Shown here: piece after piece, positions 1 to 48,716 of the stretch
How positions within the stretch are numbered: position 1 is the stretch's first letter
How the letters are laid out: every line of letters begins with the position of its first letter
Program-made: the position numbers and the translations under genes
Notes under the pieces: model-generated
Told to the model about the DNA's origin: nothing
Databases searched by the model: none
Seen by the model: the letters and a program-made list of their open reading frames with translations, nothing else
NCBI GenBank assembly: GCA_030603495.1
Contig: JAUVXR010000021.1
Coordinates: 1 to 48,716, forward strand
DNA length: 48,716 nt
Direction: 5' to 3'
Source: a bacterium
GTDB lineage: Bacteria; Armatimonadota; Zipacnadia; Zipacnadales; Zipacnadaceae

Positions 1-94
1 TGCAACGGCGAACGGTTCGAGCCCGGCGCCAGTACAACCTGGCGCTAGTGCGCACGACCAAGTGAGTCAGCCACAATAGAGGTCAAAGTACACC

Positions 95-256
95 TTATTC
101 ATTGGCCCAATTTGTCCAAATAGGTCTGAGCACGTACACCCCAGCGATGGGGCAAACCACTCTTCGGCGACGCCGACGTCGTCCGGATCAGTGGCAAACC
201 GCCAGTGGTTCGCCAGCGGTCACAGCTTGACCTCGCCCGGCTTGATTTGCGCCATC
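95..256 (-). pseudogene. C-terminal remnant of the DUF4838 gene (sugar-binding-like module)
   Basis: Downstream of the stop at 257 the minus strand still reads like protein, but in broken frames. One frame gives YNEMAQIKPGEVKL, then an in-frame TGA, then HWRFATDPDDVGVAEEWFAP. That second piece resembles the start of the jelly-roll sugar-binding modules of GH2-like enzymes (W-x-F, DP, D-G, EEWF pattern). Another frame shift gives LRPIWTNWANE before a stop near 95. No open frame joins these pieces. I infer they are the decayed C-terminal module of the gene at 257-2148. The match to a sugar-binding module is from memory of the pattern, not from a search. Confidence 0.5.
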
Positions 257-2148
257 TCATTGTAGCTCCCGCCATTCGTCCCGCCACAGCTTGAGCGTCT
301 CGTCCAGGGTGCGGCGCCCGCTAACTATGCTCATCTGGGTGATGTTCTCGCGCCGAGCGATCGTCTCGAAACGGTCAATCAACGCAGGATAGTCCTCATC
401 ACGCTCTATCACAAACTCCGGCCCGTGCATCAGCTTCACGTACATAATTGAGAGCCGGTCCCGTTCTACCCGATGCAGGATCTCCTCATTGTCCGCCATT
501 CTCTCGGCCTCGTTAAACAGGACCGTAGCGCCGTCCAGGAATTCCTGCGATAGGTAATCTGTCCCTCTGCCACTAGGCGGGGTCCAGCTATGCATTTCCC
601 GCACATCGGGGAATCCTTTACGAATCGACCCCAGTAAGTCGTTATATCGGGCAATTGCCGGCGCGGCCCTGCCGTAGTAGCCCCAGATGAAGTCCTTCAT
701 AAGCTCCCGGACATTGCGCGACGGGTCCCACAACAGCTTGGTTTCGACCCAGTTTTTCATAGCCTCGCGGTCGGCCCCCTCGCTCTCGCCGAAAATCCCC
801 CCTACTTTATGTTCGGTGAAGAAACGAATATTGTCAGCGACCACTTCCATATTCGGCGTTGGCGCAGGGTAGTGGGCAAAGTTCGTCCAGTAGTCCCAGA
901 TGGAGATGTTATCAGTAACTTTGCACCACCCCAGGAAGAACTTCTTAAAGCTCAATTTGTTGGGGGCCTCCGCCAAGCCCCAGGACGCTGCACGCGGCAC
1001 CGGCCCCTCATCATTCCTGACGCTTACGAACGGGCGCCTCCACATACAGGTATCGGTGGCCAGGCGAATCACGACGTTCTGGCGCGGGCGCAGTGTCTTG
1101 GGCACCTTTATGCTCCACATGTACGCCAACGTACTAATCAACACATCCGGGTACTCTTTCTCGATTCCTGCGGCCACCTGATTAACGAAGTGGATCAGCT
1201 GCGCCGCATGGCTACCCTCCGCCTCATCCAGTACCAGGCACTTTGGGCATTGACAATACCCCCCGCCGTCGTTCTGCGAGACGCTGATTATCTCGGCGTT
1301 GGGACGCTCCTTCAGACTGCGCAGCGCAGTTTGCGTGGCGATCTTCACTACCTCCGGATTGGTCAAGCATAGCTGCCTCGTGTCGCGCTTGCCGTTGTGT
1401 TCCGAATAGTACTCCGGATGCTCCTCGAAATACTGTGAAGGCGGCACCAGCGTGTTGAAGGTGTGGACAAACAAAGCATAGTTGATATGCCCACCCCACT
1501 TTTCAGGCACGTGGTCACGACCGGAGTTAGTGCGGTTACGCAGGGACCAGGTTGCGTCGAAATAAGCCTGGGGATCCCGAATCGCCAAAGGCGGGACGTA
1601 ACTACGCGGTACCACTCTCACCCTAACACTGGGCCGTCGTAGTACTCGACTTACCTCGGGCGCATACCAGCGGCAGCCCAGGCCCTCTTCCATAAAGGCA
1701 AATGCTGCATATATCGGCCCCCGCCTCTTTCCGCCGATCAGATAGAGCCGGTTGCCTTTGACTGCAATCGCGTAGCCCTCGTCACCCAGGTCCTTCTTCG
1801 CTACTGCTAGATTCGCTGCTGCCAGACGACTGGTGCGCCCCACACTGATTTCTTTGGCGCGCGCCGGCTCCGCATCACTGAGAATCGCGAACTCCGCGCC
1901 GGTCAGCTCACCTAGCCACTGCTGAAGCTCCTCGGCAGCCTTTTGCTCCTGGGTGGTGGGCGACTCGGGGATGACTATCACGTACTCAGTCTCACCGCCT
2001 ACCGCCAGTGCAATCTCCGCCGCCGGTCGCCCTTCGGCTTGAGCGAGTTCTGCCACTGCCCCCACCGGCGGTCCGCGCTCTGGGCGCTGGCCGCCATCAC
2101 CAGCATCACGCCAATCAAAGCGACAAACAACAAGAATCTTCCAGACAT
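257..2148 (-). pseudogene. DUF4838 domain protein, secreted, frame-disrupted
   Basis: The open frame 257-2065 (602 codons from a GTG) encodes a DUF4838-type protein. These are large glycan-associated proteins with an alpha-glucuronidase-like N-terminus (VIVIPES, AAEELQQWL) and the hallmark GGYCQCPKC near residue 265. That GTG has no ribosome binding site. One base out of frame upstream, an ATG at 2148 with AAGGGAG before it encodes a clean signal peptide (MSGRFLLFVALIGVMLVMAA, then AASAQSAD). The two frames meet around a run of five Gs at about 2062-2066, so a single indel would join the signal peptide to the mature protein. The 3' end is also broken (see 95-256). With at least three disruptions I call it a pseudogene, although assembly indels could explain some of them. 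It probably once encoded an exported polysaccharide-related protein. Confidence 0.7.
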
Positions 2149-2210
2149 TGTTGAGCTCCCTTCGCTGATGGGGTTACTTCCCATAGAACCAATCAACAAG
2201 ATCTCATCTG

Positions 2211-2301
2211 TGGCGGAGGGGGAGGGATTCGAACCCCCGGTGCCGTATTAGGGCACAGCGGTTTTCAAGACCGCCGCCTTCGTCCGCTCGGCCACCCCTC
2301 C
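2211..2301 (-). tRNA. tRNA-Ser (anticodon UGA)
   Basis: The minus strand folds as a class II tRNA. The acceptor stem GGAGGGG pairs with CCCCTCC, followed by G and an encoded CCA. The anticodon loop is CTTGAAA (anticodon TGA), there is a long variable arm typical of serine tRNAs, and the T-loop reads GGTTCGAATCC. Length is 91 bases including CCA. It has its own promoter (2314-2342) and lies just downstream of mtaB. Confidence 0.96.
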
Positions 2302-2313
2302 GGTGGACTTTTC

Positions 2314-2342
2314 AGTATATGTCGGCTGGGCTAGCCTGTCAA
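2314..2342 (-). promoter_or_regulatory. sigma-70-type promoter of tRNA-Ser
   Basis: On the minus strand TTGACA (2342-2337), a 17-base spacer and TATACT (2319-2314) lie about 12 bases before the mature tRNA 5' end. The TGA inside the -35 box is the stop codon of mtaB, so the promoter is embedded in the gene end. Confidence 0.8.
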
Positions 2343-3691
2343 CTCGCTGCCGGTCGCTTCACTGGCTCACCGTGCAACATCGCCGCCGCGGCGCCGGTCA
2401 CCTGCATCTTCACGATATCGCCAACCAGCTCCTGCAGGCCGTCTATCTCCGCACGCAGATAGTTGTCGGTAAGAGCGCGTAATGAGCCCTGCTTGGTTTC
2501 GGAGAGCTGCTCGACGACTGCCTCAAGCTGTTTGCCCAGCATAGTCTCGGCAAATTGTGCCCGCTTGCGCTCGGAGATCTCCCAGAGGATGTGATGGCGC
2601 TCCTTCTTGACGTGACCCTGGATATGGTCGGGCATCGCGGCGGCGGGAGTGTGGGGCCGCGGCGAGTAGGTGAACACATGCAGATAAGTCAGCGGCAGGT
2701 TTTCGATGAATACGCGAGTCTGCTCGAACTGCTCGTCGGTCTCACCAGGGAAGCCGACAATGACATCCGCGCCGATAGCGGTGTCCAGCTCGGCCGTCTT
2801 TATCTTCTCAACGAGCACGCGATAGAAAGCGCTATCGTACGGGCGCTTCATCCGGGCCAGAATCTCATCGCAGCCACTTTGCATCGGAATGTGCCAGTGC
2901 CGGCAGAGCTTGCTCTGGCCAGGGCAGTGCGGGTCAGGGCTAAGTGACCTGCCACCGGCAGCGACCAGCTTGATGAGCTGATCAGTAATCTCGCGGGGCT
3001 CGATGGAAGATAGCCGCAGCCGGCCTAGCTCCGACAGGTCACAAAGGCGATGGACCAGTCCGGCCAGATTGATGTCCTGAGGCAGATCGCCGCCATATTG
3101 GCCTAGGTGCGTCCCGACCAGCACGACCTCCGGGTATCCGTCGGCCAGTAGCAGCTTGACCTGCTCGATGACCTTGTCGGGCGGGACGCTGCGGCTCGGG
3201 CCACGGGCATAGGGGATAACACAGTAGGCACACCGCGCGTTGCAGCCTTCCTGAACCTTGACGAAGGCGCGAGTGTGCCCGGCCATGCGCCGGATCATCG
3301 GCCCGGTCTCGGTGTAAGGGGCAAGAGGAGACCCGAGAGCCCCGGGGCTGGCGGCTGGCAGGAATTCGGCCAGCCGGCCTCGCTGGGCATTGCTCAGGAC
3401 TATGTCCACCGCCCCAAGGCCCTTGAATGTCTGCGGCTCGACCTGGGCGTAGCAGCCGGTAGCCACGAGCAGGGCCTGGGGGTTGGTGCGCTTGGCGACG
3501 CGGCAGAGCCGCCGGCAGTCGCGGGCGGTGCGTGAGGTGACCATGCAGCTATTGAGGATATATACGTCGGCAGGAAGATCGAACGAGACGGTGCGATAGC
3601 CCATCTGTTCGAGCTGTTCGCGCATCTGCTCACTCTCGAACTGGTTGAGCTTACAGCCGAGTGTCTTGATTGCCGCGGTCTTGGCAGCCAC
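2339..3691 (-). CDS. mtaB: tRNA (N6-threonylcarbamoyladenosine(37)-C2)-methylthiotransferase MtaB
   Basis: MtaB is a radical-SAM methylthiotransferase that turns t6A37 of ANN-decoding tRNAs into ms2t6A. The 450-residue product has the family order: an N-terminal UPF0004 domain with cluster cysteines C13 (in TLGCKLNQ, the MtaB rather than MiaB signature), C49 and C80; a radical-SAM core with CNARCAYC (C150, C154, C157); and a C-terminal TRAM domain (about 370-440). A stretch near residue 250 (SLSPDPHCPGQSK) is longer than usual. The GTG start at 3691 has GGAGAAAG seven bases upstream. It is followed directly by tRNA-Ser, whose promoter overlaps its stop codon. Confidence 0.93.
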   Translation of the reverse strand: MAAKTAAIKTLGCKLNQFESEQMREQLEQMGYRTVSFDLPADVYILNSCMVTSRTARDCRRLCRVAKRTNPQALLVATGCYAQVEPQTFKGLGAVDIVLSNAQRGRLAEFLPAASPGALGSPLAPYTETGPMIRRMAGHTRAFVKVQEGCNARCAYCVIPYARGPSRSVPPDKVIEQVKLLLADGYPEVVLVGTHLGQYGGDLPQDINLAGLVHRLCDLSELGRLRLSSIEPREITDQLIKLVAAGGRSLSPDPHCPGQSKLCRHWHIPMQSGCDEILARMKRPYDSAFYRVLVEKIKTAELDTAIGADVIVGFPGETDEQFEQTRVFIENLPLTYLHVFTYSPRPHTPAAAMPDHIQGHVKKERHHILWEISERKRAQFAETMLGKQLEAVVEQLSETKQGSLRALTDNYLRAEIDGLQELVGDIVKMQVTGAAAAMLHGEPVKRPAAS

Positions 3692-3815
3692 GTCTTTCTC
3701 CGGGCTATTGACCCCTTATCCCCAACTGCGCCTGGCTGGATTCACTCTGGGAGCGACATCCTCTGGCCGCTGTAGCCTTAGCGAGGGCAGGCGCCCCGAT
3801 GGGTCAGAGACAGGC

Positions 3816-3844
3816 TTGCCGGGCCTGGCCGCGCGTGTTATAAT
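3816..3844 (+). promoter_or_regulatory. orphan sigma-70-type promoter pointing right
   Basis: TTGCCG (3816-3821), a 17-base spacer and TATAAT (3839-3844) lie in the 292-base gap between mtaB and rpmB, both of which are on the other strand. A transcript from about 3851 would meet the inverted repeat at 3924-3954. No coding frame of note follows before the antisense of rpmB. Either a short non-coding RNA starts here or the match is fortuitous. Confidence 0.45.
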
Positions 3845-3923
3845 GGCATAAGGTGGTCCAGGAGTGCTCTAAATCGCCAGGTGCCCGCACACTGACCATT
3901 ATGCGGCTGTCGTAAAAGCAGGA

Positions 3924-3954
3924 CTGACGGCCGAACTGAGCGCCCGGCCGTCAG
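3924..3954 (-). terminator. perfect hairpin downstream of rpmB
   Basis: CTGACGGCCG (3924-3933) and CGGCCGTCAG (3945-3954) form a perfect 10-bp stem with an 11-base loop, 30 bases after the rpmB stop. On the minus strand it is followed by TCCTGCTTTTACG, a weak T-tract. The most likely role is the rpmB terminator; it could equally end a rightward transcript from 3851. Confidence 0.6.
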
Positions 3955-3983
3955 AGTGGCTTTCCGTATGGGGCCACGGCGGT

Positions 3984-4175
3984 TTATCCGGCTTTGCGGA
4001 CCTTTCCCGCTCGGATGCACGACGTGCAGGCCCTAATGCGCCTGCGCTGGCCGTTGACGACGGCCGTTACGCGCTGCAGGTTGGGCAGCCATCGTCGCTT
4101 GGTATGCCGATACGAGTTACTCACTTGATAACCAACGCTGGGTTTCTTTCCACATATTTCACAGACTCTTGCCAT
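3984..4175 (-). CDS. rpmB: 50S ribosomal protein L28 (bL28)
   Basis: This is a 63-residue basic protein of the large ribosomal subunit. It begins MARVCEICGKKPSVGYQVSN and ends in the family's typical RIRACTSCIRAGKVRK tail. It is the zinc-ribbon (C+) form: C5 and C8 pair with C50 and C53. The open frame runs on upstream to 4430, but the ATG at 4175 is the true start because AAGGAG lies nine bases before it and the family starts MAR/MSR. The gene is alone on the minus strand, divergent from the DUF1385 gene, with a hairpin after its stop. An 8-bp inverted repeat flanks the ribosome binding site (see 4178-4215). Confidence 0.95.
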   Translation of the reverse strand: MARVCEICGKKPSVGYQVSNSYRHTKRRWLPNLQRVTAVVNGQRRRIRACTSCIRAGKVRKAG

Positions 4176-4177
4176 TG

Positions 4178-4215
4178 GGTACTGCTCCTTGCTATCGGTG
4201 CCTTGCTGCAGTACC
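4178..4215 (-). promoter_or_regulatory. inverted repeat around the rpmB ribosome binding site
   Basis: GGTACTGC (4215-4208) and GCAGTACC (4185-4178) on the minus strand are perfect 8-bp complements. The AAGGAG of rpmB sits at the inner edge of the second arm, two bases before the ATG. In RNA this could mask the start site. However, the predicted start of transcription (about 4211) falls inside the outer arm, so it may instead be a DNA-level site. Confidence 0.4.
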
Positions 4216-4217
4216 GA

Positions 4218-4246
4218 AGGATACCATAAATCGGCGGGTCGCGCAA
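4218..4246 (-). promoter_or_regulatory. probable rpmB promoter
   Basis: On the minus strand TTGCGC (4246-4241), a 17-base spacer and TATCCT (4223-4218) lie about 43 bases before the rpmB start. Confidence 0.5.
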
Positions 4247-4266
4247 GCCCGCCACGTCTTCTTGCT

Positions 4267-5097
4267 ATGAACGATACGGATTTCTTGCCACAATATGTCC
4301 GCTCTGTGCCACTTCGCCCTTCGACCATCGGCGGCACGGCCATGATGGGCGGAGTGCACCTCTCTACCCGTGCCTTCGGCACCGGCTCTGGTGGGCGGCT
4401 GTTTTTGACTGGGCTCACCCTGATGAGCATCGGTGCCTTGGGAATGGTGTTGACTTACGTTATCTTGTGGCTAGTAGGCCCAGTCGTCGGTGCGCCTTTG
4501 GTGGAGTTGCGTCTGCAAGTGGTCGGTCCATGGGAGGTGTCTGGTTTCGTTGGGTGGGAGATATTTATGAACCTGCTCACCTTCTTTTCGTTCCTGATAG
4601 TCATACGGCTGACCCCGCTGGTGGGATACCACGCCGCCGAGCACAAAGTAGTCCACGCCATCGAGCGCTACGGACATCCCACCCTGGAACTGGCCCGGGC
4701 CATGCCGCGCGCCCACAGGCGGTGCGGCACGACGCTGCTCGCGGGTATCCTGCCCGCTTTCCTGATCGCTGCCCCTCTGGGATTTGTCGCGCCCGGGCTT
4801 GCGCTGATGGTGGTCTTCATGGGTTGGCTGGGGCGCTATCATGTCGGCTACGTCATTCAGCAGTACTTGACCACCAAAGAGCCCAGCGACGCGCAGTTGC
4901 GGGCGGGGCTGCATGCTGGGCACAAGCTACTGGATAGGTGGCGCCGGGAGCCGTTTGTGCAGGTCTCGCCTCTGGCGTCGTTTTGGCGGCGCGGCATGAT
5001 CCAGATGTTGCTCGGGGTTGTGGTGGGGATGCAACTTTTCAACTGGGTCTATGCGCACCTCCCCTTTTGGCTTGATTGGGAGCTGTGGCTGCATTAG
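4267..5097 (+). CDS. DUF1385 family membrane protein (YqhQ-like)
   Basis: The function is unknown; the family is a widespread set of predicted metal-binding membrane proteins. The 276-residue product starts with the family's IGGTAMMGGVHLSTR motif (usual form GGQAVMEGVMMR). It has hydrophobic segments near residues 50-75 and 105-125, the conserved YHAAEHKVVHAIE histidine/glutamate motif, a paired hydrophobic stretch around 160-195 and a C-terminal helix. The open frame starts at 4189, but the first 26 codons lie inside the rpmB promoter region, so I prefer the ATG at 4267. No strong ribosome binding site is visible. argS follows after 18 bases, so the two are probably cotranscribed. Confidence 0.82.
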   Translation: MNDTDFLPQYVRSVPLRPSTIGGTAMMGGVHLSTRAFGTGSGGRLFLTGLTLMSIGALGMVLTYVILWLVGPVVGAPLVELRLQVVGPWEVSGFVGWEIFMNLLTFFSFLIVIRLTPLVGYHAAEHKVVHAIERYGHPTLELARAMPRAHRRCGTTLLAGILPAFLIAAPLGFVAPGLALMVVFMGWLGRYHVGYVIQQYLTTKEPSDAQLRAGLHAGHKLLDRWRREPFVQVSPLASFWRRGMIQMLLGVVVGMQLFNWVYAHLPFWLDWELWLH

Positions 5098-5115
5098 TGT
5101 GGTAATCCGAAGCAG

Positions 5116-6807
5116 ATGGGCAGAACCGAAATGATGATTGAGGATAGACTGCGCGACTTGCTGAGGCAGGCGTATGCAGCAGTGATGACTAGTGAGGGAC
5201 AGCCTGATGCACCATCCCCCGCGATAGCAATTGAGAAGCCCAGCAATCCCGAACATGGCGATTTCTCCAGCAACTTGGCCTTGCAGCTTGGCAACATACT
5301 CAAAGCAAATCCCCGGGAGATTGCGCAAGAGTTGAAGGAGAGGTTGCCCGACGATCCCGTCATCGAGCGTGTCGAAGTCGCCGGCCCCGGGTTCATTAAC
5401 TTCTACTTGACTGCATCGTGGGTTCATACGACACTCCAGCAGATTCTGGTTGAGCGCAAAAACTATGGGCGCAGTGACGCCTGCACAGGAGAGAAAGTCC
5501 AGGTCGAGTTCGTCAGCGCCAACCCAGTCGGTCCGATCCACATCGGCAACGCCCGCGGTGGGCCGTTCGGCGATGTGCTCGCGAACTTACTGGAAGCTGT
5601 CGGCTGTCAAGTGCAGCGTGAGTACTACCTCAACGATGCGCCTAGCAACACCCAGCTTCAGATCTTCGGCGCGTCGGTCCAGGCGCGCTACCGGCAGCTA
5701 CTTGGCGAAGACGTAGACTTCCCTGAAGACGGCTATCACGGCGACTACGTTACTGAGCTGGCGCAAGGTATCGTTGACGAGTACGGCGAGAAGTACCGCG
5801 AGGTCGGGACGGATACCGAGGGTGCGCTGGTCTTCTTTGAGCTGGTCGAGGACAATATGGTGGAGCAGCTCCACTGCGACTGCTCCGCGATGGGCATCGA
5901 GTTCGACGAGTGGTTCCGCGAGACTGATCTGCACGAGCAGGGCCTGGTGCTGAAGCAGGTTGATGAGCTGCGGGAAAGCGGCGCGGCCTACGAGAAAGAC
6001 GACGCGATCTGGCTGCGCACCGGCGATTTCGGTGACGAGGAAGACCGCGTATTAGTCCGCCGCGACGGCGCGCCGACTTACATCGCTTCGGATATCGCGT
6101 ACGCCGCGAACAAGTTCTACACCCGCGGCTTCGATCGCGTGATCTACGTCTGGGGGCCCGACCACTTCGGCTACGTGCCGCGGATGAAGGCGGCGATAGG
6201 CGCAATGGGCGTGGACATTGACCGGGCGGAGTTCATCATCTACCAGACTGTGCGCTTCCTGGAGGGCGGTGAGCCGCTGCGCCTATCCAAGCGGCGTGGC
6301 GACATCATCACCCTCCGCGAGCTCATTGACGACATCGGCCGGGACGCCGTGCGCTTCTTCTTCCTGATGCGCAGCGTGGATGCCCACCTCGATTTCGACC
6401 TTGACCTCGCCCGCCAGCAGAGCGCGGAGAACCCGGTCTATTACGTGCAGTATGCCCACGCCCGGCTGTCCAGTATCCTGCGGGAGGCCGAGAATGTTGA
6501 TTACATCGGCGGGGAAGACGGGGAGTTGGCCCTGCTTACTCATCCCGATGAACTGACGCTGATGCGCAAGCTGGCCGACTATCCCGGCCAGGTCGTGCGG
6601 GCGGCTCAGGAGCGCGCGCCGCACCGCCTGCCGCACTTTGCGCTGGAGCTGGCCCAGACCGTCCACCAGTTCTACACCAACTGTCGGGTCCTGGACTCAG
6701 ATAATCCTGAGATGAGCCGCGCTCGCCTGAAGATAGTCGAGGGTAGCCGCATCGTGCTGCACAATATCCTCGGGCTGATGGGGCTTGACGCACCGGAGAA
6801 GATGTAA
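5116..6807 (+). CDS. argS: arginyl-tRNA synthetase
   Basis: This class I aminoacyl-tRNA synthetase charges tRNA-Arg. The 563-residue length is normal. It has the arginine-specific N-terminal additional domain (about 1-100), the catalytic HIGH box as HIGNARGG near residue 142, the KMSKS-loop equivalent LSKRRGD near 391 in the ArgRS-typical form, and a C-terminal DALR anticodon-binding domain with the family's APHRLPHFALELAQ motif. Start candidates are the ATG at 5116 or the ATG pair at 5131; neither has a strong ribosome binding site. It probably shares a transcript with the DUF1385 gene. Confidence 0.96.
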   Translation: MGRTEMMIEDRLRDLLRQAYAAVMTSEGQPDAPSPAIAIEKPSNPEHGDFSSNLALQLGNILKANPREIAQELKERLPDDPVIERVEVAGPGFINFYLTASWVHTTLQQILVERKNYGRSDACTGEKVQVEFVSANPVGPIHIGNARGGPFGDVLANLLEAVGCQVQREYYLNDAPSNTQLQIFGASVQARYRQLLGEDVDFPEDGYHGDYVTELAQGIVDEYGEKYREVGTDTEGALVFFELVEDNMVEQLHCDCSAMGIEFDEWFRETDLHEQGLVLKQVDELRESGAAYEKDDAIWLRTGDFGDEEDRVLVRRDGAPTYIASDIAYAANKFYTRGFDRVIYVWGPDHFGYVPRMKAAIGAMGVDIDRAEFIIYQTVRFLEGGEPLRLSKRRGDIITLRELIDDIGRDAVRFFFLMRSVDAHLDFDLDLARQQSAENPVYYVQYAHARLSSILREAENVDYIGGEDGELALLTHPDELTLMRKLADYPGQVVRAAQERAPHRLPHFALELAQTVHQFYTNCRVLDSDNPEMSRARLKIVEGSRIVLHNILGLMGLDAPEKM

Positions 6808-6840
6808 CGCTTCATCGGCCTGACTCGGCCACACCTTCCC

Positions 6841-6869
6841 TTGTTCAGAGCATAGCTGTCTTGTATAAT
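6841..6869 (+). promoter_or_regulatory. promoter of the activase gene
   Basis: TTGTTC (6841-6846), a 17-base spacer and TATAAT (6864-6869) lie between argS and the activase gene, giving a leader of about 85 bases. Confidence 0.65.
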
Positions 6870-6962
6870 ACCAGAGTTCTGCTGGGAGATTATCGATCTG
6901 GCTAGCTCGGGGGCCGTTTTTTGTGTCGTGCTAGCGCCAGTTCCTTAGGAGGCAACTCGTTA

Positions 6963-9900
6963 GTGGCCAGTGACGATCTATATCTGGGTATTGACGTCGG
7001 CTCGATAAGCGTCAATCTAGCGGTTGTAGATGCAGAGAATAACGTAGTGGAGGAGCGCTACATCCGCCATCACGGTCAGCCGATGAGGGTGGCCGCCGAG
7101 GCGATCGAAACCGCCGTGGACAAGTACGGCCGCGAGCGCATTGCCGGCCTAGCCGCGACCGGCAACGGGGGCCGAGTGGTAGCTCGCACCCTGGAGGCCA
7201 ATTTCGTCAATGAGGTAGTCGCCCAGGCCACCGCGACTCGTCGGCTTTTCCCGGAAGTTCGCACCGTGATAGAGATCGGCGGTGAGGACTCCAAGCTCAT
7301 CTTTGTCCAAGATTCGTCCGCCCAAAGCAGCGGCGAGGTCGCCGACTTTGCCATGAACGCGGCGTGCGCTGCGGGCACCGGTTCGTTCCTCGACCAGCAG
7401 GCGAGCCGGCTGGGCCTGGCGATCGAGGAGTTTGCGCAACTGGCACTGCAATCCGAGCATCCGCCCCGTGTGGCCGGCCGCTGCAGCGTCTTTGCCAAGA
7501 CCGATATGATTCACCTCCAGCAGAAGGCCACCCCTGAGTGCGATATCGTCGCGGGTCTCTGCTTTGCTCTCGCGCGGAATTTCAAGAGCACCGTCGGCTC
7601 AGGCGTGGACGTCATTCTTCCAATATCCTTTCACGGTGGTCTGGCCGCCAACCCGGGCATGATCCGGGCGATGAAGTCGGTGTTCGAGGCCGATGGCGAT
7701 CAATTCATCATTCCCGAGCACTTCGCAGCAATGGGGGCGATCGGCGCGGTGCTCAAATCCCGCGAGATGGGCATTCACCGGCCTGGCCTAGACAAACTCG
7801 ATGAGCTGCGCCACTATCAAGTTGAAGCGGGCGTCGAAAAGAAGCTTGCGGCCTTACGCCTCGAGCAGTCCACCATCGAAGTCTCCCGGTTGGCTGAGCC
7901 GCAAGTCGAGCCCAGCGAGCGAATACCGGCGTACCTGGGCGTGGATGTGGGCTCGATCAGCACGTGCCTGGCGGTCATTGATGAAGACGCTAACGTCCTG
8001 GCCAAGGAATACCTGATGACTGCTGGCCGCCCGCTCGAGGCCGTACAAGATGGCTTGCGCCGCTTCGGTGAAAAGGTCGGGGACATCGTCGAGATTCGCG
8101 GCGTGGGCACGACCGGCTCGGGACGGTACTTCATCGGCGACGTCATTGGTGCAGACATCGTCAAGAACGAAATCACTGCCCATGCCCGGGGTGCTCTGCA
8201 CGTGGACCCCGAGGTGGACACTATCTTAGAGATCGGCGGCCAGGACAGCAAGTATACCAGCCTCCAGGAAGGCGCAGTGGTGGATTTCGCCATGAACAAC
8301 GTCTGCGCTGCCGGCACCGGCTCGTTCCTGGAGGAGCAGGCCGAGAGGCTGGGCATCTCGATCAAGGGGGAGTTCGCCGAACTAGCCTTTCAGTCAGAGT
8401 CTCCCCCCGACCTGGGCGAGCGCTGTACCGTGTTCATGGAGACGCAGGTCATCCGCCATCAGCAGTCCGGCGCAGCCATCAAAGACCTGTGCGCCGGCCT
8501 GGCCTACTCCATCGTCTTCAACTACCTCAACCGCGTCGTCCAGCACGGTCGCATCGGCGACCGCATCTTCTTCCAGGGCGGCACCGCCCTGAATGAGGCC
8601 GTTGTCGCCGCCTTCGAGAGCGTACTCGGCAAGCCGATTACTGTCCCCCCGGACAACGAGGTGATTGGTGCGATCGGCTGCGCGCTGCTGGCGAGGGACG
8701 AAGCCACCGGCAAGCCCAGCGATTTCAAGGGCTTTGATCTTTCTGAGCGTGGCTACATCATGGAATCATTTGTGTGCGAGGATTGCCCCAACCAATGCGA
8801 GCTCAACAAGGTGACTATGGAGGGGGAGGAGCCGCTCTTCTACGGGAGCCGTTGCGGAAAGTATGATGTCAAAAAGCGCAAGAGCGAGTCGGATCTGCCC
8901 AATCTGTTTGAGCAGCGTGAGCAGATGCTCGTCAACGCGTACCAGCCCACGCGGGAGCTGCCTCCCGATGCCCCCCGTGTGGGCCTGCCCCGTGCCCTGG
9001 AGTTCCATGAGCTGTATCCGCTATGGTATGGCTTCCTGACGGAACTGGGCTGCCAAGTAGTGCTGTCTTCACCGACTAACAAGCAGATCATTCACGAGGG
9101 CGTGCAGAACTCCATTGTCGAGACCTGTTTCCCGATGAAGGTGATGCTTGGACATACTCTGGATGTCTTGGATAAGGGGATTGACTACATCTTCCTGCCC
9201 AGCGTCATCAACCTGGCGAAGACAGACCCGGGGATGACCGACGCCTTCCTCTGTCCATACGCACAGAGCGTGGCCTACACGCTTCAGGCGGCGGTAGATT
9301 TCGAGGCCCATAGCGTGGAAGTGCTCAAACCGGTGGTCTACCTGGCCCTGGGCCGCAAGCATATCATTAGCAGATTGAGGGAGGTCGGCCGGGAGCTGGG
9401 CAGAAGCAAGCGCGATGTTGTCCGGGCAGTGGATGCTGGACTGGCGGCGCAGGAGCGCTTCGAGGAGGGCATCAAGCAGCGCGGCCAGGAGGCTCTGGCG
9501 GAGCTTGCTCCCGAGCAGATCGCCATCGTCTTGGTCAGTCGCTCGTACAACGGTTGCGACCTGGGGGCCAATCTGCAACTGCCCAGCAAGCTGGCGGAAC
9601 TGGGGGCGCTGGCCATCCCTATGGACTTCCTGCCACTGGATGAGGTGCGTTTGCCCGCCGACTGGTTCAATATGTTCTGGGGTTACGGGCAGAAGATCCT
9701 GTCGGCGGCAGAGATAATTTCCCATGACAGACGGCTTCATGCCATCTACCTGACCAATTTCGGCTGCGGCCCGGATTCATTCCTCATCAAGTTCTTCAAG
9801 GAGCGCTTGGGCCGTGAGCCTTCGCTGACTATCGAGCTTGACGAGCATAGCGCCGACGCTGGCATGATCACCCGCTGCGAGGCCTTCCTGGACAGCCTGC

Positions 9901-11180
9901 GGGCCACCCACGGGCGCGAGTTCGAGAGCGGCCGCCACTTCCGTCCACTGACTATCGAGCCGGCCACCGACCGCACCATCCTCATTCCCAACATGAGTGC
10001 CCACGCTGACACTCTGGCTGCGGCAATTCAAGCTTGCGGCGTCAACGCTGAGGTCTTGCCGGAGCCCGATGACGAGACTGTCTACTGGGGGCGCAAGCAT
10101 ACCTCGGGCAAGGAGTGCTTCCCCTGTATTGTGACTACCGGCGACATGGTCAAATATACCAAACGGGAGGACTTCGACCGCGACAAGGTCGCCTTCTTTA
10201 TGGGCGGTTCCGGCGGTCCGTGTCGCTTCGGACAGTATAATACGCTCCAGCGGATGGTCCTGGACGATCTCGGCTACAAGGATGTGCCGATCTACGCCCC
10301 CAACCAGTCGGGCAACTTTTTCAAGGACCTCGGCATCGTCAGCAAGGCTCTGCTGCGTCGGGCCTTTCAGGGCATGGTGGCTGTTGACATGCTCGATAAG
10401 GCGCTACTGGAAACGCGGCCCTACGAACTGGCGCCGGGCGCTGCGGAAAAGATCTATTGGCCTGGCGTTGAGCGGATCTGTGAGACGATCAAGAACGGCG
10501 GGAATATCAGCGAAGCCTTGGCCCAGAGCATCGCCGATTTCAGACAGGTGCCGACAGACCGCTCTGAGCAGCGCCCGCGCATCGGCATGGTCGGCGAGTT
10601 CTATATTCGTACCAATCGGTTCAGCAATCAGAATCTCATACAGAAGATCGAGGCGCTCGGCGGCGAGGTCTGGGTGTCACCGGTTAATGAGTGGTTCTTG
10701 TACCGCAACTTTCGCCGCGGCATGCGCGCCCAACTCGACAGCCAGTGGGGGCTGTGGCTGAAGAACCTGCTCGTTGACCGGGTAATGCAGAACGACGAGC
10801 ACCGCCTTGTCGCGGCCCTCGACGGCTTTGTGCACAACGCCGAAGAACCACCTACTCTGGAGGTGCTATCGTATGCCGCCCCCTATGTACACTGCAGCTT
10901 CGAGGGCGAGGCCATACTGACTGTGGGCAAGGCGGTGGACTTCGCGCACAAGGGCCTCAGCGGTATTGCCGCGGTTATGCCCTTCACCTGTATGCCCGGT
11001 ACTATCTCCCACGCGATTCTCAAGAAGATGCGCCGCGACTTCGACGACATTCCCTTCTTGAACATGGTCTACGACGGCGACGAGCAGGCCACCACCCCGA
11101 CACGGCTGGAAGCCTTTATGTATCAGGCACGTGAGTATATGCACCGCCATGCCAAAGCGGCGGAGCTGACCCGTAGCTGA
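6963..11180 (+). CDS. giant 2-hydroxyacyl-CoA dehydratase/benzoyl-CoA reductase-type activase (BcrAD/BadFG x2 + DUF2229)
   Basis: Relatives are ATP-dependent [4Fe-4S] activases that push low-potential electrons into a partner radical enzyme. In this 1405-residue protein two ASKHA ATPase domains follow each other (about 5-270 and 323-590). Each has its own phosphate loop (GIDVGSIS, GVDVGSIS), an EIGGxDSK motif and both cluster cysteines (CAAGTGSFL and GRCSVF; CAAGTGSFL and GERCTVF). Next comes a CEDCPNQCEL cysteine motif near 604, a DUF2229 region from about 673 (VGLPRALEF), and a long HgdB-like C-terminal part. Such 1400-residue activases are widespread in anaerobes, but their targets are mostly unknown. 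AGGAGG lies ten bases before the GTG at 6963, so I prefer it to the earlier TTG. No dehydratase subunits are nearby. Confidence 0.85.
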   Translation: MASDDLYLGIDVGSISVNLAVVDAENNVVEERYIRHHGQPMRVAAEAIETAVDKYGRERIAGLAATGNGGRVVARTLEANFVNEVVAQATATRRLFPEVRTVIEIGGEDSKLIFVQDSSAQSSGEVADFAMNAACAAGTGSFLDQQASRLGLAIEEFAQLALQSEHPPRVAGRCSVFAKTDMIHLQQKATPECDIVAGLCFALARNFKSTVGSGVDVILPISFHGGLAANPGMIRAMKSVFEADGDQFIIPEHFAAMGAIGAVLKSREMGIHRPGLDKLDELRHYQVEAGVEKKLAALRLEQSTIEVSRLAEPQVEPSERIPAYLGVDVGSISTCLAVIDEDANVLAKEYLMTAGRPLEAVQDGLRRFGEKVGDIVEIRGVGTTGSGRYFIGDVIGADIVKNEITAHARGALHVDPEVDTILEIGGQDSKYTSLQEGAVVDFAMNNVCAAGTGSFLEEQAERLGISIKGEFAELAFQSESPPDLGERCTVFMETQVIRHQQSGAAIKDLCAGLAYSIVFNYLNRVVQHGRIGDRIFFQGGTALNEAVVAAFESVLGKPITVPPDNEVIGAIGCALLARDEATGKPSDFKGFDLSERGYIMESFVCEDCPNQCELNKVTMEGEEPLFYGSRCGKYDVKKRKSESDLPNLFEQREQMLVNAYQPTRELPPDAPRVGLPRALEFHELYPLWYGFLTELGCQVVLSSPTNKQIIHEGVQNSIVETCFPMKVMLGHTLDVLDKGIDYIFLPSVINLAKTDPGMTDAFLCPYAQSVAYTLQAAVDFEAHSVEVLKPVVYLALGRKHIISRLREVGRELGRSKRDVVRAVDAGLAAQERFEEGIKQRGQEALAELAPEQIAIVLVSRSYNGCDLGANLQLPSKLAELGALAIPMDFLPLDEVRLPADWFNMFWGYGQKILSAAEIISHDRRLHAIYLTNFGCGPDSFLIKFFKERLGREPSLTIELDEHSADAGMITRCEAFLDSLRATHGREFESGRHFRPLTIEPATDRTILIPNMSAHADTLAAAIQACGVNAEVLPEPDDETVYWGRKHTSGKECFPCIVTTGDMVKYTKREDFDRDKVAFFMGGSGGPCRFGQYNTLQRMVLDDLGYKDVPIYAPNQSGNFFKDLGIVSKALLRRAFQGMVAVDMLDKALLETRPYELAPGAAEKIYWPGVERICETIKNGGNISEALAQSIADFRQVPTDRSEQRPRIGMVGEFYIRTNRFSNQNLIQKIEALGGEVWVSPVNEWFLYRNFRRGMRAQLDSQWGLWLKNLLVDRVMQNDEHRLVAALDGFVHNAEEPPTLEVLSYAAPYVHCSFEGEAILTVGKAVDFAHKGLSGIAAVMPFTCMPGTISHAILKKMRRDFDDIPFLNMVYDGDEQATTPTRLEAFMYQAREYMHRHAKAAELTRS

Positions 11181-11232
11181 TCCGCCGCACACGGTCCACG
11201 GCAGGATATTCGCACCACATACTACAGCACCG

Positions 11233-11739
11233 ATGAGCAAAACGATGGGTGGCACTCCGGCGACCTCAAGAACGGATCAGTCGGCGCACTCCAGACGTGG
11301 CTTCACCGCCTGGGAGACGCTGGTAATCGTCGCGTTGCTGATTGCCCTGGCCTTCCTGGTGATGAAGCTGTTGGTCAGCGGCAGCGTCGCTGATCAGCGC
11401 CGGCTCACCATCACTCGTCTCGAAGCGGTCGCCGACGGCCTGACCAAGTATGCCATTGACAACGGCGGGCTGTTCCCTACCACTGAGCAAGGCCTGGACG
11501 CGCTGCTCGCCCTGCCTGCGTTAGATCCGGTGCCCCACAACTGGCGTGGCCCCTATCTGCCCGCCCCAGTGATCACCGAAGACACCTGGGGCAGGGGGTT
11601 CCACTACGTCCGACCGGGTGGTCCGGCCAATCCCCCCCGCCCTTATGATCTGTGGAGCCTGGGAGCGGATGGCGCTGAAGGCGGCGAAGCGCTCGACGCC
11701 GACATCCTCTCCTGGGACCGCACCACGCTTTTACTCTAG
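11233..11739 (+). CDS. GspG-like major pseudopilin (type II secretion/type IV pilus family)
   Basis: The 168-residue product has a class III prepilin signal, RRG|FTAWETLVIVALLIALA, with cleavage after G23, F at +1 and the conserved E at +5, followed by a single hydrophobic helix. The rest matches the T2SSG domain: PTTEQGLDALLALP, NWRGPYLPAP, DTWGRGFHYVRPG and LWSLGADGAEGGE. GspG is the main subunit of the periplasmic pseudopilus that drives type II secretion. It needs a prepilin peptidase, a GspE ATPase and a GspD secretin, none of which is in the window, so it is a stand-alone copy. Its stop codon overlaps the stop of the convergent kinase gene. Confidence 0.88.
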   Translation: MSKTMGGTPATSRTDQSAHSRRGFTAWETLVIVALLIALAFLVMKLLVSGSVADQRRLTITRLEAVADGLTKYAIDNGGLFPTTEQGLDALLALPALDPVPHNWRGPYLPAPVITEDTWGRGFHYVRPGGPANPPRPYDLWSLGADGAEGGEALDADILSWDRTTLLL

Positions 11740-12800
11740 CTCTGGTCTACCCACTCCCCGCTCGCCAGCATCGCCTCGTTCTCGTCCAACCACTCCATAG
11801 GGCCAGTCACGCTCCGTAGCAAGAAGATGAGCTTGTCTTCAGTGGGGATCTTGCGGTGCATCTGCTCCAGTCGGCAGTAGAGCCACCGCGCGCGTATCAG
11901 ATCTGGCAGACACGCCCATTCCTCGGCGGTTAGCTCGTGCCGGGCCAGGTACGGGCGCAGGAAAGTGCCCATCCGCGGCCAGCAGAACTCGAAGGACTGA
12001 GTGAGTGAGTAGATATCGCCAGGATCTATCGCCTCGCGCCGGTATCCGCTCAGGAACACCAAGCCGTCGGCGATGTCTATCAGCCGTGACTGGCGGCTGA
12101 CCCAGTCAAAATCAAACAGGCCGACCACCTCCGCGCCCTGGAACTTGATATTGTCCTGCTGATAGTCGCCGTGGACAATCACCTGGGGCAGGGCCCAGTA
12201 GCGCTCATCCGGCGTCCGCTTCATCACCGCGCGCGCCTGCGTCTCGAGGTAATCCAGTGTCTGACTTGCTTCGTCGGAGGAGAATTGACCAGTATTCACT
12301 CCCGCGCCGAGCAGTTCCCGGGCCTCCTCAATCTCCACGAGGCGGTCAGCCGGGCTGAAATAGCGTGGCCAGGGCTTCTCGCCCCCTGGCTCAAAGTCCT
12401 CGGTCACTTCGTGCAGCCCCGCCAGCAGCGCGCCGGCGGCGGCAATCTGGTCGAGGTCGCCGGGGGTGTGTTGTTCGCCCTCGACGAGCGGATAGAGCTC
12501 GTAGATCATCCCGTCCTGGTTGAACCACCGGCTTCCCTCAGTCGTCTTTCTCGGCTCGGTGACCGGCAGTCCTGCGCGGGCGAGGTGCTTGATGACCGAG
12601 TGATCGTAGAGGAGCTGGCCCGGATCGCAGTAACGGGGGTTGCGCTGCTTGAGGAAGAACTGGCCCTGGTCGGTCACCACGGCGGTCGCGGGATTGGCCG
12701 TGCCGCCGTGCTTGCGGGCAAAAAGAAAGCCCCCGACCGGCCAGGTCGCCAGCAACTTGGCAATCTCTTTGTCAGCCAGCGGGAATCTGTTCACCTTCAC
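11736..12800 (-). CDS. aminoglycoside-phosphotransferase-fold kinase (CotS/HSK2-like)
   Basis: This 354-residue protein has the APH/choline kinase fold. The catalytic loop HGDYQQDN lies near residue 208 and the metal-binding DFDW (DFG equivalent) about 20 residues later. An N-lobe lysine-type region (FFLKQRNPRY) is present. The family includes spore-coat CotS proteins, homoserine kinase type II and antibiotic kinases. The sequence alone does not give the substrate, and resistance should not be assumed. The GTG start at 12800 is only weakly supported; another GTG lies two codons in. The tail overlaps the gspG stop. The uspA-like gene upstream is 28 bases away on the same strand, so a small operon is plausible. 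Confidence 0.75.
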   Translation of the reverse strand: MKVNRFPLADKEIAKLLATWPVGGFLFARKHGGTANPATAVVTDQGQFFLKQRNPRYCDPGQLLYDHSVIKHLARAGLPVTEPRKTTEGSRWFNQDGMIYELYPLVEGEQHTPGDLDQIAAAGALLAGLHEVTEDFEPGGEKPWPRYFSPADRLVEIEEARELLGAGVNTGQFSSDEASQTLDYLETQARAVMKRTPDERYWALPQVIVHGDYQQDNIKFQGAEVVGLFDFDWVSRQSRLIDIADGLVFLSGYRREAIDPGDIYSLTQSFEFCWPRMGTFLRPYLARHELTAEEWACLPDLIRARWLYCRLEQMHRKIPTEDKLIFLLRSVTGPMEWLDENEAMLASGEWVDQS

Positions 12801-12828
12801 CCCAAGGGCGGCTAGGGCCTACGCGGGT

Positions 12829-13266
12829 TCAGTCCCCTTCGCTGACGCGGACTAGCAGGACCGGCATATCGGCATAGCGCAGGACGCGGTCGGCGACGCT
12901 TCCATACACCCAGCGGCCCAGTCCGGAACGCCCGTGCGTGGACATAACGATAAGGGTTCTGTCAATCTCCCCGCAGTAGCGGATGATCTCCTCAGCGACC
13001 TCGCCGTGGCGAACAGCAATAGTGCACCTGACGTCCTCCCCCTCCACTCGGGCCTTAATGCCGTTCAGGTAGTCCTCCGCCACCTGCTTCTGCGCCTCCC
13101 AGTCGAAGGCAGCCCCGGCGGCGCGCATCAGATCCTCATCTACCACCGGCACCACCAAGAGCAGTTCAATCACCGCATCCATATGTTGAGCCACTGCCAC
13201 CGCATGCGGCAGGGCCTGCTCAGCCAGCTCGGACTGATCCAGTGTCACCAGTATTCGCTTGTACAT
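12829..13266 (-). CDS. universal stress protein (UspA family)
   Basis: The 145-residue single-domain Usp fold starts MYKRILVTLDQSELAEQALP and ends with the nucleotide-binding signature GRSGLGRWVYGSVADRVL (G-x2-G-x9-G-S pattern), so it probably binds ATP. IVMSTHG precedes the signature as usual. The open frame extends to 13377, but the ATG at 13266 has AGAGGGAG seven bases upstream and matches the family start. Usp proteins are cytoplasmic and respond to starvation and redox stress. The client of this one cannot be told. Confidence 0.88.
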   Translation of the reverse strand: MYKRILVTLDQSELAEQALPHAVAVAQHMDAVIELLLVVPVVDEDLMRAAGAAFDWEAQKQVAEDYLNGIKARVEGEDVRCTIAVRHGEVAEEIIRYCGEIDRTLIVMSTHGRSGLGRWVYGSVADRVLRYADMPVLLVRVSEGD

Positions 13267-13360
13267 ATGACTCCCTCTCTCAGCTTTGCTCGCATCCTGC
13301 AGAATAGCTGCCAGTGGCTCTCTTTCGCCTCCAGGGGCAGATTCTCCTGCCCCATTATGG

Positions 13361-14368
13361 TCACAGCGAATCCACACCCAGGGCCTCGGCGTAAAGTGCC
13401 AGAACGTTTTCTAGAGCGGTATCCGGCTGAATACGGTGCGCGGGGCTAAGGATATAGCCACCACCCATGAACATAATCTGCAGTCGCTCGCGCACCTCGG
13501 CCCGTACGTCTTCCGGGGTGCCAAAAGGGAGAGTTCGCTGGGTGCTGATCAGACCGCAAAAGGTCAGCCTGTCACCATATAGCCGCTTTATTGCCGCCGG
13601 GTCCATACCAGGTGGCTCGGGTTGCATTGCATCAAGGATATCCAGGCCCATCTCTATGAAGGTAGGTATAATATCGTGGGTATCGCCACAGGAGTGCATC
13701 ATGGCGAGCGCACCGAACTCGTGCGCGAGGTCGATGAACTTTCCTAGCCGAGGGACAAAGAATTCATCGAATACTGTCGGCGGGAACATCCGTCCTCTCT
13801 GATTGCCACAATCCTCGCCGATGCATAGGACATCAATCTTGCCCTCGGCGGCTTCCAGCCCACGCCGACAATGTTCATAGTAGTGATCCACGCGTCGGTC
13901 AATAATGGCCACGCCTACCTCATCGCCGGTCATGATGTCAATCATGACCCGTTCCATTCCCCGCCCCCGCGAAACCCCGTTGAGTATATCAGGTAGCGCA
14001 GGGCCTCCAAGGCAGATGGCATAGTCGGCTATCTCGTCACATGCGGCAGACACGCCAGAATAGTCGTAGTCATCCGGCGATGGCCAGGGGTAGCTGGCCA
14101 CGTCCGCCATTGTATTGATCTCCGCCAGCGCCAGCTCGGTAGCTTCGGGGTAAGTGCCGCCTTGATAGGGCACATTGGAGTATCCCACGCCCCACTCGTC
14201 ATACTCATCCGCGTCCCCGGACATGCCCGGGCCTGGGCCCAATTCACCACGGTAGGGTGCGTTGAGGTACCTGAAATCAATACCAAGCGCCTCGCGGTAG
14301 TCACGGTTGGCGAAGTACTCGACAAGCTGTGCCTCGATTTCGGGGGTCGTGTATATCTGCAGGGGCAC
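13361..14368 (-). CDS. uroporphyrinogen decarboxylase family protein (MtaA/CmuA-like)
   Basis: At least 335 residues of a UroD-like TIM barrel. It has the HSCGDTHDIIP metal-site motif (His/Cys) and LDILDAMQPEPPGMDP found in the methyltransferase branch (MtaA, CmuA) rather than in haem-pathway HemE. Such proteins typically move methyl groups to corrinoid or thiol acceptors; the substrate here is unknown. The GTG at 14368 is not the natural start: in frame upstream the sequence still reads KERVLTACKHEEPDR, the family's usual N-terminus, back to a stop at 14450 with no ATG/GTG/TTG. An ATG at 14430 with AGGAGAG before it is one base out of frame, so a single missing base near 14421-14426 would restore it. 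ruvB lies 20 bases upstream of that ATG. Confidence 0.8.
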   Translation of the reverse strand: MPLQIYTTPEIEAQLVEYFANRDYREALGIDFRYLNAPYRGELGPGPGMSGDADEYDEWGVGYSNVPYQGGTYPEATELALAEINTMADVASYPWPSPDDYDYSGVSAACDEIADYAICLGGPALPDILNGVSRGRGMERVMIDIMTGDEVGVAIIDRRVDHYYEHCRRGLEAAEGKIDVLCIGEDCGNQRGRMFPPTVFDEFFVPRLGKFIDLAHEFGALAMMHSCGDTHDIIPTFIEMGLDILDAMQPEPPGMDPAAIKRLYGDRLTFCGLISTQRTLPFGTPEDVRAEVRERLQIMFMGGGYILSPAHRIQPDTALENVLALYAEALGVDSL

Positions 14369-14449
14369 GCGGTCGGGTTCCTCGTGCTTGCAGGCGGTCA
14401 GAACGCGCTCTTTCGGTTTTATCGGATCATCACTCTCCTGTCCTGGGGT

Positions 14450-15517
14450 CTATTCCACGTCCAGGGGTAGGTTCTCCTGCCCGGCGGGCGGCTCCGGCGC
14501 AGGGGCACTGATGCCCAGGTGGTCGTACGCCCGCTGAGTCGCCATCCGGCCCCGTGAGGTGCGGATCACAAAGCCGATCTTCAGCAGGTACGGCTCGACC
14601 ATATCTTCCAGCGTGTCGGTCTCCTCGGCCAGCGTCGCCGCTACCGCACTTATCCCCACCGGCCCGCCGCCGTAATAGTCAATAATCGTCCGCAGGTACT
14701 TGCGGTCCAGGTTATCCAGGCCTTGCTCATCCACACTCATCGCGCTGAGCGCTTCCGGAGCAATCGCCGCAGTGACTGTGCCGTCGCCGACGATCTGCGC
14801 GTAGTCGCGCACCCGCCGCAGCAGGCGGATGACGATGCGCGGCGTCCCCCGGGCGCGCTGGGCCAGCTCCTCGGCGCCGCCGCTGTCGAGCTGTACCTGC
14901 AATATCAGCGCCGCCCGCGTCACGATATCCCGCAACTGCTCCTCGGTGTAGAAGTCCAGGTGCTGGAAGATGCCGAAGCGCTCGCGCAGCGCCGGGGTCA
15001 GCATCCCTGCCCGCGTGGTCGCGCCAATTAGCGTAAACGGCTTCAGGTCCAGCGATATCGTCTTGGCGTACGGGCCCTTGTCCACCACGAAATCAATGCT
15101 AAAGTCCTCCATCGCCGCATACATATACTCCTCCACCACTCGCGGTAGGCGGTGGATTTCGTCAATGAACAGCACATCGCCACGGTCCAGGTTAGTCAGG
15201 ATCCCGACCAGGTCGCTGGCCCGCTCGATAGATGGCCCGGACGTCCGGAACAGCCTGTTGCCCATCTCGTTGGCGATGATATGGGCCAGCGTGGTCTTAC
15301 CCAGCCCGGGCGGGCCGTCGAAGAGAACGTGCTCGAGCACGTCACCGCGCTGGCGGGCGGCCGCGATGGCGATACGAAGCTGCTCGATGAGGTGCTCCTG
15401 GCCGACGTCGTACTCGTCGAGCGTCTGCGGCCGCAGCGAGAGCGTTTCTTCTTCCAGCTCCTCCTGCTGCTGGGCCTGGGCACTAATTATCCTACGGCGA
15501 TGTTCTCCGTCGGGCAT
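14450..15517 (-). CDS. ruvB: Holliday junction branch migration helicase RuvB
   Basis: RuvB is the hexameric AAA+ motor that drives branch migration with RuvA. The 355-residue product has [13 protein letters not shown] at the N-terminus, Walker [10 protein letters not shown] near residue 69, Walker B LFIDEIHR, the sensor/arginine-finger region [18 protein letters not shown], and the C-terminal winged helix with [15 protein letters not shown]. The ATG at 15517 with AAGGA upstream is preferred to the frame start at 15565. The gene lies about 3 kb downstream of ruvCA on the same strand, separated by three genes of unknown function. Confidence 0.97.
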
Positions 15518-15530
15518 GGTTTGTCCTTGG

Positions 15531-16079
15531 CTAAGTCTTCGGTGGCATGAGCTGCTGGTTCTCAATTACGAGGTTCACGTACTTCTCGGACAGTCCGGCG
15601 TCGAAGCTAGATCTCGTCACATACAACACCCTAACCATAGCCGTGATGTATTCTGTACCCAACTGCTCCAATAGCTCGCACTCCTCTTTGCACACCTCCT
15701 CCGCGCCATGCAGAAAGCCCTTGAGTCGTTGAAACTGGTTCCCAAAAGCAAGTGCTTTCTCCACAACCGGCCTGTCTATCAGGAGCACCAAGCCTCGCTG
15801 GGCATTGGCGTAGTCCTCGCCCGCGGCTTTGGCCAGATCGTGGTTACCGGTCTCAAATGCGCTCAGGAGCCGGACCACGGCATCGGCCACCTCGACGTAG
15901 CGTTCAAGTTTCCACAGGTGCGTTTGCCCGGCCAAGGAGTCATAACGGCTGTCGCGTTCAGCCTGCAATTGTTTTTCCATGCTCTTGGCACTCTGTTTTG
16001 AGGAGCCTGCGGACCGCAATGCACCGATGGCGGACAATATGGCAGCGGCTGCTAGGACTAACTCGAGAACCAGCGTCAA
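15531..16079 (-). CDS. hypothetical membrane-anchored helical protein
   Basis: I do not recognise the family. From the TTG at 16079 (GGGAGG eight bases upstream) it gives 182 residues: an N-terminal hydrophobic helix ([20 protein letters not shown]), a charged helical linker with a probable coiled coil ([20 protein letters not shown]) and an all-helical cytoplasmic-looking domain with two cysteines (VCKEEC). The longer open frame up to 16199 runs through an intergenic repeat and is not credible. It ends 14 bases before ruvB, so it may be cotranscribed with it. The layout resembles small membrane-anchored DUF4760-type proteins, but this is only an impression. Confidence 0.6.
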
Positions 16080-16139
16080 CTGTACCACCTCCCTGCGTAG
16101 TGCCGACCTAGGGCTACTGCAAGACTTCGCGCGCGACTG

Positions 16140-16191
16140 GAAAGTCGCTCCTATCAACGTCACGTTATCGGTAGGACAGGCGTCTCGCCTG
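16140..16191 (+). repeat. dispersed intergenic palindromic repeat, copy 1
   Basis: AAAGTCGCTCCTA near 16141 and the palindrome CAGGCGTCTCGCCTG at 16177-16191 match units at 19004-19028, 33052-33070 and 34512-34532. This copy contains the last codons and stop of the HEAT-TPR-ankyrin gene. Confidence 0.7.
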
Positions 16192-17812
16192 GGCGCCACC
16201 CGGCCGTTGACTCCCTCTCGTCCATCGCCAGGCTTGTCTTCCCCTGATAACTGATAATAAAATCGGCCATCTTCGTGTTGTTCATCTCAATGGCGCCATC
16301 AAGCGGGGTCAGGCCAGATGGTCCCCTGGCGTTAATGTCAGCCCCGTGAGACAGGAGGAGTTCCGCTATAGGCTCGGAACCAACAAAAACAGCCGCATGC
16401 AGTGGTGTGTTCCTGTGTGTGCTGTACGAGTTTGGGTCGGCGCCGTTTTCCAGCAGCACCCTCGCCACTCCGACACTTCGATTCCGCACCGCCGTATGCA
16501 GAGGCGTCGAGTCATAGGCTGCCCTGGCGTCTGCATGTGCACCGTTTGCGATTAGGAGTTCTGCAAGTTCTACTAGGTCCTGCCCACAAGTTTTGTGTAG
16601 TGGCGTGGCACCCAACTCCGCTCTACGATTGACGTCAGCCCCCTTGGCGATTAACTCCTGCGCCATAGCCATATCGCCTGCTACAACTGCGTCATGCAGC
16701 GTCGGGCCGAAGAGCAGGCGTCTTACGTGATGTTTCACCCGATATGCGACACTTAACAGGTAGAAGAGGCCACTATAGGCCATGGAGCTGCAGAACACTA
16801 TAAGGAGCCCGCCTAAGCGCATTCCACCACATAGGCAACCCAGCCCCCCGCTGCCCCTAGCGCGGCCGACCCTCCGCAGCCAATTCCGTGCTTTCTCACC
16901 CGTCGGGCCGTTGGGGTCAAGCTGAAGGGCCTTCTCCCAATCTCTTCGGGCTAGCTCATATTCCTCTTGCGCGCCGTAAAACATCGCACGGATGTAGTAG
17001 GCCTCAGCGAACTCTGGGGAAATTTGCACAGCTTGGTTAACATCTGCCATCGCCTGGTCGTAGTCGTCCCGCCTGAAGTACGCCTGCCCGCGATAGGCAT
17101 AGGCTTCAGCGAAATCTGCATCAATCCGCAATGCATTGGTGAATTCCCGAATAGCTTGGTCGTAGCGGCCTTGGTCAGAGTACACGATGCCACGGTCGCG
17201 GTAGGCCTCTGCAAGGTATGGATCGATCTGCACCGCTTTGCTGAGATCCTCAATGGCTCGGTCGTTGTCGCCTTGAGCGTGGTAGAGATTCCCGCGAGAG
17301 CAGTAAGCTTCAGCGAATTCGGGCCTTACCCGCAAGGCCTCGGTCAAGTTCGCTATGGCCCCCTCCGAATCCCCGCGGAGACAGTCCGCAAAGTTCCGAT
17401 AGAAGAAGTAGGCCGCCGCTTCTTCGTCGCGAATCTGTGCGGCGGCTTGGCTCATATTAGACAGCGCCCACGCTACGGAAGAGTAGAAGACGGCCCGCTT
17501 ACGAGTCTCGTACGCGCGGCCGCGATCAACCTCCCGTTCTATGTGAGGACCCCTGCAGATTACACGTAGGGCTTCAGTATCTTGGCTTGCATGTCTGAGT
17601 GTGGCCATCAGAGACTCGCGGGCCGCTTCACCAATTTGCACAAGTGCATACAACGCCTCTCCACTAACGTTCCATTGTGCATCATTCAAAGCTTCTATGA
17701 GCGGTTTCACAGCGCGGGCGTCCTTGATCTCCCCCAGCGCCGTTGCCGCTTTCCAGCGGACATCGCTATTCGGGTGCTTTAAGTCATCGATCAGCTTGTC
17801 TACTTCGTCCAT
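16160..17812 (-). CDS. HEAT-TPR-transmembrane-ankyrin repeat protein
   Basis: This 550-residue protein consists of interaction repeats. Residues 1-85 are HEAT/PBS-lyase-like repeats (VRWKAATALGEIKDARAVKP). Residues 130-310 hold about five TPRs with the AEAYxxRGxxYxxxGxxDxAI pattern. Residues 331-356 are one hydrophobic segment (GGLLIVFCSSMAYSGLFYLL). Residues 370-525 hold about five ankyrin repeats (ATPLHKTCG, DSTPLHTAV, NTPLHAAVF). If the TM segment is real, the TPR and ankyrin parts would lie on opposite sides of the membrane. No catalytic domain is visible, so a scaffold role is likely. The last ten or so residues (GWRPGETPVLPIT) are encoded by an intergenic repeat, which also supplies the stop; the original end was probably just upstream. 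The ATG is at 17812 and no clear ribosome binding site is visible. Confidence 0.8.
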   Translation of the reverse strand: MDEVDKLIDDLKHPNSDVRWKAATALGEIKDARAVKPLIEALNDAQWNVSGEALYALVQIGEAARESLMATLRHASQDTEALRVICRGPHIEREVDRGRAYETRKRAVFYSSVAWALSNMSQAAAQIRDEEAAAYFFYRNFADCLRGDSEGAIANLTEALRVRPEFAEAYCSRGNLYHAQGDNDRAIEDLSKAVQIDPYLAEAYRDRGIVYSDQGRYDQAIREFTNALRIDADFAEAYAYRGQAYFRRDDYDQAMADVNQAVQISPEFAEAYYIRAMFYGAQEEYELARRDWEKALQLDPNGPTGEKARNWLRRVGRARGSGGLGCLCGGMRLGGLLIVFCSSMAYSGLFYLLSVAYRVKHHVRRLLFGPTLHDAVVAGDMAMAQELIAKGADVNRRAELGATPLHKTCGQDLVELAELLIANGAHADARAAYDSTPLHTAVRNRSVGVARVLLENGADPNSYSTHRNTPLHAAVFVGSEPIAELLLSHGADINARGPSGLTPLDGAIEMNNTKMADFIISYQGKTSLAMDERESTAGWRPGETPVLPIT

Positions 17813-17867
17813 TATACAAAGGCCATCTCGTCAGTTATGCATCGCTCGATGTGTTAACACCAACTGC

Positions 17868-17900
17868 GACTATGCAGGCTGGAACCCTGTCCCACCGCAC
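17868..17900 (-). repeat. dispersed intergenic repeat fragment, copy 2
   Basis: GCAGGCTGGAACCCTGTCCC followed by ACCGC resembles the ACCGGCTGGAAGCCGGTGCC unit at 19081-19100. It lies in the 259-base gap 17813-18071, which otherwise shows no gene. Confidence 0.45.
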
Positions 17901-18071
17901 TTCGGACAGCGGTCGCGGCAAGGGTGCCCCTCCCACGGCTGTTTGCGCTTTTCCTTCCCACGGGTATTCCCGTTTTCCGCTCCCCCTGTCAAGAGTCTTT
18001 GCCGGAGGGGTGTGGGGAACCAGCTCTTTTCAAAAAGCGGGTCGCCTGCAAGTCGTCTCAGCCATATCGCG

Positions 18072-18290
18072 TCACTTGCACCCGTGTATGAAAGCCACCA
18101 CCAGCGCCGCTGCCAGAAGTGCCACAGCCAAGACTCCAAACGCTCCGCAACCCAGCCCGACTAGGTCGGCCAGCCAACCTGCGAGGCCGACGCTGGGCTC
18201 ATCCCCGCCGCCGTCTAGCCTTGGCCCCTTGCCCAACTTGTCAAGCCGTCTCTGACGGGCGCTTTTCTCTCGCGTTCGCTTCTTAGGCAT
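18072..18290 (-). CDS. small membrane protein, unknown
   Basis: 72 residues. A very basic N-terminus (MPKKRTREKSARQRRLDKLG) is followed by a glycine-rich linker and one long hydrophobic segment (GAFGVLAVALLAAALVVAFI) ending HGCK. The ATG at 18290 has AGGAGG seven bases upstream, which is the main reason for accepting it. By the positive-inside rule the N-terminus should be cytoplasmic. I do not recognise a family. It sits 58 bases downstream of ruvA on the same strand. Confidence 0.55.
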   Translation of the reverse strand: MPKKRTREKSARQRRLDKLGKGPRLDGGGDEPSVGLAGWLADLVGLGCGAFGVLAVALLAAALVVAFIHGCK

Positions 18291-18348
18291 GTGGCCGCCT
18301 CCTGACAGTCCCCTGCCCCCAAGCAAGGTTGGAGCCTATGCCACTGAA

Positions 18349-18963
18349 TTAGCGCTGCCTAAAGACCTCGCGGACGATGTCATTGGCGGACTCTAGCTCG
18401 GGATCGGCCTCCGTGACCTGGATGATGCTGCGCAGGGCGTCGCTGCGCGACAGGCCCAGTTGACTGAGCACCTCCAGCGCGTCAGCCTCCAGGTCGCTGC
18501 GCGGGCCGGCCACCTCCACCTCCGGCAACTCGGCCACGTCCACGAACTCGCCCAGCTTGCCCTGCAAGGTCGCGACGATCACCTGCGCCCGCTGTTGGCC
18601 GATGCCCGGTAGGGACTTTAGTAACCCGGTGTCTTGCAGTTCAATAGCCCGCGCGATTCGGCCTACAGGCAGAGCCAGTGCGCGCAGTGTCGCCAATGGA
18701 CCCATGCGGGGGACGTCCAGTACCCGCTGGAAAAAGGCGCGCTCAAGCTCGGTGGAGAAGCCAATCAGGTATGGGGTAGAGCGGTTGCCATCGCTCTGCA
18801 GGTAATAGTAGGTAAACAGCTCCACGGTGCTGCCGATGCCCCGGTCGCAAAGGGCTTCGCGCGCCGGCGCGGGCACGTGCACCTCGTAGGCCATCCCGCC
18901 TACATCCAGTAGGACGGACTCGTCGTACGCGGCGACCAATTCTCCCCGGATGCGCCGGATCAT
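18349..18963 (-). CDS. ruvA: Holliday junction branch migration protein RuvA
   Basis: RuvA binds the four-way junction as a tetramer and loads RuvB. The 204-residue product starts MIRRIRGELVAA like the family and has the OB-fold domain I (about 1-65). Domain II contains two helix-hairpin-helix motifs (LLKSLPGIGQQRAQVIVATL around 105-125), and an acidic linker joins a C-terminal domain III that contacts RuvB (LEVLSQLGLSRSDALRSI). I chose the ATG at 18963 from the family start; an in-frame GTG at 18975 sits too close to GGGAGG. It follows ruvC on the same strand, with a 151-base spacer largely made of palindromic repeats. Confidence 0.95.
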   Translation of the reverse strand: MIRRIRGELVAAYDESVLLDVGGMAYEVHVPAPAREALCDRGIGSTVELFTYYYLQSDGNRSTPYLIGFSTELERAFFQRVLDVPRMGPLATLRALALPVGRIARAIELQDTGLLKSLPGIGQQRAQVIVATLQGKLGEFVDVAELPEVEVAGPRSDLEADALEVLSQLGLSRSDALRSIIQVTEADPELESANDIVREVFRQR

Positions 18964-19003
18964 AGGTTCAAGCACGCCTCCCTGCCTGGGATGCTACCAC
19001 AAG

Positions 19004-19105
19004 TGGCGACAGGAATGTCGCTCCTACCGCTACTTGTCAGTGGCACAGGCATCCTGCCTGTGGTTATTGTGAGGACTTCCACCGGCTGGAAGCCGGTGCC
19101 ACCGA
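19004..19105 (+). repeat. cluster of three different palindromic repeat units between ruvC and ruvA
   Basis: Three units stand side by side: GGCGACAGGAATGTCGCTCC (19005-19024); CACAGGC, 5-base loop, GCCTGTG (19044-19062); and ACCGGCT, GGA, AGCCGGT (19081-19097). Related pieces occur at 3748-3762, 16140-16191, 17868-17900 and 33047-33119. As RNA they would form consecutive hairpins inside a ruvCA transcript. Confidence 0.65.
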
Positions 19106-19114
19106 GCCAGTGTA

Positions 19115-19663
19115 TCATTGCACCGCTCTCCCTTCGCGGGCCAGGGCTACGCGGATTGCTTCGGGTAACTCGCGCCGGCTGTCTTGACCCACCAGGGGCC
19201 GGGCGTGGCAAATCGCCAGAGCCAACGCGTCGGTGACATCAGCGGGACTGGGAGTCTCATCCAGCCCCAGGAGCTGGGTGACCATGGCCCCGACCTGCCC
19301 CTTGGTAGCGCGACCGTTGCCGGTCAGCGATTTCTTGATCTGCGAGGCCGGGTAGGCAGCTATTGGCAGTGAGCGCTGAGCTGCCGCCAGGTAGATAGCC
19401 CCGCGAGCGTGGCCCATCAGAATGGCCGTGCGCGGATGGCGATATTTGGAATAAAGCTTCTCGACCACCGCTACATCGGGCTCCAGCTCGGCGATGACCT
19501 CGGAGATACCCTCAAAAATGGCCGAAAGCCGCTGCTCCAGAAGCCAGTCCGAGTCGGTGCCGACCACGCCACCCTCCACCAGCCGATACCGGTGAGTATC
19601 AATCTGGTCAATCACACCGTAGCCGGTGCGCTGGAGTCCTGGGTCAATGCCCATAATCCGCAT
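19115..19663 (-). CDS. ruvC: crossover junction endodeoxyribonuclease RuvC
   Basis: RuvC is the dimeric RNase H-fold resolvase that nicks Holliday junctions. The 182-residue product has the acidic catalytic set: D7 in MRIMGIDPGL, the glutamate of VVEKLYSK near 68, and DVTDALALAICH (two aspartates near 138-141). LMGHARGAI and SLTGNGRATKGQV are also family motifs. The ATG at 19663 gives the canonical N-terminus; a TTG two codons upstream is less likely. The leader is only about ten bases and no ribosome binding site is visible. First gene of the ruvC-ruvA unit. Confidence 0.95.
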   Translation of the reverse strand: MRIMGIDPGLQRTGYGVIDQIDTHRYRLVEGGVVGTDSDWLLEQRLSAIFEGISEVIAELEPDVAVVEKLYSKYRHPRTAILMGHARGAIYLAAAQRSLPIAAYPASQIKKSLTGNGRATKGQVGAMVTQLLGLDETPSPADVTDALALAICHARPLVGQDSRRELPEAIRVALAREGRAVQ

Positions 19664-19680
19664 AATCAAGCACCAGGATG

Positions 19681-19709
19681 ATTATAGCACCCCCTGTACG
19701 GACCTGTAA
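19681..19709 (-). promoter_or_regulatory. ruvC promoter
   Basis: On the minus strand TTACAG (19709-19704), a 17-base spacer and TATAAT (19686-19681) lie 18 bases before the ruvC ATG. It is back to back with the promoter of the M48 gene at 19728-19756. Confidence 0.65.
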
Positions 19710-19727
19710 AGCTCAAGCGGCTGGCGG

Positions 19728-19756
19728 TGGACAAGCCAGCCTCTCTCGAGTACAAT
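19728..19756 (+). promoter_or_regulatory. promoter of the M48 protease gene
   Basis: TGGACA (19728-19733), a 17-base spacer and TACAAT (19751-19756) lie about 108 bases before the chosen start. Divergent from the ruvC promoter. Confidence 0.6.
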
Positions 19757-19863
19757 TAGGAGGAACTTGCCTGCCGGCTCGGGCGTCTAAGTATACAGTG
19801 ATACCTGGCACAATGATTGCACCATTGGAGCCAGTGCCAGGCTCTATAGCGGAGGTGATAGTG

Positions 19864-21879
19864 ATGGGCGCTCAGACTGTGTGTGGACGGCTGAGGATAG
19901 CGGCAGCGGCGGTGTTGATCCTTGCCCTATCTCTGCTCGGCGTCATACTGTCAGGCTGCGATGAGGATGACATCGAGAAGATGCTGGGTAGCACCACGGC
20001 CTCCTCCATCGAGGGGGCTTATGGTGTCAACCGCGATCCCCTTCTGGCTAACTGGCTGGAAGATATGGGCCAGACTATGGTCAGCTTTTCCACGCGGCAG
20101 CAGATCCCCTACAGTTTCAGGATCCTCGAAACTGATATGGTCAATGCTCTTGCCGGACCCTGGGGGCACATCTACGTGACGGAGGGCCTGCTTGACTTTG
20201 CCGACAGCGACGAGCAGATTGCCGGCGTGGTCGGCCACGAAATCGGCCACGTGGTCAACCGGGACATTATGAAGTCCTTCAAGAAGAACATCCTCTTCGG
20301 GGTCGGCGTCTCAGTTATCGACCGCAAGAGCGATACGGCGGGCACTATCGCCGGCATCGGCATAGGGTTGCTCAGCCTGCGTTATAGCCGCAAGGCCGAA
20401 TACGCCGCCGACGATTCGGGCCGTATGCTCAGCTACCGCACCGGCTTCAATCCCATGAGCGAGGTGGACTTCTTCCAGCGATTGATGGACGAAAAGGAGC
20501 GCCGTTCACCCAGTTACATCGAGATAATGCTCAGTAGCCACCCCCCCACGCAGCGCCGGATTGACCGGCAGATGCAGACTGCCGAGCTTAGCCCCAATAA
20601 CCCCGATGCCCTGGCTAAGATCGGCCAGGGATACATGCGGCGGGCCCGGTATGCAACTGCCCTGGAGTACTTCCAGCGAGTGGCTACGCTCACCCCGTCT
20701 GCTCCGCATATCCAGGTGGCTATGGCTGACGCGCTGGCCGCCTGCGGTGGCAACGAGCCAGCAATGACGAAATACCAGGCCATCATGGCCAGTCAACAGG
20801 ACAACGCCTACGCGCAGCAGCGACTCGCTCTCGTGCAAGGCCAGCCGCCCGTTGTGGTGGCTGCGCTCACTCCGGCAGAGGCCAGCCAGGCCCGTGACCA
20901 TCTTCAGGAAGCGCATCTGGTGGTACTCAGTGCCAGTACTGCTGCCATTGAAGCCGAGGCCTTCGCCGCGCAGCTGAGCAGTCGGGTCAAGCCGATCGCC
21001 GACCTCAACTCCCGAATGAGCAACGAGTTGATGGGCCTGGCCGACAAGCATAGGGAACTGGATGCGTCGGTCCAGACTGCGGTACTGGCAGCCAATGCCG
21101 CCATCGGCAAGGCTGCGGAGGTGGTCTATTCGCTGGAGGCCCTCGCGCCGATGGTTTCGGCCACTGCCTCGGGATTGAATGAGGTCGCTGAGCAACTGGA
21201 GGTTAAGCTCAAGCAGCTAGCCGCCGGGGAAGGCGAGGCCGGCCAGCTTGCCGTCGTTGAACGCAGTGCGGCGGAAATCGAGGCGGCAGTGGGCGAACTC
21301 GAGCAAGCCCGTAGTGAGGCACTGGCGCTCGCTTCGACTGCAGATCATATCCAGTGGCTGGCCCATGACAACCTCACAGCGATGAAGAACTTGCTGGGCC
21401 GTGATGAGGAGGACGAAGACCATGTCTCCCTCTGCATGCAGCTTAGGCACCTGGCCACCGGTACTCAAGAGCAAGCGGAACGGGCCCTGGACGCCTGTCG
21501 GCGATGTCGCCGCCCGGTGAAGCGGGCCGAACTGCGACGGTTGATCGTGCAGGGCAATCTCGCCGGAATGGCCGCGCCCCCGACCCAGCGTGCGGCCCTC
21601 GATAAGCTAGTGGCCCACTATATGAGAGCTGCATCGGCGGACGTGGCACTACTGCGCAAAGAGGGGCTAGGCTACGGGGACGGGGCCTACCTAATGGCCG
21701 TGGCGGTCAGCGGTCGAGTGCCCGCCAGTAAGCTCATGCCGGAGGTCGTTTCGGGGAGCAGCATGGTTGATCAACTGGAGCACTCCTCGGCTTCCAGCTA
21801 CGGGCCCCGCATAATGATGAAGTTCCTCGTCCACGCGATGGAAGACGAAGTCTACGCGCTGAGCCAGCTTGATCTGTAG
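19864..21879 (+). CDS. M48-family zinc metalloprotease lipoprotein with TPRs (BepA-like)
   Basis: The 671-residue product starts with a lipoprotein signal (LALSLLGVILSGC, lipidated C32). A peptidase M48 domain follows with HEIGH (H125, E126, H129) and the third zinc ligand E179 in SRKAEYAAD. Two or so TPRs lie at about 215-300 (DALAKIGQGYMRRARYATAL). The unusually long helical C-terminal region (340-671) is rich in alanine and glutamate. BepA/YfgC relatives are periplasmic and handle outer-membrane protein assembly. The long C-terminus is not part of BepA and is unrecognised; an HxxC/CRRC patch (LDACRRCRRP) lies within it. The ATG at 19864 has GGAGG eight bases upstream; the earlier frame from 19678 crosses the promoter. 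Confidence 0.85.
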   Translation: MGAQTVCGRLRIAAAAVLILALSLLGVILSGCDEDDIEKMLGSTTASSIEGAYGVNRDPLLANWLEDMGQTMVSFSTRQQIPYSFRILETDMVNALAGPWGHIYVTEGLLDFADSDEQIAGVVGHEIGHVVNRDIMKSFKKNILFGVGVSVIDRKSDTAGTIAGIGIGLLSLRYSRKAEYAADDSGRMLSYRTGFNPMSEVDFFQRLMDEKERRSPSYIEIMLSSHPPTQRRIDRQMQTAELSPNNPDALAKIGQGYMRRARYATALEYFQRVATLTPSAPHIQVAMADALAACGGNEPAMTKYQAIMASQQDNAYAQQRLALVQGQPPVVVAALTPAEASQARDHLQEAHLVVLSASTAAIEAEAFAAQLSSRVKPIADLNSRMSNELMGLADKHRELDASVQTAVLAANAAIGKAAEVVYSLEALAPMVSATASGLNEVAEQLEVKLKQLAAGEGEAGQLAVVERSAAEIEAAVGELEQARSEALALASTADHIQWLAHDNLTAMKNLLGRDEEDEDHVSLCMQLRHLATGTQEQAERALDACRRCRRPVKRAELRRLIVQGNLAGMAAPPTQRAALDKLVAHYMRAASADVALLRKEGLGYGDGAYLMAVAVSGRVPASKLMPEVVSGSSMVDQLEHSSASSYGPRIMMKFLVHAMEDEVYALSQLDL

Positions 21880-21922
21880 GGCGAATGTCGCTCCAGGCTG
21901 CCGACCACTTCGCGAAAATGAA

Positions 21923-21954
21923 GCCGCCTGCCGGGACCAAGCCCGGCAGGCGGC
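21923..21954. terminator. bidirectional terminator hairpin
   Basis: GCCGCCTGCCGGG (21923-21935) pairs perfectly over 13 bp with CCCGGCAGGCGGC (21942-21954) around a 6-base loop. It sits between two convergent genes ending at 21879 and 21983. On the minus strand it is followed by TTCATTTTCG. Confidence 0.8.
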
Positions 21955-21982
21955 TGTGCCTGATGTGCGGAGGGAGCAGAGA

Positions 21983-23056
21983 TTACCGCTGATCCCAGCT
22001 CAGGCTGACTGGTTCAACGGCTACGAAAAGCTCGTCGTTCGTGCCGGACAACTGGGCGACTGGGCCAGGGACCGTAACCGGAGCTGACCTTGTTTGCTCG
22101 GTGGTCTGTTGTCTGGACGCCATAGCCCATTGGCGCCAGGTCTTCTCCCAGGTCAGCGGCTGTTCCGGCGCTTGTGATGCCCAGTGGGGAGTTATCGGGT
22201 TGTGCCCAAGGGCCACGCGACTTTTTCCCACAGGCGTTACTCTGGGTTTGCCCAGTACGGGCTGGTCTGGCTCGTCGCCATCCAGCATCAGCACCGGTGC
22301 CTTGGTGGCTACAGCGAAACTGATCATGTCGAAGTACATCGTCGTGGCCCGGATCGCCAGACGCCAGCGCGGGTAGCGTGTCTCCAGGCTGGCCAGGGCG
22401 GCGACGACTTCTATCGTCGGCTGATACGAGCCGCCTCGGCTGTAGTGGGAGACTGGCCAGGGGCGATCAATCACTGCGAAACTGATCCGTTGGGGGTTCA
22501 ACGCGGCGACCGCCATCGCCACCACTCCCCCGATGCCTTCGCCGGTGATACCCACCTTGTTGCTAACGATCTCGGGACGGCTTAGCAACGCGTTGACGGC
22601 TTGGCAGGCGTCCACAATTGCTTCCTGCAGCAGGTAGCCGGTGCGGTCGGGCAGGCCTGTGGGTGTCCACTGCTGCCTGACATCAGGGGGATACCAATGG
22701 AGGCCAAGGTGAGCAAAGCCGTCGCCGCTTGGGGTCCGCTCGACAAGGTTGCCGTGATCCATAATGTGAATGACCGCCTGGCTAATCTGACAACCGGCGG
22801 GGACGCGGTATACGCCGGTGCACACCTTCCCGTACATGCCGCGGTAGGCAAGACGCTGGCCGTCCACCTGCACCTGTATCGGCCACTGGGCCAGCCGGCT
22901 CAGACTTGTCTGCCAGAATTCGGCGAAATCCGCCGGCTGCCTTATCATCGGCAGATTTACCGGCGGCTCCGCAGCGCTGACCGGCTCTGCCGACAGCACC
23001 CCCGCCGCTACTACTACACAGATGATCAAACCGTATCGACTTTTCCATCCAAACAT
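21983..23056 (-). CDS. secreted acetyl-xylan-esterase-like (AXE1-type) alpha/beta hydrolase, nucleophile apparently lost
   Basis: 357 residues from the ATG at 23056 (AGGGAAC upstream), starting with a signal peptide (GLIICVVVAAGVLSAEPVSA). The N-terminal ADFAEFWQTSLSRLAQWP is the hallmark of AXE1/Cah-type esterases, which remove acetyl groups from sugars. The layout then follows the family (GYLLQEAIVDACQAVNALLS before the nucleophile elbow). Where AXE1 proteins read GVTGGSQGGG, this one reads GITGEGIGGV, so the serine is missing. An Asp-bearing strand (PVLMLDGDEPD) is present, but a clear catalytic His motif is not. Either it is a non-catalytic homologue or it uses different chemistry. Its upstream 300 bases hold no gene on this strand. 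Confidence 0.65.
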   Translation of the reverse strand: MFGWKSRYGLIICVVVAAGVLSAEPVSAAEPPVNLPMIRQPADFAEFWQTSLSRLAQWPIQVQVDGQRLAYRGMYGKVCTGVYRVPAGCQISQAVIHIMDHGNLVERTPSGDGFAHLGLHWYPPDVRQQWTPTGLPDRTGYLLQEAIVDACQAVNALLSRPEIVSNKVGITGEGIGGVVAMAVAALNPQRISFAVIDRPWPVSHYSRGGSYQPTIEVVAALASLETRYPRWRLAIRATTMYFDMISFAVATKAPVLMLDGDEPDQPVLGKPRVTPVGKSRVALGHNPITPHWASQAPEQPLTWEKTWRQWAMASRQQTTEQTRSAPVTVPGPVAQLSGTNDELFVAVEPVSLSWDQR

Positions 23057-23300
23057 CTGTTCCCTGCTCCATCGTCTCGCTCCCTCCGAGCTTGACACTT
23101 GTTCAATCGGCTGGTGAAGAGCTACATTGATAGGTCTGGAGAAACGATGCTGTTACCGGGCCGCCAACAGGTTGCAAAAGGCGTCGTAGATGTCCAAGCA
23201 GTCGGTCTCCTGGCAGCACAAAGATACTCTTGAGGTGGAAGGCCGATGAATGTGCAGAGGGCAGGGAAATATGTGCTGGCACGTCCCCACTGCCCACCGA
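23057..23300. other. intergenic stretch, no gene seen
   Basis: Together with the promoter at 23301-23329 this makes a 308-base gap between divergent genes. Short open frames on both strands lack ribosome binding sites and protein-like composition. I see nothing functional besides the rightward promoter. Confidence 0.5.
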
Positions 23301-23329
23301 TTGCCTACGCAGCCGGCGTGTGCTATAAT
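23301..23329 (+). promoter_or_regulatory. promoter of the PQQ-propeller gene
   Basis: TTGCCT (23301-23306), a 17-base spacer and TATAAT (23324-23329) lie 35 bases before the TTG start. Confidence 0.75.
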
Positions 23330-23364
23330 CGCGAGATTGACTCCAATAGAGGGGAGCCCGAACG

Positions 23365-24465
23365 TTGGTTGACTATCGCAGTCGCTGGCAGAGCCGCCGC
23401 CGGCGCAGAACTCATCTGCGCCGGAGCATCGCCATAGGGGTCGCATTGATAGCGGCGGGAATTGTCCTGCTGCTCCGTGGCTGTGGCCGCCCGGCGACGG
23501 TCTGGACATACCGGCCCTTGTCCGAAGGAGTGCCGCACTTCGTGCTAAGCGATGGCAAGCTCTTTGCTGCCTGGTCCAGCGGGGAAGTCCGTGCCCTGGA
23601 GGTGACCACCGGCAAGGATGCTGGCTTGGTGGGTTACCGGCGGCCCTTTGCTTTTGCCGGCTGTCCTGCGGTTGCCGGGGGCATCCTGGTCGTTGGGTGC
23701 GACGATTGCCAGGTTCACGCGGTCTCCGCCGAGACGGGCCAACCGCTGTGGAGATACGAGACCCGCGGCCCAGTGCAGGCTCAGCCTGTGATTGACCAGG
23801 ACCAGGTCTTGGTTGGGTCCGATGACGGCTATCTCTACTGTCTGGACTTGCTCTCTGGTGTCCTGCTGTGGAAGACCGACTGCGGCGGTGGGATTGGTGG
23901 GGCGGCTGCCGTGGCCGGCAAGGTCGTAGTGGTCGGCACGGTGCAAAGGCGGTTGGTCGGCGTAGACCGAGGCAGCGGCCAGCGTCTGTGGACCTTACCG
24001 ACCGCAGCAGCAGTGCTGGGTCCGGCGAGGGCTATAGACGACAATACTGTAACCGTCGGCTGTGACGACGGCAAGCAGTATATCGTGCCCGTGACCAATC
24101 ATCAATCTGCTAGCGCAGTTGATATCGGCGGACTGCTCCGCCTGCCGCCGTTGGTGGACGGTGATCGGCTGTACGTCGCCAGCCATAGTGGGAAGGTGGT
24201 AGCAGCCGCGCTAGGTGGGGGAGAGCTGCTCTGGCAGCGAGAACTGGGTCAGACGGTGAGTGCCGGCCTGGCCGCCGATGACAGATACCTTTACGTCGGC
24301 ACACTATCCGGGCAGGTCTTCGCCCTGCACTGCGCCACCGGCAAGGTGCGCCGCCGCTGGCAACTCGACGAGCCGGTGAACGGCTCGCTGGTAACCGCTG
24401 GTGACCTGCTCATCACCGGCCTGGGTGACGGCCGGATAATTGCTCTGCCTCTGCCCAAGCGATAG
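23365..24465 (+). CDS. membrane-anchored PQQ-like beta-propeller protein
   Basis: 366 residues. A very basic N-terminus (RSRWQSRRRRRTHLRR) and one hydrophobic segment (SIAIGVALIAAGIVLLL) anchor it. The rest is six or seven WD40-like PQQ repeats with the pattern VLVGSDDGYLYCLDLLSGVL-LW (GQPLWRYE, GVLLWKTD, QRLWTLP, ELLWQREL). Relatives include BamB of the outer-membrane assembly complex and many periplasmic propellers; no enzyme-specific PQQ ligands are visible, so it is probably a scaffold. The TTG start at 23365 is supported by AGGGGAG eight bases upstream and by the promoter. Confidence 0.78.
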   Translation: MVDYRSRWQSRRRRRTHLRRSIAIGVALIAAGIVLLLRGCGRPATVWTYRPLSEGVPHFVLSDGKLFAAWSSGEVRALEVTTGKDAGLVGYRRPFAFAGCPAVAGGILVVGCDDCQVHAVSAETGQPLWRYETRGPVQAQPVIDQDQVLVGSDDGYLYCLDLLSGVLLWKTDCGGGIGGAAAVAGKVVVVGTVQRRLVGVDRGSGQRLWTLPTAAAVLGPARAIDDNTVTVGCDDGKQYIVPVTNHQSASAVDIGGLLRLPPLVDGDRLYVASHSGKVVAAALGGGELLWQRELGQTVSAGLAADDRYLYVGTLSGQVFALHCATGKVRRRWQLDEPVNGSLVTAGDLLITGLGDGRIIALPLPKR

Positions 24466-24482
24466 TTCTCGGCTCTATTCTT

Positions 24483-24511
24483 GCAGTCGGCAGATACGTG
24501 TGGCCGACTGC
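24483..24511 (+). terminator. hairpin between the propeller and MFS genes
   Basis: GCAGTCGGC (24483-24491) and GCCGACTGC (24503-24511) form a perfect 9-bp stem with an 11-base loop, 17 bases before the MFS start. There is no T-tract after it, so it may be an mRNA-stabilising or attenuating structure rather than a terminator. Confidence 0.45.
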
Positions 24512-24527
24512 TTAGTGGTGTATATGA

Positions 24528-25877
24528 ATGGCTCAACAACCCGCGCAACTATCGGTGCGCAATTTCATTATTGGCATCATCAATGGCACTATTGTCCACG
24601 CCTCTAATGCCTTCCTAGATCCGCAGATCGTTCTGACGGTCTTTGCCCTGGATCTTATGGGCGGCAATGTCATCTGGGTAGGTGTGCTTATTTCGCTGAT
24701 CCAGTCGGGCCGGTTCTGGCCGCAGTCGCTGCTGGCTGGTGTCCTCGAGAGTGAGCCCCGGTATTTGCCCTACTATCGTTTCTCCGCGGTCGTCAGAATT
24801 GTGTTGCTCTTTGCGATATGGGCGCTTATCTTTTTCGTCGGTGCCAGCCGCCCTTTGCTTCTGTTCGCTCTGGTTGCCATTGTCCTGTTCTTGTTTGCTT
24901 CGGCGGGGGGAATTGGGGCCACAACGTTTCTAAGCATCATTGGCGATACCATTCCGCCGACGTGGCGGGGAAAATTCTTCGGATTACGCTTCTTCTTGGG
25001 CGGGCTCGTCGGCCTGGCGGCTGGCCTGTACGTCAAGTACGTACTCAGCGCGGAAAGCGGCTTCGCCTTTCCCCTTGACTATGCCCATCTTGCCCTACTG
25101 GCCGCCGTGGCTGGATTGATTGCCTGGGGGGCTTTCTGCTTCGTCGCGGAGTCGCCCCATCGCCTGCGCAATCACCGGCTGCCCCTGGGCCAGCAGTTGG
25201 CCCGCGGTCCGCGCTTGTTCCGGCGCCAGCCTAACTTCCGGCGTCTGGTGCTCACCCGGGCCTTCTTTGTGATAGCCACCGCCCTGTGCCTGCCTTTCAT
25301 CGTTCCCTTTGCTATACAGGTCGGCGGTATGGCCAAGGCTATGGTGGGTCTGTTCCTGGTAGCGCGAATGCTCAGCTTCTCGGGCGCTAACGTCCTGTGG
25401 AGTTACCTCTCCGACAATCTAGGCAACCGCGTGGTCCTGCTTATATCCGGGCTGCTTTGCGTAATCTTGCCGATAATGGTTCTGCTGGCGCCCCGGGTAC
25501 CACAGACCTCGCTTGTCTCTGGGTATCCGGCGTTTGACCTGCGCACAGGCTATTTCCTGCTGGTCTTTGCTGTTGTCGGCTTGCTCATCGGCAGCCAGAT
25601 GCTCGGCCAGATGGGTTATCTGCTGGAGGTCACCAGTCCCCTGCGCCGACCTACCTACCTTGGCTTTTACTTCGCTGTCCTGTTCCCCTTGGCCTGGGTG
25701 CCGTTTCTGGGCTCGCTGGTCATCGGCAGCCAGGGACGTTATGTCTGGAGCTTTAGCTTGGCCGTGGCTGCCGCTCTGGGTTCGCTTGTTAATGCCTTCA
25801 ACCTCAGCGAGCCGCGCGACGAGCTGGCGCTTGAGGGTGAGGAAAATCCCAGCAGGCGCCCCGACCCCGCTGCGTAA
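24528..25877 (+). CDS. major facilitator superfamily transporter
   Basis: 449 residues with about twelve hydrophobic segments in two halves, split by a basic loop around residues 215-240 (RLRNHRLPLGQQLARGPRLF), as in MFS carriers. Motif-A-like WSYLSDNLGNRVVLL lies in the second half. The N-terminus (NGTIVHASNAFLDPQIVLTV) resembles the uncharacterised MFS group found beside sugar-catabolism genes, but the substrate cannot be told. The C-terminal 25 residues are charged and cytoplasmic. It lies 62 bases after the propeller gene on the same strand. Confidence 0.82.
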   Translation: MAQQPAQLSVRNFIIGIINGTIVHASNAFLDPQIVLTVFALDLMGGNVIWVGVLISLIQSGRFWPQSLLAGVLESEPRYLPYYRFSAVVRIVLLFAIWALIFFVGASRPLLLFALVAIVLFLFASAGGIGATTFLSIIGDTIPPTWRGKFFGLRFFLGGLVGLAAGLYVKYVLSAESGFAFPLDYAHLALLAAVAGLIAWGAFCFVAESPHRLRNHRLPLGQQLARGPRLFRRQPNFRRLVLTRAFFVIATALCLPFIVPFAIQVGGMAKAMVGLFLVARMLSFSGANVLWSYLSDNLGNRVVLLISGLLCVILPIMVLLAPRVPQTSLVSGYPAFDLRTGYFLLVFAVVGLLIGSQMLGQMGYLLEVTSPLRRPTYLGFYFAVLFPLAWVPFLGSLVIGSQGRYVWSFSLAVAAALGSLVNAFNLSEPRDELALEGEENPSRRPDPAA

Positions 25878-26010
25878 CGCAGGTTTGCTAGGCCAGCCGA
25901 CGTTGGTGAACACGCAAGCACTACGGGCGGCCGACACTATGCGCCTCAGCGCTGGCCGGAGCAGTGCCTGGTTCATATCCAGCTGCCATGATATTGCCCG
26001 GTCGGAGAGA

Positions 26011-26958
26011 CTAGGCTGGCGGCGACGGCGAGCTGGGAGTCGGGCCGCTCTGGCCTTCGGCGAAGGCCTCGCCGGCGACGGCAATCCCGGCCAGAATGCC
26101 ACTGGCCTCCAGCGGTAGGAATATCTTGGTCGCCTGGCCATCGGCGACTTTGGCCAGCATCTCCAGGTACTTGACCGCCAGCAGGTCGTGGGTGGGGTCA
26201 CCCTCGTGGATGGCGCTGAAGACGGTCTTTATGGCCAGGCCTTCGCCCTCCGCGACGGTATACTGCCTGAACTTGTCGGCGTCGGCGATCTGGCGGATGG
26301 CTTCGGCTTCGCCCTGCGCCCGCAGGATCCGGGCCTGCCGCTCGCCTTCGGCTTCCAGAATCTGCGATTGGCGGACGCCTTCGGCCTCCAGAATGACCGC
26401 GCGCTTTTCCCGCTCGGCCTTCATCTGCCGGCTCATAGCGTCCACGATATCCCGCGGCGGTTCCACCGCTTGTAGCTCAACGCGCGTTACCCGCACACCC
26501 CAGTGGTCGGTGGCGTCGTCGAGCACCTCGCGCAGCTCGTCGTTAACCTGCTCCCGGGAGATCAGCACCTCATCGAGCGCCGTGTTACCGACGATGTTTC
26601 GGAGATTGGTCTGGGCGAGCTTGATCGCCGCCGTGCGGAAGTCTACCACGTTGTAGAGGCGCCGGAACGGGTCGGTCACCTCGTAGTAGACTACTGCGTC
26701 CACGGTCACGCCGACGTTATCCTTGGTGATAACGGCCTGGGGAATGACGTCCAGCACCGTCTCGCGCATGTCCACGTGCTGCAGGGTCTGGAAGAAGGGG
26801 AGTAGGAAGGTCAACCCCGGCTCGGCCGTTCGCGTGTACTTGCCAAAGGTAGCTATCACGCCTCGTTCGTGCTGCTTGACCACGTACACTGCCTTGCCGA
26901 TGACGACCATCACGACAATGCCGAACACCACCATCAGAAATACTGCTCCCTGTTCCAT
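26011..26958 (-). CDS. SPFH/stomatin-like membrane protein (slipin/paraslipin)
   Basis: 315 residues. An N-terminal membrane helix (FLMVVFGIVVMVVIGKAVYV) is followed by the SPFH/band-7 domain (about 25-190) with QHERGVIATFGKYTRTAEPG. A long Ala/Glu coiled coil (REKRAVILEAEGVRQSQILE) and a short Pro/Ser tail complete it. Slipins form large oligomeric rings in membrane microdomains and pair with NfeD proteins. The ATG has AGGAG nine bases upstream. The NfeD gene lies 55 bases upstream on the same strand, so the known nfeD-slipin unit is present. Confidence 0.92.
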   Translation of the reverse strand: MEQGAVFLMVVFGIVVMVVIGKAVYVVKQHERGVIATFGKYTRTAEPGLTFLLPFFQTLQHVDMRETVLDVIPQAVITKDNVGVTVDAVVYYEVTDPFRRLYNVVDFRTAAIKLAQTNLRNIVGNTALDEVLISREQVNDELREVLDDATDHWGVRVTRVELQAVEPPRDIVDAMSRQMKAEREKRAVILEAEGVRQSQILEAEGERQARILRAQGEAEAIRQIADADKFRQYTVAEGEGLAIKTVFSAIHEGDPTHDLLAVKYLEMLAKVADGQATKIFLPLEASGILAGIAVAGEAFAEGQSGPTPSSPSPPA

Positions 26959-27013
26959 AGCACTTTGCTCCTTTCAAGTATGCGGCTAATTGGGCCGCAG
27001 TTGCAGATGCAGT

Positions 27014-27472
27014 CTATTCGGTGCTGTCCTCTGTGTGCTCGGACTCTTCCTGGAGGGGTTGGACCAGCAGCGTTGCGCCCTGGACAGCAGTCACCTCCGC
27101 CCAGGAGTCAGCGGGAATAGTCTCGTCGGAGCGCGCCCGCCACTCGGCCGAGCCGATGCGCACGCGCCCGGTATTTCTCAGCGGGTCCACCGTCTCGATG
27201 ACCATGGCGCGGCCGCCGATTAAGGCGTCCACGTTCGAAGGAGTAGTCACGCTGGCGTGGACCGAGCGGGCCAGCGGACGGGTGGCAATCAGTAGAAGCA
27301 GGCTGGAAAGGCCGAAGACCAACCACTGGACCCAGGCTATGGGCACAAAGATCGCCACTATCCCCGCCGCAAAGGCCCCAATCGCGATCCACAGCAGAAA
27401 GAGACTCATCATGCTCAGTTCGATGATCAGCAGGACAAGTCCGACTATCATCCAGAGCATCCAAGGCTGCAT
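27014..27472 (-). CDS. NfeD-like membrane protein (short form)
   Basis: 152 residues with three or so membrane helices in the first 75 (MLWMIVGLVLLIIELSM, LLWIAIGAFAAGIVAIF, WLVFGLSSLLLLIA). A C-terminal OB-fold NfeD domain follows: DALIGGRAMVIETVDPLRN, GRVRIGSAEWRARS, IPADSWAEVTAVQGATLLV. It lacks the ClpP-like protease domain of long NfeD proteins. The OB domain is thought to work with the adjacent SPFH protein in membrane quality control. Partner gene downstream at 26011. Confidence 0.9.
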   Translation of the reverse strand: MQPWMLWMIVGLVLLIIELSMMSLFLLWIAIGAFAAGIVAIFVPIAWVQWLVFGLSSLLLLIATRPLARSVHASVTTPSNVDALIGGRAMVIETVDPLRNTGRVRIGSAEWRARSDETIPADSWAEVTAVQGATLLVQPLQEESEHTEDSTE

Positions 27473-27565
27473 ATCTCAGGCACCTACCTCTCCAGACTAC
27501 GTGAGGGCGTTGCTATCTAGCTCTGATTTCGACACAAGTTTAGAAAATCCTTCCCCCATCCCTGG

Positions 27566-27985
27566 TCAATGCAGGTCGGCGCCCGAAGTGGTGCAGACCA
27601 GCTTCCCGTGCTTTACCCCGCGGCTAGCGATCAGTTGGCCGGCCAGCTCCCGGACCACTTCGCTCGGGCCCCGGACGACGATGACCTCCAGGCAGTTGTC
27701 GTGATCCAGGTGGACGTGGGTAGCGGCGCAGATATGCTCGGTATGCTCGTGCTGCAAGTGGGTGAGGCGGTGCTCGATGTCCGAACTGTGGTGTTCATAG
27801 ACCAGCGTGATGGTCCCGATGACGGGGGACTGGGGGACCTGCCACTGGGTTTCCACCAGGTGGTCACGGACCAAGTCACGGATGGCCTCGGAGCGATTCT
27901 GATAGCCGCTCTGGGTGATCAACTCATCGAAGGCTGCCAGTAGAGAGGCATCCATTGCAACGCCGAAGCGCTTCAGCTCGCTCAA
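27566..27985 (-). CDS. nikR: nickel-responsive transcriptional regulator NikR
   Basis: 139 residues from the TTG at 27985, which has AAGGGGG eight bases upstream; the frame itself opens at 28048. An N-terminal ribbon-helix-helix DNA-binding domain (KRFGVAMDASLLAAFDELI, NRSEAIRDLVRDHL) is followed by an ACT-like nickel domain. All four high-affinity nickel ligands of the E. coli protein have counterparts: H79, H90, H92 and C98 (THVHLDHDNCLEV). NikR represses nickel uptake genes when nickel is plentiful. No nickel transporter, urease or hydrogenase gene is in the window, so its targets lie elsewhere. The SPFH/NfeD pair lies downstream. Confidence 0.92.
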   Translation of the reverse strand: MSELKRFGVAMDASLLAAFDELITQSGYQNRSEAIRDLVRDHLVETQWQVPQSPVIGTITLVYEHHSSDIEHRLTHLQHEHTEHICAATHVHLDHDNCLEVIVVRGPSEVVRELAGQLIASRGVKHGKLVCTTSGADLH

Positions 27986-28054
27986 TCCGGTAACCCCCTT
28001 GGGCTGGCGTATGTCATCTAGCATATCACGTTTGGCGGCCTTTAGCAAGCGACC

Positions 28055-28083
28055 TTTGCTTTCGGCAGGGGTTGTGATATAAT
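28055..28083 (+). promoter_or_regulatory. promoter of the parvulin lipoprotein gene
   Basis: TTTGCT (28055-28060), a 17-base spacer and TATAAT (28078-28083) lie about 57 bases before the GTG start at 28140 and 70 bases upstream of, and divergent from, the nikR start. Confidence 0.7.
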
Positions 28084-28139
28084 GTCCGGCGATTACTACT
28101 TGGGATGGTGGCGTTCAACGAAAGGAGCTAAACTATACC

Positions 28140-29156
28140 GTGTTCGTACGAACTAATCTGCTGGCATTGCTGTTTTTTCTTTTTGTATGCGCATTAGGTG
28201 TTGTGGTGGGCTGTGGCGAGAGGCCGGTGGCCGTGGTCAACACCCACCGCGTCACCGAGACAGAATTCATATCCCGGCTCAAGGAGCTGTCCGGTAAGCA
28301 GGTCCTGGCGGACATAATTGATCGCCAGATCATTGAGGACGCTTTTGTCAAGGCCGGTTTGCAGATATCCGAGGAGGAGGTCGGTGTCGAGCTTCAGAAG
28401 ATGCAGGATCGATTCCCCACGCCCGAGGCTTTCGACCAGGAGTTGGCGCGGGCCGGCTCCACTCGCGAGGATCTACAGAAGAATCTCGAATTCAGTATGA
28501 AGGTCGAGAAGTTGAGGACCAAGGACGTTGAGGTTACCGAGGAGAAGCTCCAGCAATTCTATCAGGAGTATAGAGCCAGGTATGACAAGCCGCTGCGTGT
28601 CAATATACGGGAGATAGTGACCATGAGCCGGAAGCACGCGGAGGATGCCTTGGCCGCGCTACGCGAGCCGGGGGCTAGCTTTGCGGCTGTGATTGAGCAG
28701 CAGTCGGTTGCGCCGAGCCGTCAGTACGGCGGCCAGCGTCCACTGACGCCGATTGACGACCTCTGGCCCATGGAACTACGCAACGCATCGAAGACGGCGG
28801 CAGTGGGTGACATTGTCGGGCCTATTGAGACTGACCAGGGGTGGTACATCGTCGAGATCGAGGAGCGCAAGCCCGCCGAAAAGGCGACTTTCGAGACGGC
28901 CAGAGAACAGGTCGTCCAGGAGTATAAGGGAGCTAGAGCGCCATCCCCAGAGGCCCTAGTAATGCAACTGCGCCAGGAGGCTCTGGTCAAGATCGTTGTC
29001 CCCGACTTCCAGGAGCTGAGCCAGCTCTATGCCGGGCCCCAGCAATTGCCAGAGTTCGGTGAAGGAAGCGAGCAGCGAGAAGGAACGCCGGCTGAGGAGA
29101 CAATACCCACGGAGGAGTCCGAAACACCGCAACCCGCCGAAAGTGAAGGCGACTAG
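28140..29156 (+). CDS. peptidyl-prolyl isomerase lipoprotein (SurA/PrsA/PpiC type)
   Basis: 338 residues. A lipoprotein signal ends in LGVVVGC (lipidated C25). A SurA/PrsA-type N-terminal chaperone region follows (LADIIDRQIIEDAFVKAGLQ; about 40-150), then one parvulin domain (about 165-265) with VNIREIVTMSRKHAEDAL and VGDIVGPIETDQGWYIVEI. The C-terminal tail is acidic and Pro/Glu-rich (PTEESETPQPAESEGD). It should help fold exported proteins at the membrane surface. The GTG start has AAAGGAG about 12 bases upstream. A hairpin separates it from mazG. Confidence 0.87.
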   Translation: MFVRTNLLALLFFLFVCALGVVVGCGERPVAVVNTHRVTETEFISRLKELSGKQVLADIIDRQIIEDAFVKAGLQISEEEVGVELQKMQDRFPTPEAFDQELARAGSTREDLQKNLEFSMKVEKLRTKDVEVTEEKLQQFYQEYRARYDKPLRVNIREIVTMSRKHAEDALAALREPGASFAAVIEQQSVAPSRQYGGQRPLTPIDDLWPMELRNASKTAAVGDIVGPIETDQGWYIVEIEERKPAEKATFETAREQVVQEYKGARAPSPEALVMQLRQEALVKIVVPDFQELSQLYAGPQQLPEFGEGSEQREGTPAEETIPTEESETPQPAESEGD

Positions 29157-29188
29157 AGCCGCCACCCCACCAGCGCTTAGGTAACTCC

Positions 29189-29219
29189 ACCGGCAACCGG
29201 GCCCTGCGCGGTTGCCGGT
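29189..29219 (+). terminator. hairpin after the parvulin gene
   Basis: ACCGGCAACCG (29189-29199) and CGGTTGCCGGT (29209-29219) form a perfect 11-bp stem with a 9-base loop, 20 bases before mazG. There is no T-tract, so it may only partly terminate. Confidence 0.5.
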
Positions 29220-29238
29220 TGGTACTAACAGGCCAAGT

Positions 29239-30027
29239 ATGATGAAGGAGTTTGACCATCTCGTCGAGATTGTGGCTAAGTTGCGCAGTCCTCAGGGCTG
29301 TCCCTGGGACCGCGAACAGGATCACGACAGCTTGAAGCAGTATTTCGTAGAAGAGGTCTACGAGGCTCTCGAGGCCATTGACGCCCAGGAAGACAGTAAG
29401 CTGTGTGCCGAATTGGGCGATGTACTCCTCCAGATACTGCTGCACGCCCAGATCGCTGCCGAACAGGGTACTTTCGATATTCAGGACGTCTTGCAGCGCA
29501 TCAGCGACAAGCTGGTCTATCGCCATCCGCACGTCTTTGGCGACATCGCGGTCGCCGACAGCGACGAAGTGCTGCGCAACTGGGAGCAGCTCAAGCGGCA
29601 CGAAGCCGAGGCTGCGCCGCGGGAGTCCGTGGTTGACGGCATCCCCGAATCGTTGCCGGCATTGCAGCGTTCTCAGAAACTGCAAGAGAATGCAGCCAGA
29701 GTGGGCTTCGACTGGGAGGACATATCCGGCCCCTGGGCCAAGCTCCACGAGGAGGTCCAGGAGCTGGAGCAGGCTGCGAAGAGTGGCGACCGGAGGGCAA
29801 TAACTCACGAGCTGGGCGACCTGCTGATCGCGGTGGTTAACCTGGCCCGCTTCTTGGACGTGGCCGCCGAAGATGCGCTGCGCCAGGGTAATGCCCGCTT
29901 CGAGCGGCGCTTCCGCGAGGTAGAGCAAAAGGCGGCCGCCCGCGGGGAGAAGCTGTCCGATATGACCTTGGGGAAACTAGATGAATTGTGGGAAGAGGTC
30001 AAGGCTACCGAGAGCAATGCGACTTGA
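29239..30027 (+). CDS. mazG: nucleoside triphosphate pyrophosphohydrolase MazG
   Basis: MazG hydrolyses NTPs/dNTPs to NMP and PPi and cleans non-canonical or excess nucleotides. The 262-residue product has two tandem MazG domains, as in E. coli: LRSPQGCPWDREQDHDSLKQ and the metal-binding E-E-V-Y-E ... E-L-G-D set (VEEVYEALEA, CAELGDVLLQ) in the first, and LHEEVQELEQA ... HELGDLLIAVVNLAR in the second. I chose the ATG at 29239 from the family start MMKEFDHLVEIVAKLR. The stop overlaps the start of rqcP by 11 bases, so translation is coupled. Confidence 0.93.
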   Translation: MMKEFDHLVEIVAKLRSPQGCPWDREQDHDSLKQYFVEEVYEALEAIDAQEDSKLCAELGDVLLQILLHAQIAAEQGTFDIQDVLQRISDKLVYRHPHVFGDIAVADSDEVLRNWEQLKRHEAEAAPRESVVDGIPESLPALQRSQKLQENAARVGFDWEDISGPWAKLHEEVQELEQAAKSGDRRAITHELGDLLIAVVNLARFLDVAAEDALRQGNARFERRFREVEQKAAARGEKLSDMTLGKLDELWEEVKATESNAT

Positions 30028-30274
30028 CCTGTTCCTGGCTAATTCCGGACGCATTCCCCGTCGCACACAAGCCAAGCAAGCCTGCGAGCAGGGACTGGTT
30101 GAGGTCGGTGGCAAGCCGGCCAAACCGGCAACTTCGGTGCAGGTCGGCCAGGAGATTACCCTCCGCACCGGAATGAGTGTGCGCACGTACCGCATCTTGC
30201 AGCTTCCGCAGCGCCCAGTGGCCCGCAAGCTACGTGATGAATACACCGAGCTGCTTAGCTCGGAGCACGTCTGA
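30017..30274 (+). CDS. rqcP: S4-domain RNA-binding protein RqcP (YabO/Hsp15-like)
   Basis: 85 residues made of one S4 domain: MRLDLFLANSGRIPRRTQAK, ACEQGLVEVGGKPAKPAT, QVGQEITLR. RqcP binds the 50S subunit and helps RqcH add C-terminal alanine tails to peptides stuck on stalled ribosomes. The Hsp15 branch is also possible, but the mazG-yabO order known from Bacillus supports RqcP. The ATG at 30017 lies inside the end of mazG. Confidence 0.85.
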   Translation: MRLDLFLANSGRIPRRTQAKQACEQGLVEVGGKPAKPATSVQVGQEITLRTGMSVRTYRILQLPQRPVARKLRDEYTELLSSEHV

Positions 30275-30328
30275 CGCAAGATAAGTTGTTGAAGGCCAGT
30301 GAGTGCCAAAAACACGAGGAGGTCGAAG

Positions 30329-33028
30329 ATGTCGGGTTTCAAACGCTGTTACCTGTACAACGAAGATATGGACGCGCTGAGCACTACGCTGGAAACCGAG
30401 GGCCGAGGCCTGAAGGATCTGCTGGGCGGCAAGGGTTCCAACCTCTGTTTGATGACCAACGCAGGCATCCCCGTGCCGCCTGGTTTCACCATCACCACCG
30501 ACACCTGTATCGAATTCGTCAATACCGGCAAGCTGCCCGAGGGTCTTGAGGAAGAAGTCATGCAAACCATTCGGGCACTCGAGGAGTGGGTCGGCAAAGG
30601 GCTCGGGAACCCGGCCAACTCCTTGCTGGTCTCAGTTCGGTCCGGCTCGAAATTCAGCATGCCCGGCATGATGGACACCGTGCTCAATTTGGGTCTCAAC
30701 GACGAAGTGGCCGCGGCCATGGTCGAGCTTATGGGCGACGAGCGCTTCGTCTGGGACGCCTACCGGCGCTTCATTATGATGTTCGGCGACGTCGTCCGCG
30801 GGGTGGACCGTGAGCACTTCGAGGAGTGCTTGACCAATGTGAAGCAAGAAGAGGGCGTCACCAACGATGTGGACGTTTCTGCCGAAGGGCTCAGGAAGGT
30901 CGTGGCGATGGAGAAGGAGGTCTACAAGCAGCATCTCGGCGAGGACTTCCCCACCGATCCGGGCCAGCAGCTTTTCGCCTCCATCGAGGCCGTGTTCAGC
31001 TCTTGGGATAATGACCGGGCTATCGCCTATCGCGAGCTTAACGGTATTTCCCACGATATAGGCACTGCGGTTAACGTCCAGACGATGGTATTCGGGAACC
31101 TCGGTGCCGACAGCGGCACCGGCGTGGCCTTCACCCGCGATCCGGCGACCGGCGAGAAGCAGATCTATGGCGACTACTTGTTCAATGCTCAGGGCGAGGA
31201 TGTTGTTGCCGGCACCCGCACACCTGTGCCGATTGCCGAGTTGGAAGAGCAGATGCCCGAGATCTATGAGGAGTTCGCTGCCATCTGCGAGAAGCTCGAG
31301 AAGTTCTACCATGATATGGAGGACGTCGAGTTCACGGTTGAGCAGGGCAAGCTGTGGATGCTCCAGACCCGGGACGGCAAGCGTACGGCCCGCGCCGCGA
31401 TTAAGATCGCAGTGGACATGGTCGAAGAGGGCCTCATCACCCAGCAGGAAGCGGTGATGCTAGTCGAGCCCGACCAGCTCGACCAGGTCCTGCACCGCCA
31501 GTTTGACTCGGGAGCTAAGCCCGCAGCCGTAGCCACCGGCGTGGCCGCCTCCCCGGGCGCTGCCGCCGGGCAGGTCGTCTTCAGCTCCGAGGAGGCCGTC
31601 CAGTGGGCTGGACAGGGCCAGCGTGTGGTCCTGGTCCGCCATGAGACTTCGCCTGACGATATCCGCGGCATGGCTGCGGCTCAGGGTATCCTCACGGTCC
31701 TGGGCGGCAAGACTTCCCACGCGGCCGTCGTGGGCCGGCAGATGGGCAAGCCCTGTGTGGTCGGCTGTGGCGCTATCGAGTTGAACTACGACCAGAAGCA
31801 GTTCGATGTGAACGGCAATCTCGTCAAAGAGGGCGATTATGTCTCTATTGATGGGACGACTGGCGAGGTTATGCTCGGCGATGTCGCGACCACCGACTCC
31901 GACATCATCCAGGTGCTCCGTGGCACGATGGCACCCGAAGAGTCTGAGGATTACCAGTACTTTACTAAGTTCATGCCCTGGGCCGACGAGGTCCGCGTGA
32001 TGGGTGTGCGTACTAACGCTGATACCCCCGAGGATTCGACATTGGCCCGCAACCTGGGCGCCGCCGGCATCGGCCTGACCCGCACCGAGCATATGTTCTT
32101 TGGCGAAGACCGCCTGCTCAACTTCCAGAAGATGATCCTGTCGGACTCTGAAGAGGATATGACTGAGGTGGCCAACGCCCTATTGCCCTACCAGCGGGAG
32201 GATTTCTACGGCATCCTCAAGGCGATGGACGGGCTACCTGTAATCATCCGGCTGCTCGACCCGCCGCTGCACGAATTCCTGCCCAAGGACCAAGCGGGTA
32301 TCGAAGCCGCCGCCGAGATCAGCGGCAAGACTCCCGAGCAGATCCGCGATATCGCTGTCAACCTCCACGAACTCAACCCGATGCTCGGCCATCGTGGCTG
32401 CCGCCTGGGTATTACCTTCCCCATGATCTACAAGATGCAGGTGCGCGCTATCTTCGAGGCCGCCTGCCAGCTCAAGAAGGAAGGCTACGCCCCGGTTCCT
32501 GAGGTGATGATTCCGCTGGTCGGCATCCTCGGCGAGCTGGAGATCACCAAAGCATACTCCGAGGAAGTCGCCCAGCAGGTCATGGATGAGCAGGGCGTCG
32601 AGGTGGAGTGCATAATCGGGACAATGATCGAGATACCGCGGGCCTGCCTCGTGGCTGACGACATCGCCCGGATCGCTGAGTTCTTCAGCTTCGGCACCAA
32701 CGACCTCACCCAGATGGCCTTCGGCTTCAGCCGCGACGACGTGGAGGGCAAGTTCATTCCTGCCTATATCGCCCAGCGCATCATTGAGGTCAGCCCATTT
32801 GAGTCAATTGACCGCGATGGCGTCGGTGAGCTGATGCGGATGGCGGTCGAAAAGGGCCGGGAGGCCAATCCCGATTTGGAATTGGGCATCTGCGGCGAGC
32901 ATGGCGGCGAACCGCGTTCGGTGGCCTTCTGCCACGAGATAGGCTTGGACTATGTAAGTTGCGCGCCGCTGCGCGTGCCGATTGCCCGCCTCGCCGCCGC
33001 CCAGGCGCAACTGCAGAATCCGCGATGA
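30329..33028 (+). CDS. ppdK: pyruvate, phosphate dikinase
   Basis: PPDK interconverts pyruvate + ATP + Pi and PEP + AMP + PPi. The 899-residue product has an ATP-grasp N-domain (LLGGKGSNLCLMTNAGIPVP), the swivelling phosphohistidine domain with GGKTSHAAVVGRQMGKPCVV near residue 470, and the PEP-binding TIM barrel (GLTRTEHMFF, EVMIPLVG, SFGTNDLTQM, GICGEHGGEP), ending YVSCAPLRVPIARLAAAQA. The ATG at 30329 has GAGGAGG six bases upstream. It is followed by enolase across a repeat-filled gap, and the two enzymes share PEP. A PPi-linked, reversible glycolysis is likely. Confidence 0.97.
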   Translation: MSGFKRCYLYNEDMDALSTTLETEGRGLKDLLGGKGSNLCLMTNAGIPVPPGFTITTDTCIEFVNTGKLPEGLEEEVMQTIRALEEWVGKGLGNPANSLLVSVRSGSKFSMPGMMDTVLNLGLNDEVAAAMVELMGDERFVWDAYRRFIMMFGDVVRGVDREHFEECLTNVKQEEGVTNDVDVSAEGLRKVVAMEKEVYKQHLGEDFPTDPGQQLFASIEAVFSSWDNDRAIAYRELNGISHDIGTAVNVQTMVFGNLGADSGTGVAFTRDPATGEKQIYGDYLFNAQGEDVVAGTRTPVPIAELEEQMPEIYEEFAAICEKLEKFYHDMEDVEFTVEQGKLWMLQTRDGKRTARAAIKIAVDMVEEGLITQQEAVMLVEPDQLDQVLHRQFDSGAKPAAVATGVAASPGAAAGQVVFSSEEAVQWAGQGQRVVLVRHETSPDDIRGMAAAQGILTVLGGKTSHAAVVGRQMGKPCVVGCGAIELNYDQKQFDVNGNLVKEGDYVSIDGTTGEVMLGDVATTDSDIIQVLRGTMAPEESEDYQYFTKFMPWADEVRVMGVRTNADTPEDSTLARNLGAAGIGLTRTEHMFFGEDRLLNFQKMILSDSEEDMTEVANALLPYQREDFYGILKAMDGLPVIIRLLDPPLHEFLPKDQAGIEAAAEISGKTPEQIRDIAVNLHELNPMLGHRGCRLGITFPMIYKMQVRAIFEAACQLKKEGYAPVPEVMIPLVGILGELEITKAYSEEVAQQVMDEQGVEVECIIGTMIEIPRACLVADDIARIAEFFSFGTNDLTQMAFGFSRDDVEGKFIPAYIAQRIIEVSPFESIDRDGVGELMRMAVEKGREANPDLELGICGEHGGEPRSVAFCHEIGLDYVSCAPLRVPIARLAAAQAQLQNPR

Positions 33029-33046
33029 GATGCCGGGGCTGGTGTA

Positions 33047-34437
<1,391 letters not shown>

Positions 34438-34471
34438 GCCCCGGGAGCATAACAGGCCTCGAAGTCTGACT

Positions 34472-34507
34472 GAGCCCCAGGCGGTCGTTGCCCTGGGGCT
34501 CTCTTTC
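34472..34507 (+). terminator. rho-independent terminator of eno
   Basis: GAGCCCCAGG (34472-34481) and CCTGGGGCTC (34492-34501) form a perfect 10-bp GC-rich stem followed by TCTTTC, 34 bases after the stop. Confidence 0.85.
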
Positions 34508-34511
34508 GGTA

Positions 34512-34532
34512 CGACAGGCGTCTCGCCTGTCG
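34512..34532 (+). repeat. dispersed intergenic palindromic repeat, copy 4
   Basis: CGACAGGCG, TCT, CGCCTGTCG is a perfect 9-3-9 palindrome just after the eno terminator. It shares its core with copies at 16177 and 33052. Confidence 0.75.
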
Positions 34533-34594
34533 AATCTATGGACACGCGAGGGGCCGGAGGGTGAGGCTGCTTTCTTGGATCCTGGCCGTACCGG

Positions 34595-34623
34595 TTGACA
34601 TGTCCCGCCAAAATCGTTAGCAT
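34595..34623 (+). promoter_or_regulatory. promoter of the FtsB-like gene
   Basis: TTGACA (34595-34600), a 17-base spacer and TAGCAT (34618-34623) lie 62 bases before the TTG start. Confidence 0.6.
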
Positions 34624-34685
34624 ATCATACGGACGGTCGCTGTCGCAGCATTCGCAGCTCAAATCGCAGCAACGGAGAAACCGCT

Positions 34686-35198
34686 TTGGCTCAGCAGCGA
34701 CTGCAATCACGTGCTGGCTTTTGGCGCGGCTTTCGCCTGCGCTCCCCGGGCCGGGTCCTGCTGGTGGTGGCACTAGTCTCTCTGCTCCTGGGCACCCACG
34801 GTGCTATCCTGAACCCCATCGGTCGTGCCATCTCCCTGTCGTGCGAACTCTTGCGCCTGCGCAGTGGCCACGGGCGGCTTGCCCAGGAGAACGCGAAGCT
34901 GGCCGATGTTGCCGCTTATCTGGAGACTGATGAGGGGCAGGAGCTAGCTGCGCGTAGCGAGCTCGGCGCAGTCAGGAGGGGCGAGCGGCTGATCGCCAGT
35001 GCACCCCCTCCCGCACCGGCTGTGGCCCCTTCGGCGACCTTATCCCAGCTTCTCCACGGCTCCCTGGCGCGCGGCTACGAGGCCGTCAGCAGGGTCGCTG
35101 GATACGGCAGAGATTGGGCCAGATGCCTGTTCGGTGTGGATGACCGTGCTGGGCTACCAGCTACTACCGGTCCCGCAAGGGAGGACATGGAGCCATAG
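34686..35198 (+). CDS. septum formation initiator family protein (FtsB/DivIC-like)
   Basis: 170 residues. A short basic cytoplasmic end precedes one membrane helix (RVLLVVALVSLLLGTHGAIL). Next comes a coiled-coil/FtsB-like region with the family pattern HGRLAQENAKLADVAAYLET followed by ELAARSELGAVRRGE, then a Pro/Ala linker and an extra C-terminal segment. FtsB and DivIC bind FtsL and FtsQ/DivIB in the division complex. Location right after eno mirrors the eno-ftsB order of gamma-proteobacteria. The TTG start at 34686 has GGAGA seven bases upstream. Its last 124 bases overlap an antisense lipoprotein remnant. Confidence 0.8.
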   Translation: MAQQRLQSRAGFWRGFRLRSPGRVLLVVALVSLLLGTHGAILNPIGRAISLSCELLRLRSGHGRLAQENAKLADVAAYLETDEGQELAARSELGAVRRGERLIASAPPPAPAVAPSATLSQLLHGSLARGYEAVSRVAGYGRDWARCLFGVDDRAGLPATTGPAREDMEP

Positions 35199-35491
35199 CC
35201 CGTCTTCGGCCGCTTTGCAAAGTCGCAGCGGCACTGATGGTCACCGGTCAGTTCGGCAATATTGTTGTAATTGTTGAGCGTGGACAGGTCCTTGGGCAGT
35301 TCGTAGGCCTCGACGGCTGGGGTAATGCTCACCTGATACTCCACAGGTAGCTCGTCCGCTGCAGGTGTCTGCACTTCGGGGCTTCTGGGTCGAGGCGGCG
35401 CAATAGCTGCATCACCGGACTGCTTGTGGCAACCGACCAACAGACACGAAACGACTGTCGCGAGGCACAGCAGGGCAGTAAGTGGACGCGT
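35075..35491 (-). pseudogene. truncated lipoprotein remnant (DUF3160-like N-terminus) with ACG in place of a start codon
   Basis: The frame reads (ACG)RPLTALLCLATVVSCLLVGC, a complete lipoprotein signal with C21, but position 1 is ACG (35491-35489) where an ATG would be expected, six bases after GGGGAGG. The mature part is a Pro-rich linker, then VEAYELPKDLSTLNNYNNIA. This resembles the start of DUF3160 secreted proteins (Y-x-L-P-L-D-L-S-x-x-x-N-Y). The rest of DUF3160 (several hundred residues) is missing and the frame runs into the antisense of the FtsB-like gene. I infer a 3'-truncated remnant; translation from ACG or from the TTG at 35440 cannot be excluded. Confidence 0.5.
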
Positions 35492-35559
35492 AGCGTACCT
35501 CCCCGGAGAAGCTACTCAACTGGTGCGGTGGTCGGTCGTCGGGGGCCGATGGCTATTGG

Positions 35560-37776
35560 CTACTGGGTTGTCTCATCTTCGTCGTCGCTGAGGTGGTTGA
35601 AGCGTGCCGCCTGCTCTGGGCTCAGCGGGCGGATGGGCGATTCGGCCGACATCCCACTCGTTCCGGTGGCATCCTCGTCAGCCTCCCCTTCTTGAGCCCG
35701 GCGGCTGTAGTCGTAGTAGTAGTAATAGTAGTAGTAATAGTAGCCGGCGTGGCTTACATCCAGCTTGTTGAGCACCGCTCCGAGGATCTTCCCCCGGGCC
35801 CGGTTGATCAGTCGCACCGTTTCGTTGAATGCATCACTGGTGACTTGGCCCGACTCGGCGACCAAGATAGTACAGTCCACCTTCGCTGACATGATTATGG
35901 CGTCTGCCAGCATGATTGCTGGCGGCGAATCGAAGAAGACGATGTCGGCATGGTTGAGGGCCTCGCTGATGAAACGGGCCATGCGTGCGGAATCCAGCAT
36001 CTCAGCGGGATTAGGTGGCAACGGACCGCTGGTCATGATCCGTAGGTTCTCCACCTCGGTGTCCTGGAGGGCCTCTTCAATGGACAGCTCGTCCATCAGA
36101 ACGCTGGTCAGGCCCGGCGTTGCGTCTATGTCAAACAGCCGGTAGTGGATCGGTCGTCTCAGGTCGCTATCTACGATAATCACCGATTGTCCTGCCTGGG
36201 CCAGCACCACTCCCAGATTGGCAACAGTAAGGCTTTTCCCCTCACCCGCCCCCGAACTGGTCACCATCACCGTCTTGGCTGGATCATCCACCATAGCGAA
36301 GTTTATGTTGGCACGCAGCGTGCGATAGGCCTCTGCCGCCGGGCTGCGGGGTGAACCAATCGTCACTAGTTGGTCCGGCTCGACATCGGCCAGCGGGATG
36401 ATCCCCAGGAAGTCCACCTCGGTGTCGCGCACGAGATCGTCGGGAGTGTTGATCGTGGTGTCCAGGATCTCCATCAGCAGAGCGAATGCGATCCCCACGA
36501 CCAGCCCCAGCATACCAGTAAACAGGGCGCTGTGCAGTGGATCCACCTTGATCAGCGTTGCCGTCAGTGCCCGGTCCCAGACGTCGGCAGTGCCCTTTCC
36601 TGCCGCTTCCTTCAGTCGCCGATCACGCAGTTCCTGGAGCATACCCTCGTAGGTTGCCTGGTAGAGGGCTGCCTCGTAAGCGTCGCGCGAGAGAGAATGC
36701 TCCTTCGCCATCAGGTCCATCGCCTTGGCTCGCGTCCGGCTGATCATATGCTCCAGGACCCCGACGCGCGCGTGCAGGCTTGCCGCCTGCATCTTTACGG
36801 ATTTTAGGGTCTGGGCGATCGTCTCGACGCGCGCCTGCGCCACCACCTGCGGCCTCATTATGAAAGGTGGTTCCCGTTCAATCTCTTCGCGCAGCTCCTC
36901 AGCCTGAAGCTCGACCTGCTCAACAGCCGGATAGGTGGCGACGTAGCGGGCACGCAGTTGCCCCAGGGCCAGCATTGCCGTTTGGAGCTGGCCCTCGAGG
37001 CTAGCTCGGTACGGGTTCTCTACTGCGTGCTGTGAGACCGGGGCGTTTTGCAGCTCGGTCAGCTCCTGCTCCAGCGAAGCGATTTGTGAGTCGAGTGACG
37101 CTATCTCGGTGTCACCACGCGCCAATTCGGCCTCATAGGCGTTGAGATTCGCGGCGGCCACTTGACCGGCCTCGGCACTGACGATACCCCACTCCTCTTG
37201 CTTTTCCTGCTTCGTTTGCAGAGCCGCGTCAATGTTCTCCTCGGCAACCTTTACCTGCTTTTCCAGGAAGTCCACTGCGGCCGTGTCCTCAGCCCGGCGG
37301 TAGTCCCTGCTCAGCTCCACGAAGCTCTGGGCTGTTTCGTTAGCAAATCCGATGGCGTTCGGCCTTATCTCGTGGACTGCTTCGATTAGAATACGGTCGG
37401 GTCGCACCGCGCGTGCACTCATGCTGGCGGCAATCTCTTGCGCGGAGGCAATGATGCGTTTGCCCGAGGTTCGGGATGCGAGGCTATCCGCCGTCATTAT
37501 CGCTACGTCGTTGCCTTCGGCCAGGGATGCCAGGGTTTCTAGCGACAGTTGACGGCCCCGCTCGCGCTGCTGACCAGGCGTCCAAAAGAAGACCTCGGGT
37601 TCGGGGTAGACTATTACCCAGGCTGTCGCCTTGTATCGCGTCGGGTAGGATAACGCGTAAATGCCGCCCATCAGCCCGGCGGTTACCGCGATAATCAGTA
37701 TCAACCACTTGCGTCTTTGTATTACACGTACGTAGTCACGTGCGTCAATTGTCTTCGGCCGTTGAGTCGTTTCCAA
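35560..37776 (-). CDS. Wzz/BY-kinase fusion: polysaccharide co-polymerase and tyrosine autokinase
   Basis: The 738-residue protein controls chain length and export of a surface polysaccharide. It has a Wzz domain with TM1 at about 24-44 (WLILIIAVTAGLMGGIYALS), a long periplasmic coiled coil (about 170-400), and TM2 near 437-458 (LFTGMLGLVVGIAFALLMEI). The cytoplasmic P-loop tyrosine kinase has Walker A SGAGEGKSLTVANL near 505, Walker A' VIIVDSDLRRP and Walker B IVFFDSPPAIM. The tyrosine cluster, ten tyrosines in a row plus DY, is at residues 679-688 (35713-35742). About 50 acidic residues follow it, whereas in most BY-kinases the cluster is at the very end. No glycosyltransferases or Wza/Wzx/Wzy genes are nearby. 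Promoter at 37843-37871. Confidence 0.92.
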   Translation of the reverse strand: METTQRPKTIDARDYVRVIQRRKWLILIIAVTAGLMGGIYALSYPTRYKATAWVIVYPEPEVFFWTPGQQRERGRQLSLETLASLAEGNDVAIMTADSLASRTSGKRIIASAQEIAASMSARAVRPDRILIEAVHEIRPNAIGFANETAQSFVELSRDYRRAEDTAAVDFLEKQVKVAEENIDAALQTKQEKQEEWGIVSAEAGQVAAANLNAYEAELARGDTEIASLDSQIASLEQELTELQNAPVSQHAVENPYRASLEGQLQTAMLALGQLRARYVATYPAVEQVELQAEELREEIEREPPFIMRPQVVAQARVETIAQTLKSVKMQAASLHARVGVLEHMISRTRAKAMDLMAKEHSLSRDAYEAALYQATYEGMLQELRDRRLKEAAGKGTADVWDRALTATLIKVDPLHSALFTGMLGLVVGIAFALLMEILDTTINTPDDLVRDTEVDFLGIIPLADVEPDQLVTIGSPRSPAAEAYRTLRANINFAMVDDPAKTVMVTSSGAGEGKSLTVANLGVVLAQAGQSVIIVDSDLRRPIHYRLFDIDATPGLTSVLMDELSIEEALQDTEVENLRIMTSGPLPPNPAEMLDSARMARFISEALNHADIVFFDSPPAIMLADAIIMSAKVDCTILVAESGQVTSDAFNETVRLINRARGKILGAVLNKLDVSHAGYYYYYYYYYYDYSRRAQEGEADEDATGTSGMSAESPIRPLSPEQAARFNHLSDDEDETTQ
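35713..35742 (-). repeat. TAC/TAT triplet tract encoding ten tyrosines
   Basis: Ten consecutive tyrosine codons (eight TAC, two TAT) form an imperfect trinucleotide microsatellite. Slippage in whole codons would change the number of phosphorylatable tyrosines without breaking the frame. Confidence 0.9.
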
Positions 37777-37842
37777 CTGCCTTCACCTGTGTGGGCCTTG
37801 TCGCAGTTTGGTTGGACATTATAGTGGCCAGTCGTATCTGGC

Positions 37843-37871
37843 AGAGTAGCACGATCTGGCCAGGTTGTCAA
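37843..37871 (-). promoter_or_regulatory. promoter of the BY-kinase gene
   Basis: On the minus strand TTGACA (37871-37866), a 17-base spacer and TACTCT (37848-37843). A second -10-like TATAAT lies at 37823-37818. Confidence 0.65.
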
Positions 37872-37992
37872 GTCTGCTTATCAATGGTCACTTGCTTGCC
37901 AGTCCCACTCGACAAGCCCCGGAAAAGCTCAAGTAAACCTCGGCATCTATTGTGCCTACAGCCTCACCCATAATTCTCCGCTCGCCTTGCTA

Positions 37993-38021
37993 TTGCCTCC
38001 AGTCGCCATCTGTTGTAATAT
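37993..38021 (+). promoter_or_regulatory. promoter of the homocysteine methyltransferase gene
   Basis: TTGCCT (37993-37998), a 17-base spacer and TAATAT (38016-38021), about 57 bases before the leader reaches the start at 38085. Confidence 0.5.
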
Positions 38022-38084
38022 CTAATCTCGTAGAGCCGTTTTCAGGGCGCAGTTCCAGGTTGAGGCTCGACGCAGACCATTGGG

Positions 38085-38978
38085 GTGACTGCAATGCACA
38101 GTGGCCAGAGACTGCTCCAGGAGTTGAGCCAGCGGGTGCTGGTATGCGAAGGAGCGATGGGCAGCATGCTTACCGCTCACGGGGTCAGCTACCGTAACAG
38201 TAGTGAGGTCAACCTGACCCATCCTGAGGTCGTCGGGGATATTCATCGCGCGTACCAGCAGGCTGGTGCTGAGGTCTTCCAGACCAATACCTTCGCGGCG
38301 AATCTGGGTATGCTCAGAAGAGCCGGCCTGGCCGATCAGGCCGCCAGCATTCAGAGCGCCGCAATCAGGATAGTCCGTGAGGCTGTCGGGCCGGATGCCT
38401 ACGTCGCAGCCAACGCCGGCCCGACCGGCGAGCTTCTCGCGCCGCTGGGCGATTTGCTGTACGACGAGGCAGTTGCCCTCTATCGCCAGCAGTTCGAAGT
38501 CATGCTGGCCAGTCGGATGGTAGACTTTGTCCTCATTGAGACATTTGAGGACTTGGGCGAGGTCAAGGCTGCCGTCGAAGCCGTCCGCACAGTAGACCCC
38601 GAGATGGTCGTCGCGGTCACAATGTCATTTTCAATGGCTGCCGGCACAACGATGATGGGCATCACCGGCGCCGAGGCAGCTCGCGAACTCGCTGCACTGG
38701 GCGTGGATATCGTCGGCGCCAATTGCGGACATGTGGATGGCCTCGTCGCGGCCATCCGGCAGATGAGCGAGACGGTGAATCTGCCCTTAATGGCCCAGGC
38801 CAATGCCGGCCAACCCCAGCTCGTCGCCGGCGCTCCCGTCTACGGCGGCACCCCCCAGGAGTCGGGGGTGTTGGCCGCGCAGCTCATTGAATCAGGCGTG
38901 CGCTTGGTGGGCGGCTGCTGCGGTACCACCCTTGACCACATCCGCGAAATCGCTCGCGCCGCCCGTGCGGCTATCTGA
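38085..38978 (+). CDS. homocysteine S-methyltransferase family protein (MetH N-domain/BHMT type)
   Basis: 297 residues forming one zinc TIM barrel that activates homocysteine thiol. It has CEGAMGSML near the start, QTNTFAANL, and the three zinc cysteines C213 (GANCGH), C278 and C279 (VGGCCGTTLDHI). The methyl donor cannot be read from the sequence (betaine, S-methylmethionine or methylfolate via a partner). It is the size of the MetH homocysteine domain alone, with no folate or B12 domains. The GTG at 38085 or the ATG at 38094 could be the start. Two genes of the glycine/lipoate pathway follow, gcvH having its own promoter. Confidence 0.88.
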   Translation: MTAMHSGQRLLQELSQRVLVCEGAMGSMLTAHGVSYRNSSEVNLTHPEVVGDIHRAYQQAGAEVFQTNTFAANLGMLRRAGLADQAASIQSAAIRIVREAVGPDAYVAANAGPTGELLAPLGDLLYDEAVALYRQQFEVMLASRMVDFVLIETFEDLGEVKAAVEAVRTVDPEMVVAVTMSFSMAAGTTMMGITGAEAARELAALGVDIVGANCGHVDGLVAAIRQMSETVNLPLMAQANAGQPQLVAGAPVYGGTPQESGVLAAQLIESGVRLVGGCCGTTLDHIREIARAARAAI

Positions 38979-38994
38979 CCCTGACCTGGCGTGG

Positions 38995-39023
38995 TTGCAT
39001 CGGCAGCGCGAGAACGGTATACT
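38995..39023 (+). promoter_or_regulatory. gcvH promoter with structured leader
   Basis: TTGCAT (38995-39000), a 17-base spacer and TATACT (39018-39023). The leader of about 114 bases contains ACCGGT-gagtt-ACCGGT and GGCC-gct-GGCC hairpins. I do not see glycine-riboswitch signatures in it. Confidence 0.65.
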
Positions 39024-39143
39024 AATGGCCGCTGGCCAAACCGGTGAGTTACCGGTAGCCTGCATGGCTCCAGGACACAGCGACGAGCCGATGCGTAAGC
39101 AACGCTCTCAACCATTCAGGACGACTAGGAGGTCGTAATACGC

Positions 39144-39542
39144 ATGGCACCACGGTTCTATCACGCGGAGCATACATGGGTGATGATGAAGGGGGACGAA
39201 GCAGTCGTGGGCATCACTGACTATGCCCAGGACGAAATGGGCGACATTATCTTCGTGGAGCTGCCCGAAGAAGGCGCCGCTGTAGCCGAAGGTGAGGTCT
39301 TCGCGACCGTTGAGTCGGCCAAGGCGGTTCAGGATTTGGTTGCCCCACTCAGTGGCGAAGTTATTCGGCGCAACGATGACCTACTGGATGCTCCCGAGAT
39401 CATTAACGAAGAGCCCTACGGTGATGGGTGGCTCATCGCGGTCGCGCCCGGAGAAGGCTTCGATCCAGACAGCCTGCTATCCGAGGAAGAATATCAGCAG
39501 GTGATCGGAGACGAGTCCGACGAGAATGACGACCTGGCCTAG
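39144..39542 (+). CDS. gcvH: glycine cleavage system H protein
   Basis: 132 residues. This lipoyl carrier shuttles the aminomethyl group of glycine between P, T and L proteins. It matches the family throughout: HTWVMMKGDEAVVGITDYAQ, ELPEEGAAVAEGE, and the lipoylated lysine K60 in VESAKAVQDL, then SGEVIRRNDDLLDAPEIINE and GDGWLIAV. The C-terminus carries a short acidic extension (DESDENDDLA). AGGAGG lies about ten bases before the ATG. No gcvP or gcvT is in the window. lipM follows 41 bases later, so the carrier and its octanoyl-loading enzyme are made together. Confidence 0.96.
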   Translation: MAPRFYHAEHTWVMMKGDEAVVGITDYAQDEMGDIIFVELPEEGAAVAEGEVFATVESAKAVQDLVAPLSGEVIRRNDDLLDAPEIINEEPYGDGWLIAVAPGEGFDPDSLLSEEEYQQVIGDESDENDDLA

Positions 39543-39582
39543 AGTCGCTCGGCATTGCTCTGGCAGCGGGGTGTGGTGAGTT

Positions 39583-40461
39583 GTGCGCCCACCAGCGGTC
39601 TGGCGGGTCGTCTTCAGCGGCCCCAGCGACGCCTACACCAATATGGCCGTTGACGAAGCGATAATGGAGGCAGTGGGGCAAGATATTGTCCTGCCGACCT
39701 TGCGTCTCTACGGGTGGCAGCCGCCAGCGATCTCGCTGGGGCGTTTCCAAAAGGTTGACGGCCAGGTGGGCCTTGACGCCCTGCGCCAGCGGGGCTGGGA
39801 CCTGGTACGCCGTCCTACCGGTGGCCGGGCCATCCTCCACGACGACGAAGTCACTTATTCGGTCTGCGTGCCCCAAGCCGCGCTCAACCACGGCGGCAGC
39901 GTGCTACGTTCCTATCGGGAGCTTTCTCGCGGCATTCGCCGTGGCCTGGAGCTACTGGGTATACAAGCTGACCTGGGCCGTAAGCCCAAGACGCCCAGCA
40001 GCCCGGCACCTCGGGGCCATACGCCGCCCGCCATCTGTTTTGCCCAGTCAACCCGCGCCGATATGGTCGCCGCCGGCCGCAAGATCGTCGGGTCGGCGCA
40101 GGTCCGCAAAGACGGCACCATTCTCCAGCACGGCTCGGTGCCGATGACGTTGAATGTCAACGATCACCTCGCGGTGATGCCCGGCAGCGGCAATACAGGG
40201 CCCACGGGCCGGCTGAGCCAGGCCGCTGTCGGTATCAGCGAGCTTCTGGGCAAACCCGTGAGCTTTGACGAGGTCGCTGAGGCCCTGGTCACTGGGTTCG
40301 CCGAGGCGCTTCACCTGGAGATTGAGCGCAGCCAGCTTAATGAGTCAGAGCAGGCCCGCGCCCACGAACTGCGCACCCACAAGTATGCCACCGACCAGTG
40401 GAACTACCATCGCCCCACCCGTGTCCAGCGAGCCGCGCCCTGCCCCGAGAGATCGGCATGA
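39583..40461 (+). CDS. lipM: lipoyl(octanoyl) transferase, LipM/LplA family
   Basis: 292 residues of the BPL/LplA/LipB fold: TNMAVDEAIMEAV, LPTLRLYGWQPPAISLGRFQ, VRRPTGGRAILHDDEVTYSV. The later AICFAQSTRADMVAAGRKIV and GSAQVRKDGTILQHGSVPM are typical. LipM moves octanoate from acyl carrier protein to GcvH through a cysteine; ICFAQS fits the LipM Cys position, which favours LipM over ATP-dependent LplA. The last 20 or so residues (HRPTRVQRAAPCPERSA) lose family likeness and abut an RHS scrap, so the natural end may have been replaced. GTG start, 41 bases after gcvH. Confidence 0.88.
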   Translation: MRPPAVWRVVFSGPSDAYTNMAVDEAIMEAVGQDIVLPTLRLYGWQPPAISLGRFQKVDGQVGLDALRQRGWDLVRRPTGGRAILHDDEVTYSVCVPQAALNHGGSVLRSYRELSRGIRRGLELLGIQADLGRKPKTPSSPAPRGHTPPAICFAQSTRADMVAAGRKIVGSAQVRKDGTILQHGSVPMTLNVNDHLAVMPGSGNTGPTGRLSQAAVGISELLGKPVSFDEVAEALVTGFAEALHLEIERSQLNESEQARAHELRTHKYATDQWNYHRPTRVQRAAPCPERSA

Positions 40462-40473
40462 CCCAAGGCTCAG

Positions 40474-40602
40474 GGCCCGCCCGTCCCAGATGAACTTGGT
40501 GGTGGCCGCCGATGCCACTGTCTGCCGGCGCAAGCCATCGCCATCATAAGTGAAAGTCGTCACCGCCCCACCGGACAGCGTCACCGTCCGCAGCCGGTTC
40601 AG
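40474..40602 (-). pseudogene. RHS/YD-repeat gene fragment
   Basis: 43 in-frame codons on the minus strand read LNRLRTVTLSGGAVTTFTYD, GDGLRRQTVASAATTKFIWD, GRA. This is the classic YD-repeat pattern (TFTYDGDGLR, KFIWDG). It starts right after the stop of the lipoprotein gene at 40607 and has neither start nor partner sequence. It is a scrap of a large RHS protein gene, left by deletion or recombination. Confidence 0.75.
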
Positions 40603-40606
40603 CTAA

Positions 40607-41746
40607 TCATCGCAGCGGGGAGCCGCGAAGCCGCCAAATGGCAAAATTCTCCGGTTCTTCTTCGCCACTTTCTCCTTCTCCCCATCCCCAGATGTATACA
40701 TCCCCGGCAGCGCTCACGACCCACCCTCCCTGCGGGATCTGACCAATCGCGTCAACAGGGCCAGGCAACGGCATTCTCGCAAGGACCTGACCCTTGACAT
40801 CGGAGCGAAGTAGCTCGCAGTAATCCTGATTATAAGGTCCGCAGGACTCAATCGTGTACAGGTGCCCGCGCCTATCTGAGCCGACGAAGAACCACCCCTC
40901 TAGGCGATAGGGTGTCAAGCTTTGTCCCTCCCGATCGAAACGAGCAATAGTACATCCTTGAAATCCTTCTTGGGGCACAAGGCCCCCATTCTCTGCCAGC
41001 AAGACGCCCGTTTCCAGAGGGTCTGCACCTATACTATCAAACAGTCCAAGTTCGACCCCCTTTGCTCTCACTGTCCAGAGGGATTCGCCATTGGACGAGC
41101 GCAGTTCGATCCAGTTCCAGGGAGCATTAAGAATCGTATACTCCCACAGCAGGCCTACATACTCCCGACCAATGACCACCATGTCCATGATCGAACACTG
41201 TTTTGCATACCAATCGCCCGCCGTCGCGCGATCATTGGGCTCCGCCGGAAAGAGTATGTCCACCGACCGAAGCGCCACACCGGCTCTGTCGAACACAACC
41301 AAGCGATGTCTGAATTGTACATCCTTCTCGCCGCGATTCAAGCGGGCCCACCACTCCTGGGCTCTCACATAAGCTACATATATGTTGCCCGTCGAGTTGA
41401 CAGCAAAACTCATGGCAAGCCACTCGTCGGGTGCACCGGCCTGTGGTACTTCTAGGTCGAGGACGCGTAAGATGCGCTTGGGCATGGTGCTACACAGCAG
41501 CACGCGAGGGGGGCCAGGCGCCTCGCTGTGGCGACTTGGCGCAAACACCCAAACACTGTCACTGACGGTGTCGGGGATCACCGACGTCCACCTCAATACC
41601 CTAGATGACAGCCCCGCTTCGTGTATCAGCGTTGGGCCGTCAATGACGATTTCCCAGGCATTAGCTTCTTGCCTTGTTCGGCAACCTCCCAGGGCTACTG
41701 CGGCTATCATCGCACAGCCGAGGAGGAGACTTAGCTCGCGGGTCAT
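40607..41746 (-). CDS. lipoprotein with beta-propeller-like sequence, unknown
   Basis: 379 residues. The lipoprotein signal MTRELSLLLGCAMIAAVALG ends with lipidated C22 (LGGC). The rest is beta-rich with repeated blade-like strands (STGNIYVAYVRAQEWW, SDRRGHLYTIESCG, AAGDVYIWGWGEGESG). I take it for a 6-bladed NHL/WD-like propeller but do not recognise a family. GGAGG lies seven bases before the ATG at 41746. The longer frame to 41881 crosses this signal. The RHS scrap touches its 3' end. Confidence 0.7.
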   Translation of the reverse strand: MTRELSLLLGCAMIAAVALGGCRTRQEANAWEIVIDGPTLIHEAGLSSRVLRWTSVIPDTVSDSVWVFAPSRHSEAPGPPRVLLCSTMPKRILRVLDLEVPQAGAPDEWLAMSFAVNSTGNIYVAYVRAQEWWARLNRGEKDVQFRHRLVVFDRAGVALRSVDILFPAEPNDRATAGDWYAKQCSIMDMVVIGREYVGLLWEYTILNAPWNWIELRSSNGESLWTVRAKGVELGLFDSIGADPLETGVLLAENGGLVPQEGFQGCTIARFDREGQSLTPYRLEGWFFVGSDRRGHLYTIESCGPYNQDYCELLRSDVKGQVLARMPLPGPVDAIGQIPQGGWVVSAAGDVYIWGWGEGESGEEEPENFAIWRLRGSPLR

Positions 41747-41899
41747 CGCCTTTCCTCCAAACATCTTAAGGTAGCTTCCCGCATCCAACGATGCCCTTCT
41801 TCCCAGGGACGAAGCCCAGGTCGGCCGCCGATTCGTATACGACTTTGTTGCCGAACGTCCCGGACGGCCCCACCACCACACTTCACTGTTTCCCGTGCG

Positions 41900-42370
41900 T
41901 TACAGCGGGAACTTGATGTTGGCGGAGACGCCCACGCCGCTGACACCCTTGGGCTTCGTGATATTGGTGGTGGCGACAGGAATCAAGCCGCGGGCCCGGA
42001 TCACTCCGCCCGGCCGCCACTCCAGCTCGGCTACGGCCTGGACCTTCTCGACCTGTTGGGCCGGCCCCATTACCTGGACGGCGCCAACCGCCGTGCCACC
42101 CGCCCCCACCTTCAGGACGGGCACGACCTTGGTCTGGCCAGCGATTTCCGCCGAATGCTGCCCCAGGAGGGTGTTGATGAACGAGTTAATCTCCCCGCCG
42201 AAGTGCTTGACCACATAGGCGACGCCGAATATCTTCAGCGCGCCCTTGAGGATGCCTCCGAGGCTGAGGTTCAGAGCCTGGGCCGGGCGCGGGCCGCTGC
42301 CAAATCCTACCAGAAAGGCAGTCAGGACCACTACCAGGACCAGATAATGCCAGTGGTTTCGCTTTGTCAT
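41900..42370 (-). CDS. secreted protein, shares its C-terminal domain with the upstream gene product
   Basis: 156 residues from the ATG at 42370 (AAGGAG eight bases upstream; two more ATGs lie just before it). A signal peptide (YLVLVVVLTAFLVGFGSGPR) is followed by a short hydrophobic, glycine-rich helix region (GGILKGALKIFGVAYVV). A C-terminal domain of about 72 residues follows (VVPVLKVGAGGTAVGA, VMGPAQQVEKVQAVAELE, SGVGVSANI). That domain matches residues 209-282 of the protein encoded 13 bases upstream. I do not recognise it. Export is likely, and a membrane or surface role is possible. Confidence 0.7.
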   Translation of the reverse strand: MTKRNHWHYLVLVVVLTAFLVGFGSGPRPAQALNLSLGGILKGALKIFGVAYVVKHFGGEINSFINTLLGQHSAEIAGQTKVVPVLKVGAGGTAVGAVQVMGPAQQVEKVQAVAELEWRPGGVIRARGLIPVATTNITKPKGVSGVGVSANIKFPL

Positions 42371-42382
42371 CATCATGTCTCC

Positions 42383-43240
42383 TTATCTAATCCGCAGGTC
42401 GCCCACGCCGGTGACGCCAACGCCCTGGATGCGGGACAGAGTCTGGCCGGGTACCTTCGTGGATATCGGAATATAGACCTCGACATCCAGCGTATTCTTG
42501 TAGCTGGTCTCAAGCTGGGCTACCGCCTGGACTTGGGCCACCGCTGAACTGGGGCCGTTGATGCGCGCGATCCCGATCCGCTTGCCCTCGCCAATGCTCA
42601 GGAGCGGCACGATCTTGTCCTGGTAGGGCTCAGGCGGCTGCCACTCGCCACTCTGTTCCTCCGCCTGTTCCGCGGGCTGCTCGGCCGGCTGCTCTTCTGC
42701 CGGTGGCTGCTCCGCAGGCTGCTCCTCCGCGGGTTGTTCGCCTGCCGGGGTCTCCCATGCCGCATCCACGGTGATCTGCAGGTTTACCGCCCAGATCTCG
42801 GCCAACTCCGCCGCCGTCAAACCCCACCGGTCGGCCTCCTCCTGGTTGACGGTGATCAAGCTGGTCGCCCCGCCTGCTACTACCCAGGCACCATCAACTT
42901 GCTGGGTCTGCACCTGCTCCCCTTGCAGACCGTCGGCCAGGCAGCTGTTGAGCCGATCGGCCACCTGCAGGGCCCGCTGGTAGCCGCTCAGGCCGCCCAG
43001 CGAGGTCTGAACGTGCAGGGGCTGGTTGGCACCCAATACCACTATGCCTTGCTCCTCGCCATCGAGTGTCACTTGCTCCGCCGTGGCGGCCGGACCGCTG
43101 TAGGTCGCGTTCTCGGCGTAAGCCGCCGCCCCCGGGTCGAGCATAGCCCGTAGGGCCGTGCCGCCGTAGAAGGCTACAGCGGCCAGTGCGAGCGTGGCTA
43201 CGCCTGCCGCCAGCCGCCTCGTGAGGATGCGTCCACTCAT
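42383..43240 (-). CDS. exported protein: periplasmic domain, Pro-Glu-Gln linker, shared C-terminal domain
   Basis: 285 residues. An uncleaved anchor or signal (LAAGVATLALAAVAFYGGTA) is followed by a domain at about 60-160: HVQTSLGGLSGYQRALQVAD, ADRWGLTAAELAEIWAVNLQ. From memory this resembles the periplasmic module found before MscS-type channels in cyanobacteria. Residues 160-205 are a low-complexity linker of EEQPAEQP repeats. Residues 209-282 are the domain shared with the next gene: KIVPLLSIGEGKRIGIARI, VAQVQAVAQLE, QGVGVTGVG. AAAGGAGG before the ATG at 43240 is near-perfect. The longer frame to 43735 is an antisense artefact over the nuclease gene. Confidence 0.75.
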   Translation of the reverse strand: MSGRILTRRLAAGVATLALAAVAFYGGTALRAMLDPGAAAYAENATYSGPAATAEQVTLDGEEQGIVVLGANQPLHVQTSLGGLSGYQRALQVADRLNSCLADGLQGEQVQTQQVDGAWVVAGGATSLITVNQEEADRWGLTAAELAEIWAVNLQITVDAAWETPAGEQPAEEQPAEQPPAEEQPAEQPAEQAEEQSGEWQPPEPYQDKIVPLLSIGEGKRIGIARINGPSSAVAQVQAVAQLETSYKNTLDVEVYIPISTKVPGQTLSRIQGVGVTGVGDLRIR

Positions 43241-43430
43241 TGTCTTGACCTCCTTTGTCGCTACGGAATCTGTTTCTCTACTATATATACAACTGACTGG
43301 CCGAATCTCCTCCGTCCAGCTGGCGATTTTCCTGGCGACCTCGCTCGAAATCACCGCGCAGGAGGAACTGCCTACCCCGCCCGCGAATCTACTGGTAAGC
43401 CCATCGCGCCATTCCGGGTAGGACACTGAT

Positions 43431-44540
43431 ATGGCTAAACTGCGCCTGGTACACACCGCAGACGTCCATCTAGGGCATTCCAGCGGGGCCTTTGGCACCG
43501 CTGCTGCCGACCACCGCCGGCGTCTGCTCGAGGCCTTCGAGCGCTGCGTCGCCTGCTGCACCGAGCGTGCCGCGCAGCTCTTTATCACCGCTGGCGATCT
43601 GTTCGATAGCCCGCAGCCCCCCGAGGCCACGGCCCAGCGGGTCCAGGCATCCCTGCGCAAGCTGGCCAGCGGCTCGCCTCCCGTCTCGGTCGTGCTGGCC
43701 CCGGGCACGCACGACCGTCTGGAGGCAGGCAGCATCTACGAGCGCTGGCAAACCGAAGGCCTGCCTCCGGGAGTGCATCTCCTCAGTATTGCCGCGCCGA
43801 CGGTCAACTTTCCGGAATTGGGCGTGACTGTGACCTTCGCCGAGGATGCCAACGAGCTGCGCCGCGACCCCGACGCTCGCTTCAATATCGGTATCATCCA
43901 CGGTTCGGTGCAGATACCTGGCCTGGTGGACGAAGACCACGTTATCGTCACTGAGGACCAGATTGCCACCAGTGGTATGGACTACGTGGCCCTGGGCCAT
44001 TGGCACAGCTTCGGCGACTACTCGCAGGATGACGTGGTAGCGTTATATCCGGGCTCACCGGAAGTTGTGGCACTCGATCAGACGAGCCGGGGCCAGGCAC
44101 TGGTTGTGGACCTGGATGAAGATGGACAAGTCACTTGGGAGCGGGTTACCACCGGTGTTCTCCAGTACGCTGAGCAACAACTCGATCTGGCCGACTTCCG
44201 CAGTGCCGAGGAGATCGCCCAGCAGCTTCTGCAATCCGCCGGCCCCGATACCATACTCGTTGCTCGGCTGACCGGTATCGTCCCCGCTGATCTGGTTGTG
44301 GACCCCGACGAGATCCTGGCACGGGTGGAGAGTCAGTTCTTCCGGATACGTCTGTCTGACGACAGCCACGCCGACTGGGACGAGGCTGCATCGGAGCCAC
44401 TGGGTCTGGTCCCCGGGCGCTTCCGGCAGTTTATGCAGGAACGGTTCGAGGCTGCGGAAAGCGACGAAGAACGACGGAGAATCGAGCAGGCGCGTAGCCT
44501 GGGCCTGGCTCTGCTCGCTGGCCGGGAGGTTCTCCCGTGA
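43431..44540 (+). CDS. SbcD/YhaO-like DNA repair exonuclease (metallophosphoesterase)
   Basis: 369 residues. The calcineurin-like motifs appear in order: HTADVHLGH (D, H), TAGDLFD, APGTHDR, IIHGSVQ and ALGHWHS (GHxH). It belongs to the Mre11/SbcD group and most resembles B. subtilis YhaO. The usual GNHD is GTHD here, replacing the metal-ligand asparagine by threonine. The C-terminal part (about 240-369) would contact the ATPase partner (YADQ-like region and a terminal helix FRQFMQERFEAAESDEERRR). The stop overlaps the GTG of the next gene (GTGA), so the two are translationally coupled, as expected for an Mre11-Rad50-like pair. Confidence 0.87.
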   Translation: MAKLRLVHTADVHLGHSSGAFGTAAADHRRRLLEAFERCVACCTERAAQLFITAGDLFDSPQPPEATAQRVQASLRKLASGSPPVSVVLAPGTHDRLEAGSIYERWQTEGLPPGVHLLSIAAPTVNFPELGVTVTFAEDANELRRDPDARFNIGIIHGSVQIPGLVDEDHVIVTEDQIATSGMDYVALGHWHSFGDYSQDDVVALYPGSPEVVALDQTSRGQALVVDLDEDGQVTWERVTTGVLQYAEQQLDLADFRSAEEIAQQLLQSAGPDTILVARLTGIVPADLVVDPDEILARVESQFFRIRLSDDSHADWDEAASEPLGLVPGRFRQFMQERFEAAESDEERRRIEQARSLGLALLAGREVLP

Positions 44541-46645
44541 TCCTACAGCGGCTCAGCGTGCACGATTTCGCCTGCCTGGGCGATGCCGAATTCGAGTTCG
44601 GCAGCGGCCTCAACATCATTCGCGGCCCCAACGAAGCCGGTAAGTCTACCCTCCAGACCGCCTTCCTTACGCTGTTCTTCGTTAAGGCCAATACCACCAG
44701 CAGGGACTGGCACCGATTCCAGAGCTGGAGTGCCCGCCAGATGTACAGCCTGTCAGCGGACTTTGCAGCCACAGGCCGGCAGTGGCGGCTGACAAAGGAT
44801 TTCGCTGCGAAGAAAGCCTCGCTTGCGGATCTCACCTCCGGCGAGGAGTGGACCGATCACGACCAAGTGCAGGAGAAGCTGGACGAACTGCTCGGCACCG
44901 GCTCCCGGGACGTCTACGAAAGCACCGCTGCCGTTCGCCAGCAGCAGGTGGCCATGCTCGGAGCCAAGGACGAGATAGGGCAGATGCTCCAGCAGGCCAT
45001 TTCCGGCACGCCTGCCGGAGTCAGTGTGCCTGACATTCTCAACAAGCTCGACAAAGCCCTGAGCGACTTGCAGCGGGGCCTGCCCCCTCACCATGCTCCC
45101 AAGAATCCGGGCCCTTTGGTCATCGTCAGGGACCAGATTACGACACTCGAGGGCAGGCTGAACGACCTTGCCCAAGACCGGGATAAGGTCACTGACGCTC
45201 GCCGGCGCTTGCGCGAGGCCGAGGAGGAACTTGAGGAGCTCCAGCCCCGCGTTGAGCAGACTGATGACCTGTTGCAGAGGGGAGAACGGCGCCGCAAGCT
45301 GGAGGAACAGCTCAAGGACATCGAAAGTGCTTGGACCAGTCTGCACGAGCGAGTTGACAAAGCTGAGGGGCTGGCGGGTAAGATTGATGAGATCATCGGT
45401 ACCGAGGTTGGTGAGAAGACCGGAGAGGAGTCGGCCCGAGAAGTCGCGGAGAAAGCGGCGAAGCTTCAGGACGAGGAAAGACAGACCGCTGGCAAGATCG
45501 CTGACATAGACCAGAGGCTGCGCCAGACCGATGAGGCGATGGCTGCGGCCAAAGTCCGGGGTTGGGTCCGGCCGGCCGTAATTGCAGGCGCGGTCTCAAT
45601 CGTCGCTGGTCTCGCCGGTGCGCTGTTCTGGTCGCCGTGGTGCCTGCTGCTGACCGTAGGGGGAGCGGTAGTTGCCGTGGTGGGTCTTGTGCGGCGTGCA
45701 CCCCGAGGCTACACAGCCCTGCTCGAGGAGCGTGGTCACCTTGAGCGTGATTTGGCGGCCGAGCGGGGGAAGCTTCCGAGGCTACGCGAGCAGCTTGCCG
45801 ATCTGCTAAAGACGACGGGCGTAGAGAGTATTGGCGAACTGCGCTCGCTCGCAGATGTGGAGAGCGAGCTGCGCGGCACGTTGGGTTCAGATGCCCTTGA
45901 GGAGCTCAAGCAAGAACTCGCTCAGTCGGCAATGGAGCGCGCCACAATCCAGGAGCAACTCAAATCGCCTAATCTTGCCCACCTCGAGCTCGATCCGCTC
46001 AAGATTGAGGGGCTGCGCAGGCAACTGGTGCGCGACCAGGAGCGCCACAAGTCGCTACAGGGTGATCAGATTCGGACTAGCACCATTCTCAGCACTTCGG
46101 AGTATGACGCCGAAGAGCAGTTGCGCACTCAGGAGCAACTAGAGGCAGCCCAGGAGCGGCAGGCTCGACTGCACGAGAAAGAGACGGTCTACCAGCTTAC
46201 GCAGGAGGTACTTGCTGAGGCCTACCAGCAGACCCTGGCCCACACAACCCAGGCCATCGAGCCGCGCGTAGCTGAGCTGCTCAAGGCTATCACCCAGGGG
46301 CGCTATGAGAGGGTGGGGGTGGCCGAGGACAGCTTTGAGCCGGTGGTCTTCTCACCGGAGAAGAACGGCGAAGCTGAGCCGGGCGACCTCAGTTGTGCCA
46401 CCCGCGAACAACTCTACCTGGCGGCGCGGCTGGCGCTGACTGAGGTGCTCTGGCCCGATGAGAGTCCACCGCTGCTACTCGATGATCCGCTGGTCAACTT
46501 CGACCCCCAGCGCGCCGCCGCCACACTCGAACTGTTAGCTGGCTTCGCCCAGTCGCGCCAGATACTGTACTTCACCTGTTCGTCGCGCTTCGACGAGTAC
46601 GCCGCGCACATCATCGAACTGCCGACGCCAGAATCGGGCGCGTGA
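44537..46645 (+). CDS. YhaN-like SMC/Rad50-type ATPase with membrane hairpin
   Basis: 702 residues. An ABC-ATPase head is split between the N-terminus (Walker A IIRGPNEAGKSTLQ, residues 31-39) and the C-terminus (signature-like ATREQLYLAARLAL, Walker B LLLDDPLVNFDP near 646). Two coiled coils (about 190-330 and 390-580) surround a strongly hydrophobic pair of segments at about 347-390 (AVIAGAVSIVAGLAGALFW, WCLLLTVGGAVVAVVGLV). The Rad50 zinc hook CxxC is absent. B. subtilis YhaN has the same plan, so the tip of the coiled coil is probably anchored in the membrane. It forms a unit with the nuclease gene just upstream. Confidence 0.87.
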   Translation: MILQRLSVHDFACLGDAEFEFGSGLNIIRGPNEAGKSTLQTAFLTLFFVKANTTSRDWHRFQSWSARQMYSLSADFAATGRQWRLTKDFAAKKASLADLTSGEEWTDHDQVQEKLDELLGTGSRDVYESTAAVRQQQVAMLGAKDEIGQMLQQAISGTPAGVSVPDILNKLDKALSDLQRGLPPHHAPKNPGPLVIVRDQITTLEGRLNDLAQDRDKVTDARRRLREAEEELEELQPRVEQTDDLLQRGERRRKLEEQLKDIESAWTSLHERVDKAEGLAGKIDEIIGTEVGEKTGEESAREVAEKAAKLQDEERQTAGKIADIDQRLRQTDEAMAAAKVRGWVRPAVIAGAVSIVAGLAGALFWSPWCLLLTVGGAVVAVVGLVRRAPRGYTALLEERGHLERDLAAERGKLPRLREQLADLLKTTGVESIGELRSLADVESELRGTLGSDALEELKQELAQSAMERATIQEQLKSPNLAHLELDPLKIEGLRRQLVRDQERHKSLQGDQIRTSTILSTSEYDAEEQLRTQEQLEAAQERQARLHEKETVYQLTQEVLAEAYQQTLAHTTQAIEPRVAELLKAITQGRYERVGVAEDSFEPVVFSPEKNGEAEPGDLSCATREQLYLAARLALTEVLWPDESPPLLLDDPLVNFDPQRAAATLELLAGFAQSRQILYFTCSSRFDEYAAHIIELPTPESGA

Positions 46646-46695
46646 GTCTGAGAAGCTCAGCTCGGCAGAGAAACGATTAGGGCGAGGCAGGACTT

Positions 46696-46725
46696 TTGCT
46701 CGCAGCGGTGAACTTGTGCTATACT
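46696..46725 (+). promoter_or_regulatory. promoter with long leader before the small acidic membrane protein
   Basis: TTGCTC (46696-46701), an 18-base spacer and TATACT (46720-46725). About 175 bases separate the start point from the ATG at 46908. The leader holds a CGTAGGTAC direct repeat near 46845-46862 and no open frame of note. Confidence 0.5.
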
Positions 46726-46907
46726 CTGAGGCGGCGAGAAGGTCTGACTGGGTCCTGTGACGAATCTGGGCATTGACTATGGGGTCGAGACGCAAGCTTC
46801 GTAACTCTTCAATGAAGCAGCGCCGGTTGGCCAGGGGACATTCGTAGGTACAGCGTAGGTACGGCAACAGGCGCGTCGGTTCATGTCCTTAATGGGAGGG
46901 ACTGCAA

Positions 46908-47279
46908 ATGGATCAACAGGTTAGCCCTGCTGTGGTTGTTGTCGTGCTGATTCTGGTGGTAGCGATCGTCGTGGCGCTCTACTTCCTGGTGCGTCCCGAG
47001 ACCGAAGAAGGAGCTAGTGGCCTCCCCGCCGCTCCAATCGGAGCCTCGGTTCCCGAAGGTGGGGAAGCGCCGCCCCCTGAAGAGCCGAGCGCCGAGGAGC
47101 CGCCTATCGAAGGCGCCGAGCCGGCGCTAACTGAGGATACCGGCGCTGAGCTCCCTGAGGCCGCCGAGACCACCGAAGCCAAGGCTGAAGAAGCAGCCGT
47201 TACCGGCCCAGCGACCGAGCCCTCGCCGACCGAGGGTTCTGAAACTTCGCCTCAAGAAGCAGTCGAGACCCCCCTCTGA
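46908..47279 (+). CDS. small single-pass membrane protein with acidic Pro/Glu-rich tail
   Basis: 123 residues. One N-terminal membrane helix (VVVVVLILVVAIVVALYFLV) is followed by about 90 residues of low-complexity Pro/Glu/Ala/Thr sequence (APPPEEPSAEEPPIEGAE) with no predicted fold. GGGAGG lies eight bases before the ATG. I do not recognise a family; composition-driven proteins like this occur as membrane tethers or wall-spanning linkers. Confidence 0.6.
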   Translation: MDQQVSPAVVVVVLILVVAIVVALYFLVRPETEEGASGLPAAPIGASVPEGGEAPPPEEPSAEEPPIEGAEPALTEDTGAELPEAAETTEAKAEEAAVTGPATEPSPTEGSETSPQEAVETPL

Positions 47280-47310
47280 AGATACAGCGGACGCGCCAGA
47301 AATAGCGTAG

Positions 47311-47505
47311 TCTCGCCTGGTCCAACGCAGGTGCCACAACAAGGCGCTCATCGGCACTGCCGGCAATATGGCCTGCTTAATCTGGCAGATGCTCACTGAT
47401 GGCCTACGCCACGCTGACCACGACATGGCCACGATCGCCCAGAAACAGTATGAAGAACTGGTCCGACTGCGAACCCGACCCCACGCCGGGCGGTTGACAT
47501 CTTGA
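47311..47505 (+). pseudogene. transposase C-terminal scrap (IS110/IS1111-like)
   Basis: After an in-frame TAG, 64 codons read without a start: LVQRRCHNKALIGTAGNMAC, LIWQMLTDGLRHAD, then a charged helix ATIAQKQYEELVRLRTRP and a TGA. The first part follows the C-terminal pattern of IS110/IS1111 transposases (RRG-x-K-A-x-x-A-x-A-x-x-x-A-x-x-I-W-x-x-L). No catalytic region or ends remain. It fills much of the 382-base gap before the HAD gene. Confidence 0.5.
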
Positions 47506-47534
47506 CGATAAGTAGGAGGAACGGGACCAGGGCA

Positions 47535-47563
47535 CTGACAAGCCGGACAGACTGTGTTATAGT
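47535..47563 (+). promoter_or_regulatory. promoter of the HAD phosphatase gene
   Basis: CTGACA (47535-47540), a 17-base spacer and TATAGT (47558-47563), about 92 bases before the start. Confidence 0.65.
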
Positions 47564-47661
47564 ACCAGTAGATGACGGCCGCAGTCCGGGTTTGGGGAGG
47601 GCGGCCGTACTCTTTGTGAGCGTCGCAATACGAATCGAGGCGATTCCAGCACGGCCACCCC

Positions 47662-48480
47662 ATGAATGCCCCAGTCCGCGACATAAGGTTGGTCGCCGTT
47701 GACCTAGACGGGACGCTGCTGCCCGACAACCATAACACCGCCCCAGAGAACCTCGAGGCGATTCGTCAGGCCGAGGCGCAGGGTGTGGTCGTGGTGATCT
47801 GCACGGGCCGGCCCTATCCTTCAGCTGATGCCGTCGCCACGCGTCTGGGCCTGACCCAAAACCCCATCATCAGCTACAACGGGGCCCTTGTCCGGATGCC
47901 CAACTGCGGCCAGATTCTCTTCTCCCAGCCGGTGCCCGCCGACCTCGCTGCGCAGGTCGTCCGGGACTGCGTCGAGCGGCAGTTGCAGATATTCTATTTC
48001 CTTGACGACGTGATGTATGTGCCCCAACTAAGTGCAGGGGCACGCTTGTACGGATCACGCACTGGCATCAATCCCGTCCCCGCCGGCGACCTGCGCAAGT
48101 TCGCCGGCAGCAGCCCCACGAAGATACTTGTCTTCGCCGGCCCCGAGGTGGTTCGCGAGCTGCGCCCGGAGTTCGAGCGCCGCTATGCCAGCAAGTTGTA
48201 TGTCACCACCTCCATGCCTGAGTACCTGGAATTCCTGCACCCGCAAGTCTCCAAAGGCAACGCCCTGCGCGCGCTGGCTGAGCAGTACGGAGTAGGGATG
48301 AACCAAGTCATGGCGATCGGGGATCTGCTCAATGACCTGCCGATGATTGAGCTGGCCGGTGTTGGGGTTGCTGTTGCCCACGCCGAGGAGACCCTGAAGG
48401 CGCGCGCCGATTACGTCACCACCAGCTCTGAGCAGGCCGTCGCCGAAGCTATCAAGCGATTTGTCCTCAAGGTTTCCTGA
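47662..48480 (+). CDS. Cof-type HAD-superfamily phosphatase
   Basis: 272 residues of the Cof/HAD-IIB group: motif I VAVDLDGTLLPDN (nucleophile D), motif II VVICTGRPYPSADAV (T), the lysine of motif III in VSKGNALRAL, and motif IV MAIGDLLNDLPMIELAGVGV (D...D). The cap region (about 85-190) is the Cof C2 type. Relatives dephosphorylate sugar phosphates, FMN, PLP or HMP-PP, and the substrate here is unknown. The ATG at 47662 has no clear ribosome binding site. A hairpin with a T-run follows the stop. Confidence 0.88.
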   Translation: MNAPVRDIRLVAVDLDGTLLPDNHNTAPENLEAIRQAEAQGVVVVICTGRPYPSADAVATRLGLTQNPIISYNGALVRMPNCGQILFSQPVPADLAAQVVRDCVERQLQIFYFLDDVMYVPQLSAGARLYGSRTGINPVPAGDLRKFAGSSPTKILVFAGPEVVRELRPEFERRYASKLYVTTSMPEYLEFLHPQVSKGNALRALAEQYGVGMNQVMAIGDLLNDLPMIELAGVGVAVAHAEETLKARADYVTTSSEQAVAEAIKRFVLKVS

Positions 48481-48484
48481 GTCT

Positions 48485-48512
48485 GGGGTTAACACCCCCT
48501 GCCATTCTTTTT
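48485..48512 (+). terminator. weak terminator after the HAD gene
   Basis: GGGGT (48485-48489), TAAC, ACCCC (48494-48498), then a run of five Ts at 48508-48512. The stem is short and the T-run is set back. Confidence 0.45.
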
Positions 48513-48527
48513 GTTTGGCCGCGATTG

Positions 48528-48556
48528 TTGCAAAGCTCCCCCAAGTGTGGTAAACT
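48528..48556 (+). promoter_or_regulatory. promoter at the right edge
   Basis: TTGCAA (48528-48533), a 17-base spacer and TAAACT (48551-48556). The 160 bases after it to the window end contain no convincing coding start, so the gene or RNA it drives lies at or beyond the edge. Confidence 0.55.
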
Positions 48557-48716
48557 ACGGGACACCAACTAGACAACACTCTACGAAACCGCGAAGCCAA
48601 TAAGCAGGCTCACCAGCTACTACACCACGAAGTTGCACCAACCACGACCCACAACAGTATGCCAGTGATCTGGGCACAGTGCTTGACTGCGTAGGGAGGG
48701 GCCTGGGCCCTGGGTG

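Follow-up and report, generated by a model that had tools for sequence, protein, structure and literature searches.

Two adjacent genes of an Armatimonadota genome (order Zipacnadales) encode secreted proteins that share a C-terminal domain, and we found this domain to be that of Vpar_0645 of Veillonella parvula, where its gene lies in the lptD cluster. New here are the tie of the domain to the Vpar_0645 family and, across several lineages of diderms, its linkage to lptD and SLH-porin genes. We consider it rather probable that the two products are paralogous envelope proteins, each carrying a divergent YbbR-like domain, that assist outer-membrane assembly in an accessory or scaffolding role. 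We refer to this domain as the Vpar_0645 domain, a label given here, or simply as the C domain. The window in which the genes were found comprises the 48,716 nucleotides of contig JAUVXR010000021.1, and all positions below without a locus label refer to it.

Both genes are encoded on the reverse strand. The upstream gene (43240–42383) specifies 285 residues, which comprise a hydrophobic N-terminal signal or anchor, an alpha/beta envelope module of periplasmic type (the N domain, residues ~45–165, 42746–43108), a linker rich in E, P and Q (residues 166–205, 42626–42745) that is modeled with low confidence and varies in length among relatives, and the five-stranded C domain, whose nearest fold is YbbR (residues 206–283, 42392–42625). 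A sequence-only reading had already described the periplasmic domain and the linker. The downstream gene (42376–41900) opens with three consecutive ATGs and encodes 158 residues from the first, or 156 from the third at 42370. We prefer the third as the likelier start, because the Shine-Dalgarno-like AAGGAG at 42384–42379, which overlaps the upstream stop codon, then lies 8 bases off. The earlier figure of 12 bases between the genes is correct when counted to the third ATG, whereas the gap to the first is only 6. Upstream of the first gene, the Shine-Dalgarno-like AAAGGAGGT stands at 43256–43248, 5' of the ATG; both ribosome binding sites, read directly from the sequence, agree with that reading.

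The downstream protein combines a signal peptide with a helix (residues 40–71, 42164–42259) that is first hydrophobic and then amphipathic, following the family pattern LGGxLKxGGIGxLVxxFGxxINxxINxL, and ends in the C domain (residues 80–155, 41912–42139), here in the orthologue-like form that it has in common with Vpar_0645. In the upstream protein, the different N domain takes the place of this helix. Neither protein has a lipobox cysteine: the downstream protein lacks cysteine altogether, and the sole cysteine of the upstream protein is inside the N domain. SLH and porin models of Pfam matched neither of them.

The two C domains are homologous. Local alignment with BLOSUM62 gave a score of 101 for residues 206–279 of the upstream protein and 80–150 of the downstream protein, whereas shuffling the downstream domain 5000 times gave scores that averaged 28.9 (sd 5.4) and peaked at 64. 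This bears out the proposal of a shared domain in these tandem secreted proteins. All the motifs listed in that proposal are present, although GP comes sooner than stated, about 21 instead of 30 residues after the domain begins. Iterated HMM searches gathered 71 domain copies from 40 stretches of related genomes and the window, and in their alignment one P, two G, the GP and a second P are invariant or nearly so. These invariant or near-invariant columns form a pattern, K-[VI]-V-P ... G-P-x-x-x-V ... P ... V-x-G-V-x-V-[ST], common to both window proteins and the V. parvula SKV38 member (locus L121). Searches of Pfam, NCBIfam and PDB sequence families with single proteins and with 30 diverse members returned no match above chance, in line with the sequence-only reading, which knew of no named domain with this pattern. 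The domain is probably divergent YbbR-like, however, and so not wholly without relatives.

This probable kinship emerged from predicted structures. AlphaFold2 modeled the domain blocks of the downstream protein mostly at pLDDT 88–95 (68-row alignment) and the domain of the upstream protein at 86–97 (34 rows). Both models place the same elements in the same order, namely a long strand, a strand, a short helix at the GP motif, two strands and a final strand, and in the downstream model the helix of residues 40–71 precedes them. The two C-terminal regions are therefore predicted to share a fold rather than to fold differently, with the caveat that the models share alignment rows and are not independent. 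For both, the best VIA-align match was the YbbR-like structure 4qdy (Z 5.3 over 71 and Z 5.4 over 74 residues, 3.6 A), which is below the safe range; other YbbR entries and ribosomal L25/TL5 came lower in the lists, and Foldseek against the PDB gave nothing at E <= 0.001 for either model.

We compared profiles as well, using a YbbR profile built from true YbbR domains of related genomes. Hhalign assigned it a probability of 58–60% of matching the C domain, over 35–38 columns around G-x-x-x-V-x-x-V. The profile score was 24.3, and none of 200 column shuffles scored as high (mean 8.9, sd 1.7, maximum 15.1); the N-domain profile reached 7.7. The Pfam YbbR model (PF07949) did not match the domain, and a search of 41 genomes for the YbbR family did not return the window locus. 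The C domain is probably YbbR-like, judging from these models and profiles, rather than a YbbR member. It resembles YbbR (PF07949; 4qdy, 3lyw; CdaR/YbbR proteins) in its best fold match and in the weak profile match at G-x-x-x-V-x-x-V, but the window domains have additional conserved K-V-V-P and V-G-V-S motifs, and members of the family carry one domain per protein, or two in fusions, where YbbR proteins have three or so repeats. A literature search, judged by title, found no connection between YbbR and LptD.

The tandem arrangement is not peculiar to the window. In all 31 listed loci with two copies, the copies are adjacent and on the same strand. The form with the N domain comes first in 24 of them, the order is reversed in six (L058 and L152, counted separately here, cover one stretch), and the remaining locus has two single-domain forms. 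In five genomes (G048, G077, G067, G080 and G090), two units of helix plus domain are fused in one protein. Tandem copies thus recur, as the sequence-only reading had suggested should be checked. Such double fusions are encoded, for example, at L072:5369-6187, L073:5049-6038, L163:3141-4232 and L164:3362-4609, some with long charged tails. The domain tree has few columns, and we used only two of its groupings: an upstream clade of 28 copies with both N and C domains plus one single-domain copy (L060_4224), split from the rest with support 97/96, and a group (100/90) that unites 24 downstream copies from the wider clade around the window. Together with the recurrent adjacency, this split indicates that the pair is an old duplication whose copies were repeatedly kept together.

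The N domain has a wider use of its own. It had no Pfam match, apart from one protein with a sub-threshold DUF3370 score, and it occurs without the C domain, sometimes twice per protein, in other secreted-looking Armatimonadota proteins of ~380 and 620 residues (L154:3215-4360, L157:2355-4214, L158:3030-4874 and L159:3072-4970). As far as sampled, it is an envelope module of Armatimonadota.

When 101 related Armatimonadota genomes were searched with a profile of 30 diverse members, 83 proved to carry the C domain; within the window's order, nearly all carriers have exactly two copies. A scan of named genomes added 186 confirmed loci. The best 80 of these belong to Armatimonadota, Abditibacteriota, Negativicutes (including Veillonella, Megasphaera and Sporomusa) and Synergistota, with a few unclassified or unplaced records; the tree places the records 42_11 and GBS-1 with Synergistota. 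Among these best 80 loci, on which absence from monoderms was also judged, the bearers are outer-membrane (diderm) lineages and unplaced records. As expected for an outer-membrane bacterium, the window genome has two genes of the LptF/LptG kind, and it encodes several SLH proteins.

The member with published data is that of V. parvula. In strain SKV38 (L121), the domain gene (7800-8246) is followed by genes at 8343-9467 and 9505-11058, the product of the last falling narrowly short of the threshold for LptD_N and for LptC. This span (7800-11058) measures 3259 bp and is thus exactly as long as the published lptD cluster with Vpar_0645, Vpar_0646 and LptD (CP001820.1:780878-784136; Poppleton et al. 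2017, PMC5491611). Mapped from SKV38 to DSM 2008 through this agreement in length and the order of the genes, the SKV38 domain gene is Vpar_0645. Poppleton et al. detected both Vpar_0645 and Vpar_0646 in outer-membrane and surface fractions, and described the former as an uncharacterized protein of the outer-membrane fraction that lacked domains and clear homologues (PMC5491611); our literature search found no later paper naming it. Vpar_0645 aligns with the downstream protein of the window in its signal peptide, hydrophobic-amphipathic helix and C domain. It differs in being a single gene followed by Vpar_0646 and lptD, while the window contains a paralogous pair without an lpt neighbor.

Linkage to lpt genes recurs across lineages. 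In most Veillonellaceae loci, the domain gene is followed by a Vpar_0646-type gene and LptD, though in Sporomusa, Pectinatus and most Megasphaera lptD does not adjoin it. The order in Synergistota is Vpar_0646-type gene, domain gene, LptC and an OstA/LptD-like gene, and matches to LptD_N or LptC were found in adjoining genes of both Negativicutes and Synergistota. In Abditibacteriota (L148), the domain gene stands between a porin-like gene and an LptD-like gene, and in one Armatimonadota family (f23) the order is LptF/G, DUF3084, RuvX-like, SLH-porin, domain gene and LptD-like gene. The LptD-like proteins of all four lineages match each other by BLAST. Those of Abditibacteriota and Armatimonadota are very divergent (L148:2325-3848, L085:3771-5441 and L074:8381-9448): Pfam LptD models match none of these three, one of which (L085) has a marginal DUF3769 match, whereas BLAST to V. 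parvula LptD does. The DUF3084 and RuvX-like genes between LptF/G and the SLH-porin recur as a cluster in several Armatimonadota (L074:3616-5503, L130:3495-5501). The Vpar_0646-type proteins, which are secreted, VYG/LFG-rich, 300–490 residues long and without a Pfam match (L121:8343-9467, L119:6791-7828, L153:6712-7755), are homologous between Negativicutes and Synergistota (E 8e-44 and weaker). Kept beside the domain gene in both lineages, they add another uncatalogued partner to the lptD locus.

These neighborhoods raise the question of whether, in diderm Terrabacteria, Vpar_0645-type proteins stand in for LptE, plugging or assembling LptD without being lipoproteins, with the window pair as a duplicated form. 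Poppleton et al. suggested such a role for Vpar_0645/0646 (PMC5491611), and outer-membrane lipoproteins such as LptE are, according to a review, well conserved only in Gracilicutes. The proteins would share with LptE a proposed position beside LptD and a functional slot left unfilled in diderm Terrabacteria. The adjacency to lptD in Negativicutes, and to LptD-like, LptC or OstA genes in Armatimonadota, Abditibacteriota and Synergistota, also favors it. We nevertheless find this equivalence doubtful. Seven Armatimonadota genomes that are 93–99% complete (G049, G052, G059, G070, G072, G098 and G017) have LptF/LptG and lack the domain, which weakens an obligatory Lpt partnership and argues for an accessory protein rather than an obligatory LptE substitute. 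Furthermore, Poppleton et al. name vpar_0646 and lptD, and not 0645, as conserved in all Negativicutes (PMC5491611). A beta domain with a long helix showed no resemblance to LptE here: there is no sequence match, and the downstream protein of the window has no lipobox.

A different partner is suggested by the single-domain loci of Armatimonadota and unplaced records. An SLH protein is encoded immediately upstream, on the same strand, in 10 of 48 such loci (a count in which two genomes appear twice), and no SLH protein was found elsewhere among the ~440 genes of these loci. The neighbor matches Pfam SLH and Porin_4 in L074, and SLH in L110. The domain could accordingly serve as a scaffold or partner of SLH-porins of the OmpM type, and with them of the tether between outer membrane and cell wall, rather than of LPS transport, and the window genome does encode SLH proteins of the same envelope compartment. 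We hold this to be unlikely, since no SLH gene adjoins the domain gene in any of 37 Negativicutes loci. The porin may merely share the neighborhood, as LptB/F/G genes lie in the same Armatimonadota clusters, and, in contrast to OmpM-type proteins, the window proteins have neither an SLH domain nor a barrel.

Around the window pair itself, no lpt or porin genes were recognized among the reading frames, and the neighborhoods of the tandem pair vary across the window's order. This variation, together with that of the domain architectures, would fit a general periplasmic YbbR-like interaction module with several unrelated uses, in which case the work of the tandem pair in the envelope would have nothing to do with outer-membrane assembly. 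YbbR domains are indeed used in other ways, for example in CdaR. Against this reading, the best 80 matches are confined to diderm lineages and unplaced records, and linkage to lpt or porin genes is found repeatedly in separate lineages; we regard it as less probable, if slightly better than either of the two above.

The divergent neighbor of the pair is an SbcD-like gene that starts at 43431 on the forward strand, 190 bases away. Its product and the next form an SbcD/SbcC-like pair (43431-46645), the second protein having a two-segment hydrophobic stretch mid-protein, like a membrane-tethered nuclease of the YhaO/YhaN type. The sequence-only reading had guessed at a functional link, in which the tandem proteins might for instance anchor the nuclease to the envelope. 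The divergent layout is indeed found in the window and in seven loci of its family (L034-L040), but it is missing from the pair's surroundings in all other sampled families (L041-L051, L053, L054) and in every other lineage, and the two pairs have no domain in common. We therefore rejected the link as lineage-local synteny and consider it very improbable. Elsewhere in the window, a short reverse-strand frame (40345-40584) resembles an RHS/YD-repeat fragment (FTYDGDGLRRQTV...FIWDGRAL) and lies antisense over the 3' end of a forward-strand gene (39583-40461) whose product is lipoate-protein-ligase-like and may have its C-terminus altered by the overlap.

Our preferred explanation remains an accessory or scaffold role in outer-membrane assembly, based on gene linkage in several lineages and the published localization of Vpar_0645; the earlier suggestion that the pair works in the envelope is supported as well. 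The downstream protein would represent, in this lineage, a family of single-domain proteins found in diderm Terrabacteria. Once secreted by its signal peptide, it would be held at the membrane or in an oligomer by the hydrophobic-amphipathic helix, placing the domain in the periplasm. In the upstream paralogue, a flexible linker would join the C domain to a second envelope domain, which in turn follows an N-terminal membrane segment, and the two C domains may act together. The domain would then be an interaction module at an outer-membrane assembly site, contacting LptD/Lpt machinery, SLH-porin (OmpM-type) machinery or both. We infer these physical partners and the precise step from gene linkage, which does not show contact, and the YbbR kinship from the comparisons above. 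That the pair bridges both membranes is speculation.

Diderm Terrabacteria rely on Bam and Lpt homologues to build their outer membrane, yet a 2024 review states that they lack lipoproteins of this membrane such as LptE. The family described here bears on the question of which proteins replace them. In a bolder version that we put forward only tentatively, the YbbR-like proteins, though not lipoproteins, would partner LptD or OmpM-type porins throughout diderm Terrabacteria in the role that lipoproteins have in E. coli-like bacteria, and the Armatimonadota pair would be a heteromeric form, arisen by duplication, that links inner and outer membrane through its flexible linker. Vpar_0645 now has a family, a predicted fold, a distribution over several diderm lineages and a recurrent linkage to lpt and SLH-porin genes. 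Because the domain recurs in diderms of the "Gram-positive" side, often beside outer-membrane assembly genes, it probably takes part in building or organizing their outer membrane.
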